DNA from: Prosthecobacter vanneervenii
GTDB lineage: Bacteria; Verrucomicrobiota; Verrucomicrobiia; Verrucomicrobiales; Verrucomicrobiaceae
Reading direction: 5' to 3'
Length of the DNA: 64,000 nucleotides
Assembly (NCBI RefSeq): GCF_014203095.1
Contig: NZ_JACHIG010000002.1
Span: 115,695 to 179,694, forward strand
In this document: piece by piece, positions 1-64,000 of the stretch
How positions within the stretch are numbered: the first letter of the stretch is position 1
Layout: each line of letters begins with the position of its first letter
Made by a program: the position numbers and the translations under genes
The notes under the pieces: model-generated
What the model saw: only the letters and a program-made list of their open reading frames with translations
Databases searched by the model: none
Told to the model about the DNA's origin: nothing

Positions 1-141
1 CGTACGTTCGCGCAGCGCCTCCTCGGGCTCGTTTTGCAGCTGCGCTTCGATGCGGTTGATCTCGGCCACCACGGGCTGGAGCTTGCGCACGGTGCGCTGG
101 TTCTTGGTGCCGATGATTTTTTTGATGATCCAGTTGAACAT
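1..141 (-). CDS. secA: SecA preprotein translocase ATPase, N-terminal 47 residues only (runs off the window)
   Basis: The minus-strand reading starts MFNWIIKKIIGTKNQR and continues through a VVAEINRIEAQL segment. This is the conserved amphipathic N-terminus of SecA, the cytoplasmic ATPase that drives Sec-dependent export through SecYEG. The start codon is at 139-141 and the frame is open to the window edge, so the motor domains lie outside. No other family is expected to begin this way, but only 47 residues are visible. Confidence 0.88.
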   Translation of the reverse strand, partial: MFNWIIKKIIGTKNQRTVRKLQPVVAEINRIEAQLQNEPEEALRERT

Positions 142-241
142 GGGGAAATAAGATACGACGCCCGGCCTGCAATGGTCGGAACGGAGGGACGCCGAATGTG
201 GCGGATGTCAGCCAGTGCGCAAGGACTCAAACGCGCTGTCT

Positions 242-484
242 TTAGCGGAGTACCACGTCTTTGACCCGCCGTGGGATCATCGCGCTGCGCACCACGTCCG
301 GACTCACACTGCGCAGGAAATCGAGCAAAACCACGGGAGATTCCACGATCATGCGCTCGATCTGGTCGCGCCGGTGCGTCCAGCGGGAGTTGCGGTGCAG
401 GTATTCCAGGTCGGCCAGGATTTCCTCCACATCGCCCTCGCTGAAACCGGCGAGCTGGAATGCGTAGGGGTCAAGGAGTGGCAT
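242..484 (-). CDS. Small hypothetical protein, 80 aa
   Basis: A soluble-looking acidic/basic 80-residue protein starting MPLLDPYAFQLAGFSEGDVEE and ending RRVKDVVLR. It has no signal peptide, membrane segment or motif that I recognise. The frame is open up to 565, but those 27 extra residues are Ser/Cys/Arg-rich and non-protein-like, so I place the start at the internal ATG at 484. There is no clear Shine-Dalgarno site before it. It is codirectional with secA but separated by 100 bp. Function unknown. Confidence 0.5.
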   Translation of the reverse strand: MPLLDPYAFQLAGFSEGDVEEILADLEYLHRNSRWTHRRDQIERMIVESPVVLLDFLRSVSPDVVRSAMIPRRVKDVVLR

Positions 485-629
485 GGCGTGGCAGGGGTGG
501 AATGGGCCGGATGAAATCGAGAATGCGCGCGCCGACAAGCGCTTCGATGCGCATTTTTTTGGCAACGAGTGACATTGACCATGGTTGTCATGTAGCTTTT
601 TGGCCGCACCTCACGTTTACTGGCAGCTC

Positions 630-2945
630 ATGCCCCGCATCCTCTGGCAGAACATCCACAGCACCTGGCTCGCCGCCGTGGTGGTCGTGGTCGTCCTCGC
701 GCTGCTCTGGCTGGGCTACCGCCGCAGCCCGCTGCGTGGCTGGCGCAAAGTGGCCGCCATGCTCTGCAAGCTGGCCGCCCTCTCCCTTCTGGCCCTCTGC
801 CTGCTGGACCCGCTGTGGACCAGGCAGCAGCCCAAGAAAGGCGAGAATGAAATCATTGTGCTGGTGGACACCAGCGCCTCCCTGGAAACAGCGGAAAAAC
901 CCGGAGAGTCCACCCGCGCCGCGCAGGTGACAGCCGCACTCAATGATGGCCAGGAGGATGCCGCATGGATTCGCTCTCTGAGTGAAGACTTCCGACTCCG
1001 CCTCATGACCGCGGGCGCGCAGACGCAGAGCGTGCCGCATTTCCACACTCTTAAATACGATGGCACACGCTCAGACCTCTGCCGCACGCTCATGACACTG
1101 CGCAACGGCGGCAGCAATCTCGCCGCCGTGGTGCTCGTCAGCGATGGCAATGCCACCGATGCCTCCGCGTGGAAGGCGCAGGCGGGTGGCGCGCCCGTCT
1201 TCACCGTGCTGGCCGGAAAGCAGTCCCCTGCCCCGGACCTCGCCATCCTGGACGCCACGGTGGCTACCAGCCCTTTTGAGGACGCGCCCATCACCCTGAC
1301 CTCGCGTGTTTCCGCCCGTGGCCTGAGCGGCAAACAGGCCACGCTTTCCGCGCTGGATGAGCAGGGAAAGGCGGTGGTGACGGAAAAGATCATCTTTAAT
1401 GGAGACTCGCCGCAGACACTGCGCCTGCGCATCCCTGTGGCCAAGCCGGGCGTGACCTTTCACAAACTGGAGCTCAAGACCGAAGGAGTGCAGGAGGCCA
1501 CGCTGGCCAACAACACCCGTCTGCTGGCGGCGGATCGCGGCGCGGGGCCCTACCGCGTACTCTATCTCGCAGGCCGTCCGAATTGGGAGTACAAGTTTCT
1601 GCGCCGTGCGATCGCCGGAGATGACGACATCCAGATGCCCAGCCTCGTGCGCATCGCCAAACGGGAGCCCAAGTTTGAATGGCGTGGCCACGCCGGGGAG
1701 AGCACCAATCCTATCTTCCGTGGCTTTGGTGCCAAGGACGGCGATGAGGCCCAGCGCTACGACCAGCCCGTGCTCATTCGCCTGGGCACGCGTGATGCCA
1801 GGGAGCTGAGCGACGGCTTCCCCAAGGCCGCCGAGGATCTCTTCAGCGAGTACCGCGCCATCATCATCGATGACCTGGAGTCGGCCTTCTTCACCCAGGA
1901 GCAGATGCACCTGATCCAGCGCTTTGTCAGCGAGCGCGGCGGCGCGCTGCTCATGCTCGGCGGTCAGGAGTGCTACCAGGCGGGCGGGTATGACCACACC
2001 CCCATCGGCAGCATGCTGCCCGTGTATCTGGACCGCACCAGCACCACGGGCCCGATGGTGGATGCCCGCTTTAATTTGACGCGTGAAGGCTGGCTCGAGC
2101 CCTGGATGCGCCTGCGCACCGACCGCGCTGAGGATGAGAAGCGCCTGGCCTCCATGCCGCCCTTCTTTTCCATCAATCAGACCTTTTCCATCAAGCCGGG
2201 GGCCAGCATCCTGGCCACGGTGTCTGATGGAGTGCAGCCCGCCGTGCCAGCCATCGTCTCGCAGCGCTTTGGCGAGGGGCGCGTGGGCAGCGTGCTGGTG
2301 GCGGACCTCTGGCGCTGGGGCATGAAGGACGAGGAGCAGCGCAAGGACATGGAGCGTGCCTGGCGTCAGCTCATGCGCTGGCTTGTGGTGGATGTGGCAG
2401 ACAGCGTCACCCTCGCCGCAGAAACCGACGCCGCCGACCGCGAGCGTGTGAAGCTCTCCGTGCGTGTGCGCGACCGCGCTTTCAAGCCGCATGGAGACGC
2501 GATGGTGAAGATCGAGGTCACGCAGCCCGATGGCAAAAAATCGCAGCTCTTTGCCGAGCCCAGCCTCAAGGAAGCGGGGCTGTTTGAGACCGAGTTCTTT
2601 GCCAGCACTCAGGGAAACTACCGCGCCACCGCCACTGTCGAAGACATGGAAAAGCACGCCACCCTCGGCACCCGCGCCACCGGCTGGACGCACGATCCGC
2701 AAGCCGTGGAGTTCAGCCGTCTGGAACCCGGCAAGGCCATGATGCAGCGCATCGCCACCGAGACCGGCGGACAGATGCTCGCGCTGGAGGAGATCTCCAG
2801 GCTGCCCGACCTGCTGAAAAACATCCGCGTGCCAGTGGAGGTCACGCTTTCCACCCCGCTGTGGCACACGCCCTGGATCTTCCTCGCGCTGCTGCTTCTC
2901 ATCGGTGCGGAGTGGTATCTGCGTAGAAAAGGAGGCATGGCATGA
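630..2945 (+). CDS. Membrane-anchored vWA / glutamine-amidotransferase-like protein, 771 aa
   Basis: Two N-terminal membrane helices (about residues 11-30 and 41-60) lead into a periplasmic region. A vWA-like strand there ends in DTSAS (80-84), which matches the DxSxS metal site. A central segment from YRVLYLAGRPNWEYKFLRRAI to GGALLMLGGQE resembles the class I glutamine-amidotransferase-like domain of large PVC membrane proteins. A final helix sits at about 745-765. Proteins of this architecture usually belong to MoxR/DUF58/Bat-like modules, but no MoxR is present here. The open frame reaches a TTG at 585, but the ATG at 630 directly precedes the membrane anchor. The stop overlaps the next start, so the two genes are probably translated together. 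Exact role unknown. Confidence 0.72.
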   Translation: MPRILWQNIHSTWLAAVVVVVVLALLWLGYRRSPLRGWRKVAAMLCKLAALSLLALCLLDPLWTRQQPKKGENEIIVLVDTSASLETAEKPGESTRAAQVTAALNDGQEDAAWIRSLSEDFRLRLMTAGAQTQSVPHFHTLKYDGTRSDLCRTLMTLRNGGSNLAAVVLVSDGNATDASAWKAQAGGAPVFTVLAGKQSPAPDLAILDATVATSPFEDAPITLTSRVSARGLSGKQATLSALDEQGKAVVTEKIIFNGDSPQTLRLRIPVAKPGVTFHKLELKTEGVQEATLANNTRLLAADRGAGPYRVLYLAGRPNWEYKFLRRAIAGDDDIQMPSLVRIAKREPKFEWRGHAGESTNPIFRGFGAKDGDEAQRYDQPVLIRLGTRDARELSDGFPKAAEDLFSEYRAIIIDDLESAFFTQEQMHLIQRFVSERGGALLMLGGQECYQAGGYDHTPIGSMLPVYLDRTSTTGPMVDARFNLTREGWLEPWMRLRTDRAEDEKRLASMPPFFSINQTFSIKPGASILATVSDGVQPAVPAIVSQRFGEGRVGSVLVADLWRWGMKDEEQRKDMERAWRQLMRWLVVDVADSVTLAAETDAADRERVKLSVRVRDRAFKPHGDAMVKIEVTQPDGKKSQLFAEPSLKEAGLFETEFFASTQGNYRATATVEDMEKHATLGTRATGWTHDPQAVEFSRLEPGKAMMQRIATETGGQMLALEEISRLPDLLKNIRVPVEVTLSTPLWHTPWIFLALLLLIGAEWYLRRKGGMA

Positions 2946-3889
2946 TGAAAGATCGGATCGCACTAAAGTCCTGGGCCACACTCTGCCTCATCATGGCCTG
3001 CATGCAGCTCCATGCTGCCCCGCGTGCGCTGGAGGTCGTCATCGTGGTCGGCGCGTCCGGCACAGAGGAATATGGCAAGAAATTCCAAACGCAGGTCACC
3101 GCCTGGACCAACGCCTGCACCAAAGCTAGCGTGCCCGCCAAGATCATCCGTGGCGAAAAGACCACTGAGGACCTCGCGCAAACGCTCGCGACTGCGGATG
3201 CCACACACTCGCTCTGGCTGGTGCTCATTGGCCACGGCACCTTTGACGGGCGCGATGCCAAGTTCAACGCCGAGGGACCGGACCTCGACGTGAAGCAGCT
3301 CGCCGGATGGCTCAAGCCGCTGAAGCAGGAGATCGCCGTGATCCACACTGCCTCCTCCAGCGGCGGCTTTTTAAAGGCGCTCTCAGGCAAAGGCCGCATC
3401 GTCATCACCTCCACCAAGAGCCCCGACGAAGTCTTCTATGCCCGCTTTGGCGAGCACTTTGCCGAAGCCATCGGCGGACTGCCGGAGGCGGACCTGGATC
3501 AGGACAAGCAAGTCTCCCTGCTCGAAGCCTTCCGCCATGCCAGCAAGACTGTCGCTCTCTTCTATGAAAACGAAGGTCGCCTCGCCACCGAGCACGCCCT
3601 GCTCGAAGACAACGGTGACGGCATCGGCACCCGCAGCGAAGTGCTCGCTTCCGACACTCCGCCTGCCACAGCCACCGCCCTCGATGGTGAACGCGCCGCC
3701 CAGCTCGTCCTCGTACTCAGCCCCGAGGAGCAGCAGCTCACCGACACCCAGCGCACCACCCGCGATGCCCTTGAGCGCGAGCTGAAGACGCTCAAGGAAC
3801 AGCGTGCCAAGATGAAAGAAGACGACTACTACACCCAGCTCGAAGCCATCCTGCTCAAGCTGGGCGCAGTGTACGAGACCAAGTCATAA
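2942..3889 (+). CDS. Secreted legumain/caspase-fold protein lacking the catalytic cysteine, 315 aa
   Basis: A signal peptide (1-26) is followed by a clan CD-like core: strand LWLVLIGHGTFDG with the expected histidine at H98, then strand IAVIHTASSSGGF, where active enzymes of the clan have a Cys before S/G. The nucleophile position is Ser (about 138-140). An EF-hand-like loop D184-D186-D188-Q190-E195 and a second DNGDG loop (223-227) suggest calcium binding. The C-terminus (265-310) is a charged, coiled-coil-like helix. Its start ATG at 2942 overlaps the upstream TGA and has GGAGG at 2931-2935. Pairing with the vWA protein suggests one functional unit. Whether it is a protease is doubtful. Confidence 0.7.
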   Translation: MMKDRIALKSWATLCLIMACMQLHAAPRALEVVIVVGASGTEEYGKKFQTQVTAWTNACTKASVPAKIIRGEKTTEDLAQTLATADATHSLWLVLIGHGTFDGRDAKFNAEGPDLDVKQLAGWLKPLKQEIAVIHTASSSGGFLKALSGKGRIVITSTKSPDEVFYARFGEHFAEAIGGLPEADLDQDKQVSLLEAFRHASKTVALFYENEGRLATEHALLEDNGDGIGTRSEVLASDTPPATATALDGERAAQLVLVLSPEEQQLTDTQRTTRDALERELKTLKEQRAKMKEDDYYTQLEAILLKLGAVYETKS

Positions 3890-3988
3890 TCTTGAAGCAG
3901 AGATCCACTGAGATGGGAGTAAAGATGATGATAATCCAAGCCATCATTCTTGGCATGTCGAGTTTTGTCGCCTCTGGCCGTAGTCTCG

Positions 3989-4507
3989 ATGACCATGCTG
4001 TTTCCTGAGATTATCACTGCCACACTGCTTGCCGGTCGAATGCCGCTCACGGCGTTCTTTGCCAGCGTGACGCGGGATTTTCACCTGGCGGAGGATATTT
4101 TCCAGGAGGTGTGTGTGAAGGCGATCGGCCGGGGGGAGAGCTTTGAAAGTGCGGCGCATCTGATGAACTGGGCGCGGCTGGCGGGGAAGAACCGGGCGAT
4201 CGACATCCTGCGGACGCGGGAGGGGCGCTGCGTGGGCCTGAGTGATGAAATGCTGGCGCTGCTGGCGGAGGAATGGCCGGACACGGCGCAGGCGGATGCG
4301 ATGCGGCTGGCGCTGGATGTGTGCCTGACGCGGATCACGCCGAACAACCGGGAGCTGCTGCGGCTGCGCTACTTTGAGCAGCGGCCCTGCGCGGAGGTGG
4401 CCGCGATGATGGGGCGCAAGATCGAAACGGTTTACCAGGCGCTGGCGCGCCTGCACAAGGCTCTGGGCGACTGCATCCGTGGGCGCCTGCAATCTGAATC
4501 CGCCTAA
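3989..4507 (+). CDS. ECF-type RNA polymerase sigma factor, 172 aa
   Basis: Region 2 is visible as DFHLAEDIFQEVCVKAI followed by NWARLAGKNRAIDILR. Region 4 is visible as LRLRYFEQRPCAEVAAMMGRKIETVYQALARLHKAL, a helix-turn-helix. The length is normal for group 4 sigma-70 factors. I chose the ATG at 3989; another ATG lies at 3995. The TAA stop shares its last base with the ATG of the membrane anti-sigma gene (TAATG), so the two are translationally coupled. The protein would direct RNA polymerase to a regulon that probably includes the secreted hydrolases downstream. Confidence 0.85.
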   Translation: MTMLFPEIITATLLAGRMPLTAFFASVTRDFHLAEDIFQEVCVKAIGRGESFESAAHLMNWARLAGKNRAIDILRTREGRCVGLSDEMLALLAEEWPDTAQADAMRLALDVCLTRITPNNRELLRLRYFEQRPCAEVAAMMGRKIETVYQALARLHKALGDCIRGRLQSESA

Positions 4508-5427
4508 TGAACGACTCTGATTTTCTCACTCTGCTGATGCGTCATCAAGACGGCACGCTCATGCCGGATGAGCTGGCGGCGCTGGAGGCGGCGATGCGAG
4601 AGGATGCGGGGCGACGACGGCTGTTTGCAGAGACGCAAGTGAGATCGATGGCGCTGCATGAGCATTTCCGCCGGGATGCGTTTCAGAGGCCGGGGCCGCC
4701 GCAACGGCGTGCGCGGTGGTTCACACGGCCTGTGGCGGCGATGGCGGCGATGGCGGCGGGCCTGGCGCTGGGGCTTTTCTGCGCCTCGTTGGTGTGGGCG
4801 ATCTCGGCGCCGCGGATGACGAGCGAGAGGCTCTTTGCGCTGATGAACGGGGGCTTTGAGGAAAGCAGCCTGGGGCGCGGCTTTCCGCGCGAGACGGGTG
4901 TGTGGAGCGGTGATGAGGCGGCGATCCGCGAGGGGCGGCTGGAGTTCCTGGCCACGGGCAGTGATGATGCGGACCCGAGCGCGCGGGCGATCTCCTGCGA
5001 TGTGTTTCAACTGGTGGATCTGCGGCCGCTGCGCAAAAGTGCTGGGGCTGGAGGGGACCCGATGCTGGAGCTGAGCGCGAGGTTTGCGGATGCACGCGCG
5101 GCGGGCACAAACCCCTCGGTGACGTTTTTCTGCCAGATCTACCTTTTCAGCGGTGATCCCGCACTGATGCACCAGACGTGGCCCAGGAGCATCCAGGAGG
5201 CGCTGGCGAGCGGCAGCGCCCAGGTGACGACGCTGGGCAGGGACGCGCATGGGACGCGCACGCTGACGGCGCGCTGCCTGCTGCCTGCGGAGGCGGATTT
5301 TGCCGTGGCCCAGATCGTGGCGCGACCGAATCTGCGCCCGGCAAAACTCGAAGGCCTGAGTGCCGATGATGTGAAGCTGACCCTGAAAACCGCGCCTGAA
5401 CTGCCTGTCCGAATTGTACAACGATGA
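4507..5427 (+). CDS. FecR-like membrane anti-sigma / signal-transducing protein, 306 aa
   Basis: A cytosolic N-terminus (1-75) with the MxxHQDGTLxxDELAALEAAMREDAGRRRLFAE pattern typical of FecR-type anti-sigma domains precedes one membrane helix (about 79-100). The motif LALGLFCASLVWAISAPRM lies at the membrane. The exported part contains GGFEESS and GVWSGDEAAI. The same landmarks recur in the protein at 18426-19397, so the two are paralogues. It probably sequesters the sigma factor encoded just upstream and releases it on an extracytoplasmic signal. Its last codons overlap the start of the SGNH hydrolase gene (ATGA). Confidence 0.75.
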   Translation: MNDSDFLTLLMRHQDGTLMPDELAALEAAMREDAGRRRLFAETQVRSMALHEHFRRDAFQRPGPPQRRARWFTRPVAAMAAMAAGLALGLFCASLVWAISAPRMTSERLFALMNGGFEESSLGRGFPRETGVWSGDEAAIREGRLEFLATGSDDADPSARAISCDVFQLVDLRPLRKSAGAGGDPMLELSARFADARAAGTNPSVTFFCQIYLFSGDPALMHQTWPRSIQEALASGSAQVTTLGRDAHGTRTLTARCLLPAEADFAVAQIVARPNLRPAKLEGLSADDVKLTLKTAPELPVRIVQR

Positions 5428-6260
5428 AAAAGACCGCCCTACTCCTGTGCCTGAGCACCCACTTGTCCGCCCTTGAATATCCGCACCAGACGGATGAGCC
5501 GCAGAAGAGCGGCTGGCCGCTGACGGCGGAAGAGCGCGCGTACATCATCGACAAGCCGGAACACGAGCGGCGGCCGGGGCGTGAGGTGAACCAGCACCTG
5601 CCGCAGCTCTGGCCGGTGGTGCCGAGCGCGGGGTACTTCGGAGGGGACTCGTGGCTGAAGCTGCACGAGGCGCATGTGAAGACGGTGCGGGAAAACCAGG
5701 GGCCGGTGGATGTGCTGCTGGTGGGCGACAGCATCACCATCCAGTGGGGCGACTCATGGCGGAAGCATTTTCCGGATCTGAGAGCGGTGAACATCGGGAT
5801 CGGCGGGGACAAAACGCAGAACGTGCTCTGGCGGCTGGACCATGGCGGGGTGGAGGGGCTGGAGCCGAAGGCGATCGTGCTGATGATCGGGAACAACAAC
5901 ATGTTCTTCACGCCCGAGACGGGCGTGGAGGCTGCTGCGAAAGGCATCGAGATGTGCGTGAAAAATCTGCGCGAGAAGTTTCCGCAGGCGCCGCTGATCG
6001 TGGCGAAGATCCTGCCTGCGCATGCACCGGGCGCGGCCTTTTATGAAGACATCAAGAAGACGAACGCGGCGCTGGATGCGCTGAAGCTGGAGAGCGATGC
6101 GAAGGTGCGGGTGCTGGACCTGACGGCGGGCTTTACCAACGCCGACGGCACGCTGAAGAAAGACCTGTACACCCCGGACAACATCCACCTCTCTCCGGCT
6201 GGGTATGCGGAGTATGCGGCGAAGCTGAAGCCGCTGCTGCAGGCGGGTGCGGGCAACTGA
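5424..6260 (+). CDS. Secreted SGNH/GDSL-family hydrolase, 278 aa
   Basis: A short signal peptide (1-17) is followed by the SGNH blocks in order: VLLVGDSIT (block I, nucleophile Ser), NIGIGGDKTQN (block II Gly), MIGNNN (block III Asn) and DNIHLSPAGY (block V Asp/His). All four catalytic positions are present, so it is probably an active esterase, such as a carbohydrate acetylesterase or lysophospholipase-like enzyme. Its start overlaps the anti-sigma stop by ATGA, which makes it the third member of a coupled unit and a likely output of that sigma factor. The substrate cannot be read from the sequence. Confidence 0.82.
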   Translation: MKKTALLLCLSTHLSALEYPHQTDEPQKSGWPLTAEERAYIIDKPEHERRPGREVNQHLPQLWPVVPSAGYFGGDSWLKLHEAHVKTVRENQGPVDVLLVGDSITIQWGDSWRKHFPDLRAVNIGIGGDKTQNVLWRLDHGGVEGLEPKAIVLMIGNNNMFFTPETGVEAAAKGIEMCVKNLREKFPQAPLIVAKILPAHAPGAAFYEDIKKTNAALDALKLESDAKVRVLDLTAGFTNADGTLKKDLYTPDNIHLSPAGYAEYAAKLKPLLQAGAGN

Positions 6261-6276
6261 CACGGCCTTGAACAAG

Positions 6277-7494
6277 ATGATTCGCAAACTCCTGCAAATC
6301 GTGGCGGTGCTGGCTCTCGCCGCGCAGCATGCGCAAGCACGGGAGCAGTATCTGCTGCTGAACTACTCGACGGCGCTGAACGCACCGCAGCAGGCGGAGG
6401 AGATGATGCGCTATGTGCGTGACCGCTTTGGAGCGGCGAACCGCGCCTCGCGGCTGAAGACGGGAGTGGCGATCCTCTACACACCGAAGGAGCAGGTGGC
6501 GGAGACAGCGGCGAGGCTGCGTGCGGACCTGGAGCTGGCGCGGCAGATGGAGGTGCCTGTGCTGATCCAGGTGGACACGGAGAACTGGCTGCCGGAGGCG
6601 CTGACGAACTGGTTTGATCCCTCGAAGCCGGGCTATGCCCCGGACAAGGTGCATGATGTGGAGTGGACGGGCTGGACGCCGGACACGGCGGTGAAGATCT
6701 GCTGGCGCAACTGGGGGACGATGCTGCGCGTGGGCCCGCACCCGAACCTGCTGAGCCCGCGATTTCAGGCGTGGGAGAAGTCCATCTACGAGGCGCTGGT
6801 GCCGGTGGTGGTGGAGTGGGTGAAGGCGCTGCCGGCGGAAAAGCAGTGGCTTTTTGCCGGCTGGAAGTGCGGCTGGGAAACCTCGCCCAACAGCCAGTAT
6901 GCTTATTTCAAGAACGGCAACTCTTACCTGACCCGCAGTGATGACCCGAAGTGGATCGATGCTGACAAGGAGCTCATCGGGTACAATGCGGCGAGGACGG
7001 GCGGCTTTCAGACAAGCGGGGTGCTCAGCTACGAGCGCACCTACGATGTCTTCATGAAGATCATCGGCGCGCATCTTTCCTATCTGGCGAAGACGGCGCG
7101 CGGGCTCGGGCTGCCGCGCGAGAAGATCTTTGTGCACACGATCGCCCAGGGGGTGGACCGGTATAACGTGGAGTCGCAGTTCAATGCGGACAGCAATCCC
7201 GCGCCCTCGTTTTACGGCAAGCCCACGGGATCGCTGCGCGACAACGCAAGCTTCATGCGCTGCCTGACGCAAGCGCGGAAGGAACTCGGGGCCACGGGCT
7301 ATGGCATCGGCGAATTTGTGTTTGGTGCGAAGGATTACGCGGCGTGGCATGGGTGGTTCAGCGACAAGCTGGCCGGGGACCCTGACCTGATCTTTGCCGC
7401 GCTGTACAACTACGACACGCTGCGAGGTCATGCGGAGATCGAGCGTGCGCTGCTGGATGCGATGGCCGCGGCTCCGGCGAGCGGTGGAAAATGA
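6277..7494 (+). CDS. Secreted protein, possible glycoside-hydrolase-like (TIM-barrel) fold, 405 aa
   Basis: A clear signal peptide (MIRKLLQIVAVLALAAQHAQA) precedes a protein rich in Trp and Tyr with barrel-like strand/helix alternation, for example VLIQVDTENWLPEAL, WLFAGWKCGWE and GYGIGEFVFGAKD. It resembles secreted PVC proteins with a glycoside-hydrolase-like fold, but I cannot assign a family or point to catalytic residues with certainty. An open frame extends 30 bases upstream, but the ATG at 6277 directly precedes the signal peptide. It follows the SGNH hydrolase by 16 bp and probably shares its transcript, consistent with polysaccharide or cell-envelope processing. Confidence 0.6.
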   Translation: MIRKLLQIVAVLALAAQHAQAREQYLLLNYSTALNAPQQAEEMMRYVRDRFGAANRASRLKTGVAILYTPKEQVAETAARLRADLELARQMEVPVLIQVDTENWLPEALTNWFDPSKPGYAPDKVHDVEWTGWTPDTAVKICWRNWGTMLRVGPHPNLLSPRFQAWEKSIYEALVPVVVEWVKALPAEKQWLFAGWKCGWETSPNSQYAYFKNGNSYLTRSDDPKWIDADKELIGYNAARTGGFQTSGVLSYERTYDVFMKIIGAHLSYLAKTARGLGLPREKIFVHTIAQGVDRYNVESQFNADSNPAPSFYGKPTGSLRDNASFMRCLTQARKELGATGYGIGEFVFGAKDYAAWHGWFSDKLAGDPDLIFAALYNYDTLRGHAEIERALLDAMAAAPASGGK

Positions 7495-7569
7495 AGGAAG
7501 AGGAATGCCGCCCAGCATGGAGCCCTGTCGCTCAATCCAGGGTGGCGTCACCAGCAATGGTGCTGAACA

Positions 7570-8292
7570 TCATGGATGGATCAGGGCCCAGCATGCCATG
7601 ACGAGCATGAGTGCGTCTTCGATGATGGTGACAGTGGACATGGGCAGATTGAACACCGTGCCAAGGCAGGCGCAGCGTATGGCTTTCCTAGACATCACCG
7701 CCCTGAGCACGCCCAGCAGGCTAACGCCCATGACCAGCGCCGTGATGGCATTCACACAAGCGGGTTGCACGTTAGCCAAGTAGGCGAGGCCGAGAAGGAG
7801 CTCGATAAAGGGATACACGAATCCATACGATGGCAGCACCTTGGCCACGAGATCGTAGCTGCGGTAGGCATCGCTAAAGCCGCGCAGGTCGAGCATTTTA
7901 AAGAAGGAAAAAGCGATGAAGAAGCCGCCCATGAAAAGCCGCATGGAGAGCGCCGGATCAAAGTCGCCCTGCATCACATTCACCGCCGTGATGACCAGCA
8001 GCAGATAGCTCAAAAGGATGATGAGCGGACGGTAAGTGCGGGTGCTTTTGGCGGGCAGCTCGGATTCTTCAGGAGCAGCCGGGGCGGCCACCTGATACTT
8101 CCCCAGAGGACGCAGCCACTCGTTCATTTCCTCATCGCTAAGCACATGATTGGTCCTGATGCTGGCCTGGGGAGGATGCAGGGTGACGACAGCTTCGGTG
8201 ATGTCTGGATGCTTCTGCAGCCTTGTGGTGATTTTTTCCACGCAGGAGGTGCAGGACAAGCCGGTGAGTTCGAATTTCTGTGGAAGGTTCAT
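7570..8292 (-). CDS. HMA domain fused to a MauE/DoxX-type membrane protein, 240 aa
   Basis: Residues 1-70 form a heavy-metal-associated domain with the binding motif GLSCTSC (C14, C17). After a linker come four hydrophobic helices (about 88-108, 115-135, 150-185, 195-235) resembling MauE/DoxX-like proteins, and a Cys pair RCACLG near the end. The HMA part would bind Cu(I) or a similar metal, and the membrane part may couple this to thiol redox chemistry. It is the last gene of the minus-strand copper operon. The ATG at 8292 has an A/C-rich leader without a Shine-Dalgarno site. Confidence 0.78.
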   Translation of the reverse strand: MNLPQKFELTGLSCTSCVEKITTRLQKHPDITEAVVTLHPPQASIRTNHVLSDEEMNEWLRPLGKYQVAAPAAPEESELPAKSTRTYRPLIILLSYLLLVITAVNVMQGDFDPALSMRLFMGGFFIAFSFFKMLDLRGFSDAYRSYDLVAKVLPSYGFVYPFIELLLGLAYLANVQPACVNAITALVMGVSLLGVLRAVMSRKAIRCACLGTVFNLPMSTVTIIEDALMLVMACWALIHP

Positions 8293-8378
8293 GGATTGAT
8301 CGTGGTTGGATAGAGGGTCGTCGAAAGGGGCGCCCCTTCCCTACCGCTCAGTCAGAAGGAAAAGACCAGCGAGCAAGA

Positions 8379-8403
8379 CCGCCTGCGGCGCGTGCGCAGG
8401 CGG
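8379..8403 (-). terminator. GC-rich hairpin between two copper-operon genes
   Basis: Perfect 9-bp arms CCGCCTGCG and CGCAGGCGG enclose a 7-base loop. The hairpin lies in the 129-bp gap downstream of the Cys-rich lipoprotein gene and upstream of the HMA gene. There is no T-run after it on the minus strand, so it may be an attenuator, an RNA-stability element or a factor-dependent terminator rather than a classic intrinsic terminator. Confidence 0.45.
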
Positions 8404-8421
8404 CATTTACCCTGGCGTGGA

Positions 8422-8733
8422 TCAGTGGCCGGTGCAGTGGTGCAGAGTACCGCCGCAGGTCTTGCATGTATGCTTGGTCATGCTGCCGTTTTTCAGCATG
8501 GCCACGACCTGGTTTTCACAGTCTGCACAGCTCATGCTGTCAGAGTGCTTCAGAGTCACGAGCCCCTTCGGGCCGGGGCCGGTGGAGGCTGGAGACATGA
8601 AGTGAACGGTGTGGCATTTGGTGCATGTCACTGCGCTGTGTGGCGCAGAGGCGGGAGCCTGGCAGGAGGCGAGCATCAGCGCGCTGAGCGCACTGATGCC
8701 GAGGAGGGCGGTACGGATGAGTTTCGTTTTCAT
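8422..8733 (-). CDS. Cys-rich metal-binding-like lipoprotein, 103 aa
   Basis: A lipobox LASC (acylated C24) follows a hydrophobic leader. The mature part has three CxxC pairs (C37/C40 in TCTKCHTVHF, C69/C72 in SCADCENQ, C90/C93 in CKTCGG) and a terminal HHC. This suggests a membrane-anchored metal-binding or thiol-redox protein. Its place between a copper oxidase and an HMA protein suggests copper. I know no named family for it. The start at 8733 has an A/C-rich leader ending CACACC directly before the ATG. The open frame continues upstream, but that extension is not protein-like. Confidence 0.72.
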   Translation of the reverse strand: MKTKLIRTALLGISALSALMLASCQAPASAPHSAVTCTKCHTVHFMSPASTGPGPKGLVTLKHSDSMSCADCENQVVAMLKNGSMTKHTCKTCGGTLHHCTGH

Positions 8734-8769
8734 GGTGTGTTTGCGTTTATGTTTGTGTTTGTCTTGAGG

Positions 8770-8794
8770 CCCAGGCGGCAGGACACCGCCTGGG
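8770..8794 (-). terminator. GC-rich hairpin between the two copper-operon lipoprotein genes
   Basis: Perfect arms CCCAGGCGG and CCGCCTGGG enclose a 7-base loop, just downstream of the 83-aa lipoprotein gene on the minus strand. No T-run follows. Its core CCGCCTG/CAGGCGG is the same as in the hairpin at 8379-8403, so the operon repeats this structure after two successive genes. Confidence 0.45.
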
Positions 8795-8845
8795 AAATGG
8801 GTTGCTGCCGCCGCGCGCGTGCGAAAGCGGAGAAGGCCGGGCCGC

Positions 8846-9097
8846 TTAGAGCTTCGAGAGATACTTGGCTGGATTGGCCTCGAACTTCTTGAGGCAGGGC
8901 TTGCAGCAGAACTTGATCTCCTGGCCGTTGTACACGGTGCTGACGGGCCCGCCCATGCTGTCGAGGTCATTGCCTGTGACGAGGCAGACCTTCAGCGGAT
9001 AGGGTTTGGCACCACCGAGGGTGGAGGTGCCCGCACAAGAGACCAGTCCGAGGCTAAGCAGCAGGGTGGCAAGGAGGATGAGAGTGTTTGTTTTCAT
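8846..9097 (-). CDS. Small lipoprotein with a YHS/TRASH-like metal motif, 83 aa
   Basis: The lipobox LVSC places the lipidated Cys at residue 21. The mature domain reads CLVTGNDLDSMGG (C38), then GQEIKFCCKPCLKKFEANPAKYL (C64, C65, C68). This is the pattern of YHS- or TRASH-like metal-sensing/binding modules, in which Cys residues near a Phe and a terminal helix bind a metal. It is probably an exported copper-binding protein working beside the oxidase encoded upstream. The leader is A/C-rich and ends in ACCACC before the ATG, with no Shine-Dalgarno site. Confidence 0.75.
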   Translation of the reverse strand: MKTNTLILLATLLLSLGLVSCAGTSTLGGAKPYPLKVCLVTGNDLDSMGGPVSTVYNGQEIKFCCKPCLKKFEANPAKYLSKL

Positions 9098-9152
9098 GGT
9101 GGTATGTGTGTGTGTGGTTTTTTTGGGTGCAGAGTCGATGGTTTGAGTTCCA

Positions 9153-11345
9153 TCAAAAGCGGATGATGAGGCCGACGCCGGGGCCGTAGTCGCTGTGATA
9201 GCTGGCGGAGAGGGAGACATTGCGCGCCAGCGTGTAGTCGGCGGAGGTGCTCCATTCCCAGCGGCTGCCGGTGTCATAAAAGGCGTAGCCAGACACACCG
9301 AGACGAGGCGTGAGCTGAAAGCGCTTGGAAAGCTGGAACCGCCCGTTGCCGTTGCTGTCCACGGTGAAGTCCGCCAGGAACATGAGCGGCAGCCGGTAAT
9401 TGAACCCGGCGATGATGCGGTTTCCGCCGCCATGGTTGGCAAAGCGGAAGCCTGCGTAGGCCTGGAAGTTCATGTTGAAGTAGCGCTGGTAGATCGCGTC
9501 CACTTCATGCTCGGTGTAGGGCTTGCGCCGCCAGCCCAGCTCCCAGAAGAGGAGCAGGTTGTTTTTAGGGTTCATCCAGGAGAGCAGCCCGTTGCTCATC
9601 TGTGTCTGGAGCGATGCCGCGCCCCAGACATAGCTCATGTCATGGGCGTGCTCGCCGAGTCCGGCGGCATGGTCATGACTCAGGAAGGAGCGCGGCTTGG
9701 CGGTGTGCGCTGCATGAGAGACGGCCGACATGCCGGTGAGCCCGGCGGCATTGGCGAGTGTGTCGGCTGCAGCCTCGCTCATGGCTGCACCATGGTGAGG
9801 AGTCTCAGCAGCATCGTCCGGTTCGTAGCGAAACACCCGGGCCATGCCGCTCATCATGTGGTAGAGGATATGGCAGTGAAACATCCAGTCCTTGTCCTCA
9901 TTGGCCTCAAATTCGAGCAGACGCCGGCCCATGGGGGGGACATCGACGGTGTGCTTGAGCGGAGAGCGTGAGCCGCCGCCCATGAGCAGACGGAAGAAAT
10001 GGCCGTGCAGGTGGATGGGGTGGTGCATCATGCTGTCATTCACCAGTTCCAGCTCGATGATCTCCCCCTTCCTTATTTTGATATAAGGCTCCTGGGCGAT
10101 GGTCTTGCCATCAAAGCTCCAGACATAGCGCACCATGTCTCCGGTGAGGTGCAGGGTGATCCGGCGGCGCGGGAGTTTTGACGGAAGCGTCGTGTCGTGC
10201 GTAGCTTTCAGCAGTTTGTAGGGCGAGCCTGGGCGGGGCAGCCGGAGCGGGGCGCGGGGATCTGCCTCCTGCTCTTCCAGCGAGAGGGCGAGCATCTGAT
10301 CCATCTGGTAGAGATTGGGGCGCGGAGGGCTTTGGGCCGCATGCCGTTCCCCCTCGCCAAAGGAGGCGGAGGCGTACCCGCTGCCATCCTGCGCGGTGGC
10401 GCGCAGCTCATACTCGCCACTGGCGGGGATGGTGATGATGAGGTCGTAGGTTTCTGCGATGGCCATGAGAAAGCTGCCCACCTGCACAGGCTGCACAGGC
10501 GGGCCGTCTGCAGCCACGATGGTCATGGGACCGGAGCTGGAGCTGAGATGGTAGTAGGTGGCGGCGGAGGCATTGATGACCCGCAGGCGCACGCGCTCGC
10601 CGGGGCGGCCGGTGATGCGGGTCTGCCGCTGGCCATTGATCAAAAAGGCATGGTAGCCCACATCGGAGACGTCCATGGGCACCATGCGATTCCATTCTCT
10701 GAGGAAGTAGTCCTTCAGGTTGCCACGCTGCCACGCGCCGAGGATGGTTTGCGAATTTTTCCGCATGAGGCCGAAGTAGTCGCTGCCGCGCATGAGCATG
10801 CGCATGACCTCGTGCGGGTCGGTATTGGTCCAGTCGGAGAGAATGAGCACCTGCTCGCGGTCTGCCTTCATCGGCTCGCCGCCGTGTGGCTCCACGACGA
10901 TGCCGCCGTAAACGCCGCTCTGCTCCTGCAGGTGGGTGTGGGAATGAAACCAGTAGGTGCCGCTCTGCCGCAGCTGAAACTCAAAGGTGTGGGTGGTACC
11001 GGGCTTGATGGGAGGTGTGGTGACGTACGGCACGCCATCCTCCTTGTTGGGCAGCAGCAAGCCGTGCCAGTGAGTGGAGGTCTCCTCATTCCGCAGGTCA
11101 TTGTGGACGCGGATGCGGGCAAAGTCCCCCTCACGGAAACGCAGCACCGGCCCCGGGATGCCACCATTGATGGTGAGGACACGCACCTGCCTGCCCGCCG
11201 GGGCCAGGCGCTGCTCGGAGATGTGCAGGTCGTACTCGACGACGCGCTGGCCGGAGGCTGGTTGGGTTTTCTTGCAGGTGTCGCAGGCAAGAGCTGCGCC
11301 GGGTGCCAGGAGTACGGCACTCGCCAAAAGAGAAAGTGTTTTCAC
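9153..11345 (-). CDS. Multicopper oxidase (CopA-like) fused to a CopB-like outer-membrane beta-barrel, 730 aa
   Basis: A signal peptide (1-20) and a CxxC (C21, C24) precede three cupredoxin domains. Copper ligands are present: HWH (92-94), HSH (134-136), HPIHLHGH (442-449) and HCHILYHMMSGM (H490, C491, H492, H496, M501). A His/Met-rich linker (about 515-570) leads to a C-terminal region (about 570-730) with alternating aromatic strands ending in IIRF, the CopB-type outer-membrane domain. CopA oxidises Cu(I) and CopB binds or retains copper at the outer membrane. They are normally separate proteins. The gene sits in a five-gene copper operon. The oxidase assignment is firm; the CopB assignment of the tail is good but from pattern only. 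Confidence 0.88.
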   Translation of the reverse strand: MKTLSLLASAVLLAPGAALACDTCKKTQPASGQRVVEYDLHISEQRLAPAGRQVRVLTINGGIPGPVLRFREGDFARIRVHNDLRNEETSTHWHGLLLPNKEDGVPYVTTPPIKPGTTHTFEFQLRQSGTYWFHSHTHLQEQSGVYGGIVVEPHGGEPMKADREQVLILSDWTNTDPHEVMRMLMRGSDYFGLMRKNSQTILGAWQRGNLKDYFLREWNRMVPMDVSDVGYHAFLINGQRQTRITGRPGERVRLRVINASAATYYHLSSSSGPMTIVAADGPPVQPVQVGSFLMAIAETYDLIITIPASGEYELRATAQDGSGYASASFGEGERHAAQSPPRPNLYQMDQMLALSLEEQEADPRAPLRLPRPGSPYKLLKATHDTTLPSKLPRRRITLHLTGDMVRYVWSFDGKTIAQEPYIKIRKGEIIELELVNDSMMHHPIHLHGHFFRLLMGGGSRSPLKHTVDVPPMGRRLLEFEANEDKDWMFHCHILYHMMSGMARVFRYEPDDAAETPHHGAAMSEAAADTLANAAGLTGMSAVSHAAHTAKPRSFLSHDHAAGLGEHAHDMSYVWGAASLQTQMSNGLLSWMNPKNNLLLFWELGWRRKPYTEHEVDAIYQRYFNMNFQAYAGFRFANHGGGNRIIAGFNYRLPLMFLADFTVDSNGNGRFQLSKRFQLTPRLGVSGYAFYDTGSRWEWSTSADYTLARNVSLSASYHSDYGPGVGLIIRF

Positions 11346-11451
11346 GGGAAAGCTGAATCAGGGCTTTGTGACAAGAGGCCACGCCTGCAAAGCATGAGGA
11401 GCCCGGTAAGGCCACGTGATGCAGGCACAGTGCGTCTGTGCTCGGCCGGAT

Positions 11452-11829
11452 TCAGGTCAACAGGGAGCAGAGCAGCACGCTCAGCCGCACATGGGGCCGG
11501 GTGTTGGCGTGCTCTGCATCAGCGGGCCGGATCGTGCAGCCCGTCTGTTTTACCTGGAAAGGAGAGAAACGAAAATCCTGCGAAAGCGCCGTCCACACCA
11601 CCTGGGGGATGAAGCTGCGACCTTCCGAGGCAGGTGGCAGTTGTGCAGGAAGGTTCTGATCTGGGAGAGAGGGCTCGGCGCACGAGCAGTCTGACATGCC
11701 TGCCTGCTCCAGCCATGCGCAGCATGCCATCTGGCATTTCTCCACCTGCGGAGAGGCAGAGATGATCAGCGGTGCTGTCTGCATCAGCAGCACCAGCATC
11801 ATCAGACACATCTGGAGGACACGTTTCAT
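11452..11829 (-). CDS. Small secreted Cys-rich protein at the head of the copper operon, 125 aa
   Basis: A signal-like leader (about 1-25, with many Met) is followed by a short Cys cluster, KCQMACCAW and SDCSC. The rest has no recognisable domain. Being the first gene upstream of the CopA-CopB fusion, on the same strand with a 106-bp gap, suggests a periplasmic copper-linked role, as Met/Cys-rich leaders are common in such operons. Function unknown. Confidence 0.58.
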   Translation of the reverse strand: MKRVLQMCLMMLVLLMQTAPLIISASPQVEKCQMACCAWLEQAGMSDCSCAEPSLPDQNLPAQLPPASEGRSFIPQVVWTALSQDFRFSPFQVKQTGCTIRPADAEHANTRPHVRLSVLLCSLLT

Positions 11830-12023
11830 CTCACTTCATTAGAGTCCGCCTTGGCGGTTTTATTTCAAGTTTTTTGAATCTTCCTCCATTACGCACAGGG
11901 AGATTGAAAAGGATGTGCAGTTTGAATGACAATTTTTGATGCAAAGCTGCGAGCACGAGTCGCCCACAACAACCATCGCACTCCTTGGACGATAACGTAA
12001 TCTCGAAGCCCTCCGGCGAATTA

Positions 12024-12665
12024 TCAGGACTCAGGTTTTGTTTCTCCGCTCTGGAGTTCTTTAATCACCAAATCTTTATACCGGATCTCCGTGGCGTTTT
12101 TGTGAATTTGGAGGCCGATGATTCCTTTCCTCGGAATGGCGGGATCTTCCTCCGAGTAGTCCACGGTCAGCACCTCATTAATCCACAGCCGAATGCGCGG
12201 GCCCTCGGCACGGATGTGGCAGGTGTTCCATTCACCGAGCTGCAGCCGCGCCACCGTGGCGGCATCTGGCTGCGCCAGAAAGCGGTGCCTGCGTGACTCA
12301 TCGTAGAGCGAGCCGTCGATCTTTGGCGCGCAGTCGGCCTGATAGCCCGCCACCTCCGTCTTTCCAGGCACGCGCTGGCTGCGAAACTGCACGCCGCCAT
12401 TGTTGCCACCCCGCTTGTACTTCACCTGGAGGTCAAAGTCTCCGTACTCGTCTACCGTGCACAGAAAATCATTGCGCGGCTGCCGCAGATCGGGCCTTCC
12501 GGCCACGATCTCGTTATTTTCGATTCGCCAGATGGAGCGGTCGCCCTCCCAGCCTTCAAGAATCTTCTCGTGAAACAGGCGCGAGGCATCAGGCCCGGCC
12601 TGAGACAGCCGGAGCACGGCGCACAGGCAGAGCAGCAGCATGGGCACTTGGAAATGGTATTTCAT
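12024..12665 (-). CDS. DUF1080 (3-keto-disaccharide hydrolase-like) secreted protein, 213 aa
   Basis: A signal peptide (1-23) is followed by a concanavalin-like domain: FHEKILEGWEGDRSIWRIENNEIVAG, DFDLQVKYK, NNGGVQFRS, WNTCHIRAEGPRIRLWINEV and KGIIGLQIH. This is the typical DUF1080 / 3-keto-disaccharide hydrolase pattern, abundant in Verrucomicrobiota and Planctomycetota. It would act on exported or captured carbohydrates. It is 32 bp downstream of a TIM-barrel isomerase-like gene on the same strand, so the two are probably one unit. The ATG at 12665 has a non-Shine-Dalgarno leader. Confidence 0.83.
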   Translation of the reverse strand: MKYHFQVPMLLLCLCAVLRLSQAGPDASRLFHEKILEGWEGDRSIWRIENNEIVAGRPDLRQPRNDFLCTVDEYGDFDLQVKYKRGGNNGGVQFRSQRVPGKTEVAGYQADCAPKIDGSLYDESRRHRFLAQPDAATVARLQLGEWNTCHIRAEGPRIRLWINEVLTVDYSEEDPAIPRKGIIGLQIHKNATEIRYKDLVIKELQSGETKPES

Positions 12666-12697
12666 GGTTTGATGAGTGGAAGGATGCGCTGGTAGGT

Positions 12698-13624
12698 TCA
12701 GGCTCGTGCCCAGACATCGCGTAGAAAGGCCATGGACTTGAGCACACCGTCCTGGTAGTTGGCCTTGCCGCACTCAAAGGAGCAGAAGCCGTTGTAGCCG
12801 ATCATCTTCAGCCCGCGGAATCCCTCCAGAAACTGCGCCTCATCCTCTTTTTCCTCGCCGGGCAGCGTGCGTTTGCGGGAGGAAAGATGCACCTGCTTGA
12901 TGTATTTGCCGCCGGAGAGCACCGCCCCGGTCTGGTTTGTCTCCTCCTCCATCATGATGCAAAAGTCTGCCACGAGACTCAGCCCCTCGCACTTGCTCTC
13001 GCGGATAAAGCCGGCCACCTCCACCAGCGTGTGCAGGCAGTTCACCGAGCTGCGGCGCACCGCCTCGATGCCGATGCTGGTGCCAGCCTCCGCTGCCATT
13101 CCGGCAAGCGGCGTCAGCGTTTCCATCAAGATTTTGCGTGTCGCGATGGGGTCTGGCAGCTTCACTCCCGCCGTGTGGCGCGGCGGCACGCAGACGAGCA
13201 CCTGGGCCTTGAGCTCATGCGCCGCTTCAATGGCATACTTGAGCGAGTCGATGGACTTCTGGCGCTTTGCGGCATCGTCTGAAACCATGTCTGTAAAGTG
13301 GCCCCAGTCCAAGCCGCTGACCTCAAGCGGTCTGCCGTTCAGCGCCCTCGCCCATCGAGCGCGGTTGTTGGCGACGCCCCCGCGCAGCTCCACCGCCTCA
13401 AAGCCCGCCTTTTCCACAAAGTCGAGCTGCTGATCCAGATCTCCCTGCAGGCCGATGAGCCAGCTGGAAAAGCGCAGCCGCACTTCCGGCTTTTGCGGAA
13501 CCGCCTCTGTGGCATGCAGCGGATTTTTTGAGGCCAGTGCGTCCAGCGCAGCCAGGCCGCTGCCGAGCAGCCGACGGCGGCTCATGCCAGAAAAAGCGGG
13601 GAGTGGTTTGTGTGCGTATTTCAT
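12698..13624 (-). CDS. Tat-exported TIM-barrel sugar-phosphate isomerase/epimerase-like protein, 308 aa
   Basis: The N-terminus has a twin-arginine-type signal (SRRRLLGSG). A xylose-isomerase-like AP-endonuclease-2 fold follows: LDQQLDFVEKAGFEAVELRGG, AIEAAHELKAQVLVCVPPR, AGTSIGIEAVR, GLSLVADFCIMM and NGFCSFECG. Conserved acidic residues at strand ends would bind a divalent metal. Such proteins in PVC bacteria accompany DUF1080 and Gfo/Idh/MocA enzymes of 3-keto-sugar metabolism. It diverges from the PAS-AraC regulator across about 120 bp, which suggests that regulator controls it. Substrate unknown. Confidence 0.78.
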   Translation of the reverse strand: MKYAHKPLPAFSGMSRRRLLGSGLAALDALASKNPLHATEAVPQKPEVRLRFSSWLIGLQGDLDQQLDFVEKAGFEAVELRGGVANNRARWARALNGRPLEVSGLDWGHFTDMVSDDAAKRQKSIDSLKYAIEAAHELKAQVLVCVPPRHTAGVKLPDPIATRKILMETLTPLAGMAAEAGTSIGIEAVRRSSVNCLHTLVEVAGFIRESKCEGLSLVADFCIMMEEETNQTGAVLSGGKYIKQVHLSSRKRTLPGEEKEDEAQFLEGFRGLKMIGYNGFCSFECGKANYQDGVLKSMAFLRDVWARA

Positions 13625-13744
13625 GGTGTGATTGTGTATGTGGTTCAGGTTTCGGTGAGTGCGTCTCTGCGACCGCCAGGCTAGGCGAAATTTTATTTCC
13701 GTATTGTCATCGCCAGCCAATTTTTGGTTTATTCCTGCCACCCT

Positions 13745-14482
13745 ATGCATCCCTTTCAGAAACAGTTTTACGCACGCATGGCAGAGCCCCAGTCTCTGGC
13801 CGCAGTGCTGGACCACCTGCCTGGAGTGTTCTTTCTGGTAAAGGACACCGAGGGCCGCTTTGTGACCGCAAACGCCGCCACCCGTGAACGGCTGGGAGCG
13901 CGCAGCGAAAGCACCTTTGTGGGCACCACGGATGCCGACTACGTGCCGCTGGAACTGGTGAAGGATTTTCGTGAGGACGACTTGCGTGTGATCCGCAGCG
14001 GCAAGCCCATGCTCAACAGGATGGAGGCCTGGCTGGACGAGCAGGGCCAGCTTCAGTGGTTTGTCACCACCAAGCTTCCCCTCAAAGGCAAGAACGGACG
14101 GTGCATCGGGGTCATGGCCGTGATCCGGCAGCATGATGAACGGCGCTCCCACCATTTCACGGGAGAGATCGCCGAGACAGTGGCCTGCCTGCGTGCCAAT
14201 CTCCACAAGATCAAAACCGCCGCGCAGCTGGCCAGAGCCGCAGGCACCTCAGAGCGCAGCCTCCGCCGCAGGCTGCAGCAGATGCTCGGGATCACTCCTT
14301 ATGAACTGATGCTGCGCATCCGCATTGAGGCAGCCGCCAAGGCGCTGGCTTCTTCCACCGCCTCCATCGGAGACATCGCGCTGGATCACGGTTTCTGCGA
14401 CCAGAGCTCCTTCACCCGTCACTTCCGGGAGCGGACGGGCCAGACGCCACGCCAGTTTCGACTACGGCACCGTGGCACGTAA
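13745..14482 (+). CDS. PAS domain fused to AraC-family DNA-binding domain, 245 aa
   Basis: Residues about 18-125 form a PAS domain: LDHLPGVFFLVKDTEGRFVTAN, GTTDADYVP and LPLKGKNGRCIGVMAV. Residues about 150-245 are an AraC-type double helix-turn-helix with IKTAAQLARAAGTSERSLRRR and ALDHGFCDQSSFTRHFRERTGQTPRQFR. A PAS sensor replaces the usual AraC cupin, so the signal is probably a small ligand or redox cue. The gene is divergent from the DUF1080/isomerase pair and is their likely regulator. The ATG at 13745 follows the sequence CCACCCT. Confidence 0.85.
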   Translation: MHPFQKQFYARMAEPQSLAAVLDHLPGVFFLVKDTEGRFVTANAATRERLGARSESTFVGTTDADYVPLELVKDFREDDLRVIRSGKPMLNRMEAWLDEQGQLQWFVTTKLPLKGKNGRCIGVMAVIRQHDERRSHHFTGEIAETVACLRANLHKIKTAAQLARAAGTSERSLRRRLQQMLGITPYELMLRIRIEAAAKALASSTASIGDIALDHGFCDQSSFTRHFRERTGQTPRQFRLRHRGT

Positions 14483-14527
14483 GATTCATCCGGCAACCCA
14501 AACACTCGGTCCCGCGAAAGCCCGGGC

Positions 14528-15826
14528 TCATCTGATGAAAGGACTCTCATTGATCCAGTGAAAGCCGCGCGAAATGAGCATGAAGTCCTTGTCGGGGAGA
14601 CGGTGCATCTTGATCGAGACTGGCTTGTCCAAGAGATTGCCATTGAGCGTGATCTGAGTGCTGCTGTCCTGCTTCAGAGCAAAATCGACCGCAGGCTTCT
14701 TTTTCGCCTCGCTGCCTGAAGATTTGAACGAGAGCCTGTTTGCGCCAAGATCGAGCCTGGCGGCATGCCACTCCTCCTTGCCCGTCATGAGCTGGCAAAC
14801 CGCATTCGTGTCTCCATTCGAATAATGCTGGAGAATGAGATGACTCCAGCGCCGGCCATCGGTGGCAAGAGGCGGCAGCACTTCGCCGCCGAGGCGAAAT
14901 TCATCGACCTTCCACACGCCCTCCAGGCGCTCGCTGCGGGTGCCCTTCCAGACCGCCTGCAGATGCTGCTGCATGGTCAAAATGAGCAGGCTCGGAAAAC
15001 CAACGATCACGACCCATTTCAAGGAGAACGAGAGGGCGTTCAGCCACTTGCGCGTGAAACGCGGGCGCATGGGCTCAGCCTCGGTGGCACGATTGAGGAT
15101 GAAAAAGTCATAGAGCCTGCTCGCATGGGGCGCGGCCACAAAGAGGCTCATCAAAAAGAGCCGTGAGGAGAAGAGCTTCACCGGGACGTCGTAGCAGAAG
15201 TTCAGCGCCACCACCTGGGCCATCACCCCCAGGGTGATCAGCGCACCCACAAGACTGGTGCGGCGAAAGGCCAGCAGCACGCCTGCCAGCACCTCCACCA
15301 GCCCGCTGAACATGGTGTAGGCCGGAGACGTCGCCATGAAACGCCAGAGCATTCCCATCGGAGACTGCTGGCCGACCGGCTGTAACAGATCCACGGGGCC
15401 AATGCGGCCAAACTGCAGCGGAATGGCCTTGTGAATGCCGTAAAACATCATCATCGCCGCCAGATAGAGCCGAACCATGGACCGCAACCAGTCATGAATG
15501 AGAGCATCCTGCCGCGCCCGGCGGTCGGCGATGCACCAGACTGCCGCCGAGAGGAGGGCCAGCACGGCATAGCAAAAAACCGCGACATAGTTGAACGTGG
15601 TATCGCCACTGCCGCCGGGCAGCGTTTTGATATCCAGCCCAAACAAGATCCTGCCCGCCCATTTCACCAAGGCTGGCACCCCAAGATGCTCCGTGAGCGT
15701 GAGCTGGCCGAAAATGCCAAAGGGCTCGAACATGGAGATCACAAAAAACGCGGCCACGCAGTGCCCGAAGAATCGTTTCAACTGCCCGTGGAACGGCAGC
15801 GAGGGCAGAGTCTGAGCGTCAGTCAT
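14528..15826 (-). CDS. DoxX-like integral membrane protein with a soluble C-terminal domain, 432 aa
   Basis: The first 290 residues carry about seven to eight hydrophobic helices and DoxX-like features (MMMFYGIHKAIPLQFGRIGPVDLL, MFSGLVEVLAGVLLAFRR, ALITLGVMAQVVALNFCYD). From about residue 300 a soluble domain begins (RLEGVWKVDEFRLGGEVLPPL, ending HRLPDKDFMLISRGFHWINE). This looks like a lipocalin-type or DUF module that reads as a beta-rich sheet. DoxX-like proteins are quinone- or redox-associated membrane proteins; the function of this two-part form is unknown. It is convergent with the PAS-AraC gene. Confidence 0.65.
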   Translation of the reverse strand: MTDAQTLPSLPFHGQLKRFFGHCVAAFFVISMFEPFGIFGQLTLTEHLGVPALVKWAGRILFGLDIKTLPGGSGDTTFNYVAVFCYAVLALLSAAVWCIADRRARQDALIHDWLRSMVRLYLAAMMMFYGIHKAIPLQFGRIGPVDLLQPVGQQSPMGMLWRFMATSPAYTMFSGLVEVLAGVLLAFRRTSLVGALITLGVMAQVVALNFCYDVPVKLFSSRLFLMSLFVAAPHASRLYDFFILNRATEAEPMRPRFTRKWLNALSFSLKWVVIVGFPSLLILTMQQHLQAVWKGTRSERLEGVWKVDEFRLGGEVLPPLATDGRRWSHLILQHYSNGDTNAVCQLMTGKEEWHAARLDLGANRLSFKSSGSEAKKKPAVDFALKQDSSTQITLNGNLLDKPVSIKMHRLPDKDFMLISRGFHWINESPFIR

Positions 15827-15943
15827 GGCGATGTTCGGGGTGTTGCTTCGATGCAGGCCTCAGCGTCCGAACTGAGCGGGCGATGCACTGAAACGCAAAG
15901 CCGACTTTATCCATAATTTTATTAATCCAAGGGCGGAAAAGAA

Positions 15944-17287
15944 TCAGTCCTCCGGGTCTGGCTGGATGACCTTCGTTCCGGGCGGGAGAGGGCCCGTACT
16001 GATGGAGACACCGCCGGAGGTTTTCTCCGCACCGGGATCAAGGGCCATCTCCATGGATGCCTCGTTCAAGACATCGGTGAGGAACTGGGCGAGCGCCTGG
16101 GCGTCTCGTGACAGCACGGCTCCGAGGTAGCGCTCCGCCTGGCTCTCGTTGTCCAGGAATCCATCTCCCATGTTCAGGGTGACGTTGGTGCCAGGCGATG
16201 GCTTGATGCCCTTGATCTTCATGGCCAGCTCAGTTGCCTCGCCAAACTGCCTGCCTACCTCCGGCTGGGTCATCATGTCCTGCATCAGTGCCTGCAGCTT
16301 GGGGGCAAGGGCCGGGTCTTTGGCCAGTTCGATCAAGCTTTTGCCGGGATGAGCCACACGATACTCGTCCACCAGCGAACGTGCGTTGCTCAGCCGATCG
16401 GTACCGGGTCCGAACAGCATGGCGAACATTTCTTGATCGCTGACGCCGGAGGCTTTGTTTTTGGCGACCGGAGTGCGGGCGGCGCTTTGCCTCGCGGAAG
16501 GTGGCTTGGATGAAGGAAGTGCAGCCTGCGGACGTGGCAGAACGAAGGCCAGAGAGGCGGCGGTGAGGGTGCCGGTGATGAGCAGGGCTTTGGTGGTGGT
16601 GGTCATGGCTATGAGAGAAGAGCTGACAAACGTCGCTGCAGGCACCGCTGCCGAACCGGACCCGATGCCCGCCATCGAGAGTTTTCCCAGCGAGGTCTGC
16701 AGCGCGAAGGGCATGGCCTGGGCTGGCTGAGCCGCGAAGATGGCGGCGAGGCCTGCACCGCAGGTGATGCCACGCGATTTCAAGATCTGCCGCATCGCCG
16801 TGATCCCACGCTCGATGCATCTTGAGACAGTTGCCTGATTGCGACCGAGATGACGGGCGATCTCCGCCTGGGTGCGGTCTTCTAAAAAATAGAGAACGAG
16901 CACTTCATGAAGCTCTCCGGGCAGTTCATTGAGCGCTTCATCCACATGCGGCTCCAAGTCTGCCCAGGTCGCCTCACGATGGGTATGCCACGTTTCCGCC
17001 ATCGCGTCCTCCGCCCGCCGCCGGGAGCGTTCACGACGCACTGCGTCACAGGCGCGATTCCATGCCACGCGATGCAGCCAGGCGGCGACGGACTGGGTGA
17101 TGCTGCCAGCCTTCCGCGCCAGTTCCAGAAAGACCTCCTGGGCAACGTCCTGGGTGGTGGCCTCGTTTTTTGTGACCCGCAGAGCGGTAGCATGCACCAT
17201 GCCGCCATGCGCGCGCACCAACTCACGAAAAGCATGCGCATCGCCCGTGGATGCATACCTCTGAAGGTGCTGAAGATCGGAAAGCAT
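15944..17287 (-). CDS. ECF sigma factor with C-terminal membrane helix and extracytoplasmic tail, 447 aa
   Basis: Residues 1-172 are a complete sigma-70 group 4 protein: region 2 with ATTQDVAQEVFLELARKA and AWLHRVAWNRACDAVRRE, region 4 with YFLEDRTQAEIARHLGRNQATVSRCIERG. An Ala-rich hydrophobic stretch (175-225) and a definite membrane helix (233-250, LLITGTLTAASLAFVLP) follow. A 195-residue tail predicted outside the membrane ends in GTKVIQPDPED. The protein is therefore sigma factor and membrane sensor in one chain, so no separate anti-sigma is needed. No partner gene adjoins it. The same layout occurs in other PVC bacteria. Confidence 0.82.
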   Translation of the reverse strand: MLSDLQHLQRYASTGDAHAFRELVRAHGGMVHATALRVTKNEATTQDVAQEVFLELARKAGSITQSVAAWLHRVAWNRACDAVRRERSRRRAEDAMAETWHTHREATWADLEPHVDEALNELPGELHEVLVLYFLEDRTQAEIARHLGRNQATVSRCIERGITAMRQILKSRGITCGAGLAAIFAAQPAQAMPFALQTSLGKLSMAGIGSGSAAVPAATFVSSSLIAMTTTTKALLITGTLTAASLAFVLPRPQAALPSSKPPSARQSAARTPVAKNKASGVSDQEMFAMLFGPGTDRLSNARSLVDEYRVAHPGKSLIELAKDPALAPKLQALMQDMMTQPEVGRQFGEATELAMKIKGIKPSPGTNVTLNMGDGFLDNESQAERYLGAVLSRDAQALAQFLTDVLNEASMEMALDPGAEKTSGGVSISTGPLPPGTKVIQPDPED

Positions 17288-17425
17288 GGCTTTTCATCAA
17301 AGTCGCACCAGACACAGGATTTATGCACCAGCCGTTTGAAAAGACTGCTTCAGCTCTGGCAAAATCATCCATTCATCCATAAGACTTTGATGCGCGAGAA
17401 CAACCCATGGCATCCTACGCAGCCA

Positions 17426-18397
17426 TCACTTCAGCTCCGCGATGGCCTCGCGCATGGCGGTGAGCACCTTCACCACTTGCGCAGCGGGGTCGTAGTCTTT
17501 GCGGCCCATGGACAGCGTTTCAATCGGCACAAAGCCGCGATAGCCACCGTCGTGGATGATCTTGGACAGCTTTTTGAAATCGGTGGGAGGTGTTTTCAGG
17601 CTGCTGCCCAGCGTCTCTTTGATCTGCCAGTTCACCGCATGCGGCACCATCATGGCGATGTCTGCATACGGGTCTGCTGTGAAGTATTTGCCGGTGTCCA
17701 CCAGCGCACCGCACCAGGCGTGGTCCACGCGCTTCAGCAGGCTCACGTGCTCCGGCCCGGTGCTGAGAAAGTCGCCGTGGTTTTGCACGGCCACGATAAC
17801 TCCAAATTTCTCGCCATGCTCTGCGCACTGGCGCAGCGCCTCGGCCATCCATTTCTCCACCTCTTCACGTGAGGCACCGCCCACGGCTGCCTGCCAGTCC
17901 TTGGCATTCTTCTGCTGAGGCCCTGCAAACACACGCACCACAGGTGCGCCAAGGCGGGATGCGACCTCGATCCACCGCTTCGTCAGCACCACGCCCTCCG
18001 CCCGCACCGCCTTGTCTGCCGTGGCGAAGTCATTCTTCACGCCCGTGCCGCTGATGGTGATGCCACGGTCATGCGTGTAGCGTTTGATGTGCGCGATGTA
18101 GTCGTCTGCAGGAGCCTGCGGATAGCCGGGGAAAAAGTAGCCGGTAAGATCCACCGCCTCGATGTCATGCTTCACACAGAAGTCGCACACGCCAAAGAGA
18201 TCGATGCCCTTCGTGGGATCAGCAATGTTGGCATTAAGCTGCTCCAGAAAGGAATACGCATTCAGCGTCGGCGTGAAGCGCGCACTGCCACCCGCAGGTA
18301 GTGGCGAGTAGGCGGCCGAGGCCCTGCCAAGCGCGAGAGGCGCGAGGGTGGCGAGTTGGAGAAAACGACGGCGGGAGGTGGTTGGAGTGGCGTTCAT
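17426..18397 (-). CDS. Tat-exported TIM-barrel sugar isomerase/epimerase-like protein, 323 aa
   Basis: A Tat signal (SRRRFLQLATLAPLALG) precedes a xylose-isomerase-like barrel: GIDLFGVCDFCVKHDIEAVDLTGYFFPGY, ITISGTGVKNDF, GAPVVRVFAGPQ, FGVIVAVQNHGDF, CGALVDTGKYF and GFVPIETLSMG. It contains the E, D, H and E positions expected for a metal-dependent isomerase or epimerase. It lies 28 bp downstream of the second anti-sigma gene on the same strand, so it is probably cotranscribed with the sigma/anti-sigma pair and may be their output. It differs from the protein at 12698-13624 throughout, so it is not a recent duplicate. Confidence 0.78.
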   Translation of the reverse strand: MNATPTTSRRRFLQLATLAPLALGRASAAYSPLPAGGSARFTPTLNAYSFLEQLNANIADPTKGIDLFGVCDFCVKHDIEAVDLTGYFFPGYPQAPADDYIAHIKRYTHDRGITISGTGVKNDFATADKAVRAEGVVLTKRWIEVASRLGAPVVRVFAGPQQKNAKDWQAAVGGASREEVEKWMAEALRQCAEHGEKFGVIVAVQNHGDFLSTGPEHVSLLKRVDHAWCGALVDTGKYFTADPYADIAMMVPHAVNWQIKETLGSSLKTPPTDFKKLSKIIHDGGYRGFVPIETLSMGRKDYDPAAQVVKVLTAMREAIAELK

Positions 18398-18425
18398 GGT
18401 GGAAACAAAAAGCGTGAGGTTGAAA

Positions 18426-19397
18426 TCAATCCTGGCTGCGCGCAGCCAGCCCAGCGGAGCCGCCCGAGCTGAGCACGAGGCGCACATCATCTGCATAGCA
18501 CGCGGCAAAATCATAGGGCTCCGCTCCTGGAGCCGTCTCGGGAGGGATGGCCTTCAGCTCGATCACAAGAAAGTCCGTGTCCGGCGGAATGATCATGCTG
18601 CCCTTGAGCTGCTGCCACTGCGCGGGAGAATCATCAAACGCCTTCTTGCTGCCGCTCTTGGCCGTCTCGCGGTAGAGATGGTCGCGCCAGTTCGCCGTCA
18701 GGATGGCGGGCTCGCCTGTGAAGGTCCACACATTCACGGCAAAGCTCATGCCTTTCTCCCCGGCTGCGGGCACCCACTGAAACCACGCCGACCAGTCCAG
18801 TCGAGCCAGCCCGTCTGCCAGCTCCTGATGCAGGGGCTTCATGTCCACCACCTGATACATGTTTCCCGTGCGGCTCTTCTGCACCTCCGCCTGCACGGAG
18901 GAATCAGACCGCAAAAAACGGAACATGCGGCTGCCATGCCTCGGCTTCACTCCGGCCTGCGCGGCAGTGATCTCCGCGCGGTCGCCGCTCCATCGCCCAT
19001 GCACCACCGGCACTCCATTAGCCGAGAGCGCCGCGCCATTCTCTTCAAAGTCTGCATTCACCAGAGGAAGAGCCTGATGGTGCTGGCCTGGCATCCGGGG
19101 CACAGCCACAGCCCACACCAGCGAGGCACTGAAAAGACCGATGACCAGCCCTGCCGCCGCCGCAGTCAGAGGCTGCCACGTCATCCAGCGCACACGCGCA
19201 GAGGCAGCAGGCGCAGGCTTGTGCAAAGCGATGCCTCCGGCGCTTAGTGCGGCATCCACATTCGCATAGCGGGCATACAGGCGGCGGGCTTCAGGTTCCG
19301 TCCGCAGCAGTTCCTGCAGCGCCTGCATGTCCTCCACCGTCGCCGTGCCGTCGATGCTGCGGCGGATCATTTCGAGCTGTTCCTCTTTTGATTTCAT
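18426..19397 (-). CDS. FecR-like membrane anti-sigma protein (second copy), 323 aa
   Basis: The N-terminal cytosolic part (MKSKEEQLEMIRRSIDGTATVEDMQALQELLRTEPEARRLY) resembles FecR-type anti-sigma domains. One membrane helix (about 75-98) contains the motif LVIGLFSASLVWAVAVPRM, shared with the protein at 4507-5427. The exported part also shares landmarks: NADFEENG, GRWSGDRAEI and MYQVVDMKPL. Its ATG overlaps the sigma stop as ATGA (19394-19397), which settles the start over an ATG six bases upstream. It probably holds the partner sigma factor at the membrane. The outer domain may bind a saccharide, but this is inferred only. Confidence 0.78.
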   Translation of the reverse strand: MKSKEEQLEMIRRSIDGTATVEDMQALQELLRTEPEARRLYARYANVDAALSAGGIALHKPAPAASARVRWMTWQPLTAAAAGLVIGLFSASLVWAVAVPRMPGQHHQALPLVNADFEENGAALSANGVPVVHGRWSGDRAEITAAQAGVKPRHGSRMFRFLRSDSSVQAEVQKSRTGNMYQVVDMKPLHQELADGLARLDWSAWFQWVPAAGEKGMSFAVNVWTFTGEPAILTANWRDHLYRETAKSGSKKAFDDSPAQWQQLKGSMIIPPDTDFLVIELKAIPPETAPGAEPYDFAACYADDVRLVLSSGGSAGLAARSQD

Positions 19398-19927
19398 GAC
19401 CATTGTTCCTCCGCCAGCACGCGCTGCGTGCAGTTCATCAGCGCCAGCCGGATGCGGTGCAGCGCCTTGTAAAAAGACATCGGCGAGCGGCCCGCCTGCG
19501 CCGCCAGGGCATCGATCCTCGCCCCTGGCGCATAAGCGGCATCCAGCAGCTTTCTTTGCGCTGGCTCGAGCTTGCCCACGCAATGCTCCAGTGCCCGGCG
19601 CTCCTGCTCGTAGGCGTCTGCCTGTTCCGTCACTTCCTCCGCCAGCAGCGCCAGCACATCCTCATCAAACACCAGCCGGTCACGCCTGCGGTCACGGATC
19701 CACGCCAGGGCCTTGAACTTAGCCACGCCAAAGGCCCAGGGGCGGAAGCCAGAGGCATCATGCAGCTCCTCAAACCGCTGCCACAGCACCACAGCCACCT
19801 CCTGCATGACCTCCCGCGCATCATCACGCGAAGGCACCAGCGTGCGCACAAAGCCCAGCAGGGCCTCTTCGTGCGCCACGTACAGCCGCAGAAACTGGCT
19901 GTGCCGGTCATCGGGGGGAGGTGTCAT
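19394..19927 (-). CDS. ECF-type RNA polymerase sigma factor (second pair), 177 aa
   Basis: Region 2 appears as RDDAREVMQEVAVVLWQRFEEL and PWAFGVAKFKALAWIRDRRRDR. The DEDVLALLAEE linker and region 4 (LEPAQRKLLDAAYAPGARIDALAAQAGRSPMSFYKALHRIRLAL) follow. The fit is to the PVC-enriched ECF subgroup. The ATG at 19927 is preferred to an upstream GTG-type extension. It overlaps the membrane anti-sigma gene, copying the order sigma, anti-sigma, secreted enzyme seen at 3989-6260. Confidence 0.85.
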   Translation of the reverse strand: MTPPPDDRHSQFLRLYVAHEEALLGFVRTLVPSRDDAREVMQEVAVVLWQRFEELHDASGFRPWAFGVAKFKALAWIRDRRRDRLVFDEDVLALLAEEVTEQADAYEQERRALEHCVGKLEPAQRKLLDAAYAPGARIDALAAQAGRSPMSFYKALHRIRLALMNCTQRVLAEEQWS

Positions 19928-19980
19928 CTCCTTTACATTCCGCGAACCGCCGCCATTTGCCGACAATTGTTTTCACCTCC

Positions 19981-20829
19981 TCATGGATCGTCCCGCCCCG
20001 CCACGAAATGCCGAAAGGCCTGCGCCACGCGCTGCGTCACTGCGCCATCCACCCCGGGCATGCTACGCTGATCGATCTGAGCCAGCGGATGCACATCGCG
20101 AGTGCTGGAGGTGAGAAAGGCTTCATGACAAGTTTTCAGCACGGTCATGGGCAGTGCGAACTCCGCCACGGGAATACCGGCTGCGACACAGGCCTCCAAG
20201 AGCAGCGCGCGAGTGACCCCTGCAAGACATCCTGAACTGAGCGGCGGCGTGAGCACACGTCCCGCCACGACCACAAAGATGTTGGTGCCGGTGCCTTCGC
20301 AGAGTTCATCGCGTGTATTCGCAAACAGCGCCTCCCCTGCACGCTGCGCGTGAGCCAGGGCCAGCGCGCGCACGTTGTCGGCATACGAGGTGGACTTGAT
20401 GCCCGCCAGCGCGCTGCGTTCGTTGCGCGTCCAGGGCACTGTCATGGCCGTCTCGGTCGGCGGCCATGGTTTAAGTACGCTCGTAGCCACCGTCATGGTG
20501 GCGGGCGCGTCTCCGCGGTCGGAGCCCAGCGGCCCGTCGCCACTCGTGAGCGTCACACGGATGCGTGCCTCACTGAGGCCATTTGCCTGCATCGTCTCAA
20601 GCATGGCGCGCTCATACATCTCCTGCGCAGGCGGCGCGATGCCCATGGCCGTGCACGAATTTACCAGCCTGCGCCAATGCCGCGTGGGTGTGAAGGGCCT
20701 GCCACCTCGTGCCACAAGCGTTTCAAACACACCATCTCCTACCAGAAACCCATGATCAAATGGAGAGATGCGTGCGTCTGCCGTGCTGATGACGCGTCCA
20801 TTGATCCAGATGTATGCGGGAGTTTTCAT
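19981..20829 (-). CDS. Class IV PLP-dependent aminotransferase (BCAT / D-amino acid / ADC lyase family), 282 aa
   Basis: The fold type IV pattern is complete: WINGRVI at the start, SPFDHGFLVGDGVFETL, the PLP lysine K145 in LAGIKSTSYADN, E178 in DELCEGTGTNIFVV, and LSSGCLAGVTRALLLE. The length matches the family. Such enzymes transaminate branched-chain or D-amino acids, or cleave 4-amino-4-deoxychorismate. The DHFR-like gene is 2 kb away, so a folate role (PabC) is possible but not shown. The gene stands alone on the minus strand next to tRNA-Gly. Confidence 0.83.
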   Translation of the reverse strand: MKTPAYIWINGRVISTADARISPFDHGFLVGDGVFETLVARGGRPFTPTRHWRRLVNSCTAMGIAPPAQEMYERAMLETMQANGLSEARIRVTLTSGDGPLGSDRGDAPATMTVATSVLKPWPPTETAMTVPWTRNERSALAGIKSTSYADNVRALALAHAQRAGEALFANTRDELCEGTGTNIFVVVAGRVLTPPLSSGCLAGVTRALLLEACVAAGIPVAEFALPMTVLKTCHEAFLTSSTRDVHPLAQIDQRSMPGVDGAVTQRVAQAFRHFVAGRDDP

Positions 20830-20925
20830 GCGCGGATCATGGTCTGAAAAAAATCATTCTCAAGAAACACACTTTGCGCTTGCACGATTCAGATCATGCG
20901 CCAGTATAACCATCCCAACGCAAAA

Positions 20926-21000
20926 GCGGGTGTAGCTCAGTGGTAGAGCACTTCCTTGCCAAGGAAGATGTCGCGCGTTCGAATCGCGTCACCCGCTCCA
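20926..21000 (+). tRNA. tRNA-Gly (anticodon GCC), CCA encoded
   Basis: The cloverleaf is complete. The acceptor arms GCGGGTG (20926-20932) and CACCCGC (20990-20996) pair fully, the D arm is GCTC/GAGC, and the anticodon arm CTTCC/GGAAG presents GCC in the loop TTGCCAA. The T arm contains GTTCGAAT. Discriminator T is followed by an encoded CCA (20998-21000). GCC reads glycine codons GGC/GGU. Confidence 0.97.
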
Positions 21001-21035
21001 TCTCTAACAAAGAGATGGAGCTCCCTCCGACAAAA

Positions 21036-21902
21036 ATGTTCGTCTGGACCAAACTTACAGCTTCACGTTCTGCTGACTCATGGGAAGAACGTTTCGCTGA
21101 ATTTAGCGACATCACTCTCGTTGTAACCAGCAGCCCCGGCAGCAAAACCATCAAGCTGGAGGGCTACTGCGAAGATCCAAAGCTTCTCAAGGCCATCCAA
21201 AAGCAGTTTGGCGGCACCGTGGCCAAGCTGAAGATCGAAAACTGGGCCGCCCACTCCTCACAGACTCCGCCGCCGGTAAAAGTGCGCGATGCCTTTGTGA
21301 TCTGCGCGCTAAAGACCGCCGCTGAGATCAAGCAGGCCCGCGCCAAATTTCCCGGTCGTGAAATCATCGCCGTGCCCGCAGACATGGCTTTTGGCACCGG
21401 CCACCACGCCACCACCGCCACCGTGCTGCGCCTGCTGGTGGATGCCGCCAGAGAGCGCAATGCCGCCGGACACAAGTGGACCATGGCCGATCTCGGCTGC
21501 GGCAGCGGCATCCTGGCCATCGCCGCCGAGAAGCTCGGCGCCGCCCGCATCTGGGGCTGCGATTACGATCCCGCCGCCGTCAAAATCTCCCAGGAAAACG
21601 CCATCCGCAACGAGACCCCACGTACACGCTTTACTCGTGTCGATGTGCTGAAGTGGGAGCCCAAGCAGACCTGGGACATTGTGGCCGCCAATATCTTTCA
21701 CGACGTGCTGGAGGCTGCCTTTCCGCAACTCCTGCGCTCCGTGGCCCCGGGCGGCATCCTCATGCTATCCGGCATCCTTAAATCCCAGGCCAAGGACTGC
21801 CTGGCCGCTGGCAAGCGTGCTGGTCTGGTGGTGGAAAAGGTCATCACGAAGGGCAAGTGGGTCACCGCCGTAGGCAGGGTAAAGAACGAGAGCAGGACAT
21901 AA
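21036..21902 (+). CDS. prmA: Ribosomal protein L11 methyltransferase, 288 aa
   Basis: The SAM-binding motif DLGCGSGILAIAAEKLG, the preceding FGTGHHATT segment, the acidic CDYDP strand and the AANIFHDVL motif define PrmA, which trimethylates ribosomal protein L11. The N-terminal domain MFVWTKLTASRSADSWEERF is the usual substrate-binding part. I place the start at the ATG at 21036, because an ATG at 21015 and open frame running back through the tRNA gene would add unlikely residues. It lies 36 bp downstream of tRNA-Gly. Confidence 0.88.
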   Translation: MFVWTKLTASRSADSWEERFAEFSDITLVVTSSPGSKTIKLEGYCEDPKLLKAIQKQFGGTVAKLKIENWAAHSSQTPPPVKVRDAFVICALKTAAEIKQARAKFPGREIIAVPADMAFGTGHHATTATVLRLLVDAARERNAAGHKWTMADLGCGSGILAIAAEKLGAARIWGCDYDPAAVKISQENAIRNETPRTRFTRVDVLKWEPKQTWDIVAANIFHDVLEAAFPQLLRSVAPGGILMLSGILKSQAKDCLAAGKRAGLVVEKVITKGKWVTAVGRVKNESRT

Positions 21903-22028
21903 TCAAAGTGGGCTGGAAAGTCACCTCCTCGCCGTCCATGTCCTTCCATCCGCTACATAGCCACCCACCTTTTTTCTTGAATTTGCAAATCCGGCTCGTT
22001 AATTATCATTGGAAATTAGCAGCCGCTC

Positions 22029-23003
22029 ATGCTCTTCGATCCCGCTCCCTCATCCGGCGGGGCTGGATCCTCCAGTCCGCCCAAAAAACGTGGGCTGCTC
22101 AAGAAGGCACAAACAGAGGGTAACCGCATCGGATTGCTACCCACGGTAGGCTGGCGCAAACGCAATTTCGATTTCCTGAACGAGGTTCTCATCCCCACCC
22201 TGCTATCTCCGCGCCGCCCGGGACAGGATTTTGGGCGTCTGCCTGTAGCCACCTCTGATGAGATCGCCGTCACGTGGCTGGGCCACGCTGGATTCTTTGC
22301 CCAGGTGGGCGGAGTGAACATCGCCATCGACCCCAACTGGGCTCTCTGGCACGGTCCTGTGAAACGCGTGCGGAATCCTAGCGTCTGGGCCAAAGACCTG
22401 CCCCATATCGATCTCGTGCTGGTTACCCATGCTCACTACGACCACTTGCACCTGCCCAGCCTGAGAAAACTAGCCGCCGCGCAGCCCATCATCGTGCCGG
22501 AAGGCGTGGGCAAAGTGGTCAAAAATTGCGGATTCGGACACATCGTAGAGCTTAAAACGTGGCAAAGCGCCACATTCAAAGACCTGCGCATCACCCTCAC
22601 GCCTGCCCGCCACTGGGGTGCCCGCATGATCCACGACACACACCGCCAGTTCGGCGGCTACCTCATCAAGTCTCCTCAGCGCTGCCTCTTCCACTGTGGC
22701 GACAGCGCCATGTTTGACGGCTTCCAGGAAATCGGAAAGCGCGCCAGCATCGATCTTGCGCTCATGCCCATCGGTGCGTATGACGCCCCCAGCGGCAGAC
22801 AGGTGCACATGAATCCAGAAGAGGCGCTGGACGCCTTTCAGATGATGGGCGCGCACTCCATGGTGCCCATGCATCACGACACCTTCCCACTGGGGGGCGA
22901 ACCCATGCATGAGCCCGCCGAACGCCTTGTCAAGGCGGCCTTCGAGCGAGGCCTACAGCATCGTGTACGCCTGCTGCGCGAAGGCGAGTCCGCCATTTAC
23001 TGA
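22029..23003 (+). CDS. MBL-fold metal-dependent hydrolase (NAPE-PLD / UlaG-like), 324 aa
   Basis: The metallo-beta-lactamase motif VTHAHYDHLHLPS (HxHxDH) is followed by the metal ligands LTPARHWG, FHCGDSAMF and PMHHDTF. With VTWLGHAGFFAQVGGVNIAIDP at the front, this is the arrangement of the N-acylphosphatidylethanolamine phospholipase D-like branch. A basic, Pro-rich N-terminal extension (1-60) has no visible signal peptide. It is likely a zinc-dependent phosphodiesterase or lactonase; the substrate is not evident. The DHFR-like gene starts directly after its stop, so the two are coupled. Confidence 0.85.
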   Translation: MLFDPAPSSGGAGSSSPPKKRGLLKKAQTEGNRIGLLPTVGWRKRNFDFLNEVLIPTLLSPRRPGQDFGRLPVATSDEIAVTWLGHAGFFAQVGGVNIAIDPNWALWHGPVKRVRNPSVWAKDLPHIDLVLVTHAHYDHLHLPSLRKLAAAQPIIVPEGVGKVVKNCGFGHIVELKTWQSATFKDLRITLTPARHWGARMIHDTHRQFGGYLIKSPQRCLFHCGDSAMFDGFQEIGKRASIDLALMPIGAYDAPSGRQVHMNPEEALDAFQMMGAHSMVPMHHDTFPLGGEPMHEPAERLVKAAFERGLQHRVRLLREGESAIY

Positions 23004-23528
23004 TTGAGCACGCGCCCGTTACTGACACTCATCGCAGTCGTTTCTGCAGATGGATTCATCTCCACTGGCACCGGAGTACCGTGGCGGCTGCCGCGCGATC
23101 AAGAGCACTTTCGTTCAATCACACGCGGCCATTGGCTGCTGCTAGGCCGCCGCACTTATGAAGAGATGCTGGGCTGGTTTAAAGATCACCACCCACTCGT
23201 GCTCACCCGAAGCATGGGCTACGTTCCTGCCTGCGGAGAAAGAGTATCCAACGTGGAGGAGGCACTGCGACTGGCAGGCGCTGGAGGTGCACAAGAATTG
23301 ATCGTTTGCGGCGGCGGAGACGCCTACGCCGCCGCCATGCCGCATGCCGACCGCCTTATCCTCACGCACGTGAATGCCAATCTAAAAAGCGGCGTTCCGT
23401 TCCCAAAGGTAGATCCCATCTTATGGCAGATGACTGAGCGCGAGGACTTTCCACCCGATGCCATGCATGAATTTGGCATGCGCTTTGCCAAATACGCGCG
23501 CCGCTCACCCCCTGCGGCGCAATTATAA
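23004..23528 (+). CDS. Dihydrofolate reductase-family protein, 174 aa
   Basis: The sequence LTLIAVVSADGFISTGTGVPWRLPRDQEHFRSIT, then LLLGRRTYEEM, LVLTRS and LIVCGGGDAYAAAMPHADRLILTHV, matches the DHFR fold: the Ala-Val-Ser-x-Asp-Gly start strand, the PWRLPxDxxHF substrate loop, the GRRTYE NADPH loop and the GGGDxY glycine loop. It would reduce dihydrofolate, although a related RibD-C-type reductase is possible. The start is a TTG at 23004 right after the upstream TGA; the next in-frame Met is well inside the fold, so TTG is the best choice. GGCGAG lies upstream. Confidence 0.8.
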   Translation: MSTRPLLTLIAVVSADGFISTGTGVPWRLPRDQEHFRSITRGHWLLLGRRTYEEMLGWFKDHHPLVLTRSMGYVPACGERVSNVEEALRLAGAGGAQELIVCGGGDAYAAAMPHADRLILTHVNANLKSGVPFPKVDPILWQMTEREDFPPDAMHEFGMRFAKYARRSPPAAQL

Positions 23529-23534
23529 TAATTT

Positions 23535-23560
23535 CAAGATGAGCAAAAGCATCTTTGGGT
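23535..23560 (+). terminator. Weak hairpin after the DHFR-like gene
   Basis: AAGATG (23536-23541) pairs with CATCTT (23550-23555) across an A-rich loop, followed by TGGGT. The T-run is very short. It could be a minor terminator or chance pairing. Confidence 0.3.
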
Positions 23561-23577
23561 GTATCTAAGGCAAGCAC

Positions 23578-24471
23578 ATGACATTTGCCCTTCAGTTTAA
23601 ATCCGGTTCCGCTGCCGCCCTGCTGGCGTCTGTGGTGTTGTGCGCCGGGTGCACAGGCCTTAAGACCAGTGCGACTAATTCTGCGTCGACTGCACAAGCC
23701 AAGACTGAGTCCAAGGACGCCACGCTGGTGAAGGCCCCCACGGACCTGAGCTTTCTGCTGAGCATGAGCTTCGTTGAAGCCAAGAGCATCTCCACGCAAC
23801 AGCTGGAATTTCCGCCTTATTTGAAGATCGCAGCGGACTCCATCCAAGTCTTCAAATACTCTGCTGATGGCAAACCACTGAAGGCACGGGCACGTGGCAA
23901 GGTCTTCCTGGAGATGAACTTCAATGAGCCTGCAAAGGCTCTCTGCCAGGAGGCTTACATCAACCAGGATGAAATCATCCTGCGTGGCAGTCCCATCCTG
24001 CAGCGCGGCGGCAGCATGGTCGAGGGTCTGGACGACGGCACCATCTTCTACTTGTTTGGCACCTCCCTGCGTGTCATCGGCTTGCATCGCGTCAACAACC
24101 AGACTGAGATCTCCTCGATGATGCCCACGCTCGGCTCCTGGGCTGCGGGCCCCAATCCGCTGCTGCCTCCGCTGACCGAAAACGCCGTGCCCAACAGCAT
24201 CCGTGACTCCATGCAGCGCGCAGCAGAAGCCGAGATGCTGCACCAGAAAACGCGCGAGCTCTACGGCCCAGCGCAAACGCAGGACAGCCCACCTGCCACT
24301 CCGCCAGTGCAACCGGAAAAGGACAAGGAGGCCGTAAAGCCTAAATCCGCTCCGCCGCCCACTGCCCCGGCAGTTTCTTCGAAGAAGAAACCCGTGGTCG
24401 AAATCCGCCGCGCCATCCCAAGCAAGCCTTCCTTCTGGAACCGCTTTCGTGGGGACAAAACGCGTGCGTGA
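23578..24471 (+). CDS. Lipoprotein of unknown function with a Pro/Lys-rich tail, 297 aa
   Basis: A hydrophobic leader ends in VVLCAGC, a plausible lipobox with Cys at about 25. The mature domain (about 55-185) reads LEFPPYLKIAADSIQVFKYSADGKPLKARARGKVFLEMNFNEPAKALCQEAYINQDEIILRGSPILQRG. This beta-rich pattern resembles LptA/OstA-like or LptC-like layers, but I cannot assign it. The tail (235-297) is rich in Pro, Lys and Ala and ends FWNRFRGDKTRA, possibly a flexible or peptidoglycan-facing linker. Codons match the neighbours. Function unknown. Confidence 0.65.
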   Translation: MTFALQFKSGSAAALLASVVLCAGCTGLKTSATNSASTAQAKTESKDATLVKAPTDLSFLLSMSFVEAKSISTQQLEFPPYLKIAADSIQVFKYSADGKPLKARARGKVFLEMNFNEPAKALCQEAYINQDEIILRGSPILQRGGSMVEGLDDGTIFYLFGTSLRVIGLHRVNNQTEISSMMPTLGSWAAGPNPLLPPLTENAVPNSIRDSMQRAAEAEMLHQKTRELYGPAQTQDSPPATPPVQPEKDKEAVKPKSAPPPTAPAVSSKKKPVVEIRRAIPSKPSFWNRFRGDKTRA

Positions 24472-24896
24472 GCTGAAGAGCAGCTTCGAGACGTACAGTG
24501 GAGAGATTGTTTGAAAAACACGCCTCCGCTTTTCTAACCACAGCTTACTAAGGTTTATCCGTGCCTTAGAAAGAGAGTCACGGAGCTAGAATGACTTCGA
24601 ATATAGGGGCTGCACGCTAAAACTTGGCGCAAAATAGGGAATCCCTCCTCTGTGGAAAGGCACCCCGTTGCGGGATGGGCATACACCGCAAGCAGGGGGT
24701 AAATAGCAACGGGATGGCCTGCGGATTGCTGAATCAAGATTCATAAACGCCAAGAAGAGTAAAAACCCTTGAAGAATGAGATGTTGATATTTAAGATCCC
24801 CTAAATAACTCAAATGCTGAGGTATTTATTTATAAAAACTAGATTTTTCACACAGGCTTGCTACTTTGTCGTTAAGTCGGGCCGCTTCATCTGCCG
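24472..24896 (+). other. Gene-free 425-bp region, lower GC, upstream of the FG-repeat gene
   Basis: No reading frame here looks like a protein; a 75-codon minus-strand frame at 24586-24813 has no coding character. Base composition drops visibly toward A+T in 24770-24870. The inverted repeat CTAAGG/CCTTAG (24548-24553, 24564-24569) and the similar segments GTTGCGGGATGGGC (near 24666) and GCAACGGGATGGCC (near 24707) are the only structures I see. The stretch probably carries the promoter and leader of the 1200-residue protein gene. Confidence 0.6.
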
Positions 24897-27800
24897 ATGA
24901 GCTTTTCGTTTAGAGGTTTGTTTCAGCGCGGAACCGGTTCTCATGAACCGGTGCAGGGCGTTCAGCAATACTTCACAGGAGCACATAATCAGAGGGTGGC
25001 GGGTCCCGGAACACAAAGTCTTCCCCCCATGCAAGCCTCCTCAGTTCCACCATTTTCAGCAGGCGCTTCTCCGTTTCAGATGAGCGGGGGACCGCTGTTT
25101 AAAACTGCAGGCAATGAACCTGTGGCAGCCCCGCCGATCAATTCCACCACAGGCCTTTCCCCATTTAGCGTAGCCGGAGCCACCCCCACCAATGCACCTT
25201 TGACGGTCGGAGACGTGATCCAGCAGTTGCCTCCCGAAGTGGTGCGTGGGGGAGCGCTGCCTATGGAGCAGCCACTCTCCCTGCCCCCGGCGCTGGTGGA
25301 AAATGCACTGCGCAGCGGACAAGCTGCGCTACCGGTTTTTGAGCTTTATCGAGTCTGCCCGGCCATGTTTCAGGTGCCCATCTCGCCACAGGATCCGCGT
25401 ATGGTTTCACTGCCAGCAACGAAGCTGCCCGGCCTGATCGCCCAGGCGCGTGAGAGCGCTCCTGCACCACACCCTCCGGCCATGCCGCCAGGAAGCTCTG
25501 CTGCTGCCGGCTCTCCTTTCTCGCTGGCGCAGCCTGTGCCCACGCCAAATTCACCTGCGGGATCACCTTTTCAAATGCAGCCGCCCGCGAGCCCGTTCTC
25601 TCCAGTGGCCCGCATGCCTGAGCCAGCTGGTGGCAGTCCTTTTTCTATGCCGCAGGCTGGAGGTGGCAGCCCCTTTTCCATGACTGGAGGGGACGGAGCC
25701 TCGCCCTTTGGGCAGCCTGCGCCGGGTGCACCGGCGGGTTCTCCCTTTTCTCTGGGTGGGGCGAAGGCATCCCCCTTTGAAGCAGCCTCCACAGCGGGGA
25801 GTCATGCAGGTGGCTCGCCATTTTCCACTGCAGCGGCGCCTCTGCCAGCGCCGGGAGCGCCTGCGGGCTCTCCATTCTCCCTCGGAGGTTTTCTGACTGC
25901 AAGCCAGCATGGTGAGGCACCTTTACCAAAGCCTGCACCTGGCGCCCCTGTGGGTTCACCATTCTCCCTAGGTGGCAGTTCGCCTTTTGGCACAGCATCT
26001 ACGCCACAACCAGCGCCGGGAGCACCGGCGGGTTCCCCCTTCTCTCTCGGGGGTGCCGCAGGTGGGTCTCCCTTCGCCGCAGTCTCGACATCCCAGCCTG
26101 CGCCGGGTGATTCGATGGGTTCGCCGCTCTCCTTCGGCGGTGGTGCTGGCGGCCCAGCTTTCAGCGCGGCTGCCGAGCCTCAGCCCGCGCCGGGTGCCCC
26201 TGCAGGTGCACCTTTCTTGATGGGTGGTGGCGTTGGTGGTTCGCCGTTTGGTGGAGCCTCGACAGCGCCTGCGAGTTCGCTGTTTGGAGCATCAGGCGCA
26301 CAGCCACTGATGGGCGCAGCACAGGCCTCATCAGCCTTTGTGTCCGGCCATCAGGCGAATTCATCTTTTGGCAGTCCGCCGGCCTCTCAACCGCCGCCCG
26401 CTCCGGAAAAAGTAGAGCTTGGTCAGGTTTCGATCTCCCAGCTTTTCACACCGCAGTCCCAGGCGCAGGCCTCTACGCCCGCCGATGCCGCAGGCGCACC
26501 CGCCATGCCGTTTGGCTCTCCTTTTGTGTCCGCAATGAAGGAAGCAGCTCCTCCGTCGGCTGAGCCTGGAGCCCCTGAGCCACCCGCCATGCCAGTCGGG
26601 CTCTCCGCCTTTGCCACCCTCTCCCCACAGCCGACTGTGCAGGCGCCGATGCAGTTTGCCCCGGCACCCGCAGCCAATCCTTCCGGCTTTGCACCGCTGA
26701 CGCTGCAGCCTGCTGCAACTGCTGCACCCTCTGCCTTTGGCGCATCCGCCCCTGCCCCTTCCGGCTCCACGGCCAGTGCGCCGGGCGTGGTGAAGCTGGG
26801 CTTTGCCGCAGTGCTCAATGGCCGCAGCATGGAAGAACTGGGCTTCAACCCCAGCACCCTGCCCGCATGGATCTCCACCAATGTTCCTGCGCATGTGCTC
26901 AAAGAGCAGATGGCCACCGGCAACTTTGTGGTGGAGCTGGGTCTGCTGATCGATGGGCTGACGGACATTGGCTTCCGCAACACACTTGGAAGCGCAAAAC
27001 GCGACTGCAGCATCAGGCTGCCGCAGAATGAAGTTTTCCATGCACTGACCCAGGCTGGCAGCAGCGGGGCACCGGCCGCTGCGCAGACCATGCCTGCTGG
27101 GGTGCTGCCCACGGCACGCCCCACGACAATGCAGGTGGTGCCCGCCCAGCCACAGCCTGGCGCTCAGGTAGTACAGTCCCTCTTTGGCCAGCCTGCAGCA
27201 GAGCCCAAACCTCAGCCCGCAGCAGAGCCTGTGTCAAAAGCTGCGCTCAATCCCTTCGGCCAGAGCCAGCAAACACCAGCCCCGATCACAGCCTTTCGTG
27301 CCATGCCGCCCGCAACAGCGGCCCCAGCGCCTTTCAGCTTCCCGTCTGCACCGACACTGGCTCCAGCCACTCCGGCAGCAGGATTTGGCTTCTCGACACC
27401 GCCCGCGCCGGCAGAACCGCCGCCTCCTGCCGTCAGCCAGGCTCCTGCTGGCATTTCCCTTTTTGGAGGATCATCTCCATCTCCCGCAACCCCCGCCGCT
27501 GCGCCGCAGCAGCCCCTGCCCGGTGCATTCCAGAATTTCGGAGCTCCCCCCACTGGATCAATTAAACCGTTTGATCCTTTTGCTTCATCATCCGCAGGTC
27601 CTCTGCCTTCGTCCAAAATCGGCCTGCCAGCAGATTCCGCCTCTGGTTTCAGCAGCGCGCAGCTTCTGGGGCAGGCGCCTGCATCTCAGTCTGGAGGATC
27701 ACTCTTTGCACCAGCCCCCGAGACCAAGCCCGCGACTACGAGCGGCATGTTTGCCCCGGCGCCTGAGATCAAGCCGCAGGGCGCAACAAGTCTCTTCGCG

Positions 27801-28499
27801 CCCTCTGCAGCACCCGAAAACAAGCCGGCCACCACCAGCCTTTTTGCCACCCCCTCTCCTGCGCTGCTACAACCCACCGCAGCCATGGCCCCTGCACTGG
27901 AGGAGATCCCATCCTTTTCGCCCGCCCCCATGACTGAGGCCAAGGCGGCCACGCGCAGCCTGTTTGGCTCCGGCGCGGGCAGCATCCCGCTTTTCTCAGA
28001 TCCTCCTCCCACGCCCAAGAGCAGCGCCGCGCCTGCACCGGCCCCGGCACCTGCCAAGCCTGCGCCCCCCAAGACCTCTTACCTGGGGCTGGCCCCGCTG
28101 GACACCCAGACGGACCAGCTGCTGCTCCGCGCGCTGCTGGCCACCGAGGAGAAGCTGGACGCCCAGCGCGTGGTGGAAAAGCTGGGCTCCATGCCCGGAC
28201 TGAGCGCCTGCGTGTGCCTGAGCGGCGCACGCGTGCTGAGCCATGCCAACCTGGCCAGCGTCGAGGCCGCCCAGTTTCAGCAGCAGGCGCCGGAGATCGC
28301 ACGCCAGCTGCGCGGACTGGTGCCGCTGATCGGCATCGACGGGGCGGAGACCTTTACCCTGAACGCCGGCGGCCGCCTGCTGACCTTCTGCTTCCCTGGA
28401 GAGAGCATCGTGGGTGTGCTGCACGATGAAGAGCCCAGCACGGGCATGCGTGACAAGATCACCCTCATCGCGCGCGAGCTGGCGCGCATGCTGGGCTGA
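24897..28499 (+). CDS. Giant FG/SPF-repeat low-complexity protein with C-terminal Roadblock/LC7 domain, 1200 aa
   Basis: I read six parts. (1) A short N-terminus MSFSFRGLF. (2) A folded segment at about 101-184 (PLTVGDVIQQLPPEVVR to VSLPATKLPGLI). (3) A disordered Pro/Ala/Gly/Ser stretch with some eighteen SPF triplets; six imperfect units of the type PAPGAPAGSPFSLGG lie between about 272 and 450. (4) A second folded segment at about 629-715, patterned like the first (SGQ/TGN, then Phe, then LP). (5) A second disordered stretch with SLFG, NPFG, SLFAPAP and similar FG-type motifs; FG dipeptides total about fourteen across the protein. (6) A Roadblock/LC7-like domain at about 1065-1200 (TDQLLLRALLATEEKLDAQ, VLHDEEPSTGMRDKI). 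No signal peptide or membrane helix. An MglA-type GTPase gene follows. Roadblock domains act on Ras-like GTPases; the low-complexity function is inferred. Not an FG-nucleoporin homologue by any visible ancestry. Confidence 0.75.
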   Translation: MSFSFRGLFQRGTGSHEPVQGVQQYFTGAHNQRVAGPGTQSLPPMQASSVPPFSAGASPFQMSGGPLFKTAGNEPVAAPPINSTTGLSPFSVAGATPTNAPLTVGDVIQQLPPEVVRGGALPMEQPLSLPPALVENALRSGQAALPVFELYRVCPAMFQVPISPQDPRMVSLPATKLPGLIAQARESAPAPHPPAMPPGSSAAAGSPFSLAQPVPTPNSPAGSPFQMQPPASPFSPVARMPEPAGGSPFSMPQAGGGSPFSMTGGDGASPFGQPAPGAPAGSPFSLGGAKASPFEAASTAGSHAGGSPFSTAAAPLPAPGAPAGSPFSLGGFLTASQHGEAPLPKPAPGAPVGSPFSLGGSSPFGTASTPQPAPGAPAGSPFSLGGAAGGSPFAAVSTSQPAPGDSMGSPLSFGGGAGGPAFSAAAEPQPAPGAPAGAPFLMGGGVGGSPFGGASTAPASSLFGASGAQPLMGAAQASSAFVSGHQANSSFGSPPASQPPPAPEKVELGQVSISQLFTPQSQAQASTPADAAGAPAMPFGSPFVSAMKEAAPPSAEPGAPEPPAMPVGLSAFATLSPQPTVQAPMQFAPAPAANPSGFAPLTLQPAATAAPSAFGASAPAPSGSTASAPGVVKLGFAAVLNGRSMEELGFNPSTLPAWISTNVPAHVLKEQMATGNFVVELGLLIDGLTDIGFRNTLGSAKRDCSIRLPQNEVFHALTQAGSSGAPAAAQTMPAGVLPTARPTTMQVVPAQPQPGAQVVQSLFGQPAAEPKPQPAAEPVSKAALNPFGQSQQTPAPITAFRAMPPATAAPAPFSFPSAPTLAPATPAAGFGFSTPPAPAEPPPPAVSQAPAGISLFGGSSPSPATPAAAPQQPLPGAFQNFGAPPTGSIKPFDPFASSSAGPLPSSKIGLPADSASGFSSAQLLGQAPASQSGGSLFAPAPETKPATTSGMFAPAPEIKPQGATSLFAPSAAPENKPATTSLFATPSPALLQPTAAMAPALEEIPSFSPAPMTEAKAATRSLFGSGAGSIPLFSDPPPTPKSSAAPAPAPAPAKPAPPKTSYLGLAPLDTQTDQLLLRALLATEEKLDAQRVVEKLGSMPGLSACVCLSGARVLSHANLASVEAAQFQQQAPEIARQLRGLVPLIGIDGAETFTLNAGGRLLTFCFPGESIVGVLHDEEPSTGMRDKITLIARELARMLG

Positions 28500-28514
28500 G
28501 AACTGGCGCGCAAT

Positions 28515-28548
28515 CTGCGGCGGTGCTGCGGCACAGGCAGTCTTTTTT
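28515..28548 (+). terminator. Hairpin plus T-run between the FG-repeat gene and the GTPase gene
   Basis: CTGC (28515-28518) pairs with GCAG (28537-28540), and GTGC (28523-28526) pairs with GCAC (28531-28534) over a TGCG loop. TCTTTTTTCTCTTCCC follows. This is a weak intrinsic terminator or attenuator. It would lower GTPase transcription relative to the giant protein unless the GTPase has its own promoter. Confidence 0.45.
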
Positions 28549-28586
28549 CTCTTCCCTTCCATACGCCCGTTTCCTAAAATACCGCC

Positions 28587-29240
28587 ATGCCCAGCGTCAA
28601 CCACGAAGACCGCACCGTGAGCTTCAAGATCGTGTACTGCGGCAGTCCGCTGAGCGGGAAGACCACGAACCTGCAGCAGATCCACGCCAAGCTGGACCCC
28701 ACTGGACGGAGTGATCTGGTGTCCCTCTCCACAGCGCAGGACCGCACGCTGTTCTTTGACTTTCTGGCAGTGGAGGCAGACGCGCTGCCGGGGTACAAGA
28801 CGACCTTTCACCTCTACACGGTGCCGGGGCAGATCACGTACAATGCCACCCTGCAGCTAGTGCTGCGCCAGGCAGATGGCGTGGTCTTTGTGGCGGACTC
28901 CCAAATGGACCGCCAGCGGGACAACCTGCAGTCCCTGCAAAGCCTGGAGGCCAACCTGCGCATGAACGGCAGCGAATTGGAGCGCCTCCCCATCGTGCTG
29001 CAATACAACAAACGTGACCTGCCCAACGCCGCGCCTGTGGAGTACCTGGAATATCTTTACAACAACCGAGCCACGCCGTTTCTGAGCTTTGAGTCGGATG
29101 CGCGCACCGGGCGCAACGTGCTGGCCACGCTGAACGCCATCTCCCAAGCGGTGCTGCACCAGTTCCGCCAGAGGGCCGCCCCGCACGACAGCAGCGGTGC
29201 GGCGAAGGAGATGCGGACCCAGGAGCTGGCTGCGGCGTGA
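28587..29240 (+). CDS. mglA: MglA-type small Ras-like GTPase, 217 aa
   Basis: The P-loop CGSPLSGKTTN (G1), the stretch AQDRTLFFDFLAVE, the TVPGQ switch that replaces DxxGQ, VVFVADSQMDR, and LQYNKRDLPN (G4, NKxD) together match Myxococcus MglA and its bacterial relatives almost motif for motif. SFESDARTG stands at the G5 position. MglA cycles between GDP and GTP and marks the leading cell pole in gliding bacteria, with the Roadblock protein MglB as its GAP. Here two Roadblock-like proteins flank it, so it is probably part of a GTPase switch. No motility genes are near, so its output is unknown. Start at the ATG at 28587 after GCCGCC. Confidence 0.88.
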   Translation: MPSVNHEDRTVSFKIVYCGSPLSGKTTNLQQIHAKLDPTGRSDLVSLSTAQDRTLFFDFLAVEADALPGYKTTFHLYTVPGQITYNATLQLVLRQADGVVFVADSQMDRQRDNLQSLQSLEANLRMNGSELERLPIVLQYNKRDLPNAAPVEYLEYLYNNRATPFLSFESDARTGRNVLATLNAISQAVLHQFRQRAAPHDSSGAAKEMRTQELAAA

Positions 29241-29313
29241 AATGCCACGCTGAGCCGCCACCGGATTTCTTTTCTGCGACCGCCCCTCTCCACGCCACCG
29301 CGCACCGTCTCTC

Positions 29314-29715
29314 ATGGAACTCGCCACGCTCGTGTCATCCCTGCCCGCCGTCATTCAGGCTGCCATAGCCGATGACGCCGGACGCCTGCTGGCCTGCGCG
29401 GGAGAGGGTGCGCCGCCCAACGCCGCCGTGCTGGTGCTGGCCCATGCCACGCTCTCGGCTGCCGCAGAGCTGGGCCGCCGCTCTGACAGCGGCGAGTGCC
29501 TGGAGATCGTGCAGCAGCATGAAAAGGGTGTTATCTACCTGCATGCGCTGCCGCGACATCGCCTGCTGCTGGTGCACTGCCACAGCCCGGCCCCCATCCC
29601 TGCCTTGCGCGATGCCTGTGCCCGGCTCATGCCCTCTGCCTCCCCGCCGCTTAAGACGGCCCCCATCCCTGCCCTGGACCTGGGCGATGCGCTGCATGCG
29701 GAGCCGAGGTGGTGA
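29314..29715 (+). CDS. Small Roadblock/LC7-like protein (MglB-like), 133 aa
   Basis: The sequence alternates strands and helices in Roadblock order: VIQAAIADDAGRLLACAG, AAVLVLAHATLSAAAELGRR, SGECLEIVQQHEKGVIYLHAL and HRLLLVHCHSPAPIPALRDACARLM. The long Ala-rich helix between two sheet halves is typical. It lacks the first helix usual in MglB, and its tail (115-133) is Pro-rich. It lies 73 bp after the mglA-like gene and could be the GTPase's activating protein or a subunit that pairs with the Roadblock end of the giant protein. Assignment is by pattern only. Confidence 0.65.
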   Translation: MELATLVSSLPAVIQAAIADDAGRLLACAGEGAPPNAAVLVLAHATLSAAAELGRRSDSGECLEIVQQHEKGVIYLHALPRHRLLLVHCHSPAPIPALRDACARLMPSASPPLKTAPIPALDLGDALHAEPRW

Positions 29716-29747
29716 TGTTTGCAAATGAAGGTGCATGGACGTGCGGC

Positions 29748-29774
29748 CGGAGCCGATGTGGACATCGGCGCTCC
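29748..29774 (+). repeat. Palindromic hairpin in the gap before apbE
   Basis: GCCGATGT (29752-29759) and ACATCGGC (29762-29769) are perfect arms separated by GG, with flanking GGA/TCC-type complementarity. No T-run follows. It could be a dispersed palindromic element or an mRNA 3' hairpin; only one copy is in this window. Confidence 0.5.
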
Positions 29775-29902
29775 CAGCAATGAGCGGTGTGGTGGAAGAG
29801 TGATCTCGTGTTTGAGAGGTTGTCAGGGTGGTCGGAAGAATCGCGGTGGTTGTTTGAGGGGGCTGTGGTAGGGGTGGCCTCCCACCTTTCCCCCCGCGCC
29901 TC

Positions 29903-30853
29903 ATGACCTCCGCTGCAGCACGGCTGCTTTTGCTTCTGCTCCTCGTCTGTGCGCTGCCGTTGAGTGCGCTGGAGCGCTTTGATTTCTCCGCGCCGCTGAT
30001 GTTCACCACCTTCCGCATCTCGGTGCATGCGGAAAACCGTGCGCAGGCGGAGCAGGCGGCGGATGCGGCCTTCAAGCGCATCGCCGCGCTGAACGCCGTG
30101 TACTCCGATTACGAGCCGAACAGCGAGCTGATCCTGACCTGCAATGCAGGCCCGGACAAGCCGGTGAAAGTGAGCGCGGATTTGTATGATCTGGTGCAGC
30201 GGTCACTGGAGCTTGCTGAGATCACGGAGGGGGCCTTTGACATCACGTGTGGAAACCTCAGCCACCTGTGGCGGCGCACCAAGCGCACGCACCAGCTGCC
30301 GCCTGCGGAGCGGCTGCAGCAGGCGCTGGCGGCCACGGACTGGCGCGCTGTGCAGCTGGATGAAAGGGCGCACACGCTCACGCTGCTGAAGCCGGGCATG
30401 CTGCTGGACGTTGGCGGCATCGCCAAAGGCTATGCGGCGGATGCGGGGCTGAAGGTGCTGCGGGAGCACGGGCTGACGCACGCGCTGGTGATGGCGGGCG
30501 GGGACATCGCCATCGGCGATCCGCCACCAGGGGAGGATGCGTGGGATATCAAGCTGCGGCAGTTTGCCAGTGAGAAGCCGGAGGAGGACATGACCACCGT
30601 GCGCCTGCACAACTGCGGCGTGTCCACCTCGGGGGATCTGTACCAGTTCACCGAGATCGAAGGAAAGCGCTACTCACACATCATCTCCCCCTTCACCGGC
30701 ATGGGGCTGACGCAGCGTGTGGCGTGCTCGGTCATCGCCCCGGACTGCACCACCAGCGACGCCCTGGCCACGGCCATGTGCGTGCTGGGTAGAGAACGCG
30801 GAGAGAAAGCAGCGGCGAAGGTGAAGGGCGTGACGGTGAAGTTTGCGGAGTGA
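29903..30853 (+). CDS. apbE: FAD:protein FMN transferase (ApbE family), 316 aa
   Basis: A signal peptide (MTSAAARLLLLLLLVCALPLSA) precedes the ApbE pattern: FTTFRISVHAEN, YSDYEPNSELILTCN, LVQRSLELAEITEGAFDITCGNLSHLWR, LLDVGGIAKGYAADAG, ALVMAGGDIAIG, GVSTSGDLYQF, SHIISPFTG and CTTSDALATAMCVLG. ApbE attaches FMN to Thr/Ser of exported redox proteins such as Nqr/Rnf subunits. All the FAD and metal landmarks appear present. The gap before it (29716-29902) holds a hairpin and no other gene. No flavoprotein target is nearby. Confidence 0.88.
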   Translation: MTSAAARLLLLLLLVCALPLSALERFDFSAPLMFTTFRISVHAENRAQAEQAADAAFKRIAALNAVYSDYEPNSELILTCNAGPDKPVKVSADLYDLVQRSLELAEITEGAFDITCGNLSHLWRRTKRTHQLPPAERLQQALAATDWRAVQLDERAHTLTLLKPGMLLDVGGIAKGYAADAGLKVLREHGLTHALVMAGGDIAIGDPPPGEDAWDIKLRQFASEKPEEDMTTVRLHNCGVSTSGDLYQFTEIEGKRYSHIISPFTGMGLTQRVACSVIAPDCTTSDALATAMCVLGRERGEKAAAKVKGVTVKFAE

Positions 30854-30911
30854 CCTAGGGGAAGCCCGACGAAAGCAGGTGCATTATTGTCTGAAGGCGG
30901 CAGAATAAACT

Positions 30912-31559
30912 ATGGAAATGGAATCCGCATCAGACTCTGAGGCATCTTGGACCAAGTTCCTCAACCCTGAATCATTGAAGCAAAACCTTCTCCAAGGCGG
31001 TTTATACCTGGCAGCATTCGAGATGCTCAAAGATTCACTCGTGGGAAGACCAAAAGATTTCTTCTGCTTCGGAGTTTCTGAAGGTGAATTTGTCAGCGAC
31101 TTGTCCTCACCAAGTTATGAAAGCGAAGTACGTTCTTTGCACAAGCATCCCTTTACGGCATCCGCTCTTTGGTGGCACAAGCAAGGTGCCCTATCGGATC
31201 TAGATCTCGACTTCTTAAGACAGATTCGAGAACACCGGGATCAGATTGCGCACAATATGCCGAAGATGATTGGAAGCGTGAAGCACAGCATCAACCTAGA
31301 TCTGCTGACACACACAAACTCGATATTAGCCAAGATTGACAACTGGTGGTTACAGAACATCGAGGCAGCGATTGCCCCGGAGCAGTACGAGCGGTTCACT
31401 CAGGAAGAGCTGAAAGCAGCGTCCAGTATGAGTTCCGTTTTTCTTGCAATGATGATTCCACTTGTTGCGGGCGATGACAGTCAATTCCGCAGCCTTTACA
31501 CGATGTGGTGTGAACGCCAGAAACAGAAGGGCGAAGCAGTCGCGAATGCTCCTCACTAG
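30912..31559 (+). CDS. Orphan protein with HEPN-like Rx4H motif, lower GC, 215 aa
   Basis: A soluble, mainly helical protein with no signal peptide. The segment LDLDFLRQIREHRDQIAHNM contains R109 and H114 spaced as in the Rx4-6H motif of HEPN RNases and related helical proteins, in a helix context typical of that fold. The rest matches no family I know. Base composition is clearly less GC-rich than all neighbours, with codons such as ATA, TTA and AAA more frequent, suggesting recent transfer. No obvious MNT-type partner adjoins it. It may be a defence or toxin-like protein, but this is inferred. Confidence 0.6.
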   Translation: MEMESASDSEASWTKFLNPESLKQNLLQGGLYLAAFEMLKDSLVGRPKDFFCFGVSEGEFVSDLSSPSYESEVRSLHKHPFTASALWWHKQGALSDLDLDFLRQIREHRDQIAHNMPKMIGSVKHSINLDLLTHTNSILAKIDNWWLQNIEAAIAPEQYERFTQEELKAASSMSSVFLAMMIPLVAGDDSQFRSLYTMWCERQKQKGEAVANAPH

Positions 31560-31698
31560 GACCTCAATTCCGCGCTCGACGCGGGTCCACGATGGTTGAT
31601 TCCCTTGTGCACACTCACCGATACTCGCTGAACAAACCTGCAACGGCAAAGAATAAGCTTTCCCATTGCCGCACCCTGCCTTTCGCGCATTCTGAAGC

Positions 31699-32169
31699 AT
31701 GACTTCCTCAGGTTTGCGCAAGAGTCTGGATGTGGTGGCGGCCATCGAAGCGGCCAAGGGCACGGTGGTGCTGCTGGCGGGCTTTGGGCTGCTGGGGCTG
31801 CTGCACCGGGACCTGCATGAGCTGAGCAGCAAGATCGTGATGCATCTGCACCTGAACCCGGCGAGAAAGTATCCGCACATCTTCATCGACCTGATGTCAT
31901 CGCTCAATGACCAGCGGCTGTGGTTCATGGCAGGCATGGCGGTGCTGTACTCCACCCTCCGCTTTGTGGAGGCCTACGGGCTGTGGAAGCAGAAGACCTG
32001 GGCGGAGTGGCTGGCGCTGGTGGGCGGATGCATCTACCTGCCGGCAGAGGTGTACGAGATCGCGAAAAAGGTCACCTTCATCCATGTGTCCGCGCTGGTG
32101 GTGAACCTGGTGGTGGTGCTGCTGATGGCCAAAGTGCTGCTGCAAAAGCGCCAGGGTAGGAAAGTCTAG
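31699..32169 (+). CDS. DUF2127-like membrane protein, 156 aa
   Basis: Three to four hydrophobic helices: VVLLAGFGLLGLL (25-37), WFMAGMAVLYSTLRFVEAYGLW (76-97), LALVGGCIYLPAEVYEI (105-121) and ALVVNLVVVLLMAKVLL (130-147). The start LDVVAAIEAAKG and the segment RFVEAYGLWKQKTWAEWLAL are the hallmarks of DUF2127. These inner-membrane proteins have no established biochemical role. The 139-bp gap upstream (31560-31698) shows nothing definable. Confidence 0.8.
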   Translation: MTSSGLRKSLDVVAAIEAAKGTVVLLAGFGLLGLLHRDLHELSSKIVMHLHLNPARKYPHIFIDLMSSLNDQRLWFMAGMAVLYSTLRFVEAYGLWKQKTWAEWLALVGGCIYLPAEVYEIAKKVTFIHVSALVVNLVVVLLMAKVLLQKRQGRKV

Positions 32170-32180
32170 GATTTTTTACC

Positions 32181-32194
32181 ATGACCATGGTCAT
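32181..32194. promoter_or_regulatory. Perfect 14-bp palindrome ATGACCATGGTCAT downstream of the DUF2127 gene
   Basis: The arms ATGACCA/TGGTCAT are fully symmetrical, with a T-run before and AAAA after. The core TGACCATGGT also occurs at 576-585 just before the vWA protein start. It could be an operator for a dimeric regulator or a small bidirectional terminator. Confidence 0.35.
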
Positions 32195-32254
32195 AAAAGA
32201 CGAAAAATTTCATCTTTCTTGCCAGGGTTTTACATGTTTCTGACACATCCCTGC

Positions 32255-32397
32255 CGGACTGTGCGAGTCTGGCCCCAGATCCAGAGAGCAGCACGAAGGC
32301 TGCAGATCGCACATTTCAGTTAGTGATTCCTGCATGGCTGTTGGATACACTTCAAAAAGCCGGGGTGGATCGAGTGATCCACCCCGGCTTTTTTTTT
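32255..32397 (+). ncRNA. Putative structured RNA with three-way junction ending in an intrinsic terminator
   Basis: TGTGCGA (32260-32266) and TCGCACA (32307-32313) form a perfect 7-bp closing stem. Inside it lie the hairpins TCTG/CAGA (near 32268-32279) and GCAGC/GCTGC (32288-32303). About 40 nt later comes a perfect 18-bp terminator. No protein-like frame covers it. It could be a small RNA, or the leader of the gene at 32406, in which case the terminator would act as an attenuator or riboswitch-type switch. No known RNA family is recognised. Confidence 0.4.
32354..32397 (+). terminator. Strong intrinsic terminator, symmetrical and probably bidirectional
   Basis: An 18-bp perfect stem (32354-32371 with 32376-32393) has the GC core GCCGGGGTGGATC, a GAGT loop, and a T-run to 32397. 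The opposite strand also has a T-run, so it can stop RNA polymerase from either side. The next gene starts only 9 bp downstream at 32406. Confidence 0.88.
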
Positions 32398-32405
32398 GCT
32401 CCAAG

Positions 32406-32936
32406 ATGCCCGAATCCGCTAAAGCCAAAGGCCTCATGAGAAGGGATTTTGGCAACACGTGGAAACAGCTTCGATCCGTGCTGATCGCAGGCCTCATGAT
32501 TGGCGCTGTCGGAGCCGTGGGCATGGGCTTTGTGATACAGCATGAGGGCCGCCGTCCGGTCAATGTGGTGGATTTGCTGGCGGTTGCCCTGGGCATAGGT
32601 CTGATCACTCCTTTCTTTGTGCTGCCCACGCTGCTGGTGAGCATCCGGATCGAGGATGGCATGATCTCCCACTGGCTGTGCCGCCGCTGGAAGCTGAGCG
32701 AGGGGCGCGTGGATAGCCTGACGAAGGTGGAGATAGCCACCAACACGGGCGCGCGGTTTCATTTCTCCGACCGCAAGCCGATCTCCTTCATGGGGGCAGA
32801 TCTCATGATTTTGCAGGCGATGTGCGTGCACCTGATGGAGCTGAGGCCGGAGTTCAGGCAGTTCGTCTTTGGCAGGCGCGCGGTGATGATCCTGAAGACG
32901 GTGCAGATGATCCAGGGTAAGCGGAAGGAGGGGTGA
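32406..32936 (+). CDS. Small membrane protein of unknown function, 176 aa
   Basis: Two hydrophobic helices (LIAGLMIGAVGAVGMGFVI, about 24-44, and LAVALGIGLITPFFVLPTLLVSI, about 56-80) are followed by a soluble region (SHWLCRRWKLSEGRVDSLTKVEIATNTG to ELRPEFRQFVFGRR) with a PH-domain-like or DUF-like strand pattern. The ATG at 32406 is chosen because the upstream in-frame codons run through the terminator. No family recognised. Whether its transcription begins before or after the terminator is undecided. Confidence 0.55.
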   Translation: MPESAKAKGLMRRDFGNTWKQLRSVLIAGLMIGAVGAVGMGFVIQHEGRRPVNVVDLLAVALGIGLITPFFVLPTLLVSIRIEDGMISHWLCRRWKLSEGRVDSLTKVEIATNTGARFHFSDRKPISFMGADLMILQAMCVHLMELRPEFRQFVFGRRAVMILKTVQMIQGKRKEG

Positions 32937-32943
32937 GCCGGGT

Positions 32944-33006
32944 GAGTTCGAGTTCGAGTTCGAGTTCGAGGAAGAGGAAGAGGAAGAGGAAGAGGAAGAG
33001 GAAGAT
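32944..33006. repeat. Compound hexanucleotide microsatellite (GAGTTC)4 then (GAAGAG)5
   Basis: Four copies of GAGTTC at 32944-32967 run into GAG and then five copies of GAAGAG at 32971-33000 plus a partial copy. The right half is a 38-nt all-purine mirror-like tract. It sits between convergent gene ends (32936 and 33013), so copy changes would not shift an annotated frame. Confidence 0.95.
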
Positions 33007-33012
33007 CAGCAC

Positions 33013-34185
33013 TTAAAGTGCGCGGCGTTTCCTGAACTCCCCCGGTGTCATGCCGGCGCGCTTGCGGAAGGCCTCGGCCATGTACTGCGGGTGGGTGAAG
33101 CCGCAGCGGGCGGCGATGGCATCGAGCGTGAGATCGGTCTCCACCAGCAGTTTTTCCACGGCGGCAAAGCGGATGCGGTTGATCTCCTCCCCGGGGCTGC
33201 GGCCGATGAAGGTCTTCATGCGGCGCTCCAGCACGCTGCGGGAGAGCGCGGTCTCGCGCGCCACGCGGGCCACGTCGATCTGCTCGGTGGCGTGCTGACG
33301 GATGAAGCGGAGCGCAGCGGCGATGCGCGGATCTTCCACCGCGACGATGTCGCTGGACTGACGCACGACGATGTCTCCCGGGGCGAGCAAGTGCTGCTCG
33401 GCGGGCCGGGGGATGCGCTGCTTTTTCATCCACGCATCCAGCAGGCGTGCGGCCTCATACCCCACGGCCTGGCCGCGCAGGCGCACGCTGGAGAGCGGCG
33501 GGGAGGCGGTGTCGCAGAGCATGTTGTCATTTTCCGCGCCCACCACGGCCACCTCCTCCGGCACGGAGATGCCGGCACGGCGGGCGGCATCGAGCAGCCA
33601 GAAGCCGAGCTGGTCATTCACGGCAAAGACGCCCACCGGTTTTTCCAGCGAGACAAGCCACTCGGAGAGCGCGTGCTGGTGCTCGTCCCAGCGCAGGCGG
33701 CGGCTGGATTTGAACACGGAGCAGTCAAAGCCGTGGGCGCGCAGGGTTTTGACAAAGAAGGTGCAGCGCTCTTCAAAGAAGGCCTCCGAGGTGTCCTGGT
33801 AGCAGGCGAAGCGCTGAAAGCCGCGATTCCGCAGATGCTCGGCCACACGGGTGCCCACGATGCTGTTGTCCATGCCGACAAAGGGAAAGCTGTGCGGCAG
33901 CACGGTGGTGCGAAGCTCGATGACCGGTAGTTTGGTAGCCTTGAGCTGGCGTAGCAGCGCAGCATCCACGGTGCGGGAGAGGATGCCGTCCCCAGGCCAG
34001 TCTTTGAGCCAGTCTGGGAAGCGGCTGCGGAGATCGCGCGGCTCCAGATAGATCGACCACGGCCCGTGCTCCGCCACGTAACGGCGGACGCCGCGTACGA
34101 TATCGCGCCCGTAGGAGCGGGAGGTGTCGACAAGAACGGCTACCTGCGGGATGCGTGCGGGGGTGGTGCGGTGGGCCTGCGGCAT
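33013..34185 (-). CDS. XylR-like transcription regulator: sugar-binding domain plus AraC HTH, 390 aa
   Basis: The N-terminal part (about 15-280) is a LacI/PBP1-like sensor: VAVLVDTSRSYGRDIVRGVRRYVAE, FVGMDNSIVGTRVAEHLRNRGF, PVGVFAVNDQLGFWLLDAARRAGISVPEEVAVVG. The C-terminus (about 290-390) is an AraC double HTH: DVARVARETALSRSVLERRMKTFIGRSPGEEI and LDAIAARCGFTHPQYMAEAFRKRAGMTPGEF. This matches the E. coli XylR form. It senses a sugar-like ligand and probably controls the divergent YHYH gene, 113 bp away. The ATG at 34185 is preferred to a GTG 27 bp upstream. Confidence 0.87.
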   Translation of the reverse strand: MPQAHRTTPARIPQVAVLVDTSRSYGRDIVRGVRRYVAEHGPWSIYLEPRDLRSRFPDWLKDWPGDGILSRTVDAALLRQLKATKLPVIELRTTVLPHSFPFVGMDNSIVGTRVAEHLRNRGFQRFACYQDTSEAFFEERCTFFVKTLRAHGFDCSVFKSSRRLRWDEHQHALSEWLVSLEKPVGVFAVNDQLGFWLLDAARRAGISVPEEVAVVGAENDNMLCDTASPPLSSVRLRGQAVGYEAARLLDAWMKKQRIPRPAEQHLLAPGDIVVRQSSDIVAVEDPRIAAALRFIRQHATEQIDVARVARETALSRSVLERRMKTFIGRSPGEEINRIRFAAVEKLLVETDLTLDAIAARCGFTHPQYMAEAFRKRAGMTPGEFRKRRAL

Positions 34186-34298
34186 GGATGAGATGCAAAC
34201 TGGAATCTGCACGTGGAAGCAAGCAGGAAGAATGAACGCCCCCTGCGGAGGAATTATTTTTGTAACGAAACAACGGGCGCCGGCTTATTTTCAACAAC

Positions 34299-35237
34299 AT
34301 GCGACTCTCCCGAACCCATGCCTCCCCTACCCTGCTGCTGAGGGCAGGCTGCACCGCCCTCGTGTCTGTCTGTCTGGCGGCCTCGTCACAGCTGCCACCC
34401 AATGAGGTAAAGATCTCCACCGACGGAGAGTACCGGCGCATTCAGGCTAATGGCATCCCAGACCACGCGCCGGGACAGTTTCCGAACCGGCACAACCCGA
34501 ACGTGATCGGGCCGCAGAGCTATGACTACAAGGTGCCGCTGCACCCGAAGCTGACGGAGAAGCCGGTGCCGTACCGCATGCAGCCCTTTGGCATCGGGGT
34601 GAATGGCGTCGTGTTTGACCCCTTTGCCGCGGAGTGGTGGCAGGGCGATCCGGCCTGGCAGTACGAGCCGCATGGCGGAGCCATCGATCTGGGGCTGGAC
34701 TCCAGCAATGCGCATGTGCAGCCTAATGGAGCGTACCATTACCACGGCATCCCGAACGGACTGATCGAAAAGCTGGCGGGCGATCAGAAGAAAATGGTGC
34801 TCGTCGGCTGGGCGGCGGACGGCTTCCCCATCTACGGCCCCTATGCCTACAGCGAGGCGATGAATGCGGAGAGTCCGGTGAAAAAGATGGTGCCCAGCTA
34901 TGGGGTGAAAGCGGGCACGCGCCCGGCTGGATCTCCCGGCGGCAAGTATGACGGCGCCTTTGTGCAGGACTACGAATACGTGGAGGGCAAAGGCGACCTG
35001 GATGCCAGCAACGGACGCTACGGAGTGACGCCTGAGTTTCCCCAAGGCACCTACTACTACGTGCTGACAGATGCCTACCCGTATGTGCCACGCCAGTTTG
35101 CCGGCACGCCGGACGCCAGTTTTGCCCGTCGCGGCCCTCCGGGTGGTGGCTTTGGCCCTCCAGGACGTGGCCGTCGCGGCGGACCGGGCGGCATGCGCCC
35201 GCCAGGGCCTCCGGGATTTGGCCCGCCGCCGTTTTGA
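34299..35237 (+). CDS. Secreted YHYH-domain protein with Gly/Pro-rich tail, 312 aa
   Basis: A signal peptide (1-30) precedes the YHYH domain, with the signature AYHYHGIPN at about 145-153 and VLVGWAADGFPIYGPYAY after it. The tail (about 276-312) is low complexity: RRGPPGGGFGPPGRGRRGG, ending FGPPPF. YHYH proteins are exported and of unsettled function, often found with polysaccharide or metal systems. The divergent XylR-like regulator probably controls it. The tail may be a surface-attachment or flexible segment. Confidence 0.8.
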   Translation: MRLSRTHASPTLLLRAGCTALVSVCLAASSQLPPNEVKISTDGEYRRIQANGIPDHAPGQFPNRHNPNVIGPQSYDYKVPLHPKLTEKPVPYRMQPFGIGVNGVVFDPFAAEWWQGDPAWQYEPHGGAIDLGLDSSNAHVQPNGAYHYHGIPNGLIEKLAGDQKKMVLVGWAADGFPIYGPYAYSEAMNAESPVKKMVPSYGVKAGTRPAGSPGGKYDGAFVQDYEYVEGKGDLDASNGRYGVTPEFPQGTYYYVLTDAYPYVPRQFAGTPDASFARRGPPGGGFGPPGRGRRGGPGGMRPPGPPGFGPPPF

Positions 35238-35284
35238 TGCTGCCCAGTTGCGGTGACACGGGACTCCTTTATGGGTGATGTCGA

Positions 35285-37825
35285 ATGACCGACCACCCGC
35301 TGCTGCGCCGACTGCCGAAATCCACCGACTGCTCCAATGACGAACTGCTGGCGGCGTTTCTGGACTACGTGGCGGAGAAGAATCTGGAGCTGTACCCCGC
35401 GCAGGAAGAGGCGGTGCTGGAGCTGTTTGATGATCGCAATGTGATCCTGAACACGCCCACGGGATCGGGCAAATCGCTGGTGGCGCTGGCGCTGCATTTC
35501 CGCTCTCTGGCGCGGGGGCGGCGGTCAGTGTACACCTGCCCGATCAAGGCGCTGGTGAATGAAAAGTTTCTCTCCCTGTGCCGCGACTTTGGCCCTGAGA
35601 ATGTGGGCATGGCCACTGGCGATGCCACGGTGAACCGCAGCGCGCCCATCCTCTGCTGCACGGCGGAGATTCTGGCGAACTACGCCCTGCGCGACGGAGC
35701 TAATGCGCCCTTCCGCGAGGTGATCATGGATGAATTCCACTACTACTCGGACCGCGAGCGTGGCGTGGCCTGGCAGGTGCCTTTGCTGACGATGAGCAAC
35801 GCGCGCTTTCTGCTGATGTCCGCCACAATGGGCGGCTCTGATTTTTTCAAAGAGAAGCTCAGCACGTTGACGAAGGCCGAGACGACCGTGGTGGCAGCTT
35901 ATGAACGGCCGGTGCCGCTGGAGTTTAGCTACGCGCAGACATCCGTAGATGTGACGCTGCAGGAGCTGGTGGCGGCAAACAAGGCACCGGTGTACCTGGT
36001 GCACTTCACGCAGAACGAGGCCGCGCAGGCGGCGCAGGATCTGATGAGCCTGAACTTTTGCAGCACGGCGGAGAAGGCCGCGATCAAGGAGGCGCTGGTG
36101 GGGTCCAAGTTCACGAGCCCTTACGGCAAGGAGGTGAAGAAGTACCTGAGCCACGGCGTGGGCATCCACCACGCGGGGCTACTGCCAAAGTATCGCGTGC
36201 TGGTGGAGAAGCTGGCGCAGCGCGGGCTGCTGAAGGTCATCTGCGGCACGGACACGCTGGGCGTGGGTGTGAACGTGCCCATCCGCACCGTGCTGCTGAC
36301 GCGGCTGAGCAAGTACGGCGGCGAGAAGGTGGCCACGCTGAGTGCGCGGGATTTTCACCAGATCACCGGACGTGCAGGACGGCGCGGCTATGACGATGTG
36401 GGCTACGTCGTGTGCCAGGCGCCTGAGCATGTGATCGAGAATGCGAAGATGGAGGCCAAGGCCGCAGGCGATGTGAAGAAGCTGCGCAAGATGGTGAAGA
36501 AAAAAGCGCCGGAGGGCTTTGTGGGCTGGAACGAGGACACCTACAAAAAGCTGCAAAACGCTGCGCCGGAGCCGCTGGCCTCACGCTTTCAGGTTTCCCA
36601 TGGCATGCTGCTGCAGGTGCTGAGCCGCAAGGGGGATGCCTGCGCAGCCATGCGGCAGCTCATTGCGGACTCGCATGAAACGACGAATGCGAGGAAGCAG
36701 CACGAGAAGCGCGCGTGGGAGCTTTTCCGCGCGCTGGTGCAGCGCAAGATCATCGGGATCATTCCGCCGAAGCAACGCGATGCACAGGGCACCAAGCTGC
36801 AGCTGAATGTGGAGCTGCAGGAGGATTTCTCGCTCAACTACACGCTCTCCCTGTATCTCATCGACACGCTGGCGCTGATTGATCCCGCCTCGCCCACTTA
36901 CGCGGCGGATGTGCTGACGCTGTGCGAGGCCATTTTGGAAAACCCTGACATCATCCTGCGCAAGCAGCTCGATCAGGTGAAGACCGAGGCCATGACGACG
37001 ATGAAGAATGAAGGCGTGCCGTATGAGGAGCGCATCGCGCGGCTGGAGGAGCTGGAGTATCCGAAGCCCTGCCGCGACTTCATCTACAGCACCTTCAACG
37101 CGTTCAGCGAGGTGCACCCGTGGATCGGCCAGGAGAACATCCGGCCCAAGAGCATCGCGCGGGAGATGTTTGAGAACTTCCGCAGCTTCAGCGACTACAT
37201 CAACGACTACGAGCTGCACCGCGCCGAGGGCGTGCTGCTGCGCCACCTTTCCAGCGTGCACAAGGTGCTGGCGCAGACGGTGCCGGAGAATTTTAAAAAC
37301 GAGCCCGTGCAGGAGATGGAGGCCTGGCTGGCCGGCGTGCTGCGCGGCACCGACTCCAGCCTGCTGGATGAATGGGAGCGCATGCGCGACCCGAACTTCA
37401 AGCCGGACGAGGTGGTGGAAAAACGTGAGGAGGCACCGGACATCACGCGCAACAAACGAGAGTTCACCGCGCTCATCCGCACGGAGATCTTCCGCTTCCT
37501 GCGTCCTCTTTCTCTGGAGAACTACGCCGCCGCCGCAGCCACCGTGACAGGTGGCGTGAACGCCGATGCTCTGGCTGCGATGATGGACCCGTACTACGCC
37601 GAGCACGAGCGCATCCGCCTGGACAACGAAGCCCGCAACGGAAGGCACACCTACGTGGAACCGAGCGAGGACCAGAAAACCTGGCGCGTGTGCCAGGTGC
37701 TGATCGATCCCGAGGAGCTGAACGACTGGCAGGCGGAGTTCAGCGTGGATCTCGCTCAAGCACGCGAAGATGGAAAGCCGACGCTGGTGCTGAAAAGCGT
37801 GGGAAGGGTGGGTAGCTCATCATAG
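35285..37825 (+). CDS. Ski2-like DEAD/DEAH-box helicase with DUF3516-type C-terminus, 846 aa
   Basis: Motif I TPTGSGKS (58-64), motif II DEFH (149-152) and motif III SAT (in LLMSATMGG) lie in the first RecA domain. The second carries [30 protein letters not shown] and motif [14 protein letters not shown]. The C-terminal half (about 450-846) is helical and resembles DUF3516, which is found in bacterial Ski2-like RNA helicases. It would unwind RNA or DNA with ATP. No exonuclease partner is adjacent. The 47-bp gap to the YHYH gene shows no structure. Confidence 0.87.
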
Positions 37826-37831
37826 TTGCTT

Positions 37832-37879
37832 AGTTGCGCCGCAACTGAGGTTTTTCCGGACCAGTTGCAGCGCAACTGG
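37832..37879. repeat. Two tandem copies of a palindromic element between convergent genes
   Basis: The first palindrome is AGTTGCGCCGCAACT (37832-37846), followed by GAGGTTTTT. The second is CCAGTTGCAGCGCAACTGG (37861-37879), followed by GCTACTTTTCC. The second copy matches the element at 62819-62837 including its flank CTACTTT. It lies between the helicase end (37825) and the nasA end (37881), so it probably also serves as a terminator for both. Confidence 0.85.
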
Positions 37880-37880
37880 G

Positions 37881-40073
37881 CTACTTTTCCACCCGCACCG
37901 CCGAGTGCTTGTAGCTGGGCTGGCGACTATGCGGATCAAACGACGCATGCGTGAGCTGGTTCACGCGCGGATCGTGCATGGGCAGGAACACCTCTCCCGG
38001 CCGCACGCAGGTGGTGAGGCGGGCTTTGGCGGTGAGTTCGGCGCGCTTGGAAATGACACGCACCTGCATGCCATCGCGAATGCCGAGCGCATCGGCATCC
38101 TGAGGATGGAGATCCAGCATAAGCTCCTGCGGCATCATCTTGGCCAGCACGGCGGACTTCCGTGTGCGCGTCTCAGTGTGCCACTGCGCGCTGGTGCCAC
38201 GGCCGGTGATGAGCACGAGCGGATACTCCGTGCTGCGCTGCTCGGGGATGGGCTGCGGAGCCTCGAAGACGAACCTGGCGCGTTTGTCGGGCGTGTAAAA
38301 CTTCCCATCCTCAAACAAGCGGCGCTCCTTCCAGGTGGTGGCCTTGAACTTGGCGGCGTCATCCTTGCTGAGCGGCCACTGCACACCACCGGATTTATGC
38401 ACCATCTCATGGCCGGAGATACCAGAGATGTCGCAGGGCTGGCCCTCGGTGCAGCGCTGCAGCACGCGAAAGACAGACTCCGGGGTGCTCCAGGCGCGGA
38501 AGAGATCTTCGCAGCCCCAATAGTGGGCGATGAGGCGGAAGATGTGGAAGTCTGCGAGCGCCTGACCGGGAGCGCGACGCACCTTGGGGCTGTAGCCGAT
38601 GCGGCGCTCGCTGTTGATAAAGCAGCCGTCCTTTTCCCCCCAGCCTGCTGCGGGCAGCACGAGGTGGGCGCGCTTCGCCGTCTCGGTGCTGCAGTACATG
38701 TCCTGCACGACGATGAAGTCGAGCTTGTCGAGGATGCGGTTGATCTCGTTCTGGTCGATCCACGAGTGGCTCGGATTGGTGGCCACAAACCACAGGGCTT
38801 TCACCGTGCCTTCATCGGCGGCCTTGAGGATCTGGTCATACGCCAGGCTGGGGCAGTCGGGTATGCGCTCCACGGGAATGCCTGTGGCAGTGGCGACTTT
38901 TTCACGATGGCGCGGATTGCGGAAGTCGTGACCTCCCAGCAGATTTGTGGTGTTGGAGAAGAGGCGCGATCCCATGGCATTGCACTGCCCGGTGATGGAG
39001 TTGGCCCCGGTGCCGGGCTTGCCGATGTTTCCGGTCATCAATGCCAGATTGATGATGGCCTGGGCGGTGCGTGTGGCCTGATGCCCCTGGTTCACCCCCA
39101 TCGTCCACCAGAAGGAGACGCGCGGCGTGCCGTGGATGATGGTCTGCGAGAAATGCACAAGGCGATGCACGCTAATGCCCGTCTCCTGCGAGACGCGTGC
39201 GGGATGAAAGTCGGCGAGGAATTTTTGAAACTCATCAAAGCCTGTGGTGTGCTGCTCGACAAAGGAGGTGTCCACTCCACCGTCGCGAATGATGAGATGG
39301 GCGATGCCGTAAAGGAGGGCGAGGTCGCTTTTAGGTTTGATGGCATAATGCTGCGTGGCGGCCATGGCCGTCTCCGTGGCACGGGGATCGACGACGATGA
39401 TCTGCGGGTTGCGCTTGTTGCGCAGCACACGCTGCCACATGATGGGATGGGCGATGCAGGGATTGGCCCCGATGAAGACGAGCACGTCGCTCTCCTCAAA
39501 GTCCGCGTAGGTGAATGGCGGCGCATCAAAGCCGAAGCTCTCCTTGTAGGCGGTGACGGCAGTGGCCATGCACTGGCGAGTGTTGCCATCGCCATGGATC
39601 ATGCCCATGCCAAACTTGGCCAGCGCGCCAAGGTAGGCCATCTCCTCAAACATGATCTGCCCGGTGCTGATGAAGGCGGCGGCTTCGGGGCCGTGCTTGT
39701 CCAGCACGGTGCGCATCTGATCGCAGAAATAACGGAGTGCGGTGTCCCAGTCCACCTCTCTCCCATGCAACAGTGGCATGCGGGCGCGGTCGGGCGCATC
39801 GAGCACGCTGAGCGCCTCCCAGCCTTTGGGGCAGGCGGTGCCGATGTTGACAGGATAGTCGGGGTCCGGGGTGAGATTGACCGCAGTGCCGTCTTTGAGA
39901 TGCACCTTCAATCCGCAGCCGGTGGAGCAGAAACCGCAGACGGCTTTTGTAGCGGCGTCTGGCAGCAGATGCGCGGGCACCTGACCGAGCCCGAAGCGCG
40001 CGGGCTCGCGCACAAGATCGGCGGTGAGCGGGCCATCCCACTCGCGCAAGGTCATGGCGGGCAGTTTCATCAT
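37881..40073 (-). CDS. nasA: Assimilatory nitrate reductase catalytic subunit, molybdopterin type, 730 aa
   Basis: The N-terminal [4Fe-4S] site is C46, C49, C53 and C81. The bis-MGD molybdenum ligand is likely C168 in [10 protein letters not shown]. Typical blocks follow: [49 protein letters not shown] and [20 protein letters not shown]. No Tat signal, so it reduces nitrate to nitrite in the cytoplasm. It lacks the C-terminal BFD-type [2Fe-2S] domain of some NasA proteins. It is the last gene of the minus-strand nitrate cluster and starts 2 bp after the DmsBC-like gene, its probable electron donor. Confidence 0.92.
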
Positions 40074-40075
40074 GG

Positions 40076-41668
40076 TCAGTTTCCTGGCATTTTAGAGCCT
40101 GCGGCGGCGGTGAAGAAATAAAGCCTCTCGATGAGCTGGCTGCCAAAGGTGAGCAGCAGAGAGAGGGTGAACATCCAGTGGGCTGCGGCACCACCGGCGA
40201 TGGTCACCGGTATGAGCAGGCCTGTGGCGATGAGCAGCAGGCCGCGTGCCTCAATGCGCCGGGAAAGATGCCGCTGCATGATGCGCGCGGATTTGTGCCA
40301 GAGGCAGGATTCATTCGCCAGCGCACGACGGTAGGAGGAGATCTCCCACAGGGACAGAGTCCAGCGGAAGAGCAGGACCAGCGCCATGGCCCAAGTGGCG
40401 GCACTGATGCCGGCCCAATGCCACACAGCAGCGCACAATCCAGCACCCAGCAGCAGCGTGGTGCCGATGAATTTGACGCTCACATTTTTCAGTGACCAGA
40501 ACGGCCTGCGTGTGTCCACATAGACCATCACGGAGCACCACACGGCCAGCAAAGCGGCGAAAGCAGTACCGGTGACGGCGAGGCGCATCCACTCGATGTT
40601 TCCGAGCCACCAGGTGGCAGCAATGGTCATGCCGCCTGCGGGCAGCGCACCAAAAGCCATAATCTCTCGCGAGAGCCATGACCTGCGCCAGCCAAGGAAA
40701 GCGCGCCAGGCTTTCAGCGGCTGGCCGAGATGCAGCGTGCTGAGGCCCACGCCAGCCAGTCCCGCCACGAGTGCGAAGGCGCTGGTGACGGCAGCCTGCT
40801 GGAGTGTGAGCCAGTGCAGCCACATGGCCGCGGCGCAGAAGGTGAAGGCTCCGGCGCTCATCTGCGTGAGCACGAGCATCCATGCGAGGGGATCGTGATG
40901 ACCGTGATCCAGGTCCAGCCGCCCGGCGTCGGCTGCCTGTGCGGCGGACGGCACCGGCTGCGTGGAGACATAGGTGGTGGTGGGGCGTGTGTAGCTGGAA
41001 TCAAACGCGCCCGCGATCATTCTACCATGATCTGGCACAGCATCGAGCTTCACGACTTTGATCTTGATGGCTTCATTCGGGCAGGACTGCACGCATGCGG
41101 GGGCCTCTCCTTCAGCGAGGCGGCCCTGGCACATGTCGCATTTGCGCACGATGCCGCGCTTGAGATTGAACTTCGGCACATCATAGGGGCATTTCAAAAT
41201 GCAGTAGCTGCAGCCGATGCATTGGTCGTCCAGATGACGAACGATGCCGGTGGTGCTGTCTTTGTCATAGGCCAGCACGGGGCAGCCCTCTGCGCAGGCG
41301 GGGTCGGCGCAGTGATGGCAGGCGGTGGTGACGGTCTGCAGATAAGGCTGCTTTCGCGTCCCCACGAGCAGGCCCATGTCCCGCCAGCTTTCGCCTTCAT
41401 CCAGTCCATTGAGGGAATGACAGGCGGCCACGCAGGCCTTGCAGCCGGTGCAGGCGTCGAGATTCACCTCAAAGGCATACTGCTCTCCCGACTGCGGCTT
41501 GCTCAGCGGGATCAGGTGCGTGAAGCGCTCCCGTACGGAGCGGGAGTCGTATTCTTCGGAGAAGAGAGCGACGGGGGTGCGGAGCGTCTGCTGCTCGCGG
41601 AGCGCGGCGTCAATGATGCTGACGCCGGAGCCTCCGGCTGAGATTGAGCGCTCCATGTCGCGAATCAT
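40076..41668 (-). CDS. Fused DmsB-like ferredoxin and DmsC-like membrane anchor, 530 aa
   Basis: Residues 1-215 hold four [4Fe-4S] clusters: C73/76/79/83, C117/120/125/129, C150/153/156/160 and C177/180/192/196. From about 250 on, seven or eight membrane helices with a DmsC pattern follow ([29 protein letters not shown]). In DMSO reductases DmsB and DmsC are separate and pass electrons from quinol to a molybdopterin subunit. Here one chain does both, coded directly before nasA, so it is likely a quinol-to-NasA electron link on the inner face of the membrane. Start at 41668, with GGAGG at the end of the nitrite reductase gene. Confidence 0.87.
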
Positions 41669-41671
41669 GGC

Positions 41672-43426
41672 TTAGCAGTTAAACACCTCCTGAAGCTGGC
41701 CCACCGTGTGCCGGTTGCAGAAGGCGTGGAAGGACTCCCCTTCGCTGCGCTGCGCCAGATAGCCTTTGAGCATGGCCTCCAGCGTGGTGCCCAGGGATTC
41801 AAAGGCCACGCCGCTGAAGATCTGACGGCCGATCTTGCGGTTTTCGCCGAAACCACCGCCTACTGTGATATGGTAGCCTTCTCCGCTCTCGGATTTCACC
41901 TTGGTGCCGAGCAGGCCGATATCACCCATGAAGTGCTGGGCGCAGGAGTGGGCGCAGCCGGTGAAGTGAATGTTCACCGGGCGGTCGAGCTTCACACGCT
42001 TGTCCAGGTACTCCATCATGGCGATGGCGTGGCCCTTGGTGTCGCTGGCGGCAAACTTGCAGTACTTGTTTCCGGTGCAGGCCACGAAGCCGCTTTTGAG
42101 ATTGGACTGCTCCGTGGGGAAGCCGAGCTTCTTGAGCGACTTCGCCACCGTGGCGGCGTAGGTGGCCTTGACGTTCGGAATGATGAAATTCTGCCAGACG
42201 GTGAGGCGCACTTCGCCGGAGCCGTAGCTGTCTGCGAGATCGGCGATGCGATCGAGCTGCCGTGCCGTGAGCTGCCCCACCGGCACGCTGGCGCCGACGT
42301 AAACGAGCCCCTCCTGCTTCTGCGGGTAGGTGCCCACGTGGGAGTGCCCCTGCTGGGAGAACTCGCGCTTTGCCTGGCAGGCGGCGTCCGGGGCAAGGCG
42401 GGTGAGCTTGAACTTCAGGAACTTCTCCGTCTCCACCAGCACGCCATCGAGGCCCTTGTCCTCCACGACGTATTTGAAGCGTGCCTTTTTGCGGTTGGTG
42501 CGGTCACCGAACTGGATGAAGACGCGCAGCAGGGCCACCATGACATCATTGAGCTGCTCGGGCTTGACGATCACGCCCCAGTCGCTGGCAAAGGTCTGAT
42601 GACCGGTGACGCCGCCGAGGGCGATGCGGAAGTACACGCCGGGCTCGATGCCCTCGGAGTTTTCCGTGATGCGCACGGCGCTGGCGCCGATGTCGTTGGT
42701 GTCTTCCACGGCGGAGATCAGCCCACCGCCGTCGTAGGCGATGTTGAACTTGCGCGGCAGATCGTAGAACTCCTTGGAAGCGATGATGAGCGTGGCCAGT
42801 TCATTGACGAGCGGGCGCACGTCGATGAGCTCATGCGGATCATAGCCCGCGCAGGGGTTCATGGTGATGTTGCGGATGTTGTCCGCGCCAGCACCTTTGG
42901 AGTGGAGGCCGCAGCCCTGAATGCGGCGGAGCACCTCGGGGCAGTTTTTCGGCTCGATGAGGCGGATTTGAAAATTGTTCCGCGTGGTGATCTGGATGTA
43001 TCCGGTGGTGAGCTCACGTGCGATGGCGGCCAGCTCGCGGAGCTGGTAGCTTTTCACGATGCCGCCGGGAATGCGCAGACGGCACATATAGCCGTCCTTC
43101 ACCGGATTGAGCCAGAAGAGGCCGTTCCACTTGTAGCGGAAGACGGATTCGGGCTCGGGCTTGGCATTCCAGCGCGCGTCCATGACGAGCTGCTCGATGG
43201 CGTCAAAGGGGTGGAGTTCGCGCTTGATGCGCTCCTCCTTGGTGAGGTCATCAAGAGAGGGGCCTGCAGGCGCGGCGGCCACAGGTGCGGCGGAAAGATC
43301 TCCGAAGGAGACCCCGCCGGCGGCGATGCCGGCAAAGAAGCCTTCGAGGTAGCGCTTTTGCTCGCCGGTGAAATCGGCGGAGGTGGAGGGCGCGAGGGCG
43401 GGTGGTTCAATAGACATCGCGGGCAT
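41672..43426 (-). CDS. nirA: Siroheme [4Fe-4S] nitrite reductase (NirA / sulfite-reductase-like), 584 aa
   Basis: The siroheme/[4Fe-4S] cysteine motifs ACTGNKYCKFA (about 447-457) and FTGCAHSCAQH (about 486-496) are present. Two repeat halves are visible, with the RNNFQIR and RLTVWQNF siroheme-binding loops. It reduces nitrite to ammonium with six electrons. The N-terminus (FTGEQKRYLEGFFAGIAAGG) resembles the one in the CysJ-like protein and may be an interaction helix. Start at the ATG at 43426, with AAGGAG seven bases upstream. It overlaps the flavoprotein gene by 20 bp, so the two are coupled. Sulfite could be an alternative substrate, but the context says nitrite. Confidence 0.92.
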   Translation of the reverse strand: MPAMSIEPPALAPSTSADFTGEQKRYLEGFFAGIAAGGVSFGDLSAAPVAAAPAGPSLDDLTKEERIKRELHPFDAIEQLVMDARWNAKPEPESVFRYKWNGLFWLNPVKDGYMCRLRIPGGIVKSYQLRELAAIARELTTGYIQITTRNNFQIRLIEPKNCPEVLRRIQGCGLHSKGAGADNIRNITMNPCAGYDPHELIDVRPLVNELATLIIASKEFYDLPRKFNIAYDGGGLISAVEDTNDIGASAVRITENSEGIEPGVYFRIALGGVTGHQTFASDWGVIVKPEQLNDVMVALLRVFIQFGDRTNRKKARFKYVVEDKGLDGVLVETEKFLKFKLTRLAPDAACQAKREFSQQGHSHVGTYPQKQEGLVYVGASVPVGQLTARQLDRIADLADSYGSGEVRLTVWQNFIIPNVKATYAATVAKSLKKLGFPTEQSNLKSGFVACTGNKYCKFAASDTKGHAIAMMEYLDKRVKLDRPVNIHFTGCAHSCAQHFMGDIGLLGTKVKSESGEGYHITVGGGFGENRKIGRQIFSGVAFESLGTTLEAMLKGYLAQRSEGESFHAFCNRHTVGQLQEVFNC

Positions 43427-45035
43427 AGCGTTTCTCCTTTTTCATCTGGTTCACGTAAGCGGAAGCTTCTTCGGCGGATTTGCCGCCTGCGGTTTGAATG
43501 ATGGTGTGCAGGGCGTCATCCACGTCCTTGGCCATGCGCTTGGCGTCTCCGCACACGTAGAAGTGCGCGCCCTCCTCCAGCCACTGCCAGAGCTCATTGG
43601 CCGCCTGCAGCATGCGGGTCTGCACGTAGATCTTCTCCTCCTGATCGCGGCTGAAGGCGGTGTCCAGCCGTGTGAGGTGGCCGCTCTGCACCCAGCCGAT
43701 GACCTGATCTTGGTAAAGGAAGTCGGAGGCGCGCTTCTGGTCGCCAAAGAAGAGCCAGTTTTTACCGGGGGCTTTGGTGGCTTCGCGCTCTTCCAGGAAG
43801 GCGCGGAAAGGGGCGATGCCGGTGCCAGGACCTACCATGATGACGGGCTTGGTGCTGTCTGCGGGCAGGCGGAAGTGATTGGCCGCATGGAAGTAGATGC
43901 CGGTGGTCTCTCCGAGGGGGAGGCGGTCGGCCAGGAAGGTGGAGGCCACGCCTTTGTGATGCACGCCGTCCGTGCTGTAGCGCACGGCGCCTACGCAGAG
44001 TTGCACCTCATCCGCATGCGCCTTGATGCTGGAAGCGATGGAGTAGAGACGTGGCTGGAGCTTGCGCAGGTCCGCCACAAAGGCGGCGGGGGCCATGCCG
44101 GTCTGCGCGGCTGGCTTTCCATAGAGCTGGCGGATCTCGTAATGCGCGATGAGCGCCGCACGCAGCGCGGCGGTGCCACCATCCGGCAGCGGCACCTCGG
44201 CCTGGGGATCGAGCTTATGCGCGGCGAGGATGGTGTCCACCACGTCGGGGCAGTTTTGAACGAAGACGCCGAGGGCGTCTCCCACCTCGTAGCTGAGGCC
44301 ACTGCCGGTGAGGGAGAGAGCGATGTGGCGTGTGTCCTTGCTGCTGCCGCGAGTGTTCAGCGGGGTGTTGTCGATCAGCTTTGCGGGGAAAGGATTCTTT
44401 TTGCTCCAGCCGGTTTCTTCTTCGACGGCGGTGTCAGCGACGGGTGCGGCGGTGGAGCCGCTGAGTGCGGTGAAGGCGCTGCTGCTCCACTGCTTGGCGA
44501 GGGTGTCAAACTCCACATCGCAGTCGACTCGATCAGCAATGCGGCGTGCGCCCAGCTCGGCGAGGCGTGCGTCGAGCTTCCTGCCAGCGAGGCAGAAGGT
44601 GTCTCCGTAGTTTTTGTCTCCCAGGGCGAGCACACTGTACTGCACGCCGTCAAATTTCGGGCTGCTGCCGTTTTGGTTGATGCTGTCCCAGAAGGAGACA
44701 GCATTGTCCGGCATGTCCCCCTCCCCCCAGGTGCTGGTGATGAGGAGGACGTTCTTGTCCTTGATGAGATCGGCGGGTTGCAGCGAGTCGAGGCCCGCAG
44801 CGCGCGCTGCGAAGCCCCGACCCGATGCTTCCCTGGCCAGCCGCTTGGCCAAACTTTCCGCATTGCCGCTCTGGCTGCCGAAGGCGATGAGGAGCGGGAT
44901 GGATGCCGCCTGCGAGGGCGACGTGAGCGCGGCTGCGGGACCGCGATTGAGCACACCGGCGAGGAAGCCATTGAGCCAGGCTCTCTGCTCGACGGAGAAG
45001 GGTGCGTTTTCAGGTATGATAGGAACGGTGGACAT
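43407..45035 (-). CDS. CysJ-like diflavin reductase, probable electron donor to nitrite reductase, 542 aa
   Basis: A flavodoxin domain (about 40-180: IPLLIAFGSQSGNAESLAKRL, STWGEGDMPD, LALGDKNYGDTF) is joined to a FAD/NADPH ferredoxin-reductase domain (about 215-542: RLYSIASS, GVASTFLADRL, MVGPGTGIAPFRAFLEER, FFGDQKRASDFLY, YVCGDAKRMAKDV). This is the layout of sulfite-reductase flavoprotein and nitrate-linked flavoproteins. It would take electrons from NADPH through FAD and FMN to the adjacent NirA. The start is the ATG at 45035; a GTG at 45077 overlapping the kinase stop is possible. Its helix SVEQRAWLNGFLAGVL echoes the NirA N-terminus. Confidence 0.88.
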   Translation of the reverse strand: MSTVPIIPENAPFSVEQRAWLNGFLAGVLNRGPAAALTSPSQAASIPLLIAFGSQSGNAESLAKRLAREASGRGFAARAAGLDSLQPADLIKDKNVLLITSTWGEGDMPDNAVSFWDSINQNGSSPKFDGVQYSVLALGDKNYGDTFCLAGRKLDARLAELGARRIADRVDCDVEFDTLAKQWSSSAFTALSGSTAAPVADTAVEEETGWSKKNPFPAKLIDNTPLNTRGSSKDTRHIALSLTGSGLSYEVGDALGVFVQNCPDVVDTILAAHKLDPQAEVPLPDGGTAALRAALIAHYEIRQLYGKPAAQTGMAPAAFVADLRKLQPRLYSIASSIKAHADEVQLCVGAVRYSTDGVHHKGVASTFLADRLPLGETTGIYFHAANHFRLPADSTKPVIMVGPGTGIAPFRAFLEEREATKAPGKNWLFFGDQKRASDFLYQDQVIGWVQSGHLTRLDTAFSRDQEEKIYVQTRMLQAANELWQWLEEGAHFYVCGDAKRMAKDVDDALHTIIQTAGGKSAEEASAYVNQMKKEKRYARDVY

Positions 45036-45073
45036 GGCGGCGGCGGGGGTAGGGAAAGGCGGCGGGGGCGACG

Positions 45074-46705
45074 TCACTTCAGCGTGAGGAGCTTGAAGGC
45101 GAGGCAGAGCGTGGTGAGCAGCAGGATGAAGAATCCGATCTTGTAGAAGACGAGCGGGTTGCGCTCGATGAGGGGCGTGTCGGCCTCATGAAAGGGCTGC
45201 ACACGGTCGGGGTGGCAGAGATCGTGCAGCAGCTCGGAGTAGTGCTGGTAGCGGCGCTGCGGCTGGATGGCGATGGCGCGATGGATGACGGCCTCCAGCC
45301 ACGAGGGGATGTTGGGATTGATCCTGGAAAGCCTCCGCGCAGGATGGAAAACGGGCGTCTGAAAGCGCTCGATCTGGCCGTAAGGCAGGCGTCCAGCAAG
45401 AGCCTGGTATAATGTGACACCGATGGCGAAGACCTCCGTGCGCTCGCTGATAGGGGCCTCATGAAAGCGCTCTGGTGCCAGATAGCTGGCGGTGCCTGCA
45501 CGGGAGGAGACGGAGAAGATGGCGGCGGCGCTGCCGAGGTCGACAAGCTTGAAGGTGAGGCGTGTGTAGTCACCGATGCAGAGGATATTCTCGGGCTTGA
45601 TGTCGCCATGCGCGAGATCCAGGCGCAGCAGCACCTGCGCGGCCTCGGCGAGAAATTTTCCCAGCGCGATGGCGGAGTCCACCGAGAGTACGCGCTCCCG
45701 CAGCACAGCGGCGAGGCTGGGCGCATCCACAAACTCCATGAGATAGCAGCGCGTGGTGAGTGCGGGCGGCTCATAGGCACGCACAAAGTGGGAGGACTGC
45801 GCGCGGGTGGCGTTCCACACTTCATGCGAAAAAGCCTCCAGGTGCGGGGCGCTGTCGATGGCCTCCACGGGTGCAAACTTCATGACGACACGGTGGCCGT
45901 CTTTCTCTGCGAGCCATACGCGGCTGGTGCCGTGGAAGGAGCGGATGAGTTCGTAGCCGTCGATGACATCGCCCTTGTTCAAGGTAGCAGGGATGCTGAG
46001 GGAGCGTGCATTCATGGCGCGCAAGCGGCCGGTCTGCTGGATGTCCAGCACAAGGGCGCTCATGTCATCGAGCGTCTCGTCTTTGGCCTGCTGGCGTGCG
46101 GCGAGCACGATGCTGCGTGCGGAGCAGTGCTGGGAGAGCGCGGTGGTGAGATCGTGCTCGGAGATGTGATTGGAGACACCGTCGGAGCAGAGCATGGCCA
46201 CATCGCCATCCTGCAGAGTGAGGGTGAAGCATGCGGGCTCCACCTCCGCCTGCATGCCGAGCGCTCGCGTGAGCACATTCGTGCGCTCCTTTTCCACATG
46301 CGGCGTGGAGAGCGTGTGCAGGCCGCCATTGCGCCAGAGATACACGGCGGAGTCTCCGAGATTGATGCCGTGCAGCGTGTCCCCCTCGATGACCACAGCA
46401 GCCAGCGTGGCCACCATCTCCGTGCGCTCATAGCGCACCTGGGACTCCTGATAGAGCGACTGATTGAGAATGCGGGCAAAAGTGGTGAGCGCCTGGCGCG
46501 GCGACCAGGAGCGCGGGCGTGCGCTGTAGTGCTCGATGAGCGAGCTGACGGCACGCTGCGCGGCCTCGCGTGCGGGTGCGCCGCTGCCTGCGCCATCGCT
46601 CAGCACGGCGATCACGGTTTCGTCCCACGCACGCAGCGCGAAGGCGTCCGAGGAGGGAGTGCCCTCCTCTCGCGCGATCCCGTGGCTGGTGGTGAGAATT
46701 TTCAT
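45074..46705 (-). CDS. Bifunctional PP2C phosphatase / Ser-Thr kinase with C-terminal membrane helix, 543 aa
   Basis: Residues 1-235 are a PP2C-type phosphatase (VIAVLSDGAGSG, INLGDSAVYLWRNG, DGDVAMLCSDGVSNHIS). Residues about 250-510 are a kinase domain (VVMKFAP, HGDIKPENILC, VDLGSAA, GTASYLAPERF, EVFAIGVTLYQALAGRLPYG). The HRD motif is HGD and DFG is DLG, while the catalytic Asp and Asn are kept. A membrane helix ends the protein (about 522-540, GFFILLLTTLCLAFKLL). Such fusions are known in nitrate-assimilation clusters; they probably switch a nitrate protein by phosphorylation. Target unknown. Confidence 0.88.
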   Translation of the reverse strand: MKILTTSHGIAREEGTPSSDAFALRAWDETVIAVLSDGAGSGAPAREAAQRAVSSLIEHYSARPRSWSPRQALTTFARILNQSLYQESQVRYERTEMVATLAAVVIEGDTLHGINLGDSAVYLWRNGGLHTLSTPHVEKERTNVLTRALGMQAEVEPACFTLTLQDGDVAMLCSDGVSNHISEHDLTTALSQHCSARSIVLAARQQAKDETLDDMSALVLDIQQTGRLRAMNARSLSIPATLNKGDVIDGYELIRSFHGTSRVWLAEKDGHRVVMKFAPVEAIDSAPHLEAFSHEVWNATRAQSSHFVRAYEPPALTTRCYLMEFVDAPSLAAVLRERVLSVDSAIALGKFLAEAAQVLLRLDLAHGDIKPENILCIGDYTRLTFKLVDLGSAAAIFSVSSRAGTASYLAPERFHEAPISERTEVFAIGVTLYQALAGRLPYGQIERFQTPVFHPARRLSRINPNIPSWLEAVIHRAIAIQPQRRYQHYSELLHDLCHPDRVQPFHEADTPLIERNPLVFYKIGFFILLLTTLCLAFKLLTLK

Positions 46706-46733
46706 GGCGGCGGCGTTTGATGAATGCAGAAAA

Positions 46734-47939
46734 TCAGATGCGGGCCTCGGAGAGTGCGCCCCAGGTGGTGCGCCAGCGGATCTTCACCAGATTCAGCCCG
46801 ATGAGCGCCAGCACGCACAGCGTGGCAAAGGCGAGCAGCCCGGCGAGGTAGCTGCCGGTGAGCCCTTTGGAATATCCCAGCGAGCTGGCGAGCATGAAGC
46901 CTCCGAGACCGCCACCGCAGCCGACAAGGCCGGTCATGACGCCGATGTCCTTGGCAAAGCGCTGCGGCAGCAGCTGGAAGACGGATCCATTGGCCATGCC
47001 AAAGGCGCAGGAGGCCAGAAAGAAGCCCAGCGCGCAGAGCGGCAGCGTGCCTGCAAAGGCCGCGAGCACCAGCGCCAGCGCGGCAGCCAGGAAGAACACA
47101 TGCAGCGCGCGGATGCCGCCGAGGCGGTCTGCCAGCGCACCACCCACCGGCCTGCCCAGCGCACCGACCAGCGTGCACATGGCCGCCCAGGTGCCGGCCT
47201 CGACCGGGGCGAGGTGAAACTCGGAGGTGAAGTAAATGATGAGGGAGGCAGCCAGGCCGGAGAAACCGCCGAAGCTGATGGTGTAGAAGAAGCAGAACCA
47301 GTGCGCGTCTTTTTCCTTGAGCAGATGGGCGTAGTCCACGAGGCGCTTCTTTTTCACCTGCACCTGCGCCTCCTTGGAAAAGATGATGTAGCAGGCCAGC
47401 ACGAGCACCAGCGGAATGAGCGCAAGGCCAAAGACCGCATTCCAGCCGTAGATGACGGCGAGGCGCGGAGCCATGATCGCATCAATGACGACGCCCACAT
47501 TTCCCGCGCCGGCCAGGCCGAGCACCAGGCCCTGCATGTGCGGCGGGTACCAGCGGCCCGCCTGCGGCAACGCCACGGCAAAGCTGGCGCCGGCCACGCC
47601 GAGCACCACACCGAGCATGAGCGTGTGGGAGAACTGATGCAGGCCGGTGAGCCAGGCGGTGGTCATGCCCGCGATGACGATGAGCTGGGCGATGATGCCG
47701 GTGTTCTTGGCCCCGATGCGGTCCACCAGCATGCCGAGCAGGATGCGGATGAAGGCACCCGAGAGATAGGGCACGGCCACCATGAGCCCCTTCTGCTGGG
47801 GGGGGAGGCCCAGCGTGGTGCCGATCTGCGCGCCGAGCGCGCCGAGGATGGTCCACACCATGAAGCTGACGTCAAAGTAGAGGAATGAGGTGAGCAGCGT
47901 GGGCCAGTGGCCTGAGGTCTTGAGAGTGGAAAGTTTCAT
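46734..47939 (-). CDS. narK: Major-facilitator nitrate/nitrite transporter (NarK/NNP family), 401 aa
   Basis: Twelve hydrophobic helices can be traced. NNP landmarks are TSFLYFDVSFMVWTILGAL at the start, GAGNVGVVIDAIMAPRLA in the middle and ASCAFGMANGSVFQLLP near helix 10. It would import nitrate, or exchange it with nitrite, across the inner membrane. It lies 28 bp upstream of the kinase/phosphatase gene. A second uptake system, NrtABCD, is encoded further upstream in the cluster. The leader to the ATG at 47939 is A/C-rich, without a Shine-Dalgarno site. Confidence 0.9.
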   Translation of the reverse strand: MKLSTLKTSGHWPTLLTSFLYFDVSFMVWTILGALGAQIGTTLGLPPQQKGLMVAVPYLSGAFIRILLGMLVDRIGAKNTGIIAQLIVIAGMTTAWLTGLHQFSHTLMLGVVLGVAGASFAVALPQAGRWYPPHMQGLVLGLAGAGNVGVVIDAIMAPRLAVIYGWNAVFGLALIPLVLVLACYIIFSKEAQVQVKKKRLVDYAHLLKEKDAHWFCFFYTISFGGFSGLAASLIIYFTSEFHLAPVEAGTWAAMCTLVGALGRPVGGALADRLGGIRALHVFFLAAALALVLAAFAGTLPLCALGFFLASCAFGMANGSVFQLLPQRFAKDIGVMTGLVGCGGGLGGFMLASSLGYSKGLTGSYLAGLLAFATLCVLALIGLNLVKIRWRTTWGALSEARI

Positions 47940-48060
47940 GAGGGGGCGTTGGTTGGCGGTGTCTTTCTCATGAGCCTCAGGCGTGCCAAAATCGACACGA
48001 CAGTTAAATAACGGTTTGAATGTTTTTTATATAATCCATCAATTTCGTTCATGCATAAAT

Positions 48061-48100
48061 CCAGCCATCCACCGCTGAAGCCCGTGCGGAGGATGGCTGG
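48061..48100 (-). terminator. Hairpin between the porin gene and narK
   Basis: CCAGCCATCC (48061-48070) and GGATGGCTGG (48091-48100) form a 10-bp stem, with an inner CCGC/GCGG pairing. On the minus strand it is followed by ATTTAT. It probably stops or reduces read-through after the porin gene, so narK and the genes after it may have their own promoter in the A+T-rich bases 47995-48055. Confidence 0.6.
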
Positions 48101-48114
48101 GAGGCGTGGTGAGA

Positions 48115-49515
48115 TCAGAAGTCAATCTGCATCTGCACGTAGCCAAACTGGGCGTTGCTGCCGGCACCGGTCTGCTTGAGGTAGTCTCCGGCGATGAAGT
48201 AGCTGTAACCCGTGAGAATGTTCACGTGCGGGTTGAGCTTGTAGCTGACGGTGAAGTCCAGCTCCTGGCCGCGGAAGCTGCTGGCATTCATGGCGGCGGT
48301 GTTGACGGGGCGCACCTTGGTGGTGCCATTGGCACGATACCAGGCGTCGGCGTTGTTGGCATTCCAGTAGAGGTGGTAGTCCAGCATCACCTTCATCTTG
48401 GCGGTGGGCATGAAGCTGAAGTTCACCTGGGGGTTGTACATGTTCATCCAGCCGGTGGTGTCCATGTAGCCGTAGAAGAGGTGGTTGGTGGGAAAGAGAT
48501 TCTGAAAGGTGCCCACCTTCTTGTCATTCGGGTCGCCGTCTCCGCTGGCATAGTTGAACTGCAGGCCAAAGCGTGGCTTCCAGGGGGATTTGAGCCAGTT
48601 GTAGCCGACCGCCCAGTGGCCTGCATACGCGGTCAGCGAGCGTCCGCCCACCTTGCCGGTTTGGAAGTCCATCTCTGTTTCATAGTCAAAGCCCCTCAGC
48701 TTCTTGGGATCCCCCTTCCAGAGAGTGCCCAGAGTGACAAAGCTGGTCGCGCCGATGGGTGTGCCAAAGGTGGCCTGGCCGTCATCCCGGTAATGCAGGG
48801 CGTAGAAGTCCGTGGTGGTGTTGAAAGGCACAAACAACGTGCTGAAGTAAACCCCGCTGAGGAAGGCATTGCGGTGGTCCGCTTGGTTGAGCAGATCGGA
48901 CTTGTTCCACTGGTAGTTAGTAAAATTCACCGGGCTGGCGGTGAAGGCGTCCACAGACCACTTGGTGGCGGTGTAGCGAAACTTGAAGGCGTCAAAGGTG
49001 CGCGCCTGATTCGCCCACTCCAGAGGTCCGATGAGACGCTGATCTCCAAAGGCCAGGAACTGGCGGCCCAGTGTGGAGCTGAAGCCCTTCTTGGCATTTC
49101 CGATCTGGATGTAGGCCTTGAGGACGTCGAAGATGTCGTCCCCTTCAGCGCCATTCACGCCAATCGTGTGGCCACGGTCTCCGCCGATCTCGCGGACATC
49201 CTGGCCCTGCACGTAGAGCTTGATCCAGGGATTGATGTCATACCCGACGCCAAGGCGAAAGCGCTGGAGCAGCCAGGCGGCGTCCTGCACGCTGTTGACG
49301 GCGCTGTTAAAGTCGAAGTTGTTGTCACGGATTTCGTAGCGCATTTTCTCCTGCACATCGAAGGTGAAGTTCCCCATCTTCATGGGGGCATACGTCGGAG
49401 GCGGAGGAGCGAGGGTGAAGCCCGGCACAGGAGCCGGGGCGGCGGTCTTGGGCGCGGGAGTCTGGGAAGACGCGGCCGAGACGGCGGCCAGAAGGAACGG
49501 GACGAGCCTTTTCAT
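48115..49515 (-). CDS. Outer-membrane porin of the alginate-export family, in the nitrate cluster, 466 aa
   Basis: A signal peptide (1-18) and a Pro/Ala-rich linker precede a barrel of alternating aromatic strands: QRFRLGVGYDINPWIKLYVQGQDVREIGGD, TLGRQFLAFGDQRLIGPLEWANQARTFDAFKFRY, FYALHYRDD and GRSLTAYAGHWAVGYN. The protein ends FGYVQMQIDF with the aromatic C-terminus of outer-membrane proteins. The pattern is that of alginate_exp-type barrels. Placed between the nitrate ABC transporter and narK, it is probably the nitrate or general anion entry pore. It is not a known nitrate gene by name. Confidence 0.8.
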   Translation of the reverse strand: MKRLVPFLLAAVSAASSQTPAPKTAAPAPVPGFTLAPPPPTYAPMKMGNFTFDVQEKMRYEIRDNNFDFNSAVNSVQDAAWLLQRFRLGVGYDINPWIKLYVQGQDVREIGGDRGHTIGVNGAEGDDIFDVLKAYIQIGNAKKGFSSTLGRQFLAFGDQRLIGPLEWANQARTFDAFKFRYTATKWSVDAFTASPVNFTNYQWNKSDLLNQADHRNAFLSGVYFSTLFVPFNTTTDFYALHYRDDGQATFGTPIGATSFVTLGTLWKGDPKKLRGFDYETEMDFQTGKVGGRSLTAYAGHWAVGYNWLKSPWKPRFGLQFNYASGDGDPNDKKVGTFQNLFPTNHLFYGYMDTTGWMNMYNPQVNFSFMPTAKMKVMLDYHLYWNANNADAWYRANGTTKVRPVNTAAMNASSFRGQELDFTVSYKLNPHVNILTGYSYFIAGDYLKQTGAGSNAQFGYVQMQIDF

Positions 49516-49604
49516 GGGGAGTCGGGTGATGGATTGTGTGTATGTTATTTTATGGTATGTGCACGTGGTGCCTGCAGGCGGATATGCAGGCGTTGTCGTT
49601 TCGG

Positions 49605-50480
49605 CTAGGCGGCGGCAGGGAAAGGGGTGCCGTGGGTGGCGAGCTCCGCGGCCATGTCCGGCGAGGGGACAAACTGCGGGTCACGGCTGGGGCGGATGTG
49701 GGAGCGGTCGTTCAGGTAGGTGATGAGGTGCTCCCGCAGCTCGTAGTAGCGGGGATCCTCCATGATCTCCCGGCGGTTGCGCGGGCGCTCAAAGGGGATC
49801 TGCAGGATGTCCCCCACCTCGGCCTCGGGGCCGTCCGTCATCATGATGACGCGGTCGGAGAGAAAGATGGCCTCGTCCACGTCATGAGTCACCATGAGGG
49901 TGGTGATGCGGTTGCGCCGCCAGAGATCGAGCAGCACCTCCTGCAGTTCGTAGCGGGTGAGTGAGTCGAGCATGCCAAAGGGCTCGTCCAGCAGCAGCAT
50001 CTTGGGCTGCAGGGCAAAGGCACGGGCGATGCCCACACGCTGGCGCATGCCCTGGGAGAGCTCCCCGGGGTATTTGTGCATGGCCTCCCCGAGACCGACG
50101 ATGGTGAGATAGTACTCGGCCATCTGGCGGCGCTCGGATTTGCTGGCGGTGAAATACACCTGGTTCACCCCGAGCATGACGTTCTCAAAAGCCGTCATCC
50201 ACGGCAGCAGGCAGGGAGACTGGAAGACGATGCCGCGGTCCGGGCCGGGTCCGGCGGCCTCGCGTCCGGCCAGGATCATGTTTCCCTGGCTGAGATCACT
50301 CAGCCCGGCCACCATCATGAGCACGGTGCTTTTGCCGCAGCCGCTGTGGCCGATGAGGGCGGCAAACTCACCCTCCTTGAGCTTGAGATTGAAGTTTTTG
50401 ACGATCGTCAGCGGCCCCTTGGGGCTGTCGTAGGTCTTCCACAGACGATCCAGTTCGAGCATGGGGAGTGTTGAGCTCAT
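49605..50480 (-). CDS. nrtD: Nitrate ABC transporter ATP-binding protein (NrtD-like), 291 aa
   Basis: Walker [10 protein letters not shown], signature LSQGMRQR, Walker [13 protein letters not shown] and the switch [14 protein letters not shown] are all present. The length is normal for NrtD/CmpD/SsuB-type ATPases, and RHSGPGPDRG-type loops ([11 protein letters not shown]) are typical of nitrate and bicarbonate members. It overlaps the other ATPase by ATGA (50477-50480). A pair of distinct ATPases is the usual NrtC/NrtD arrangement. It energises nitrate or nitrite import through NrtB. Confidence 0.88.
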
Positions 50481-51397
50481 GCTGCCACCTCCACTTCTTC
50501 ACGCTTGTTGTCTCCGCGGCGTTTGGGACCGGAGCGGTTGAGGAACTGCAGGGAGTTCACGGTGGTAAGATCCTCCGGCAGAATGTCTGGAAGAGTGACG
50601 TGCACAGCAGATTTGACTTTGTTGCGGCCTTTGGCGTCCAGCAGCGTACCGATGAGCTGCGAGCGGAGCTTTTTGAATTTGGGATCATGATTGAGCGTGC
50701 GGCGGTCACGCGGACGCTCGAGATCGACGAGGATGGGCTCTCCGAGCGTGGCGGGTGCGGTGGGCAGCAGCGGAATGACGCGGTCCGCCAGCAGCAGCGC
50801 CTCGTCCGGATCATTGGTGATCCAGAGCACGGTGGTGAGGTTTTCACGCCAGATCTCGCTGATCTCATCCTGAATCTGCGCGCGGGTGAGGGCATCGAGC
50901 GCGCTGAGGGGCTCGTCCAGCAGGAGCACCTTGGGGTTCATGGCCAGCGTGCGCGCCACAGAGACGCGCTGGCGCATGCCGCCGGAGAGCTCCTTGGGCA
51001 GCTTGTGGGAGGCGTGGCCCAGCTTCACCATGGTGATGAATTTGTTCACGTGCTCCTTGCGCTGCTCGGGCGTCCAGTCTTTGAAGACTTCATCTACCGC
51101 CAGAGCGATGTTTTCCTCCACGGTGAGCCATGGCAGCAGCGAGTAGTTTTGGAAGACCAGCCCGCGATCCGGGCCCGGACCGGTGATGGTTTCACCGGCG
51201 ATCGTCGCCACGCCGGAGTCGGGTTTCACCAGACCGGAGATGAGATTGATCAGCGTGGACTTGCCAGAGCCGGAGTAACCGACGATGACAACGAACTCGC
51301 CTTGTTCAATGGAGAGGTTGATGTCCTTGAGGATCTCAGACCTTGATCCTTTCCCTCCATAGCCCTTTGAGGCACCTTTGATTTCGATAAGCGGCAT
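50477..51397 (-). CDS. nrtC: Nitrate ABC transporter ATP-binding protein (NrtC-like, without binding domain), 306 aa
   Basis: Walker [10 protein letters not shown], signature LSGGMRQR, Walker [12 protein letters not shown] and switch [11 protein letters not shown] are present. Cyanobacterial NrtC carries an extra C-terminal NrtA-like domain of about 380 residues; this protein ends after about 50 extra residues ([23 protein letters not shown]), so that domain is missing. The histidine of the switch is replaced by Asn (TND). With NrtD it would form the heterodimeric motor. Start at the ATG at 51397; an upstream frame extension is not protein-like. Confidence 0.83.
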
Positions 51398-51417
51398 ATC
51401 GGTATCGGTTGAAGGTT

Positions 51418-52302
51418 TTATGCGGTTTTGAAGCGGGATTCGACCACGCTCATAAGACGGTCGAGGACGTAGCCGACGACGCCGATGGTGAGGATGCAGA
51501 GAATGATGTGGGCGTAGCTGTTGGCATTGTACTGCTGCCAGAGGAAGCCGCCGACACCAGGGCGGCCGGTGAGCATCTCCACAGCCACGATGACGAGCCA
51601 GGCGATGCCGAGGCTGAGGCGGAAGCCGGTGAACATGTAGGGCAGTGTGGCCGGCACGAGCACCTTCCACAGCGTGCGGGATTTGGAGAGTTTCAGCACC
51701 TTGGCCACATTGAGGTAATCCTGCGGCACGGCACGCACCCCCACGGCGGTGTTCATGACGGTGGGCCACATGGCGCAGATGGCGATGGTGAACAGAGCGG
51801 CGGCATCTGAGGCACCAAAGGTGGTGCGGCCGTCGGAGTTGACGAACTTGATCCCGCTGAAGAGGATCATGCCCAGCGGCAGCCAGGCCAGCGGTGAAAC
51901 GGGCCGCAGCACCTGGATGAGCGGATCAAACGCCTGGGTGAACTTCTTTGAGAGGCCGAGGAAGAAGCCGATGGGCGTGCCAATGACCAGGGCGATGAAA
52001 TACCCCTCCGCCACGAGCACGAGTGACATCCAGGTGAACCGCAGTATGCCCTGATCCAGCTCTCCACGTTTCGCAAAGGGCTCGGTGATGTAGAGCCTGC
52101 TGGCCGTCCAGGTCTCCCCGGGCGTGGGCAGGTCTGCCGAGAGACCTTCGCGTTTGGTGACTTTAACCTTGTCGCCAAATTCATCCACTTTTTCAGTCGT
52201 GATGGATTTTCCGGCAATCAAATACCAGAAAAGCCCACAAACTAATATTGCTGCCACCGGCAAAAGGATGGATTCGAGCTTGAAGCGTTGGATCAGGTGC
52301 AT
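51418..52302 (-). CDS. nrtB: Nitrate ABC transporter permease, 294 aa
   Basis: An N-terminal helix (ESILLPVAAILVCGLFWYLI) and five more hydrophobic helices are seen, with the EAA-type loop GVRAVPQDYLNVAKVLKLSKSRTLWKVLVPATLPYMFTGFRL of binding-protein-dependent permeases. A periplasmic insert follows the first helix. It forms the membrane channel for nitrate between NrtA and the ATPases. The ATG at 52302 is chosen because upstream codons give a Pro/Arg-rich stretch. 20 bp separate it from nrtC. Confidence 0.9.
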   Translation of the reverse strand: MHLIQRFKLESILLPVAAILVCGLFWYLIAGKSITTEKVDEFGDKVKVTKREGLSADLPTPGETWTASRLYITEPFAKRGELDQGILRFTWMSLVLVAEGYFIALVIGTPIGFFLGLSKKFTQAFDPLIQVLRPVSPLAWLPLGMILFSGIKFVNSDGRTTFGASDAAALFTIAICAMWPTVMNTAVGVRAVPQDYLNVAKVLKLSKSRTLWKVLVPATLPYMFTGFRLSLGIAWLVIVAVEMLTGRPGVGGFLWQQYNANSYAHIILCILTIGVVGYVLDRLMSVVESRFKTA

Positions 52303-52327
52303 AATACGGCTATGCGGTTTGGGGTTA

Positions 52328-53611
52328 TCAGGCTTTGAGGGTTTTGACCGCAAAGGACGCGGCGTAGGCTTCCAGGTCGGCCTTTGGATCAAAGGTGACG
52401 CCGTCGAAAAGGGTTTCCGGCTTGTCATCGGCACCACCGTGGGTGTAGCCGATCTCCTTCATAGCCTCCTCGTAGATATCCGAGCGCATGACCTGCTTTG
52501 CCACGCCTTCGTAATCAGGGGCGGTGTCCACAAAACCCCAGCGGCGGAGCTGCGTGAGCCACCACTTGGCGTACTTGGCCTGCGGGTAGTTGCAGTTGCG
52601 ATCGCTGAAGATCATGTAGTTCGGGTCCTTGTACTTGCGGCCGTCTCCCATGTTGTACTTGCCCTGCAGACGGCCGAGGATGGCCTCGGGCGGGCAGTTG
52701 ATGTAGGTCGCAGCGCTGACGATTTTTGCCTGCTCCTCGCGGTTTTCCATCTTGTCGAGCCAGACGCTGGCCTCATGCAGGGCCTTGAGCACGGCCTTGA
52801 CGGTCTTGGGATTTTTTGCGGCAAACTCCTCGGTGAAGGCGCAGACTTTTTCCGGGTGATCCTTCCAGATACCCTGAGTGGCTATGGAGGTGTAGCCGAT
52901 CTCGTCGGCGATGGTCTTGGCATTCCAGGGCTCGCCCACGCAGAAGCCGTCCATCTTGCCGACCTTCATGTTGGCCACCATCTGGGGAGGCGGCACGGTG
53001 ATGAGGGAGATGTCCGCACCGGCACCGGCGGCGTCTCCAGGGTTGATGCCGCCGGCGGCAAGGTAGTAGCGCAGCCACATGGCATGCGTTCCCGGCGGGA
53101 AGGTCATGGCAAAGGTGAGCGGATTTCCCTTGGCCTTGGCTTCATCGACGAAAGGCTTCAATGCCTTGGGGTCATCAGCCACCTTGCCTTTGAAGGTGTT
53201 GGAAAGGGTAATGGCCTGGCCATTACGGTTGACGATCCACGGCACGATCATCGGTTTCTTCGGAGCGCCGCCCAGACCCATGGTGCTGGCGATGGGCATG
53301 CCGAGGAGCATGTGCGTGGCCTGGATGTCGCCATTGGTGAGGGAGTCGCGGATGGCGGCCCAGCTAGCACCTTTGCTGACGGTGGAGTTGATACCGTATT
53401 TTTTGAAGAGACCCTTTTCATGCGCCACCACGATGCTGGAGCAGTCGGTGAGGGCGATCATGCCGAACTTCAGGTCGGTGGTTTCTGGGGCGGCGGAAGC
53501 GTAGGCTGAGCCCACCCAGCCCTGAGGCAGGCCGGAGAAGAGGGCGCCGAGACCGGCGGTGGCGCCGGAGCGGAGGAGGGAGCGACGAGTGTGCGTAGCG
53601 GATGGATTCAT
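52328..53611 (-). CDS. nrtA: Nitrate-binding protein of the ABC transporter, Tat-exported, 427 aa
   Basis: A Tat signal (TRRSLLRSG, residues 8-16) leads to an NrtA/CmpA-family periplasmic binding domain: LKFGMIALTDCSSIVVAHEKGLFKKYGI, GDIQATHMLLGMPIAST, DGFCVGEPWNAKTIAD, and GVAKQVMRSDIYEEAMKEIGY near the end. It captures nitrate (or nitrite) for NrtB. It lies 25 bp before nrtB and overlaps the NasS-like gene by ATGA (53608-53611). Confidence 0.9.
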   Translation of the reverse strand: MNPSATHTRRSLLRSGATAGLGALFSGLPQGWVGSAYASAAPETTDLKFGMIALTDCSSIVVAHEKGLFKKYGINSTVSKGASWAAIRDSLTNGDIQATHMLLGMPIASTMGLGGAPKKPMIVPWIVNRNGQAITLSNTFKGKVADDPKALKPFVDEAKAKGNPLTFAMTFPPGTHAMWLRYYLAAGGINPGDAAGAGADISLITVPPPQMVANMKVGKMDGFCVGEPWNAKTIADEIGYTSIATQGIWKDHPEKVCAFTEEFAAKNPKTVKAVLKALHEASVWLDKMENREEQAKIVSAATYINCPPEAILGRLQGKYNMGDGRKYKDPNYMIFSDRNCNYPQAKYAKWWLTQLRRWGFVDTAPDYEGVAKQVMRSDIYEEAMKEIGYTHGGADDKPETLFDGVTFDPKADLEAYAASFAVKTLKA

Positions 53612-54708
53612 GCTTTGAGTTGCTGGATGCGTTTGCTGGTTTTGTTGCTGGCGGCGGCTTTGGCTTGAGGGAAAGAGAGATCGGCAGTCCAGGCCTCCCG
53701 CATTGCGGTGCCGCCTGCGGCGTACTGGGCGCTGGTAATGAGGCCGTGGGCGATGAACTGATCGAGCAGCCAGCGGCCGCGATCACTCACCGGTGTGTTG
53801 GCATCCCGACGGTGGAAGATGTGGAAGTCGGTCACATCCACGGACTTCTCGGTGCCGAGGTCCAGCGGGCCGATGAGAGAGCGCTTGAGGATTTTTTCAC
53901 TGACGGAGAAGTAGCCGCTGCCGGCCAGAATGCGGACGACCTCGGGGCGGTTCTCCCGCAGATCGCAAAACTGGCAAGCCTCCTTCAAGGCGCTGATGAC
54001 GGCCTCCACCTCCGCAGAGTGTGTGGTGACAAACTGCTCGGTTGTAAGCAGCACCTTTTCAGGATGCTCTGGTACGAGCTGCGCGCTGGTGGCGGCGATC
54101 CAGCCGATACCCTGCTCCACGGCGTAGGAGTTCCATGGCTCGCCAACGCAGTAACCGTCGATGAGCCCCTCGGCGAGGCTGGAGGTCATCTGAGTGGGCG
54201 GAAGGGCGACGATGCGCACGTCCTTCTCCACATCAATGCCGCCCGACTGCAACCACTGGCGCAGCAGGAAGCAGTGGGAGGCGTAACGCGACACCATGGC
54301 AAAGGTGAAGCGGCGGCTGAAGGTGCTGCGGATGAGTTTTTTCAGGCTGGCGGCATCGCGCACGCCGCGGTTCCAAAGATCGCGGCTGAGAGTGATGGCA
54401 TTGCCATGAAGATTGAAGACAAATGGGGCCACCACGCGGCAAGGCGGTGAGCTGAGCCCGAGGCGCAGGGCGAGCGCCAGGCCGGCAATGGCGTGTGCGG
54501 CATCCAGCTGGCCGTAGAGGAGCTTTTCGCGGACGGTAGCCCAGCCGACTTCGCAGCTCAGCTCCACCCGGGCGCCGTGTTTGCCGAAGAGATCCAGGTG
54601 CCTCGCCACCAGGAGAGGCGCGCAATCCACAAGCGGGATGAACCCGATGCGGACCGGCTTATAGGAGGCGGAGACAGCAGGCTTTTCGATCTGGGTGAGC
54701 TTCGGCAT
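53608..54708 (-). CDS. NasS-like cytoplasmic nitrate-sensor protein (NrtA family), 366 aa
   Basis: The fold is the NrtA type (VRIGFIPLVDCAPLLVARHLDLFGKHGARVEL, LDAAHAIAGLAL, IDGYCVGEPWNSYAVEQGIG), but no signal peptide precedes it; the ATG at 54708 gives a soluble N-terminus MPKLTQIEKPAV. This matches NasS, which binds nitrate in the cytoplasm and releases the ANTAR protein NasT to antiterminate nas mRNA. No NasT/ANTAR gene is visible, so the partner is elsewhere, or the protein has another role. First gene of the cluster. Confidence 0.75.
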   Translation of the reverse strand: MPKLTQIEKPAVSASYKPVRIGFIPLVDCAPLLVARHLDLFGKHGARVELSCEVGWATVREKLLYGQLDAAHAIAGLALALRLGLSSPPCRVVAPFVFNLHGNAITLSRDLWNRGVRDAASLKKLIRSTFSRRFTFAMVSRYASHCFLLRQWLQSGGIDVEKDVRIVALPPTQMTSSLAEGLIDGYCVGEPWNSYAVEQGIGWIAATSAQLVPEHPEKVLLTTEQFVTTHSAEVEAVISALKEACQFCDLRENRPEVVRILAGSGYFSVSEKILKRSLIGPLDLGTEKSVDVTDFHIFHRRDANTPVSDRGRWLLDQFIAHGLITSAQYAAGGTAMREAWTADLSFPQAKAAASNKTSKRIQQLKA

Positions 54709-54774
54709 GCCCGAACATATCAGCAGCCTCAGGACCAGAAGCGATATTTCCCGCATAAACAACGCGCAAACTTT

Positions 54775-54797
54775 TTCAATCGATGTATGAATTTCAT
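54775..54797. promoter_or_regulatory. Candidate LysR operator between the nitrate cluster and its divergent regulator gene
   Basis: The 91-bp gap has an inverted repeat TTCA-N9-TGAA (54775-54791) and a second one, ATGAATTTCAT (54787-54797), ending just before the LysR start. LysR regulators bind imperfect palindromes of this size in divergent promoters. The T-N11-A consensus is not exactly met. Confidence 0.4.
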
Positions 54798-54799
54798 TC

Positions 54800-55714
54800 A
54801 TGGATCAAGCCATCGACACCCGACAGCTCCGCGCCTTTGTTCGCCTGGCGCGCAGCGGCAGCTTCACCCAGACCGGCCGCGAGCTGCACCTGACACAGAG
54901 CGCCGTCAGCCATGCCATCAAGTCCCTGGAGACGGATCTGGGCAGCACTCTTTTCCACCGGCAGGGCAAGCGTGTGCACCTCACGCATGCCGGGCGCGAG
55001 CTGCTGCCGCATGCAGAATCCATCCTGCAGTCCATGAGCCATGCGCGCTCCGTTCTCGGCACGCTGGACCAGACGCCGCGCGGGCGGCTTCGCATAGGCT
55101 GCACCACGGCGGCGGCGCAGTTCATTCTGCCCACGGTGCTGCGGGAGTTTAAGGAGTCTTTTCCTCTTTATGAGATCAAGGTCACGTGCGGAGAGACGCC
55201 GGACACGATCGACCGGCTGGTGAACAACGAGGTGGATCTGGCAGTGAGCCTGCGACCGATGGATGTGTCCCGCATGAACTGCCACGCCATCTTTGATGAC
55301 GAGCTGGAGTTTCTCGTCTCACCCCTGCACCGCTGGGCGCAGAACAAGCCGAAGCTGAAGGACGCGGCCAACGAGACCTTCATCGTAGCCAGCCGCAACA
55401 GCCTGAACTTTGCCATGATCCAGGAGTACTTTTTGAAGAACGGCGTCCGGCTGAACTCCTTCATCGAGCTGGGCAGCTCAGATGCGGCGGTGGAGCTGGC
55501 CAAGCTGGGGATCGGCGTGGCGATCGCGGCGCAGTGGATTGCGCGTGGAGAGATCGAGGCGGGGCAGCTGATCGCGCTGCCGCTGCCGAAGTCCAAGCTC
55601 AAAAGGCGCTGGATCGTCTCAGCCCTAAAGAACCGCCCGCTGAACCTGCCGGAGCGCACCTTCATCGGCCTGTGCGAGGAGGTGGGCCGGCGTATGGGAG
55701 ATGGCAAGCTCTGA
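54800..55714 (+). CDS. LysR-family regulator, probable controller of the nitrate cluster, 304 aa
   Basis: The N-terminal helix-turn-helix (LRAFVRLARSGSFTQTGRELHLTQSAVSHAIKSLETDLGSTLFHR) is followed by the LysR effector domain (RLRIGCTTAAAQFILPTVLREFKESFP, LAVSLRPMD, GIGVAIAAQWIARGEIEAGQLIALPLP). It diverges from the NasS-like gene across 91 bp, which places it as likely activator of nitrate genes, like NtcB or Nac/Cbl. Its 3' end overlaps the convergent 3-methyladenine glycosylase-like gene by 90 bp. Confidence 0.9.
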   Translation: MDQAIDTRQLRAFVRLARSGSFTQTGRELHLTQSAVSHAIKSLETDLGSTLFHRQGKRVHLTHAGRELLPHAESILQSMSHARSVLGTLDQTPRGRLRIGCTTAAAQFILPTVLREFKESFPLYEIKVTCGETPDTIDRLVNNEVDLAVSLRPMDVSRMNCHAIFDDELEFLVSPLHRWAQNKPKLKDAANETFIVASRNSLNFAMIQEYFLKNGVRLNSFIELGSSDAAVELAKLGIGVAIAAQWIARGEIEAGQLIALPLPKSKLKRRWIVSALKNRPLNLPERTFIGLCEEVGRRMGDGKL

Positions 55715-56581
55715 GAGCGTGAGGCACACGGACTGCAGCCTGCGTCGCAGCTCGACCGCTTGCTGCGCCAGTGCGCGCTGCTCGCGCTCATACTGCGCGC
55801 GGCCTTCGGGATTTTCAATTTTAAGCGCTTCGTAGCCGAGCGCCGCGAGATCATAGGGACTGGCGCGCATGTCGAGATCTCGCCCGCGCATGGCCAGCTC
55901 AAAGCATTCGCCGATGAGGTCAGAGCCAGTCCAGGGCCAGAGCTTGGAGGACCATTTGTAGAGGTCCATGTTGGCGTGCAGGCAGGCGCCCTGCTCAAAA
56001 TCCGGACGGGTTTCGAGCGTGGGGTTCAGCACATTGAGCGGACGCGCCTCCGGCGTGAAGAAGCGGTAGGCGTCGTAGTGGGAGCAGCACACGGTCAGTG
56101 AATTGACAAAGGCGGCGAGCTCATCCGGCGGCAGGCGCAGCTCATAGCCCTGATGCCTCACTTCGTCCGCACTCTGGCGGTACACCATGGCCCACTCGTG
56201 CAGACCGTAGCAGGAGAAGCGCCCTGCCCTGCCAAGGATGCGCGCGCAGAGCGTGGCCACCCAGGAGGCAAAGTCCGCCTCACGCAGGGTAAAGCGACGT
56301 GTGTCGAGATGCAGCAGCCCGTTTGCCTGCACAAAGCGGTCGCCCTGCAGCCAGGGGTATGAGGCGAGATCTTCCGCCGTGCATTCAAGGCCGACGCCTG
56401 CTGGCGGCACCCACTGCTTGAGCCGTGCCGGGGCAAAGCTGTAGTAAGTGAAGAGGAAATCGTGCACGGGGTGCTTGGTGCCGCGGCTGCGGCGGTCCAC
56501 AAAGGCGTCTGCCAGCGCCTCCACACGCGCCGCATGGGCCTGCATGCGTGCGCGCCACTGCTCCCTGCCCCAGATGATCAT
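55625..56581 (-). CDS. 3-methyladenine DNA glycosylase-like protein, 318 aa
   Basis: The sequence has the pattern WRARMQAHAARVEALADAFVDRRSRGTKHPVHDFLFTYYSFAPARLKQW near the start and DLIGECFELAMRGRDLDMRASPYDLAALGYEALKIENPEGRAQYEREQ later, matching proteins annotated as 3-methyladenine DNA glycosylases. No HhH motif is obvious, so the activity label rests on annotation habit of the family. Start ATG at 56581, overlapping the MgtE stop (ATGA), so coupled to mgtE. Its 3' end runs 90 bp into the LysR gene. Confidence 0.7.
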   Translation of the reverse strand: MIIWGREQWRARMQAHAARVEALADAFVDRRSRGTKHPVHDFLFTYYSFAPARLKQWVPPAGVGLECTAEDLASYPWLQGDRFVQANGLLHLDTRRFTLREADFASWVATLCARILGRAGRFSCYGLHEWAMVYRQSADEVRHQGYELRLPPDELAAFVNSLTVCCSHYDAYRFFTPEARPLNVLNPTLETRPDFEQGACLHANMDLYKWSSKLWPWTGSDLIGECFELAMRGRDLDMRASPYDLAALGYEALKIENPEGRAQYEREQRALAQQAVELRRRLQSVCLTLSELAISHTPAHLLAQADEGALRQVQRAVL

Positions 56582-57780
56582 GGCACGAGCAGCGTGGCCA
56601 GACCAAGGAAGGTGCCCATGCTGATGACATCCGTGGCGGTGGTGAGGAAGATGCTGGAGGCGGTGGCGGGGTCGGTGCCCAGTTTTCGCAGCAGCAGCGG
56701 GATGAGCGCGCCGCTGAGGCCGCTGACCACACAGCTGGAGGTCATGGCCAGCCACACCACACCCGCCAGCGTGAGGGCGTGGGGATTGGCATTGTAGCGT
56801 GCATAGGCCCACATGCCGATGCCTGCGGAGATGCCGACCAGCATGCCATTGAGCAGGCCGAGGAGCCCTTCCTTGAGCACGAGCTGGCGCTCCTCTCCGG
56901 GCTTCAGGTCTCCGAGCGTCATACCACGCAGCGCCACGGCCAGGGCCTGGCAGCCGGTATTTCCAGACTGGCCCGCCAGCACGGGGAGAAAGACGGCCAG
57001 CAGCACCATGCGGTCCAGCGTGCCCTGAAACACACCCACCACAGCGGCTGCGACGAAGCAGGTGACGAGATTGATCTGCAGCCAGGGGTGGCGGAAGCGC
57101 AGGCTGCGCAGCAGTGGCGTGGAGAGGCGCTCCTCCTTTTCCACACCGACCATGGAGCCGACCTGCGCGCTGATCTCGATGGCGCGCGCCTCAAAGAGCG
57201 CCTGGCCGCGCACGAGGCCCAGCAGGATGCCGCCCTGATCACACACGGGATAGACGGGGTAGTGCTTGTTCACGACGACGCGCATGGCCTCGGTTAGCTC
57301 CATGGCGGGGTCCAGGGTGAAAGGCTCCCGGATCATGATGTCCTCCAGCCGCGCCTCCGGTGCTGCGAGCATGAGATCACGCATGACGAGGAGGCCTTTG
57401 AGGTGACCGGCTTCGTCCGTGATGTAGCCGTAGGTGACGAAGGCCTTTTTGCTGAGGCTGCGCACCTCCTCGATGGTGTCCCGCGCGGTGGCGTCAGGAC
57501 GGAAGACGGCCACGGGCGCCTCCATGAGCCAGCCAATGCTGTCCTCCGGATACTCGCGGTTTTTCTCCCACTGGCGGGCCTTCTGCACAGGCACAAAGGT
57601 GAGGGCCGCGGTGCGCGGCTGCTCCTGCATCTCCTCCAGCACCTGCTGGGCCACCATGGGGTTGAGCTGCTGCAGCACGCGGGCGGCGTCCTCCCCGGAG
57701 GCCCGCTCCAGCAGGTCTGCGGCATCGTGGGCTCCGCTCTGGGAGACGGCGTCTAGCAGGGATTCAGAGGACGATTTCAT
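56578..57780 (-). CDS. mgtE: Magnesium transporter MgtE, 400 aa
   Basis: A cytosolic N domain (AADLLERASGEDAARVLQQLNPMVAQQVLEEM) and a CBS pair (about 95-215; EVRSLSKKAFVTYGYITDEAGHLKGLLVMRDLML, YPVYPVCDQGGILLGLVRG) precede five membrane helices (about 235-400) with the conserved GQSGNTGCQALAVALRG and TSSCVVSGLSGALIPLLL. It conducts Mg2+ and the CBS/N domains gate it by cytosolic Mg2+. Start ATG at 57780; an upstream frame to 57879 adds unlikely residues. It diverges from the rhomboid gene. Confidence 0.92.
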   Translation of the reverse strand: MKSSSESLLDAVSQSGAHDAADLLERASGEDAARVLQQLNPMVAQQVLEEMQEQPRTAALTFVPVQKARQWEKNREYPEDSIGWLMEAPVAVFRPDATARDTIEEVRSLSKKAFVTYGYITDEAGHLKGLLVMRDLMLAAPEARLEDIMIREPFTLDPAMELTEAMRVVVNKHYPVYPVCDQGGILLGLVRGQALFEARAIEISAQVGSMVGVEKEERLSTPLLRSLRFRHPWLQINLVTCFVAAAVVGVFQGTLDRMVLLAVFLPVLAGQSGNTGCQALAVALRGMTLGDLKPGEERQLVLKEGLLGLLNGMLVGISAGIGMWAYARYNANPHALTLAGVVWLAMTSSCVVSGLSGALIPLLLRKLGTDPATASSIFLTTATDVISMGTFLGLATLLVP

Positions 57781-57877
57781 ACTGCACGCCGGCAGCGTAA
57801 CAGCATGGTGCGGGCTTGTCATCGCGAACGAGAAAAAAACCTCGCACAGCGAGCGCGTAGAAGGCACATTGGAGGAC

Positions 57878-58867
57878 ATGTCCCTGTATGACCGAGACTA
57901 CATGCGTGAAGATGCCCCCGGCTCTGAGAGCCGTACGGCCTCGGGTCCCACAGCGTTTCATGTGATCCTGGGCATCAACATCGCGGTGTTTGTACTGCAG
58001 TATGTCTTCGAGACCGGCTGGATGCGGGACCCGATGACCGGCGCGGCCATGCCGATCGGCGGTGTGAGCCTGGACGAGCTGGCGCACGGGAATGTGTGGA
58101 CGCTCTTCAGCTACATGTTTGTGCACGGCGGTGTGGGCCACTTCATGCTGAACATGATGCTGCTGTGGTTTGCCGGGCGCGGGGTGCAGCAGCTCTTTGG
58201 CAGCTTTCACTTTACCATGATCTACCTGGTCTCCGGCATCGCCGGGGCGGCGGCGGAGATGGCGGTGAACGGGCTGCTGGAGGGAGACACCAGCACGACG
58301 CTGATCGGGGCTTCGGCCTCTGACTTTGGCCTGCTGATGGCGCTGGCGGTGCGTCAACCGGGAGAAAAAATCACGGCTTTCATCTATTTCATCATTCCCA
58401 TCCAGATCCGTTTGTGGACGCTGGCCAAGGGGCTCTTCATCCTGCAGCTGGTGTTTGGACTGGCGAGCGTGCTTTTCCATGTGCTGCCGGAGGGCATGAA
58501 GATCGCGTATTTTGCCCATCTGGGTGGCGCGGCGCTGGGATGGTTTTATGCCCGCAGCCTGGGCTATGGCAGCCGCCCGATGTCGTATGCCAGCCAGTGG
58601 CAGCCGGTGCCTTACCAGCAGCAACAGCGCAAGCCCGCGATGGCACGCTCCACCGCCTCAAGACCACCCTCCGAGCTGGATGTGGACACTGTGCCTCTAC
58701 CAAGACGACGCCCGCAAAAAACCCTGGAAGAGCTAATGGAAGAGGATGTGAACCCGCTGCTGGACAAGATCAGCCGCTACGGCAAGGACAGCCTGACACC
58801 GGAGGAGCAGCGCAAGCTGGAACACAGCAGCAATGAGCTGAAGCGCCGCCAGTCCGGCGATGCCTGA
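57878..58867 (+). CDS. Rhomboid-family intramembrane serine protease with long C-terminal tail, 329 aa
   Basis: Six hydrophobic helices carry the catalytic serine in LIGASASDFGLL (GxSx; usually GxSG) and the catalytic histidine in IAYFAHLGGAALGWF. MFVHGGVGHFMLNMMLLWFAG is the canonical helix 2 motif. The tail (about 240-329) is basic and Pro-rich and then helical (LEELMEEDVNPLLDKISRYGKDSLTPEEQRKLEHSS). It would cleave membrane helices. GGAGGAC lies just before the ATG at 57878. It diverges from mgtE across 97 bp. Confidence 0.85.
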   Translation: MSLYDRDYMREDAPGSESRTASGPTAFHVILGINIAVFVLQYVFETGWMRDPMTGAAMPIGGVSLDELAHGNVWTLFSYMFVHGGVGHFMLNMMLLWFAGRGVQQLFGSFHFTMIYLVSGIAGAAAEMAVNGLLEGDTSTTLIGASASDFGLLMALAVRQPGEKITAFIYFIIPIQIRLWTLAKGLFILQLVFGLASVLFHVLPEGMKIAYFAHLGGAALGWFYARSLGYGSRPMSYASQWQPVPYQQQQRKPAMARSTASRPPSELDVDTVPLPRRRPQKTLEELMEEDVNPLLDKISRYGKDSLTPEEQRKLEHSSNELKRRQSGDA

Positions 58868-58913
58868 ACCTGCGCCCTGCTCCTAGCCACACCTGACGCC
58901 CCGCTACCGAGCC

Positions 58914-59087
58914 ATGCTGAACACGCGCTCCACACGCATCGCCGCAGCCTTGCTGCTGGCGCTGCTTTTTGGGTGGATCGTGCGAGCACATCGGAAAGAT
59001 GGCACAGATACCCAACCCACAGACACTCCAGCACCACCGACTGCCATACAGGAGCCGCCCACCCAGAGCGTGCTGAATAACGAGTAG
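58914..59087 (+). CDS. Single-helix membrane micropeptide, 57 aa
   Basis: A short frame with one N-terminal hydrophobic helix (IAAALLLALLFGWIV, residues 9-23) preceded by Arg residues, then a polar Thr/Pro-rich tail ending SVLNNE. The codons match the neighbourhood. It lies 46 bp after the rhomboid gene on the same strand and may be cotranscribed with it, even a substrate candidate, although that is speculation. No family recognised. Confidence 0.5.
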   Translation: MLNTRSTRIAAALLLALLFGWIVRAHRKDGTDTQPTDTPAPPTAIQEPPTQSVLNNE

Positions 59088-59171
59088 TCCGCTCGCTGCA
59101 TCTTGAGGCATCCTTTGCGCTCTGGCATTCGTCATCCAGAGTTGCCGCTTCACGTCATTAATTTTCCTACC

Positions 59172-59723
59172 ATGTCCATCGCCACCCGCAAAGGAGACCA
59201 AGGCCAGACCGATTTGCTGTTTGGATGCCGACTGACCAAGTCCCACCCGCGAGTTCATGCGCTGGGTGCGGTGGATGAGCTGAACGCCGCACTGGGTCCG
59301 CTGCGCATCGCGGCACTGCGTGCAGAGACGCGGGAGATCGTGCCGCAGGTGCAGCGATGGCTCATCGAGCTGATGGGAGAACTTGCCACCCCTCCAGGAG
59401 AAGAGGCCCGTTATGTAGCCACGCACCCAGAGCACATCTCCTCCAAGCATGTGCTGTGGCTGGATGAATGGGTGGCGAATCTGGAAGCCGGTGGTGCCCT
59501 GAAGTTTAAAGGCTGGGCCCTGCCTGGAGAAGCAGGTGTGATGAGCGGCGCCTATGCCGACCTGGCCCGCGTAGCCTGCCGACGTGCTGAGCGCAATGTC
59601 ATCGACCTGCTAGGCACCCCTGACGAGGCACCGAATGCAGAGCTGATCCGTTTTTTAAACCGACTCTCCGATGTGCTGTGGCTGCTGGCACGCTGGGAGG
59701 AACAGAGTGCAGCGACAGAGTAG
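59172..59723 (+). CDS. Cob(I)alamin adenosyltransferase, PduO type, 183 aa
   Basis: The start ATRKGDQGQTDLLFGCRLTKSHPRVHALGAVDELNAALG is the PduO ATP-binding pattern (T-x-x-GD-x-G), and LIRFLNRLSDVLWLLARWEE gives the conserved RLSDxLFxxAR-type helix. It adds an adenosyl group to reduced corrinoid. The ATG at 59172 is chosen; upstream codons to 59103 are not protein-like. No other cobalamin gene is adjacent. The ligand residues near Arg of the corrinoid pocket fit the family. Confidence 0.85.
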   Translation: MSIATRKGDQGQTDLLFGCRLTKSHPRVHALGAVDELNAALGPLRIAALRAETREIVPQVQRWLIELMGELATPPGEEARYVATHPEHISSKHVLWLDEWVANLEAGGALKFKGWALPGEAGVMSGAYADLARVACRRAERNVIDLLGTPDEAPNAELIRFLNRLSDVLWLLARWEEQSAATE

Positions 59724-59753
59724 CGGCTTTTTAAAGCCCCTGCCCGCCGAGAT

Positions 59754-60437
59754 TCAACTCCAGCGCCGAATGCGGCTGTCGAGCTGGAAGACCTGCCCGC
59801 TCACATTTTCCATGCTTTGGAGAAAGGCGATGAAGCGAGCGGCATCCTGAGGGCTGTTGAGGCGGCCGAGGACGTGAGAACCGAGGAGATCATCCTTCCT
59901 CGCGGCGTCTTCTATCAGGTGGCGAGTCATCTTGGTGTCCAGAAAGCCGGGCAGGATGCAGTTGGCGCGGATGTTTCGTGGGCCGTATTCCTTTGCAGTG
60001 CTCTGCGTCAGGCCGATGAGCCCTGCTTTGGCTGCAGCGTAGTTCGCCTGTCCAGCGGGGCCGCTGAGGGCAGAGTAGGAACCGATATTGATGATGTGGC
60101 CGTGGCGCTGCCGGGACATGAGCTTTACGGCGGCCTGCGTGGTGAAAAACGCGCCCTTCAGGTTCACATTCACGACGTGGTCGAAATCGGCCTCGGACAT
60201 CTTGAGCGTAGAGGCGTCACAACAGACGCCAGCGTTGTTGATGAGTAAATCAAGACCAGTCAGTGTGGCGAAGAAGGCGCGCACGGAATCGGCACAGGTC
60301 ACATCCATCGCAGCACGTCCGGGAGCGAGGACAGTGAAGCCTGCACACTGAAGCTCTGCGGCAATGGCCTGCGCCAAATCCCCCGCTCCGCCGGTGATGA
60401 CGGCGGTGCGTGGGTGGGATGTGGCGGGCGTGGACAT
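59754..60437 (-). CDS. Short-chain dehydrogenase/reductase (FabG-like), 227 aa
   Basis: The Rossmann motif AVITGGAGDLAQAIAAEL, NNAGV, the catalytic triad in GSYSALSGPAGQANYAAAKAG (Ser, Tyr, Lys) and LPGFLDTKM follow the classical SDR pattern. It would reduce a keto group with NAD(P)H; 3-oxoacyl-ACP reductase or a sugar dehydrogenase is possible. The ATG at 60437 sits behind a non-Shine-Dalgarno leader. It is convergent with the PduO-type gene. Confidence 0.85.
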   Translation of the reverse strand: MSTPATSHPRTAVITGGAGDLAQAIAAELQCAGFTVLAPGRAAMDVTCADSVRAFFATLTGLDLLINNAGVCCDASTLKMSEADFDHVVNVNLKGAFFTTQAAVKLMSRQRHGHIINIGSYSALSGPAGQANYAAAKAGLIGLTQSTAKEYGPRNIRANCILPGFLDTKMTRHLIEDAARKDDLLGSHVLGRLNSPQDAARFIAFLQSMENVSGQVFQLDSRIRRWS

Positions 60438-60562
60438 GCGGAGAAGCGGCGGCTGGCGGAACAAGTGAGCAGGACGAATGTGGATGTCCGCCCTGCACCC
60501 GGAACGATGACCTAGCGTAGCGTGGGCCATCCCACCCGCAAGCCGGGCGCTCTACAGCCTTC

Positions 60563-61690
60563 TCACTTCAGCGTGAAGGTCGGCAGTTTCACGATCTTGC
60601 CGCCGGCCATGGCGGACTGGTGGGCACAGAGGCCCACGCAAGTCCAGTTAGCGGACTGGGTGGCGTTCGGGAAGGGCTGGCGCTTTTCAGCGAGAGCACT
60701 GGCAAATTCATGAGCTAGATGCGGATGGCTGCCGCCGTGGCCGCTGCCTTGCGTGAAGCTGAGATGCGTTTTCTTGCCGAGATCGTAAACGCCTTTGGTG
60801 GTGAAGCGCTGGATGGGCTTGGGCAGGCGCTTGGCAAAGTCGGGAGCTTTTACCAGCTTGGGGATCTTATGCTCTGGCAACTTGGCGCGGTGCATGATGA
60901 GCGGCTCATGCTCGATGAGCGGCCACTCGATGGAGACTTTGTCGCCATAGACATCAATGCTCTCGCGGTACTGGCGGGCGGTGTCAAACAGGCTGCGGAT
61001 GATCCGGGCGTTCACATCGGTGCCTTTGAATTTGATGTGAGCGGTCTCGACAGCGAAGGGAGAGCCATAGCACTTTTGCAGCTCCTTGCGCACGGTGCCG
61101 GAGCCAAAGCAGCTCACATATTCGGCGGGTTTGCCGATGAGGCCTGCTACAGGGCCGACGCAGTGAGTGGCGTACCACATGGGCGGGAGGCCCGGCCAGT
61201 AGTTGGGCCAGCCGTCCATGTCCTGCTGGTGGGAGGCCTGGACGAACTGCAGCTTGCCCAGCGTGCCTTTGTCCAGCTGCTCCTTCATGTAGAGGTACTC
61301 TCGGGCATAGACGACGGTCTCCATCATCATGTAGCTGAGGCCGGTTTTTTTGACGAGATCGCAGATCTTTTTGCAGTCCTCGATGTTGGTGGCCATGGGT
61401 ACAGTGCAAGCCACGTGCTTGCCGGCTTTGAGCGCGGCGATACTCATCCAGCCGTGATCAGGAATCGGCGAGTTGATGTGCACGGCATCGATGTTCGGAT
61501 CTTTGAGCATCGACTTGAAGTCCGTGTAGCGCACGTCCACGTCAAAGGCATCGCCGATGGTGTTGAGCTTCTTTTCATCGCGCTGGCAGATGGCGTAGCA
61601 GGTGGTCAGCGGGTGGCGCTGCCAGATGGGGATGAACTCCGCCCCGAATCCGAGGCCGACGACGGCGATGTTGAGCTTTTTGGCTGGCAT
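60563..61690 (-). CDS. Gfo/Idh/MocA-family NAD(P)-dependent oxidoreductase, 375 aa
   Basis: The nucleotide-binding fold starts KLNIAVVGLGFGAEFIPIW, followed by HINSPIPDHGWMSIAALKAGKHVACTVPMATN, where the usual EKP becomes TVP (about 98-100). The C-terminal sheet domain contains QASHQQDMDGWPNYWPGLPPMWYATHCVG with the catalytic-type histidine. Such enzymes oxidise or epimerise sugars and cyclitols and are very numerous in PVC bacteria. No signal peptide. The ATG at 61690 has an A/C-rich leader ending ACCACC. Confidence 0.85.
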   Translation of the reverse strand: MPAKKLNIAVVGLGFGAEFIPIWQRHPLTTCYAICQRDEKKLNTIGDAFDVDVRYTDFKSMLKDPNIDAVHINSPIPDHGWMSIAALKAGKHVACTVPMATNIEDCKKICDLVKKTGLSYMMMETVVYAREYLYMKEQLDKGTLGKLQFVQASHQQDMDGWPNYWPGLPPMWYATHCVGPVAGLIGKPAEYVSCFGSGTVRKELQKCYGSPFAVETAHIKFKGTDVNARIIRSLFDTARQYRESIDVYGDKVSIEWPLIEHEPLIMHRAKLPEHKIPKLVKAPDFAKRLPKPIQRFTTKGVYDLGKKTHLSFTQGSGHGGSHPHLAHEFASALAEKRQPFPNATQSANWTCVGLCAHQSAMAGGKIVKLPTFTLK

Positions 61691-61777
61691 GGTGGTTGAG
61701 GTGTGAACGCGGGCTTTATAGGCGGGGGCGGCGGGAAATGGGAAGGACAAAGTTTGGGAGAAATCGGACAGGCACGG

Positions 61778-61812
61778 CAAAGTTTCAGGTTTCAGGTTCA
61801 AAGTTTCAAGTT
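61778..61812. repeat. Short GTTTCA-rich direct repeats upstream of queA
   Basis: AGTTTCAGGTTTCAGGTTCA is followed by AAGTTTCAAGTT, giving several imperfect copies of a GTTTCA unit in 35 bases, immediately before the leader of queA. Looks like slippage-derived or dispersed noncoding repeat; no function visible. Confidence 0.7.
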
Positions 61813-61827
61813 AGTGAGTCACACTCC

Positions 61828-62808
61828 ATGCTTACCTCCGACTTCGACTACAACCTGCCACCCGAACTCATTGCCAGCGAGCCGCTGGCGGAAAGGTCAG
61901 CGTCTCGCATGATGGTAGTGCACCGGAAGGAGGGGCACATCGAACACCGGATGTTCCGTGACGTGGGGCAGTTCATCTCTCGGGAGGCGGGAGACCTGCT
62001 GGTGCTAAATGACACGCGCGTGGTTCCGGCGCGCTACTTTACCGACAAAGGCTACGAGGTACTGCGCGTGCAGATGCTCACACCAACGCGCTGGCGCTGC
62101 ATGGTCAGGCCGGGAAAGAAATTCCGCGTGGGCCACACCTTCTCCATCGGCGAGGCAACGGGCACGGTGGTGGAGATCGCGGAAGAAAACGGCGACCGTA
62201 TTATCGAGTTTGACCGTGTGGTGGATGAGTCAAAGCACGGCCACCTGGCACTGCCGCATTACATGGGGCGCGAGGACCAGCCTGCGGACCGCGAGCGCTA
62301 CCAGACGGTGTTTGCGCGCAGCGAAGGCTCCATCGCCGCACCCACGGCCGGATTACACTTCACGCCGGAGGTGCTCAATCCCCTGCCCCACACCTTTGTC
62401 ACGCTGCATGTGGGCGTGGGCACCTTCCAGCCCGTGAAGGTCGAAAACATCGCCGAGCACAAGATGCACTCGGAGGTCTATGAAGTTTCAGAAGCCACCG
62501 CGCAGGCCGTTCAAAAAGCAAAGCGTGTCATCCCCGTGGGCACCACCGCCATGCGCACGCTTGAGACCGTGGCGCGCGATCACGGAAAAGTCGTCGCAGC
62601 TCAGGGCAGCACAGACATTTTCATTCACCCAGGTTTTGAGTTTCGTGTAGCGGGCGGCCTGCTGACAAACTTCCACCTGCCCAAGTCCACGCTCATCATG
62701 CTGGTCAGCGCTCTCGCTGGAAGAGAGCTAATCCTGGAGGCGTACGCCGAGGCGATCCGGGAGAAGTACCGCTTCTTCAGCTACGGGGATTGCATGATGA
62801 TTGTGTGA
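61828..62808 (+). CDS. queA: tRNA preQ1(34) S-adenosylmethionine ribosyltransferase-isomerase, 326 aa
   Basis: MLTSDFDYNLPPELIASEPLAERSASRMMVV, LVLNDTRVVPARY, GSIAAPTAGLHFT, VGVGTFQPVKVE, VGTTAMRTLETVA and LLTNFHLPKSTLIMLVSALAG are the QueA signature blocks. It transfers the ribosyl part of SAM to preQ1 in tRNA and makes epoxyqueuosine. The length is a little short of the usual 340-350 but complete, ending YGDCMMIV. The frame is open upstream, but those codons cross the repeat; the ATG at 61828 begins the conserved start. The stop is followed by the dispersed palindrome. Confidence 0.95.
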   Translation: MLTSDFDYNLPPELIASEPLAERSASRMMVVHRKEGHIEHRMFRDVGQFISREAGDLLVLNDTRVVPARYFTDKGYEVLRVQMLTPTRWRCMVRPGKKFRVGHTFSIGEATGTVVEIAEENGDRIIEFDRVVDESKHGHLALPHYMGREDQPADRERYQTVFARSEGSIAAPTAGLHFTPEVLNPLPHTFVTLHVGVGTFQPVKVENIAEHKMHSEVYEVSEATAQAVQKAKRVIPVGTTAMRTLETVARDHGKVVAAQGSTDIFIHPGFEFRVAGGLLTNFHLPKSTLIMLVSALAGRELILEAYAEAIREKYRFFSYGDCMMIV

Positions 62809-62818
62809 GGCAAATTGT

Positions 62819-62837
62819 CCAGTTGCGGCGCAACTGG
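62819..62837. repeat. Palindromic element between convergent queA and acyl-activating gene ends
   Basis: CCAGTTGCGGCGCAACTGG, 8-bp arms and a 3-base loop, is followed by CCTACTTTCAC. It differs by one loop base from the element at 37861-37879, and the downstream flank CTACTTT is shared as well. The stop codon of the acyl-activating gene is 8 bp away, so it may end transcription of both genes. Confidence 0.85.
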
Positions 62838-62844
62838 CCTACTT

Positions 62845-64000
62845 TCACGCTCCCGCCTTCGCGATCTTCTCGCAGTTTTGCACGTCCAGCTTGCCAGATG
62901 CCAGCACGGGGATGTCACTCACTCGGATCATCTTCTTCGGAATCCACAGAGGCGGCATGCCTTTGTCGAGCAGGCGGTAACGGAGGTCGAGGATCTCTTG
63001 ATGCTCGGGGCCGCCGGGCATGCTGGTGAGGAGGATGAGGGCCTCACCCTTCTCAATGTCCGGCACGCCGACGACGGCGATCTTTCGCACGGTTTCACTT
63101 TCGAGTCCCATGGCTTTAACCAGGGCTTCTTCGACAGTTTCGTGCGGCACCATCTCTCCGGCGATCTTGGAGAAGCGGCTGAGACGGCCTTCGATGTAGA
63201 GAAAGCCGTCGAGGTCCACGCGTCCGATGTCTCCGGTGCGGAACCAGCCGTTCTGCAGCACCTCGGCACTGCGCTTGGCATCGTTGAGGTAGCCTTCAAA
63301 CACGTTGGCCCCCTTGAACCAGATCATGCCGCTCTGATGCAGGGGAACCGGGGCGTTGGTTTCGGGATTGGTGATGCGCACGGCCATACCGGGCAGCACA
63401 TGGCCCACGGAGCCTTGGCGGTGGCTCGGCAGCCAGGAGTAGCCAGCCTCCTCGTCTCCGAGCGGTGCAGGATCGGGCAGGTTGATGTTGAAGGCGGGGG
63501 AGGTCTCAGTGAGGCCGTAACCTTCCAGCACGGACTTGCCAAAGCGGGCCTCGAAGGCATCCGCCACGGTGCTGGGCAGTTTTTCCGCGCCGGTGACGCA
63601 GTACTTGATCGAGGCGAGCGACTCACGGTTCACACCGCGCAGGTAGCTGCGCAGGAAGGTGGGCGTGGAGATCATGAGCGTGATGCGGTACTTCTCGATG
63701 AGCTGCGCGAGCTTCTTCACCTCCATAGGTGAAGGATAGGTGACGAGGTGCAGCCCGTAGATGATGGGGAACCAGAGCGTGACGGTGCAGCCAAAGCTAT
63801 GGAAGAGCGGCAGGCAGCCGAGGATGCTGTCATTGGTCTGCATGCCGAGACGGCTGCCAAACTGGGTGACGTTGGCAATGATATTCCGGTGCGTGAGGGC
63901 CACGCCCTTGGGCTCGCCGGAGCTGCCACTCGTAAAGAGCAGCAGCGCCTCTTTGCGCCCGCCCTTGCGGGAGATGCCCAGCACAGCCGCGAGAATGGGC
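62845..64000 (-). CDS. AMP-binding acyl-CoA/acyl-ACP synthetase-like enzyme, 3' part (5' end beyond window)
   Basis: The ATP-binding motif LLFTSGSSGEPKGVALTHRN opens the visible part. YGLTETSPAFN (A5-type), WFRTGDIGRVDLDGFLYIEGRLSRFSKIAGEMV (A7/A8) and a final lysine in SGKLDVQN (catalytic Lys near the C-terminus) follow in order. The enzyme activates a fatty or other acid as an acyl-adenylate. It resembles the synthetase domain of Aas-type acyltransferase/ligase proteins, but the N-terminal part is beyond the edge, so the full architecture is unknown. The reading frame is open to position 64000. Confidence 0.85.
   Translation of the reverse strand, partial: PILAAVLGISRKGGRKEALLLFTSGSSGEPKGVALTHRNIIANVTQFGSRLGMQTNDSILGCLPLFHSFGCTVTLWFPIIYGLHLVTYPSPMEVKKLAQLIEKYRITLMISTPTFLRSYLRGVNRESLASIKYCVTGAEKLPSTVADAFEARFGKSVLEGYGLTETSPAFNINLPDPAPLGDEEAGYSWLPSHRQGSVGHVLPGMAVRITNPETNAPVPLHQSGMIWFKGANVFEGYLNDAKRSAEVLQNGWFRTGDIGRVDLDGFLYIEGRLSRFSKIAGEMVPHETVEEALVKAMGLESETVRKIAVVGVPDIEKGEALILLTSMPGGPEHQEILDLRYRLLDKGMPPLWIPKKMIRVSDIPVLASGKLDVQNCEKIAKAGA

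Follow-up and report, generated by a model that had tools for sequence, protein, structure and literature searches.

A CopA/PcoA-type multicopper oxidase and a short β-barrel homologous to CopB/PcoB are encoded by one continuous reading frame in Prosthecobacter vanneervenii, and related fusions are widely distributed among bacteria. The product is probably a Cu(I) oxidase joined by a His-rich linker to its own barrel, exported by Sec and inserted by BAM, with the oxidase at the periplasmic mouth of the barrel. The window analysed is the whole 64,000-nucleotide stretch of contig NZ_JACHIG010000002.1 (positions 115,695 to 179,694), and coordinates given here are those of the window. The frame occupies positions 9153 to 11345 on the minus strand, starts with GTG and encodes 730 aa with no internal stops. 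From the N terminus, the architecture is a signal peptide, a complete multicopper oxidase, a disordered His-rich linker and a C-terminal barrel. The signal peptide (aa 1 to 21; 11283 to 11345, minus strand) is of the Sec type, ends in ALA/C, is followed by a CDTC motif and lacks a twin-arginine motif. Its LAC stretch is compatible with a relaxed lipobox pattern, and on this sequence pattern the protein might be lipidated. An xxLAC-like signal end followed by CxxC was also observed at this site (11283 to 11345, minus strand) in most of loci L001 to L019. The closest named relative in a scan of species genomes was a fusion from a Prosthecobacter metagenome bin, with 74% identity.

The oxidase region (aa 35 to 510; 9816 to 11243, minus strand) contained three cupredoxin domains, every one above its Pfam cut-off (Cu-oxidase_3, E 7.7e-41; Cu-oxidase, E 4.8e-18; Cu-oxidase_2, E 6.5e-35), and was modelled with pLDDT values mostly above 85. 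All four of the copper-ligand blocks claimed in a preliminary description of this DNA were located on the minus strand. Block 1 is HWHG (aa 92 to 95; 11061 to 11072), which was invariant in a 44-row alignment, and block 2 is HSH (aa 134 to 136; 10938 to 10946), in which H136 was invariant and H134 was present in at least 90% of the rows. Block 3, identified by its motif and from the same alignment, is HPIHLHG (aa 442 to 448; 10002 to 10022). Block 4, HCHILYHMMSGM (aa 490 to 501; 9843 to 9878), contains HCH at aa 490, H496 and M501 and supplies the type-1 Cys and the axial Met. Nearly all of the copper-ligand residues were invariant across the 44 rows. The nearest subfamily is NCBIfam TIGR01480 (CopA/PcoA type), short of formal membership, the score of 421.6 bits lying below the curated cut-off of 478.95. 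The Met-rich insertion typical of many CopAs was absent from the window protein. Cu(I) is the presumed substrate.

The C-terminal region (aa 572 to 730; 9156 to 9632, minus strand) was assigned as a CopB-related, 12-stranded β-barrel from profile comparison, AlphaFold, Foldseek, VIA and a tail HMM. AlphaFold predicted exactly 12 strands, with pLDDT values of about 91 to 98 per block, and the terminus reads ...GVGLIIRF, in agreement with an earlier reading of this region as a barrel-like end with a terminal Phe. Structure prediction also favoured the proposed relationship, as the best PDB match of the tail in Foldseek was 7PGE, PcoB (E 9.0e-6). Among the matches listed by VIA, PcoB 7PGE was the best (Z 16.2, 159 aligned, rmsd 3.2) and KdgM-type porins were level with it (Z 15.5 to 15.8); the fold alone, therefore, cannot single out CopB.

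The sequence relationship to CopB is invisible to Pfam and NCBIfam for the single window protein or its tail and appears only with relatives and profiles. A search with the Pfam CopB model (PF05275) gave a divided result: the window's own tail stayed below the gathering cut-off, with no match even at E 10, whereas at the E limits used 7 of 13 related tails (best, 1.2e-9) and, in a set of 44, 7 related tails (best, 1e-7) were matched. Comparison by hhalign of the 44-row tail alignment with a profile of six CopBs gave a probability of 97.0 (E 9.8e-11, 114 columns), and the six CopBs taken singly gave 58 to 95.5. Control barrels of Escherichia coli reached 15.7 (PldA), 2.2 (OmpX), 1.2 (OmpW) and 0.3 (Tsx), and three reversed CopBs reached at most 2.5. 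An HMM built from fused tails alone matched six of seven stand-alone verrucomicrobial CopBs (5.9e-7 to 6.8e-11). Searches of the sequences of solved structures recovered PcoB 7PGE with the CopB profile (A2), and the sole return with the tail profile (A1) was a designed barrel, 9fdg (E 1.1e-5). We conclude that the tail is homologous to CopB, without qualifying formally for the Pfam family. The original proposal, which joined an oxidase of the CopA type to a CopB-like barrel, was thus upheld by the oxidase domains together with the CopB profile match.

Between the two halves lies a His-rich linker (aa 513 to 561; 9663 to 9809, minus strand), assigned as disordered from pLDDT values below 50 and from its composition. 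The stretch from about aa 513 to 570 contains 8 His and 3 Met residues, as expected from its earlier description as a His/Met linker. His accounted for 14.3% of the linker in 20 close relatives (L001 to L020), compared with 3.8% across the whole proteins, but for only 4.0% of the linker in 80 wider relatives, indicating that His richness is a feature of this clade and is not general to the fusion.

In the proposed mechanism, Sec would export the fusion protein unfolded and BAM would insert the barrel into the outer membrane, after which the oxidase would fold and acquire its copper on the periplasmic side, up against that membrane's inner face. Oxidation of Cu(I) to Cu(II) would take place where the barrel opens, and His residues of the linker could plausibly stand in for the disordered N-terminal domain of PcoB, holding or passing Cu(II). 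The linker occupies the place of that domain as described for Caulobacter PcoB, in which it is His-rich, stabilises PcoA and is a proposed docking site (PMC12509749). The proposed placement follows from strand number: with 12 strands, an even number, both ends of the barrel should lie on one side, and the termini of PcoB, also of 12 strands, are reported to be periplasmic (PMC9210255). On this reasoning the oxidase is most likely anchored by a CopB-like channel at the periplasmic face of the outer membrane. The preliminary description had placed it on that face and had linked oxidation to storage; its placement is favoured indirectly, by the strand number and a periplasmic N terminus as in PcoB, while storage found no support. 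CopB/PcoB is treated in the sources cited as an outer-membrane channel whose direction of copper transport is disputed, with uptake (PMC9210255) and efflux (PMC12509749) both proposed.

Passage of copper through the barrel is a weaker claim than placement. The PcoB pore acids D97, E130, E187, E207 and E223 aligned to A576, F600, L657, R675 and F689, so that none of the five was kept, in an alignment that is weak over tail strands 1 to 3. The pore chemistry is, therefore, unconserved at the aligned sites, which leaves copper conduction unproven and makes possible, although on balance unlikely, a role of the barrel as a mere outer-membrane anchor that has lost conduction. Such a role would also fit the lesser length of the tail relative to PcoB (159 aligned residues, from a chain of 198) and the confinement of the His-rich linker to one clade. 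Against it, other charges in the tail were strongly conserved (E614 in 42, R669 in 43, R681 in 40 and E697 in 38 of 44 rows) and the tail travelled with a copper oxidase in the set examined. Some barrels thread a domain outward, and the oxidase could on that precedent be displayed on the cell surface. This arrangement is very improbable given the even strand number, with both ends on the same side, the narrowness of the barrel and the lack of any second translocation part among the features seen; the periplasmic termini reported for PcoB (PMC9210255) also oppose it.

An assembly error or frameshift peculiar to one genome can be dismissed with near certainty as the source of the fusion. Metagenome-derived contigs may carry errors, and the frame of one relative (L028, in G027) is split by an apparent frameshift, but the frame was unbroken in 29 of 30 loci (one from the window genome, the others from 29 relatives), in the best 80 loci of the species-genome scan, all of which ran from the oxidase to the end of the tail, and in complete plasmid records. 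The scan used a full-length alignment (A3) as the query, and its best 80 loci provide no estimate of frequency because they were picked by similarity to the fusion; 43 of the 80 loci L043 to L122 were taken into alignments A4 and A5. Related fusions were read in loci of 10 phyla. Verrucomicrobiota, Bacteroidota, Pseudomonadota, Nitrospirota, Planctomycetota, Acidobacteriota, Bdellovibrionota, Myxococcota and Delongbacteria were represented in the scan, many of whose loci came from metagenome bins, and complete plasmid records with an unbroken fusion added Fusobacteriota and further Bacteroidota. The plasmid records carry no annotation beyond 'multicopper oxidase domain-containing protein' or 'multicopper oxidase type 3', so that the CopB half is easily overlooked.

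A survey of 288 Verrucomicrobiota genomes, a set less biased than loci picked by similarity, was used to compare fused and separate forms. The tail profile matched 29 of these genomes and an oxidase-only query (E 1e-40) matched 34. An oxidase above 300 bits occurred in 27 genomes, all of them among the 29 tail genomes, with the tail on or beside the oxidase; the two remaining tail genomes carried a fragment only (G307) and a separate CopB (G148). In each of the seven genomes with a more distant oxidase (205 to 250 bits), a separate CopB gene adjoined it. No genome of the 34 combined a close fused copy with a distant separate pair at the thresholds used. In two of the 27 genomes the copy was broken by an in-frame stop. 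These two copies, with TGA and TAG stops (G162:C1:2245677-2246261 and G316:C66:1227-1766, respectively), are apparent pseudogenes or assembly errors. A tail-only frame, L147, was considered as a stand-alone tail and rejected, as it is terminal on a short contig and was read as a fragment. The earlier statement that separate CopA and CopB genes are the norm is true of proteobacterial operons and of these seven verrucomicrobial genomes but needs qualifying, since the fused form is common and has already been published.

Fused and separate oxidases differed in their export signals, a Sec-type signal in the fusions replacing the Tat-type signal. A twin-arginine motif in the N-terminal stretch was found in only one fusion out of 110 (L011, where it precedes the likely start; the N terminus of L028 was missing), compared with 13 of 15 separate oxidases, the exceptions being L146 and L157; the proteobacterial members of the latter set were hand-picked from plasmid matches. 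TatC is encoded in the window's genome. An outer-membrane barrel must arrive at BAM unfolded, and a working fusion would, therefore, need to lose Tat export. This contrast predicts that fused oxidases are metallated after export.

In a tree of the oxidase region only, 114 fusions were split from 10 separate oxidases by one branch with a support of 99, so that one main fusion event is likely. This tree left out L028, which is partial, and the Acinetobacter soli CopA (L152), for which no single frame was recovered. The fusion of Legionella fallonii (L143) fell on the side of the separate oxidases, with a branch length of 2.13 flagged as unsafe by the program, and may represent a second fusion origin. 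A fuller scenario is offered tentatively and is open to considerable doubt: a single old fusion, now in at least 10 phyla, would have turned PcoA and PcoB into one oxidase-plus-channel protein, with Tat export given up as the barrel depends on the Sec-BAM route, metallation in the periplasm and delivery of Cu(II) directly to the protein's own pore.

Since the fusion occurs in many bacteria and reports from Legionella and Bizionia came earlier, the window protein exemplifies a known architecture and is not a novel one. A fused PcoA-PcoB was reported in Legionella in 2012 (PMC3548706), with a multicopper oxidase and a CopB-type barrel in one polypeptide, like the window protein. The L. fallonii fusion differs in three respects: its barrel is nearer to canonical CopB (CopB HMM, 5e-20; tail HMM, 1.7e-5), it carries a long insert of Met-rich repeats, and its oxidase joins the separate CopAs in the tree by a very long branch. 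It may have arisen separately, though this is unproven. A flavobacterial multicopper oxidase from Bizionia argentinensis (G2EDV6) is described as porin-like in its C-terminal residues 611 to 809, with some similarity to PcoB (PMC11213822, 2024), and by this published description has the same architecture as the window protein. Like the fusions of Legionella and Bizionia, the window protein has the oxidase and the CopB-like barrel in one unbroken frame. Among the papers listed in literature searches for fused or C-terminal-barrel forms, no further report was found. One candidate report of a 'fused CopA' (PMC11082258) was rejected, since the part of it available concerns copA-like genes fused to gfp, of the CopA transporter type. 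In the proteobacterial PcoA-PcoB and CopA-CopB systems, a homologous oxidase and a homologous 12-stranded barrel are encoded by adjacent genes; they differ from the window protein in being two proteins, in the Tat signal on the oxidase and in the greater length and acidic pore of PcoB. What is added here is the breadth of the fusion, which recurs in Bacteroidota and Verrucomicrobiota, together with its tidy split from separate copAB and the Tat/Sec contrast. The manner in which PcoA and PcoB work together, like the direction of copper through PcoB, is disputed in the two accounts cited (PMC9210255, PMC12509749). Because the two parts have a set stoichiometry and spacing in a natural one-chain form, its barrel could be deleted or mutated without losing expression of the oxidase from a second gene.

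The neighbouring genes fit a copper-handling operon, given the conservation of YHS, Cys-rich and HMA-MauE proteins beside the fusion. Three downstream genes probably belong to the same operon: a YHS-domain lipoprotein of 83 aa (8846 to 9097, minus strand; PF04945, E 7.5e-8), a Cys/His-rich lipoprotein of 103 aa (8422 to 8733, minus strand), assigned from its ORF and by neighbour comparison, and a MauE-like membrane protein with a fused HMA metal-binding domain (7570 to 8292, minus strand; PF07291, E 2.1e-13; PF00403, E 7.3e-6). In all 13 relatives examined, a homologue of the YHS lipoprotein lay downstream of the fusion, at a distance of at most 450 nt, and in 6 of them a homologue of the HMA-MauE protein lay near it. 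Homologues 38 to 40% identical to the latter (7570 to 8292) were observed near the Bacteroidota fusions L078, L079, L092, L094, L098 and L115. Upstream is a gene for a small secreted Cys-rich protein of 125 aa (11452 to 11829, minus strand), with no Pfam match and a conserved CxMxCCA...DCxC pattern, and homologues preceded the fusion in 10 of the 13 relatives; its product is possibly a copper-binding or regulatory leader protein. PADLOC gave no match. Elsewhere in the window, a 1200-aa open frame (24897 to 28499, plus strand) had no Pfam match at E 1e-5. A 543-aa protein (45074 to 46705, minus strand) combines a PP2C-type phosphatase with a following protein kinase domain and adjoins a nitrite/sulphite-reductase and molybdopterin oxidoreductase cluster (37881 to 43426) and an MFS transporter.

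Follow-up and report, generated by a model that had tools for sequence, protein, structure and literature searches.

An MglA GTPase operon of Verrucomicrobiia that includes a predicted Roadblock domain fused to a large scaffold of the disordered type

Three tandem open reading frames on the + strand, separated by intergenic gaps of 87 bp and 73 bp, lie within the window, the 64,000-nucleotide stretch of Prosthecobacter vanneervenii DNA analyzed here, and their coordinates agree with the preliminary description of the locus. They encode a long scaffold protein, a small GTPase (gene 2) and a small Roadblock protein (gene 3). Promoter and terminator scans of the locus were uninformative, the predicted promoters being no better than those of shuffled sequence. 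The host genome is 6.66 Mb. The features are as follows, in window coordinates.

24897..28499, + strand, scaffold protein, 1200 aa (ORF and orthologs): N-terminal motif, D1, Phe-rich linker, D2, Phe-rich linker, predicted Roadblock C-terminus
24897..24935, + strand, conserved N-terminal motif of the scaffold, MSFSFRGLFQRG
25188..25448, + strand, D1, first copy of an undescribed ~90-aa domain, aa 98-184 (ortholog HMM, AF2)
25449..26777, + strand, linker 1, rich in Pro, Ala, Gly and Ser, with 16 of the 18 SPF motifs
26778..27059, + strand, D2, second copy of the same ~90-aa domain, aa 628-721 (HMM; match between the copies of outgroup L075)
27060..28079, + strand, linker 2, rich in Pro and Ala, with LF[GAST] motifs and the conserved short motifs KPFDPFAS and GFSSAQLLGQ
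28080..28496, + strand, C-terminal Roadblock/LC7 domain of the scaffold, predicted (AF2 and Foldseek to M. xanthus MglB; Pfam match in ortholog L149)
28587..29240, + strand, gene 2, MglA-family small GTPase, 217 aa
29314..29715, + strand, gene 3, second Roadblock protein, 133 aa, in the mglB position
29680-29712, + strand, conserved C-terminal tail of gene 3, LxDALHAEPxW

Gene 2 belongs to the MglA class to which it had been assigned at the outset: it matches the solved MglA 5ymx at E 8e-54 and keeps every catalytic residue (the P-loop, the intrinsic Arg finger R53, T78 and Q82 in TVPGQ, and NKRD). The host genome yielded no second MglA. Gene 3, proposed to be Roadblock-like, scores 24.1 bits against Pfam Robl_LC7, above the cut-off of 23, and is the sole match to this profile in the host genome, so that the genome pairs its MglA with an MglB homolog. 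In the outgroup loci L072 and L075, a canonical MglB stands where gene 3 does.

Searches of Pfam and NCBIfam with the window's scaffold gave no match even at E 10; the C-termini of this protein and its near orthologs stay below the Pfam Robl_LC7 cut-off, as do those of orthologs L155 and L072; and a sequence search of the PDB with profiles of the C-terminus and of D1 returned nothing meaningful. An AlphaFold2 model of the C-terminus based on 41 orthologs (pLDDT 85.5, pTM 0.80) shows the Roadblock order of elements, alpha-beta-beta-alpha-beta-beta-beta-alpha, as in MglB. Its best PDB match in Foldseek is M. xanthus MglB (6izw_C, E=1.5e-4, prob 1.00), and 16 of the 18 matches with E<0.001 are M. 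xanthus MglB chains; lower down, after MglB, come p14/MP1, Ragulator and archaeal Roadblocks. In a divergent ortholog from another family, L149, the same place exceeds the Robl_LC7 cut-off (35.4 bits, E 9e-9). The predicted fold and this match thus put a Roadblock domain at the scaffold C-terminus, where the preliminary description had placed one. The domain has diverged far from MglB, the window's copy having no sequence-level match, and contact with MglA may therefore be absent.

Two conserved blocks of ~90 aa, absent from the preliminary description, were delineated in the scaffold by an ortholog HMM. D1 is modeled by AF2 at a pLDDT of 90 and has no match in Pfam or, as a fold, in the PDB (best E 1.3). 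When D1 and D2 of the window's family alone are compared by hhalign, the probability is just 4.9%, but the two copies in outgroup L075 match each other directly (E 3e-5), which settles the relationship, and all D copies align as one family. In the host genome the domain is found in the scaffold only. Many outgroup scaffolds carry a motif, [ED]TPFxxxAxED, just after a D domain, and the SPF arrays of the window's scaffold may have arisen by its expansion. Scaffold N-termini in other families are basic and aromatic (e.g., MLKFLKKLF and MVSFFRLLFKR), a composition suggesting that the N-terminus may act as a short tether to the membrane. For the window's scaffold, the idea of a strongly amphipathic helix at this end found no support in the hydrophobic moment, which is unremarkable (86th percentile).

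A profile of the scaffold C-terminus detects the protein in 55 of 68 genomes of the window's family, in 43 of the 47 good ones and in all 11 genera, so the scaffold is not a chance ORF. Among 384 genomes of the class, the scaffold C-terminus occurs in 107, MglA in 97 and both in 55 (Fisher p 3e-12, a test that ignores relatedness of the genomes); in 54 of these 55 the scaffold gene directly precedes mglA on its strand, with a median gap of 37 bp. In genomes with mglA but no match to the scaffold profile, a long ORF occupies that place in 14 of 14 sampled, 12 of them with weak Roadblock scores. The trio had been expected to be conserved as neighbors; this is the case for the scaffold-mglA pair and in part for gene 3, which adjoins the operon in 25 of 38 family loci and is missing beside it in the other 13. 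In four genomes (G218, G066, G442 and G412), the scaffold and MglA persist and gene 3 was not detected anywhere; parts of the window's family can do without the third gene. The genes upstream of the window's operon are not kept beside it in relatives, which makes the operon the unit, and a downstream ApbE-like gene is kept beside it in close relatives only.

Outside the window's family, the gene directly upstream of the operon encodes a PilB/GspE-type ATPase, the type that drives pilus extension, at 12 loci in 8 other families; MshEN and T2SSE domains were confirmed in the one at L072. This linkage is absent in the window's family. The host genome encodes several PilB-type ATPases, none a clear ortholog of the operonic one, and a tree likewise yielded no clear family ortholog, the nearest, at 43.6% identity, being unsure through long branches. 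The PilB of M. xanthus is recruited by MglA and SgmX (PMC11580455), and a single complex there unites MglB, MglC and RomR (PMC12719032).

We posit, with about even confidence, that the operon encodes a lineage-specific MglA switch for polarity or pilus control, in which a Roadblock regulator forms part of a multivalent scaffold of the disordered type. MglA would cycle between GTP and GDP states, controlled from both flanking genes: by the small Roadblock protein and by the scaffold C-terminus. These probably form a mixed assembly, as MglB and MglC do, with the scaffold Roadblock acting alone where the small protein is missing. The rest of the scaffold would set the place and the partners of the switch: the N-terminus could tether it to the membrane, the two D domains could serve as docking modules, and the [ST]PF motifs of the linkers could bind a partner, or further scaffold molecules, weakly at many points, this multivalent binding concentrating the switch at one place, e.g., a pole. 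In many relatives the operon begins with the gene for the type IV pilus extension ATPase, which would most likely be the ancestral target, and pilus control in the host itself is conceivable. Several observations count against this explanation, namely the missing pilB linkage in the window's family, the host's want of a PilB-type ATPase clearly orthologous to the operonic one, the far divergence of the scaffold Roadblock from MglB, and the occurrence in other families of related scaffold C-termini without a recognizable active MglA.

In the main rival explanation, which we judge rather unlikely, the scaffold Roadblock would be a dimerization and MglA-docking module on the effector or GEF side, as in RomR/RomX or Ragulator, with the GAP role left entirely to gene 3. 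The canonical MglB that outgroups have in the gene-3 position and the much greater divergence of the scaffold Roadblock favor this division of labor, as does the use of Ragulator Roadblock domains as GEF or scaffold parts (PMC9481161). It is harder to reconcile with the 13 family loci, and the four genomes above, in which the scaffold and MglA do without gene 3.

The linkers, judged disordered by their composition, contain 57 Phe in ~880 residues at a median spacing of 15, with 6% charged residues. Their motif counts, which the preliminary description had put at about eighteen SPF and fourteen FG, are exactly 18 and 14. Relative to linker shuffles that preserve composition, [ST]PF (18 versus 2.1 expected, sd 1.4), SPF (18 versus 1.5) and LF[GAST] (9 versus 1.3) are strongly enriched, and FG occurs 14 times versus 6.5 expected (sd 2.3, p 0.006); Pro-Phe and Leu-Phe motifs are thus most in excess, and FG as such is not. 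Full-length scaffolds of the family carry about 4-21 [ST]PF, versus 0-2 in most outgroups, and the large Phe arrays, seen in the window's order only, appear from this distribution to be an innovation of that order. This restriction argues that their role is distinct from the core function of the class-wide operon. That they do have a role is argued by the sister family f2, in which the scaffold is short and D domains are undetected, yet 7-9 [ST]PF remain (L137, L139 and L140), and in which the scaffold adjoins an MglA-like protein with broken nucleotide motifs at L140 and L076: the arrays are kept where the GTPase looks dead.

One could go further and suppose that the scaffold, through its [ST]PF/LFG linkers and D domains, forms a GTPase-gated condensate located at a single site in the cell and with the regulator domain built in, and that it evolved through expansion of the ancestral TPF motif that follows D domains; we regard this as improbable. 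About as improbable is a nucleoporin-like phase, in which the Phe-rich linkers would form a condensate or selective barrier gating the GTPase. The Phe content, the low charge and the strong [ST]PF and LF[GAST] enrichment would fit it, and the [ST]PF excess recurs in the family's long orthologs. Against it, FG stands just 2-fold above shuffles, evidence for a transport receptor or compartment is absent, and most outgroup scaffolds, in the same gene context, have Pro/Ala-rich linkers with 0-2 [ST]PF and 0-5 FG. Since these other-family orthologs share the genes and domains and have few F motifs, an F-rich phase is unnecessary for the conserved function. Of the proposal of a GTPase switch with its regulator fused to a long Phe-rich region of the disordered type, the domains and the conservation of neighbors have stood, and the analogy with FG nucleoporins, which found no specific support, has not. 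It is just as doubtful that the linkers amount to low-complexity filler, evolving almost neutrally in a GC-rich genome, with the folded domains alone mattering, as their variable sequence and length, Pro/Ala composition and the 315-aa orthologs lacking D2 and long linkers (L040-L042) might suggest, given that linker F is kept in near-relative alignments at 0.90-0.96 versus 0.44-0.60 for P, A, G and S outside SPF (partly an aligner effect), that the motif enrichment turns up again in nearly all long orthologs, that the short f2 proteins retain [ST]PF, and that the SPF region, also considered and rejected as a product of recent DNA slippage, holds a single weak DNA tandem repeat of 2.2 copies.

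The preferred reading, a switch with its regulator built into the scaffold, has its closest parallel in MglA/MglB/MglC and RomR of M. xanthus, which share with it the MglA catalytic residues and more than one Roadblock protein, RomR contributing a partly disordered region reminiscent of the scaffold (PMC12719032, PMC9481161). Here, by contrast, the operon that contains mglA also encodes a disordered-type scaffold, with two D domains and Phe motifs, to which a predicted Roadblock is fused, whereas RomR is a separate protein whose gene is not near mglA (PMC4316618). Control of PilB by MglA, SgmX, FrzS and SopA (PMC11580455) is likewise an MglA pathway acting on PilB, but the PilB link described here is one of gene order in other families only, and the scaffold is unrelated. 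The accessible part of the survey by Wuichet and Sogaard-Andersen includes Verrucomicrobia in MglA Group 5, terms the neighborhoods of this group widely variable and describes no scaffold (PMC4316618). Another verrucomicrobial C-terminal Roadblock fusion, the globin-Roadblock protein HGbRL of Methylacidiphilum, comes from a genome that also has an MglA-Roadblock pair; it differs in its globin sensor, its length of 274 aa, the lack of a scaffold linker and its place beside a methyltransferase gene, outside the mgl pair (PMC4476040). FG nucleoporins resemble the scaffold in their long, low-charge linkers with Phe motifs, but the dominant motif here is another one, a Ras-like switch is attached and the barrier is hypothetical. 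A literature search covering mainly open-access papers found no description of the fused scaffold, the D domain or the class-wide operon, and no papers on FG repeats or Roadblock scaffolds in Verrucomicrobia. The MglA and Roadblock families themselves are established; what appears to be new is the scaffold fusion, its D domain and an operon that spans the class.

An MglA switch with a predicted Roadblock domain hard-wired to a large scaffold of the disordered type extends across a class of environmental bacteria, tied in families other than the window's to a pilus motor by gene order. The locus offers defined parts for the open question of how bacterial small GTPases find their site and bears on how Roadblock proteins grew into larger regulators. 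Scaffolds with few Phe motifs, with large arrays, and with arrays beside a degenerate GTPase form a natural series, a ready-made experiment on the role of the Phe motif. At loci other than those headed by the ATPase gene, the neighbors include a receiver+DUF4388 or an FHA+DUF4388 protein; PATAN proteins are encoded near some MglA genes of Groups 1 and 5, according to the same survey (PMC4316618).

The 315-aa scaffolds at three loci (L040-L042), which adjoin mglA, retain the N-terminal motif, D1 and the Roadblock domain and are devoid of D2 and of the Phe-rich linkers; they are a minimal version of the scaffold, made by nature. The scaffolds of the sister family f2 (L140, L076, L137, L139) are also short and carry [ST]PF arrays, with no detectable D domain. 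At two of these loci

L140:3910-5350, scaffold locus, family f2
L076:3363-4680, - strand, scaffold locus, family f2

the scaffold adjoins an MglA-like protein in which the P-loop, TVPGQ and NKRD motifs are all broken, possibly a pseudo-GTPase. The small-genome genus g5 of this family yielded neither scaffold nor MglA matches in any genome listed, whereas other f2 genera have kept scaffold relatives. In families f15 (L073) and f11 (L074), related scaffold C-termini have no adjoining MglA and are directly followed by TolQ/ExbB-like genes.

The second Roadblock protein, gene 3, ends in a conserved tail that could be a binding motif:

window 29680-29712, C-terminal tail LxDALHAEPxW

In other families, the operon is adjoined by receiver+DUF4388 and FHA+DUF4388 proteins, which likely provide its signal input:

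L155:1168-2232, - strand, DUF4388-protein neighbour
L150:1202-2155, - strand, DUF4388-protein neighbour
L142:6383-7075, DUF4388-protein neighbour

In the window's own genome, the nearest relative (43.6% identity) of the PilB that the operon encodes in other families belongs to a tandem pair:

G000:C2:346777-349659, two PilB/GspE-type ATPase genes (L079, L080)
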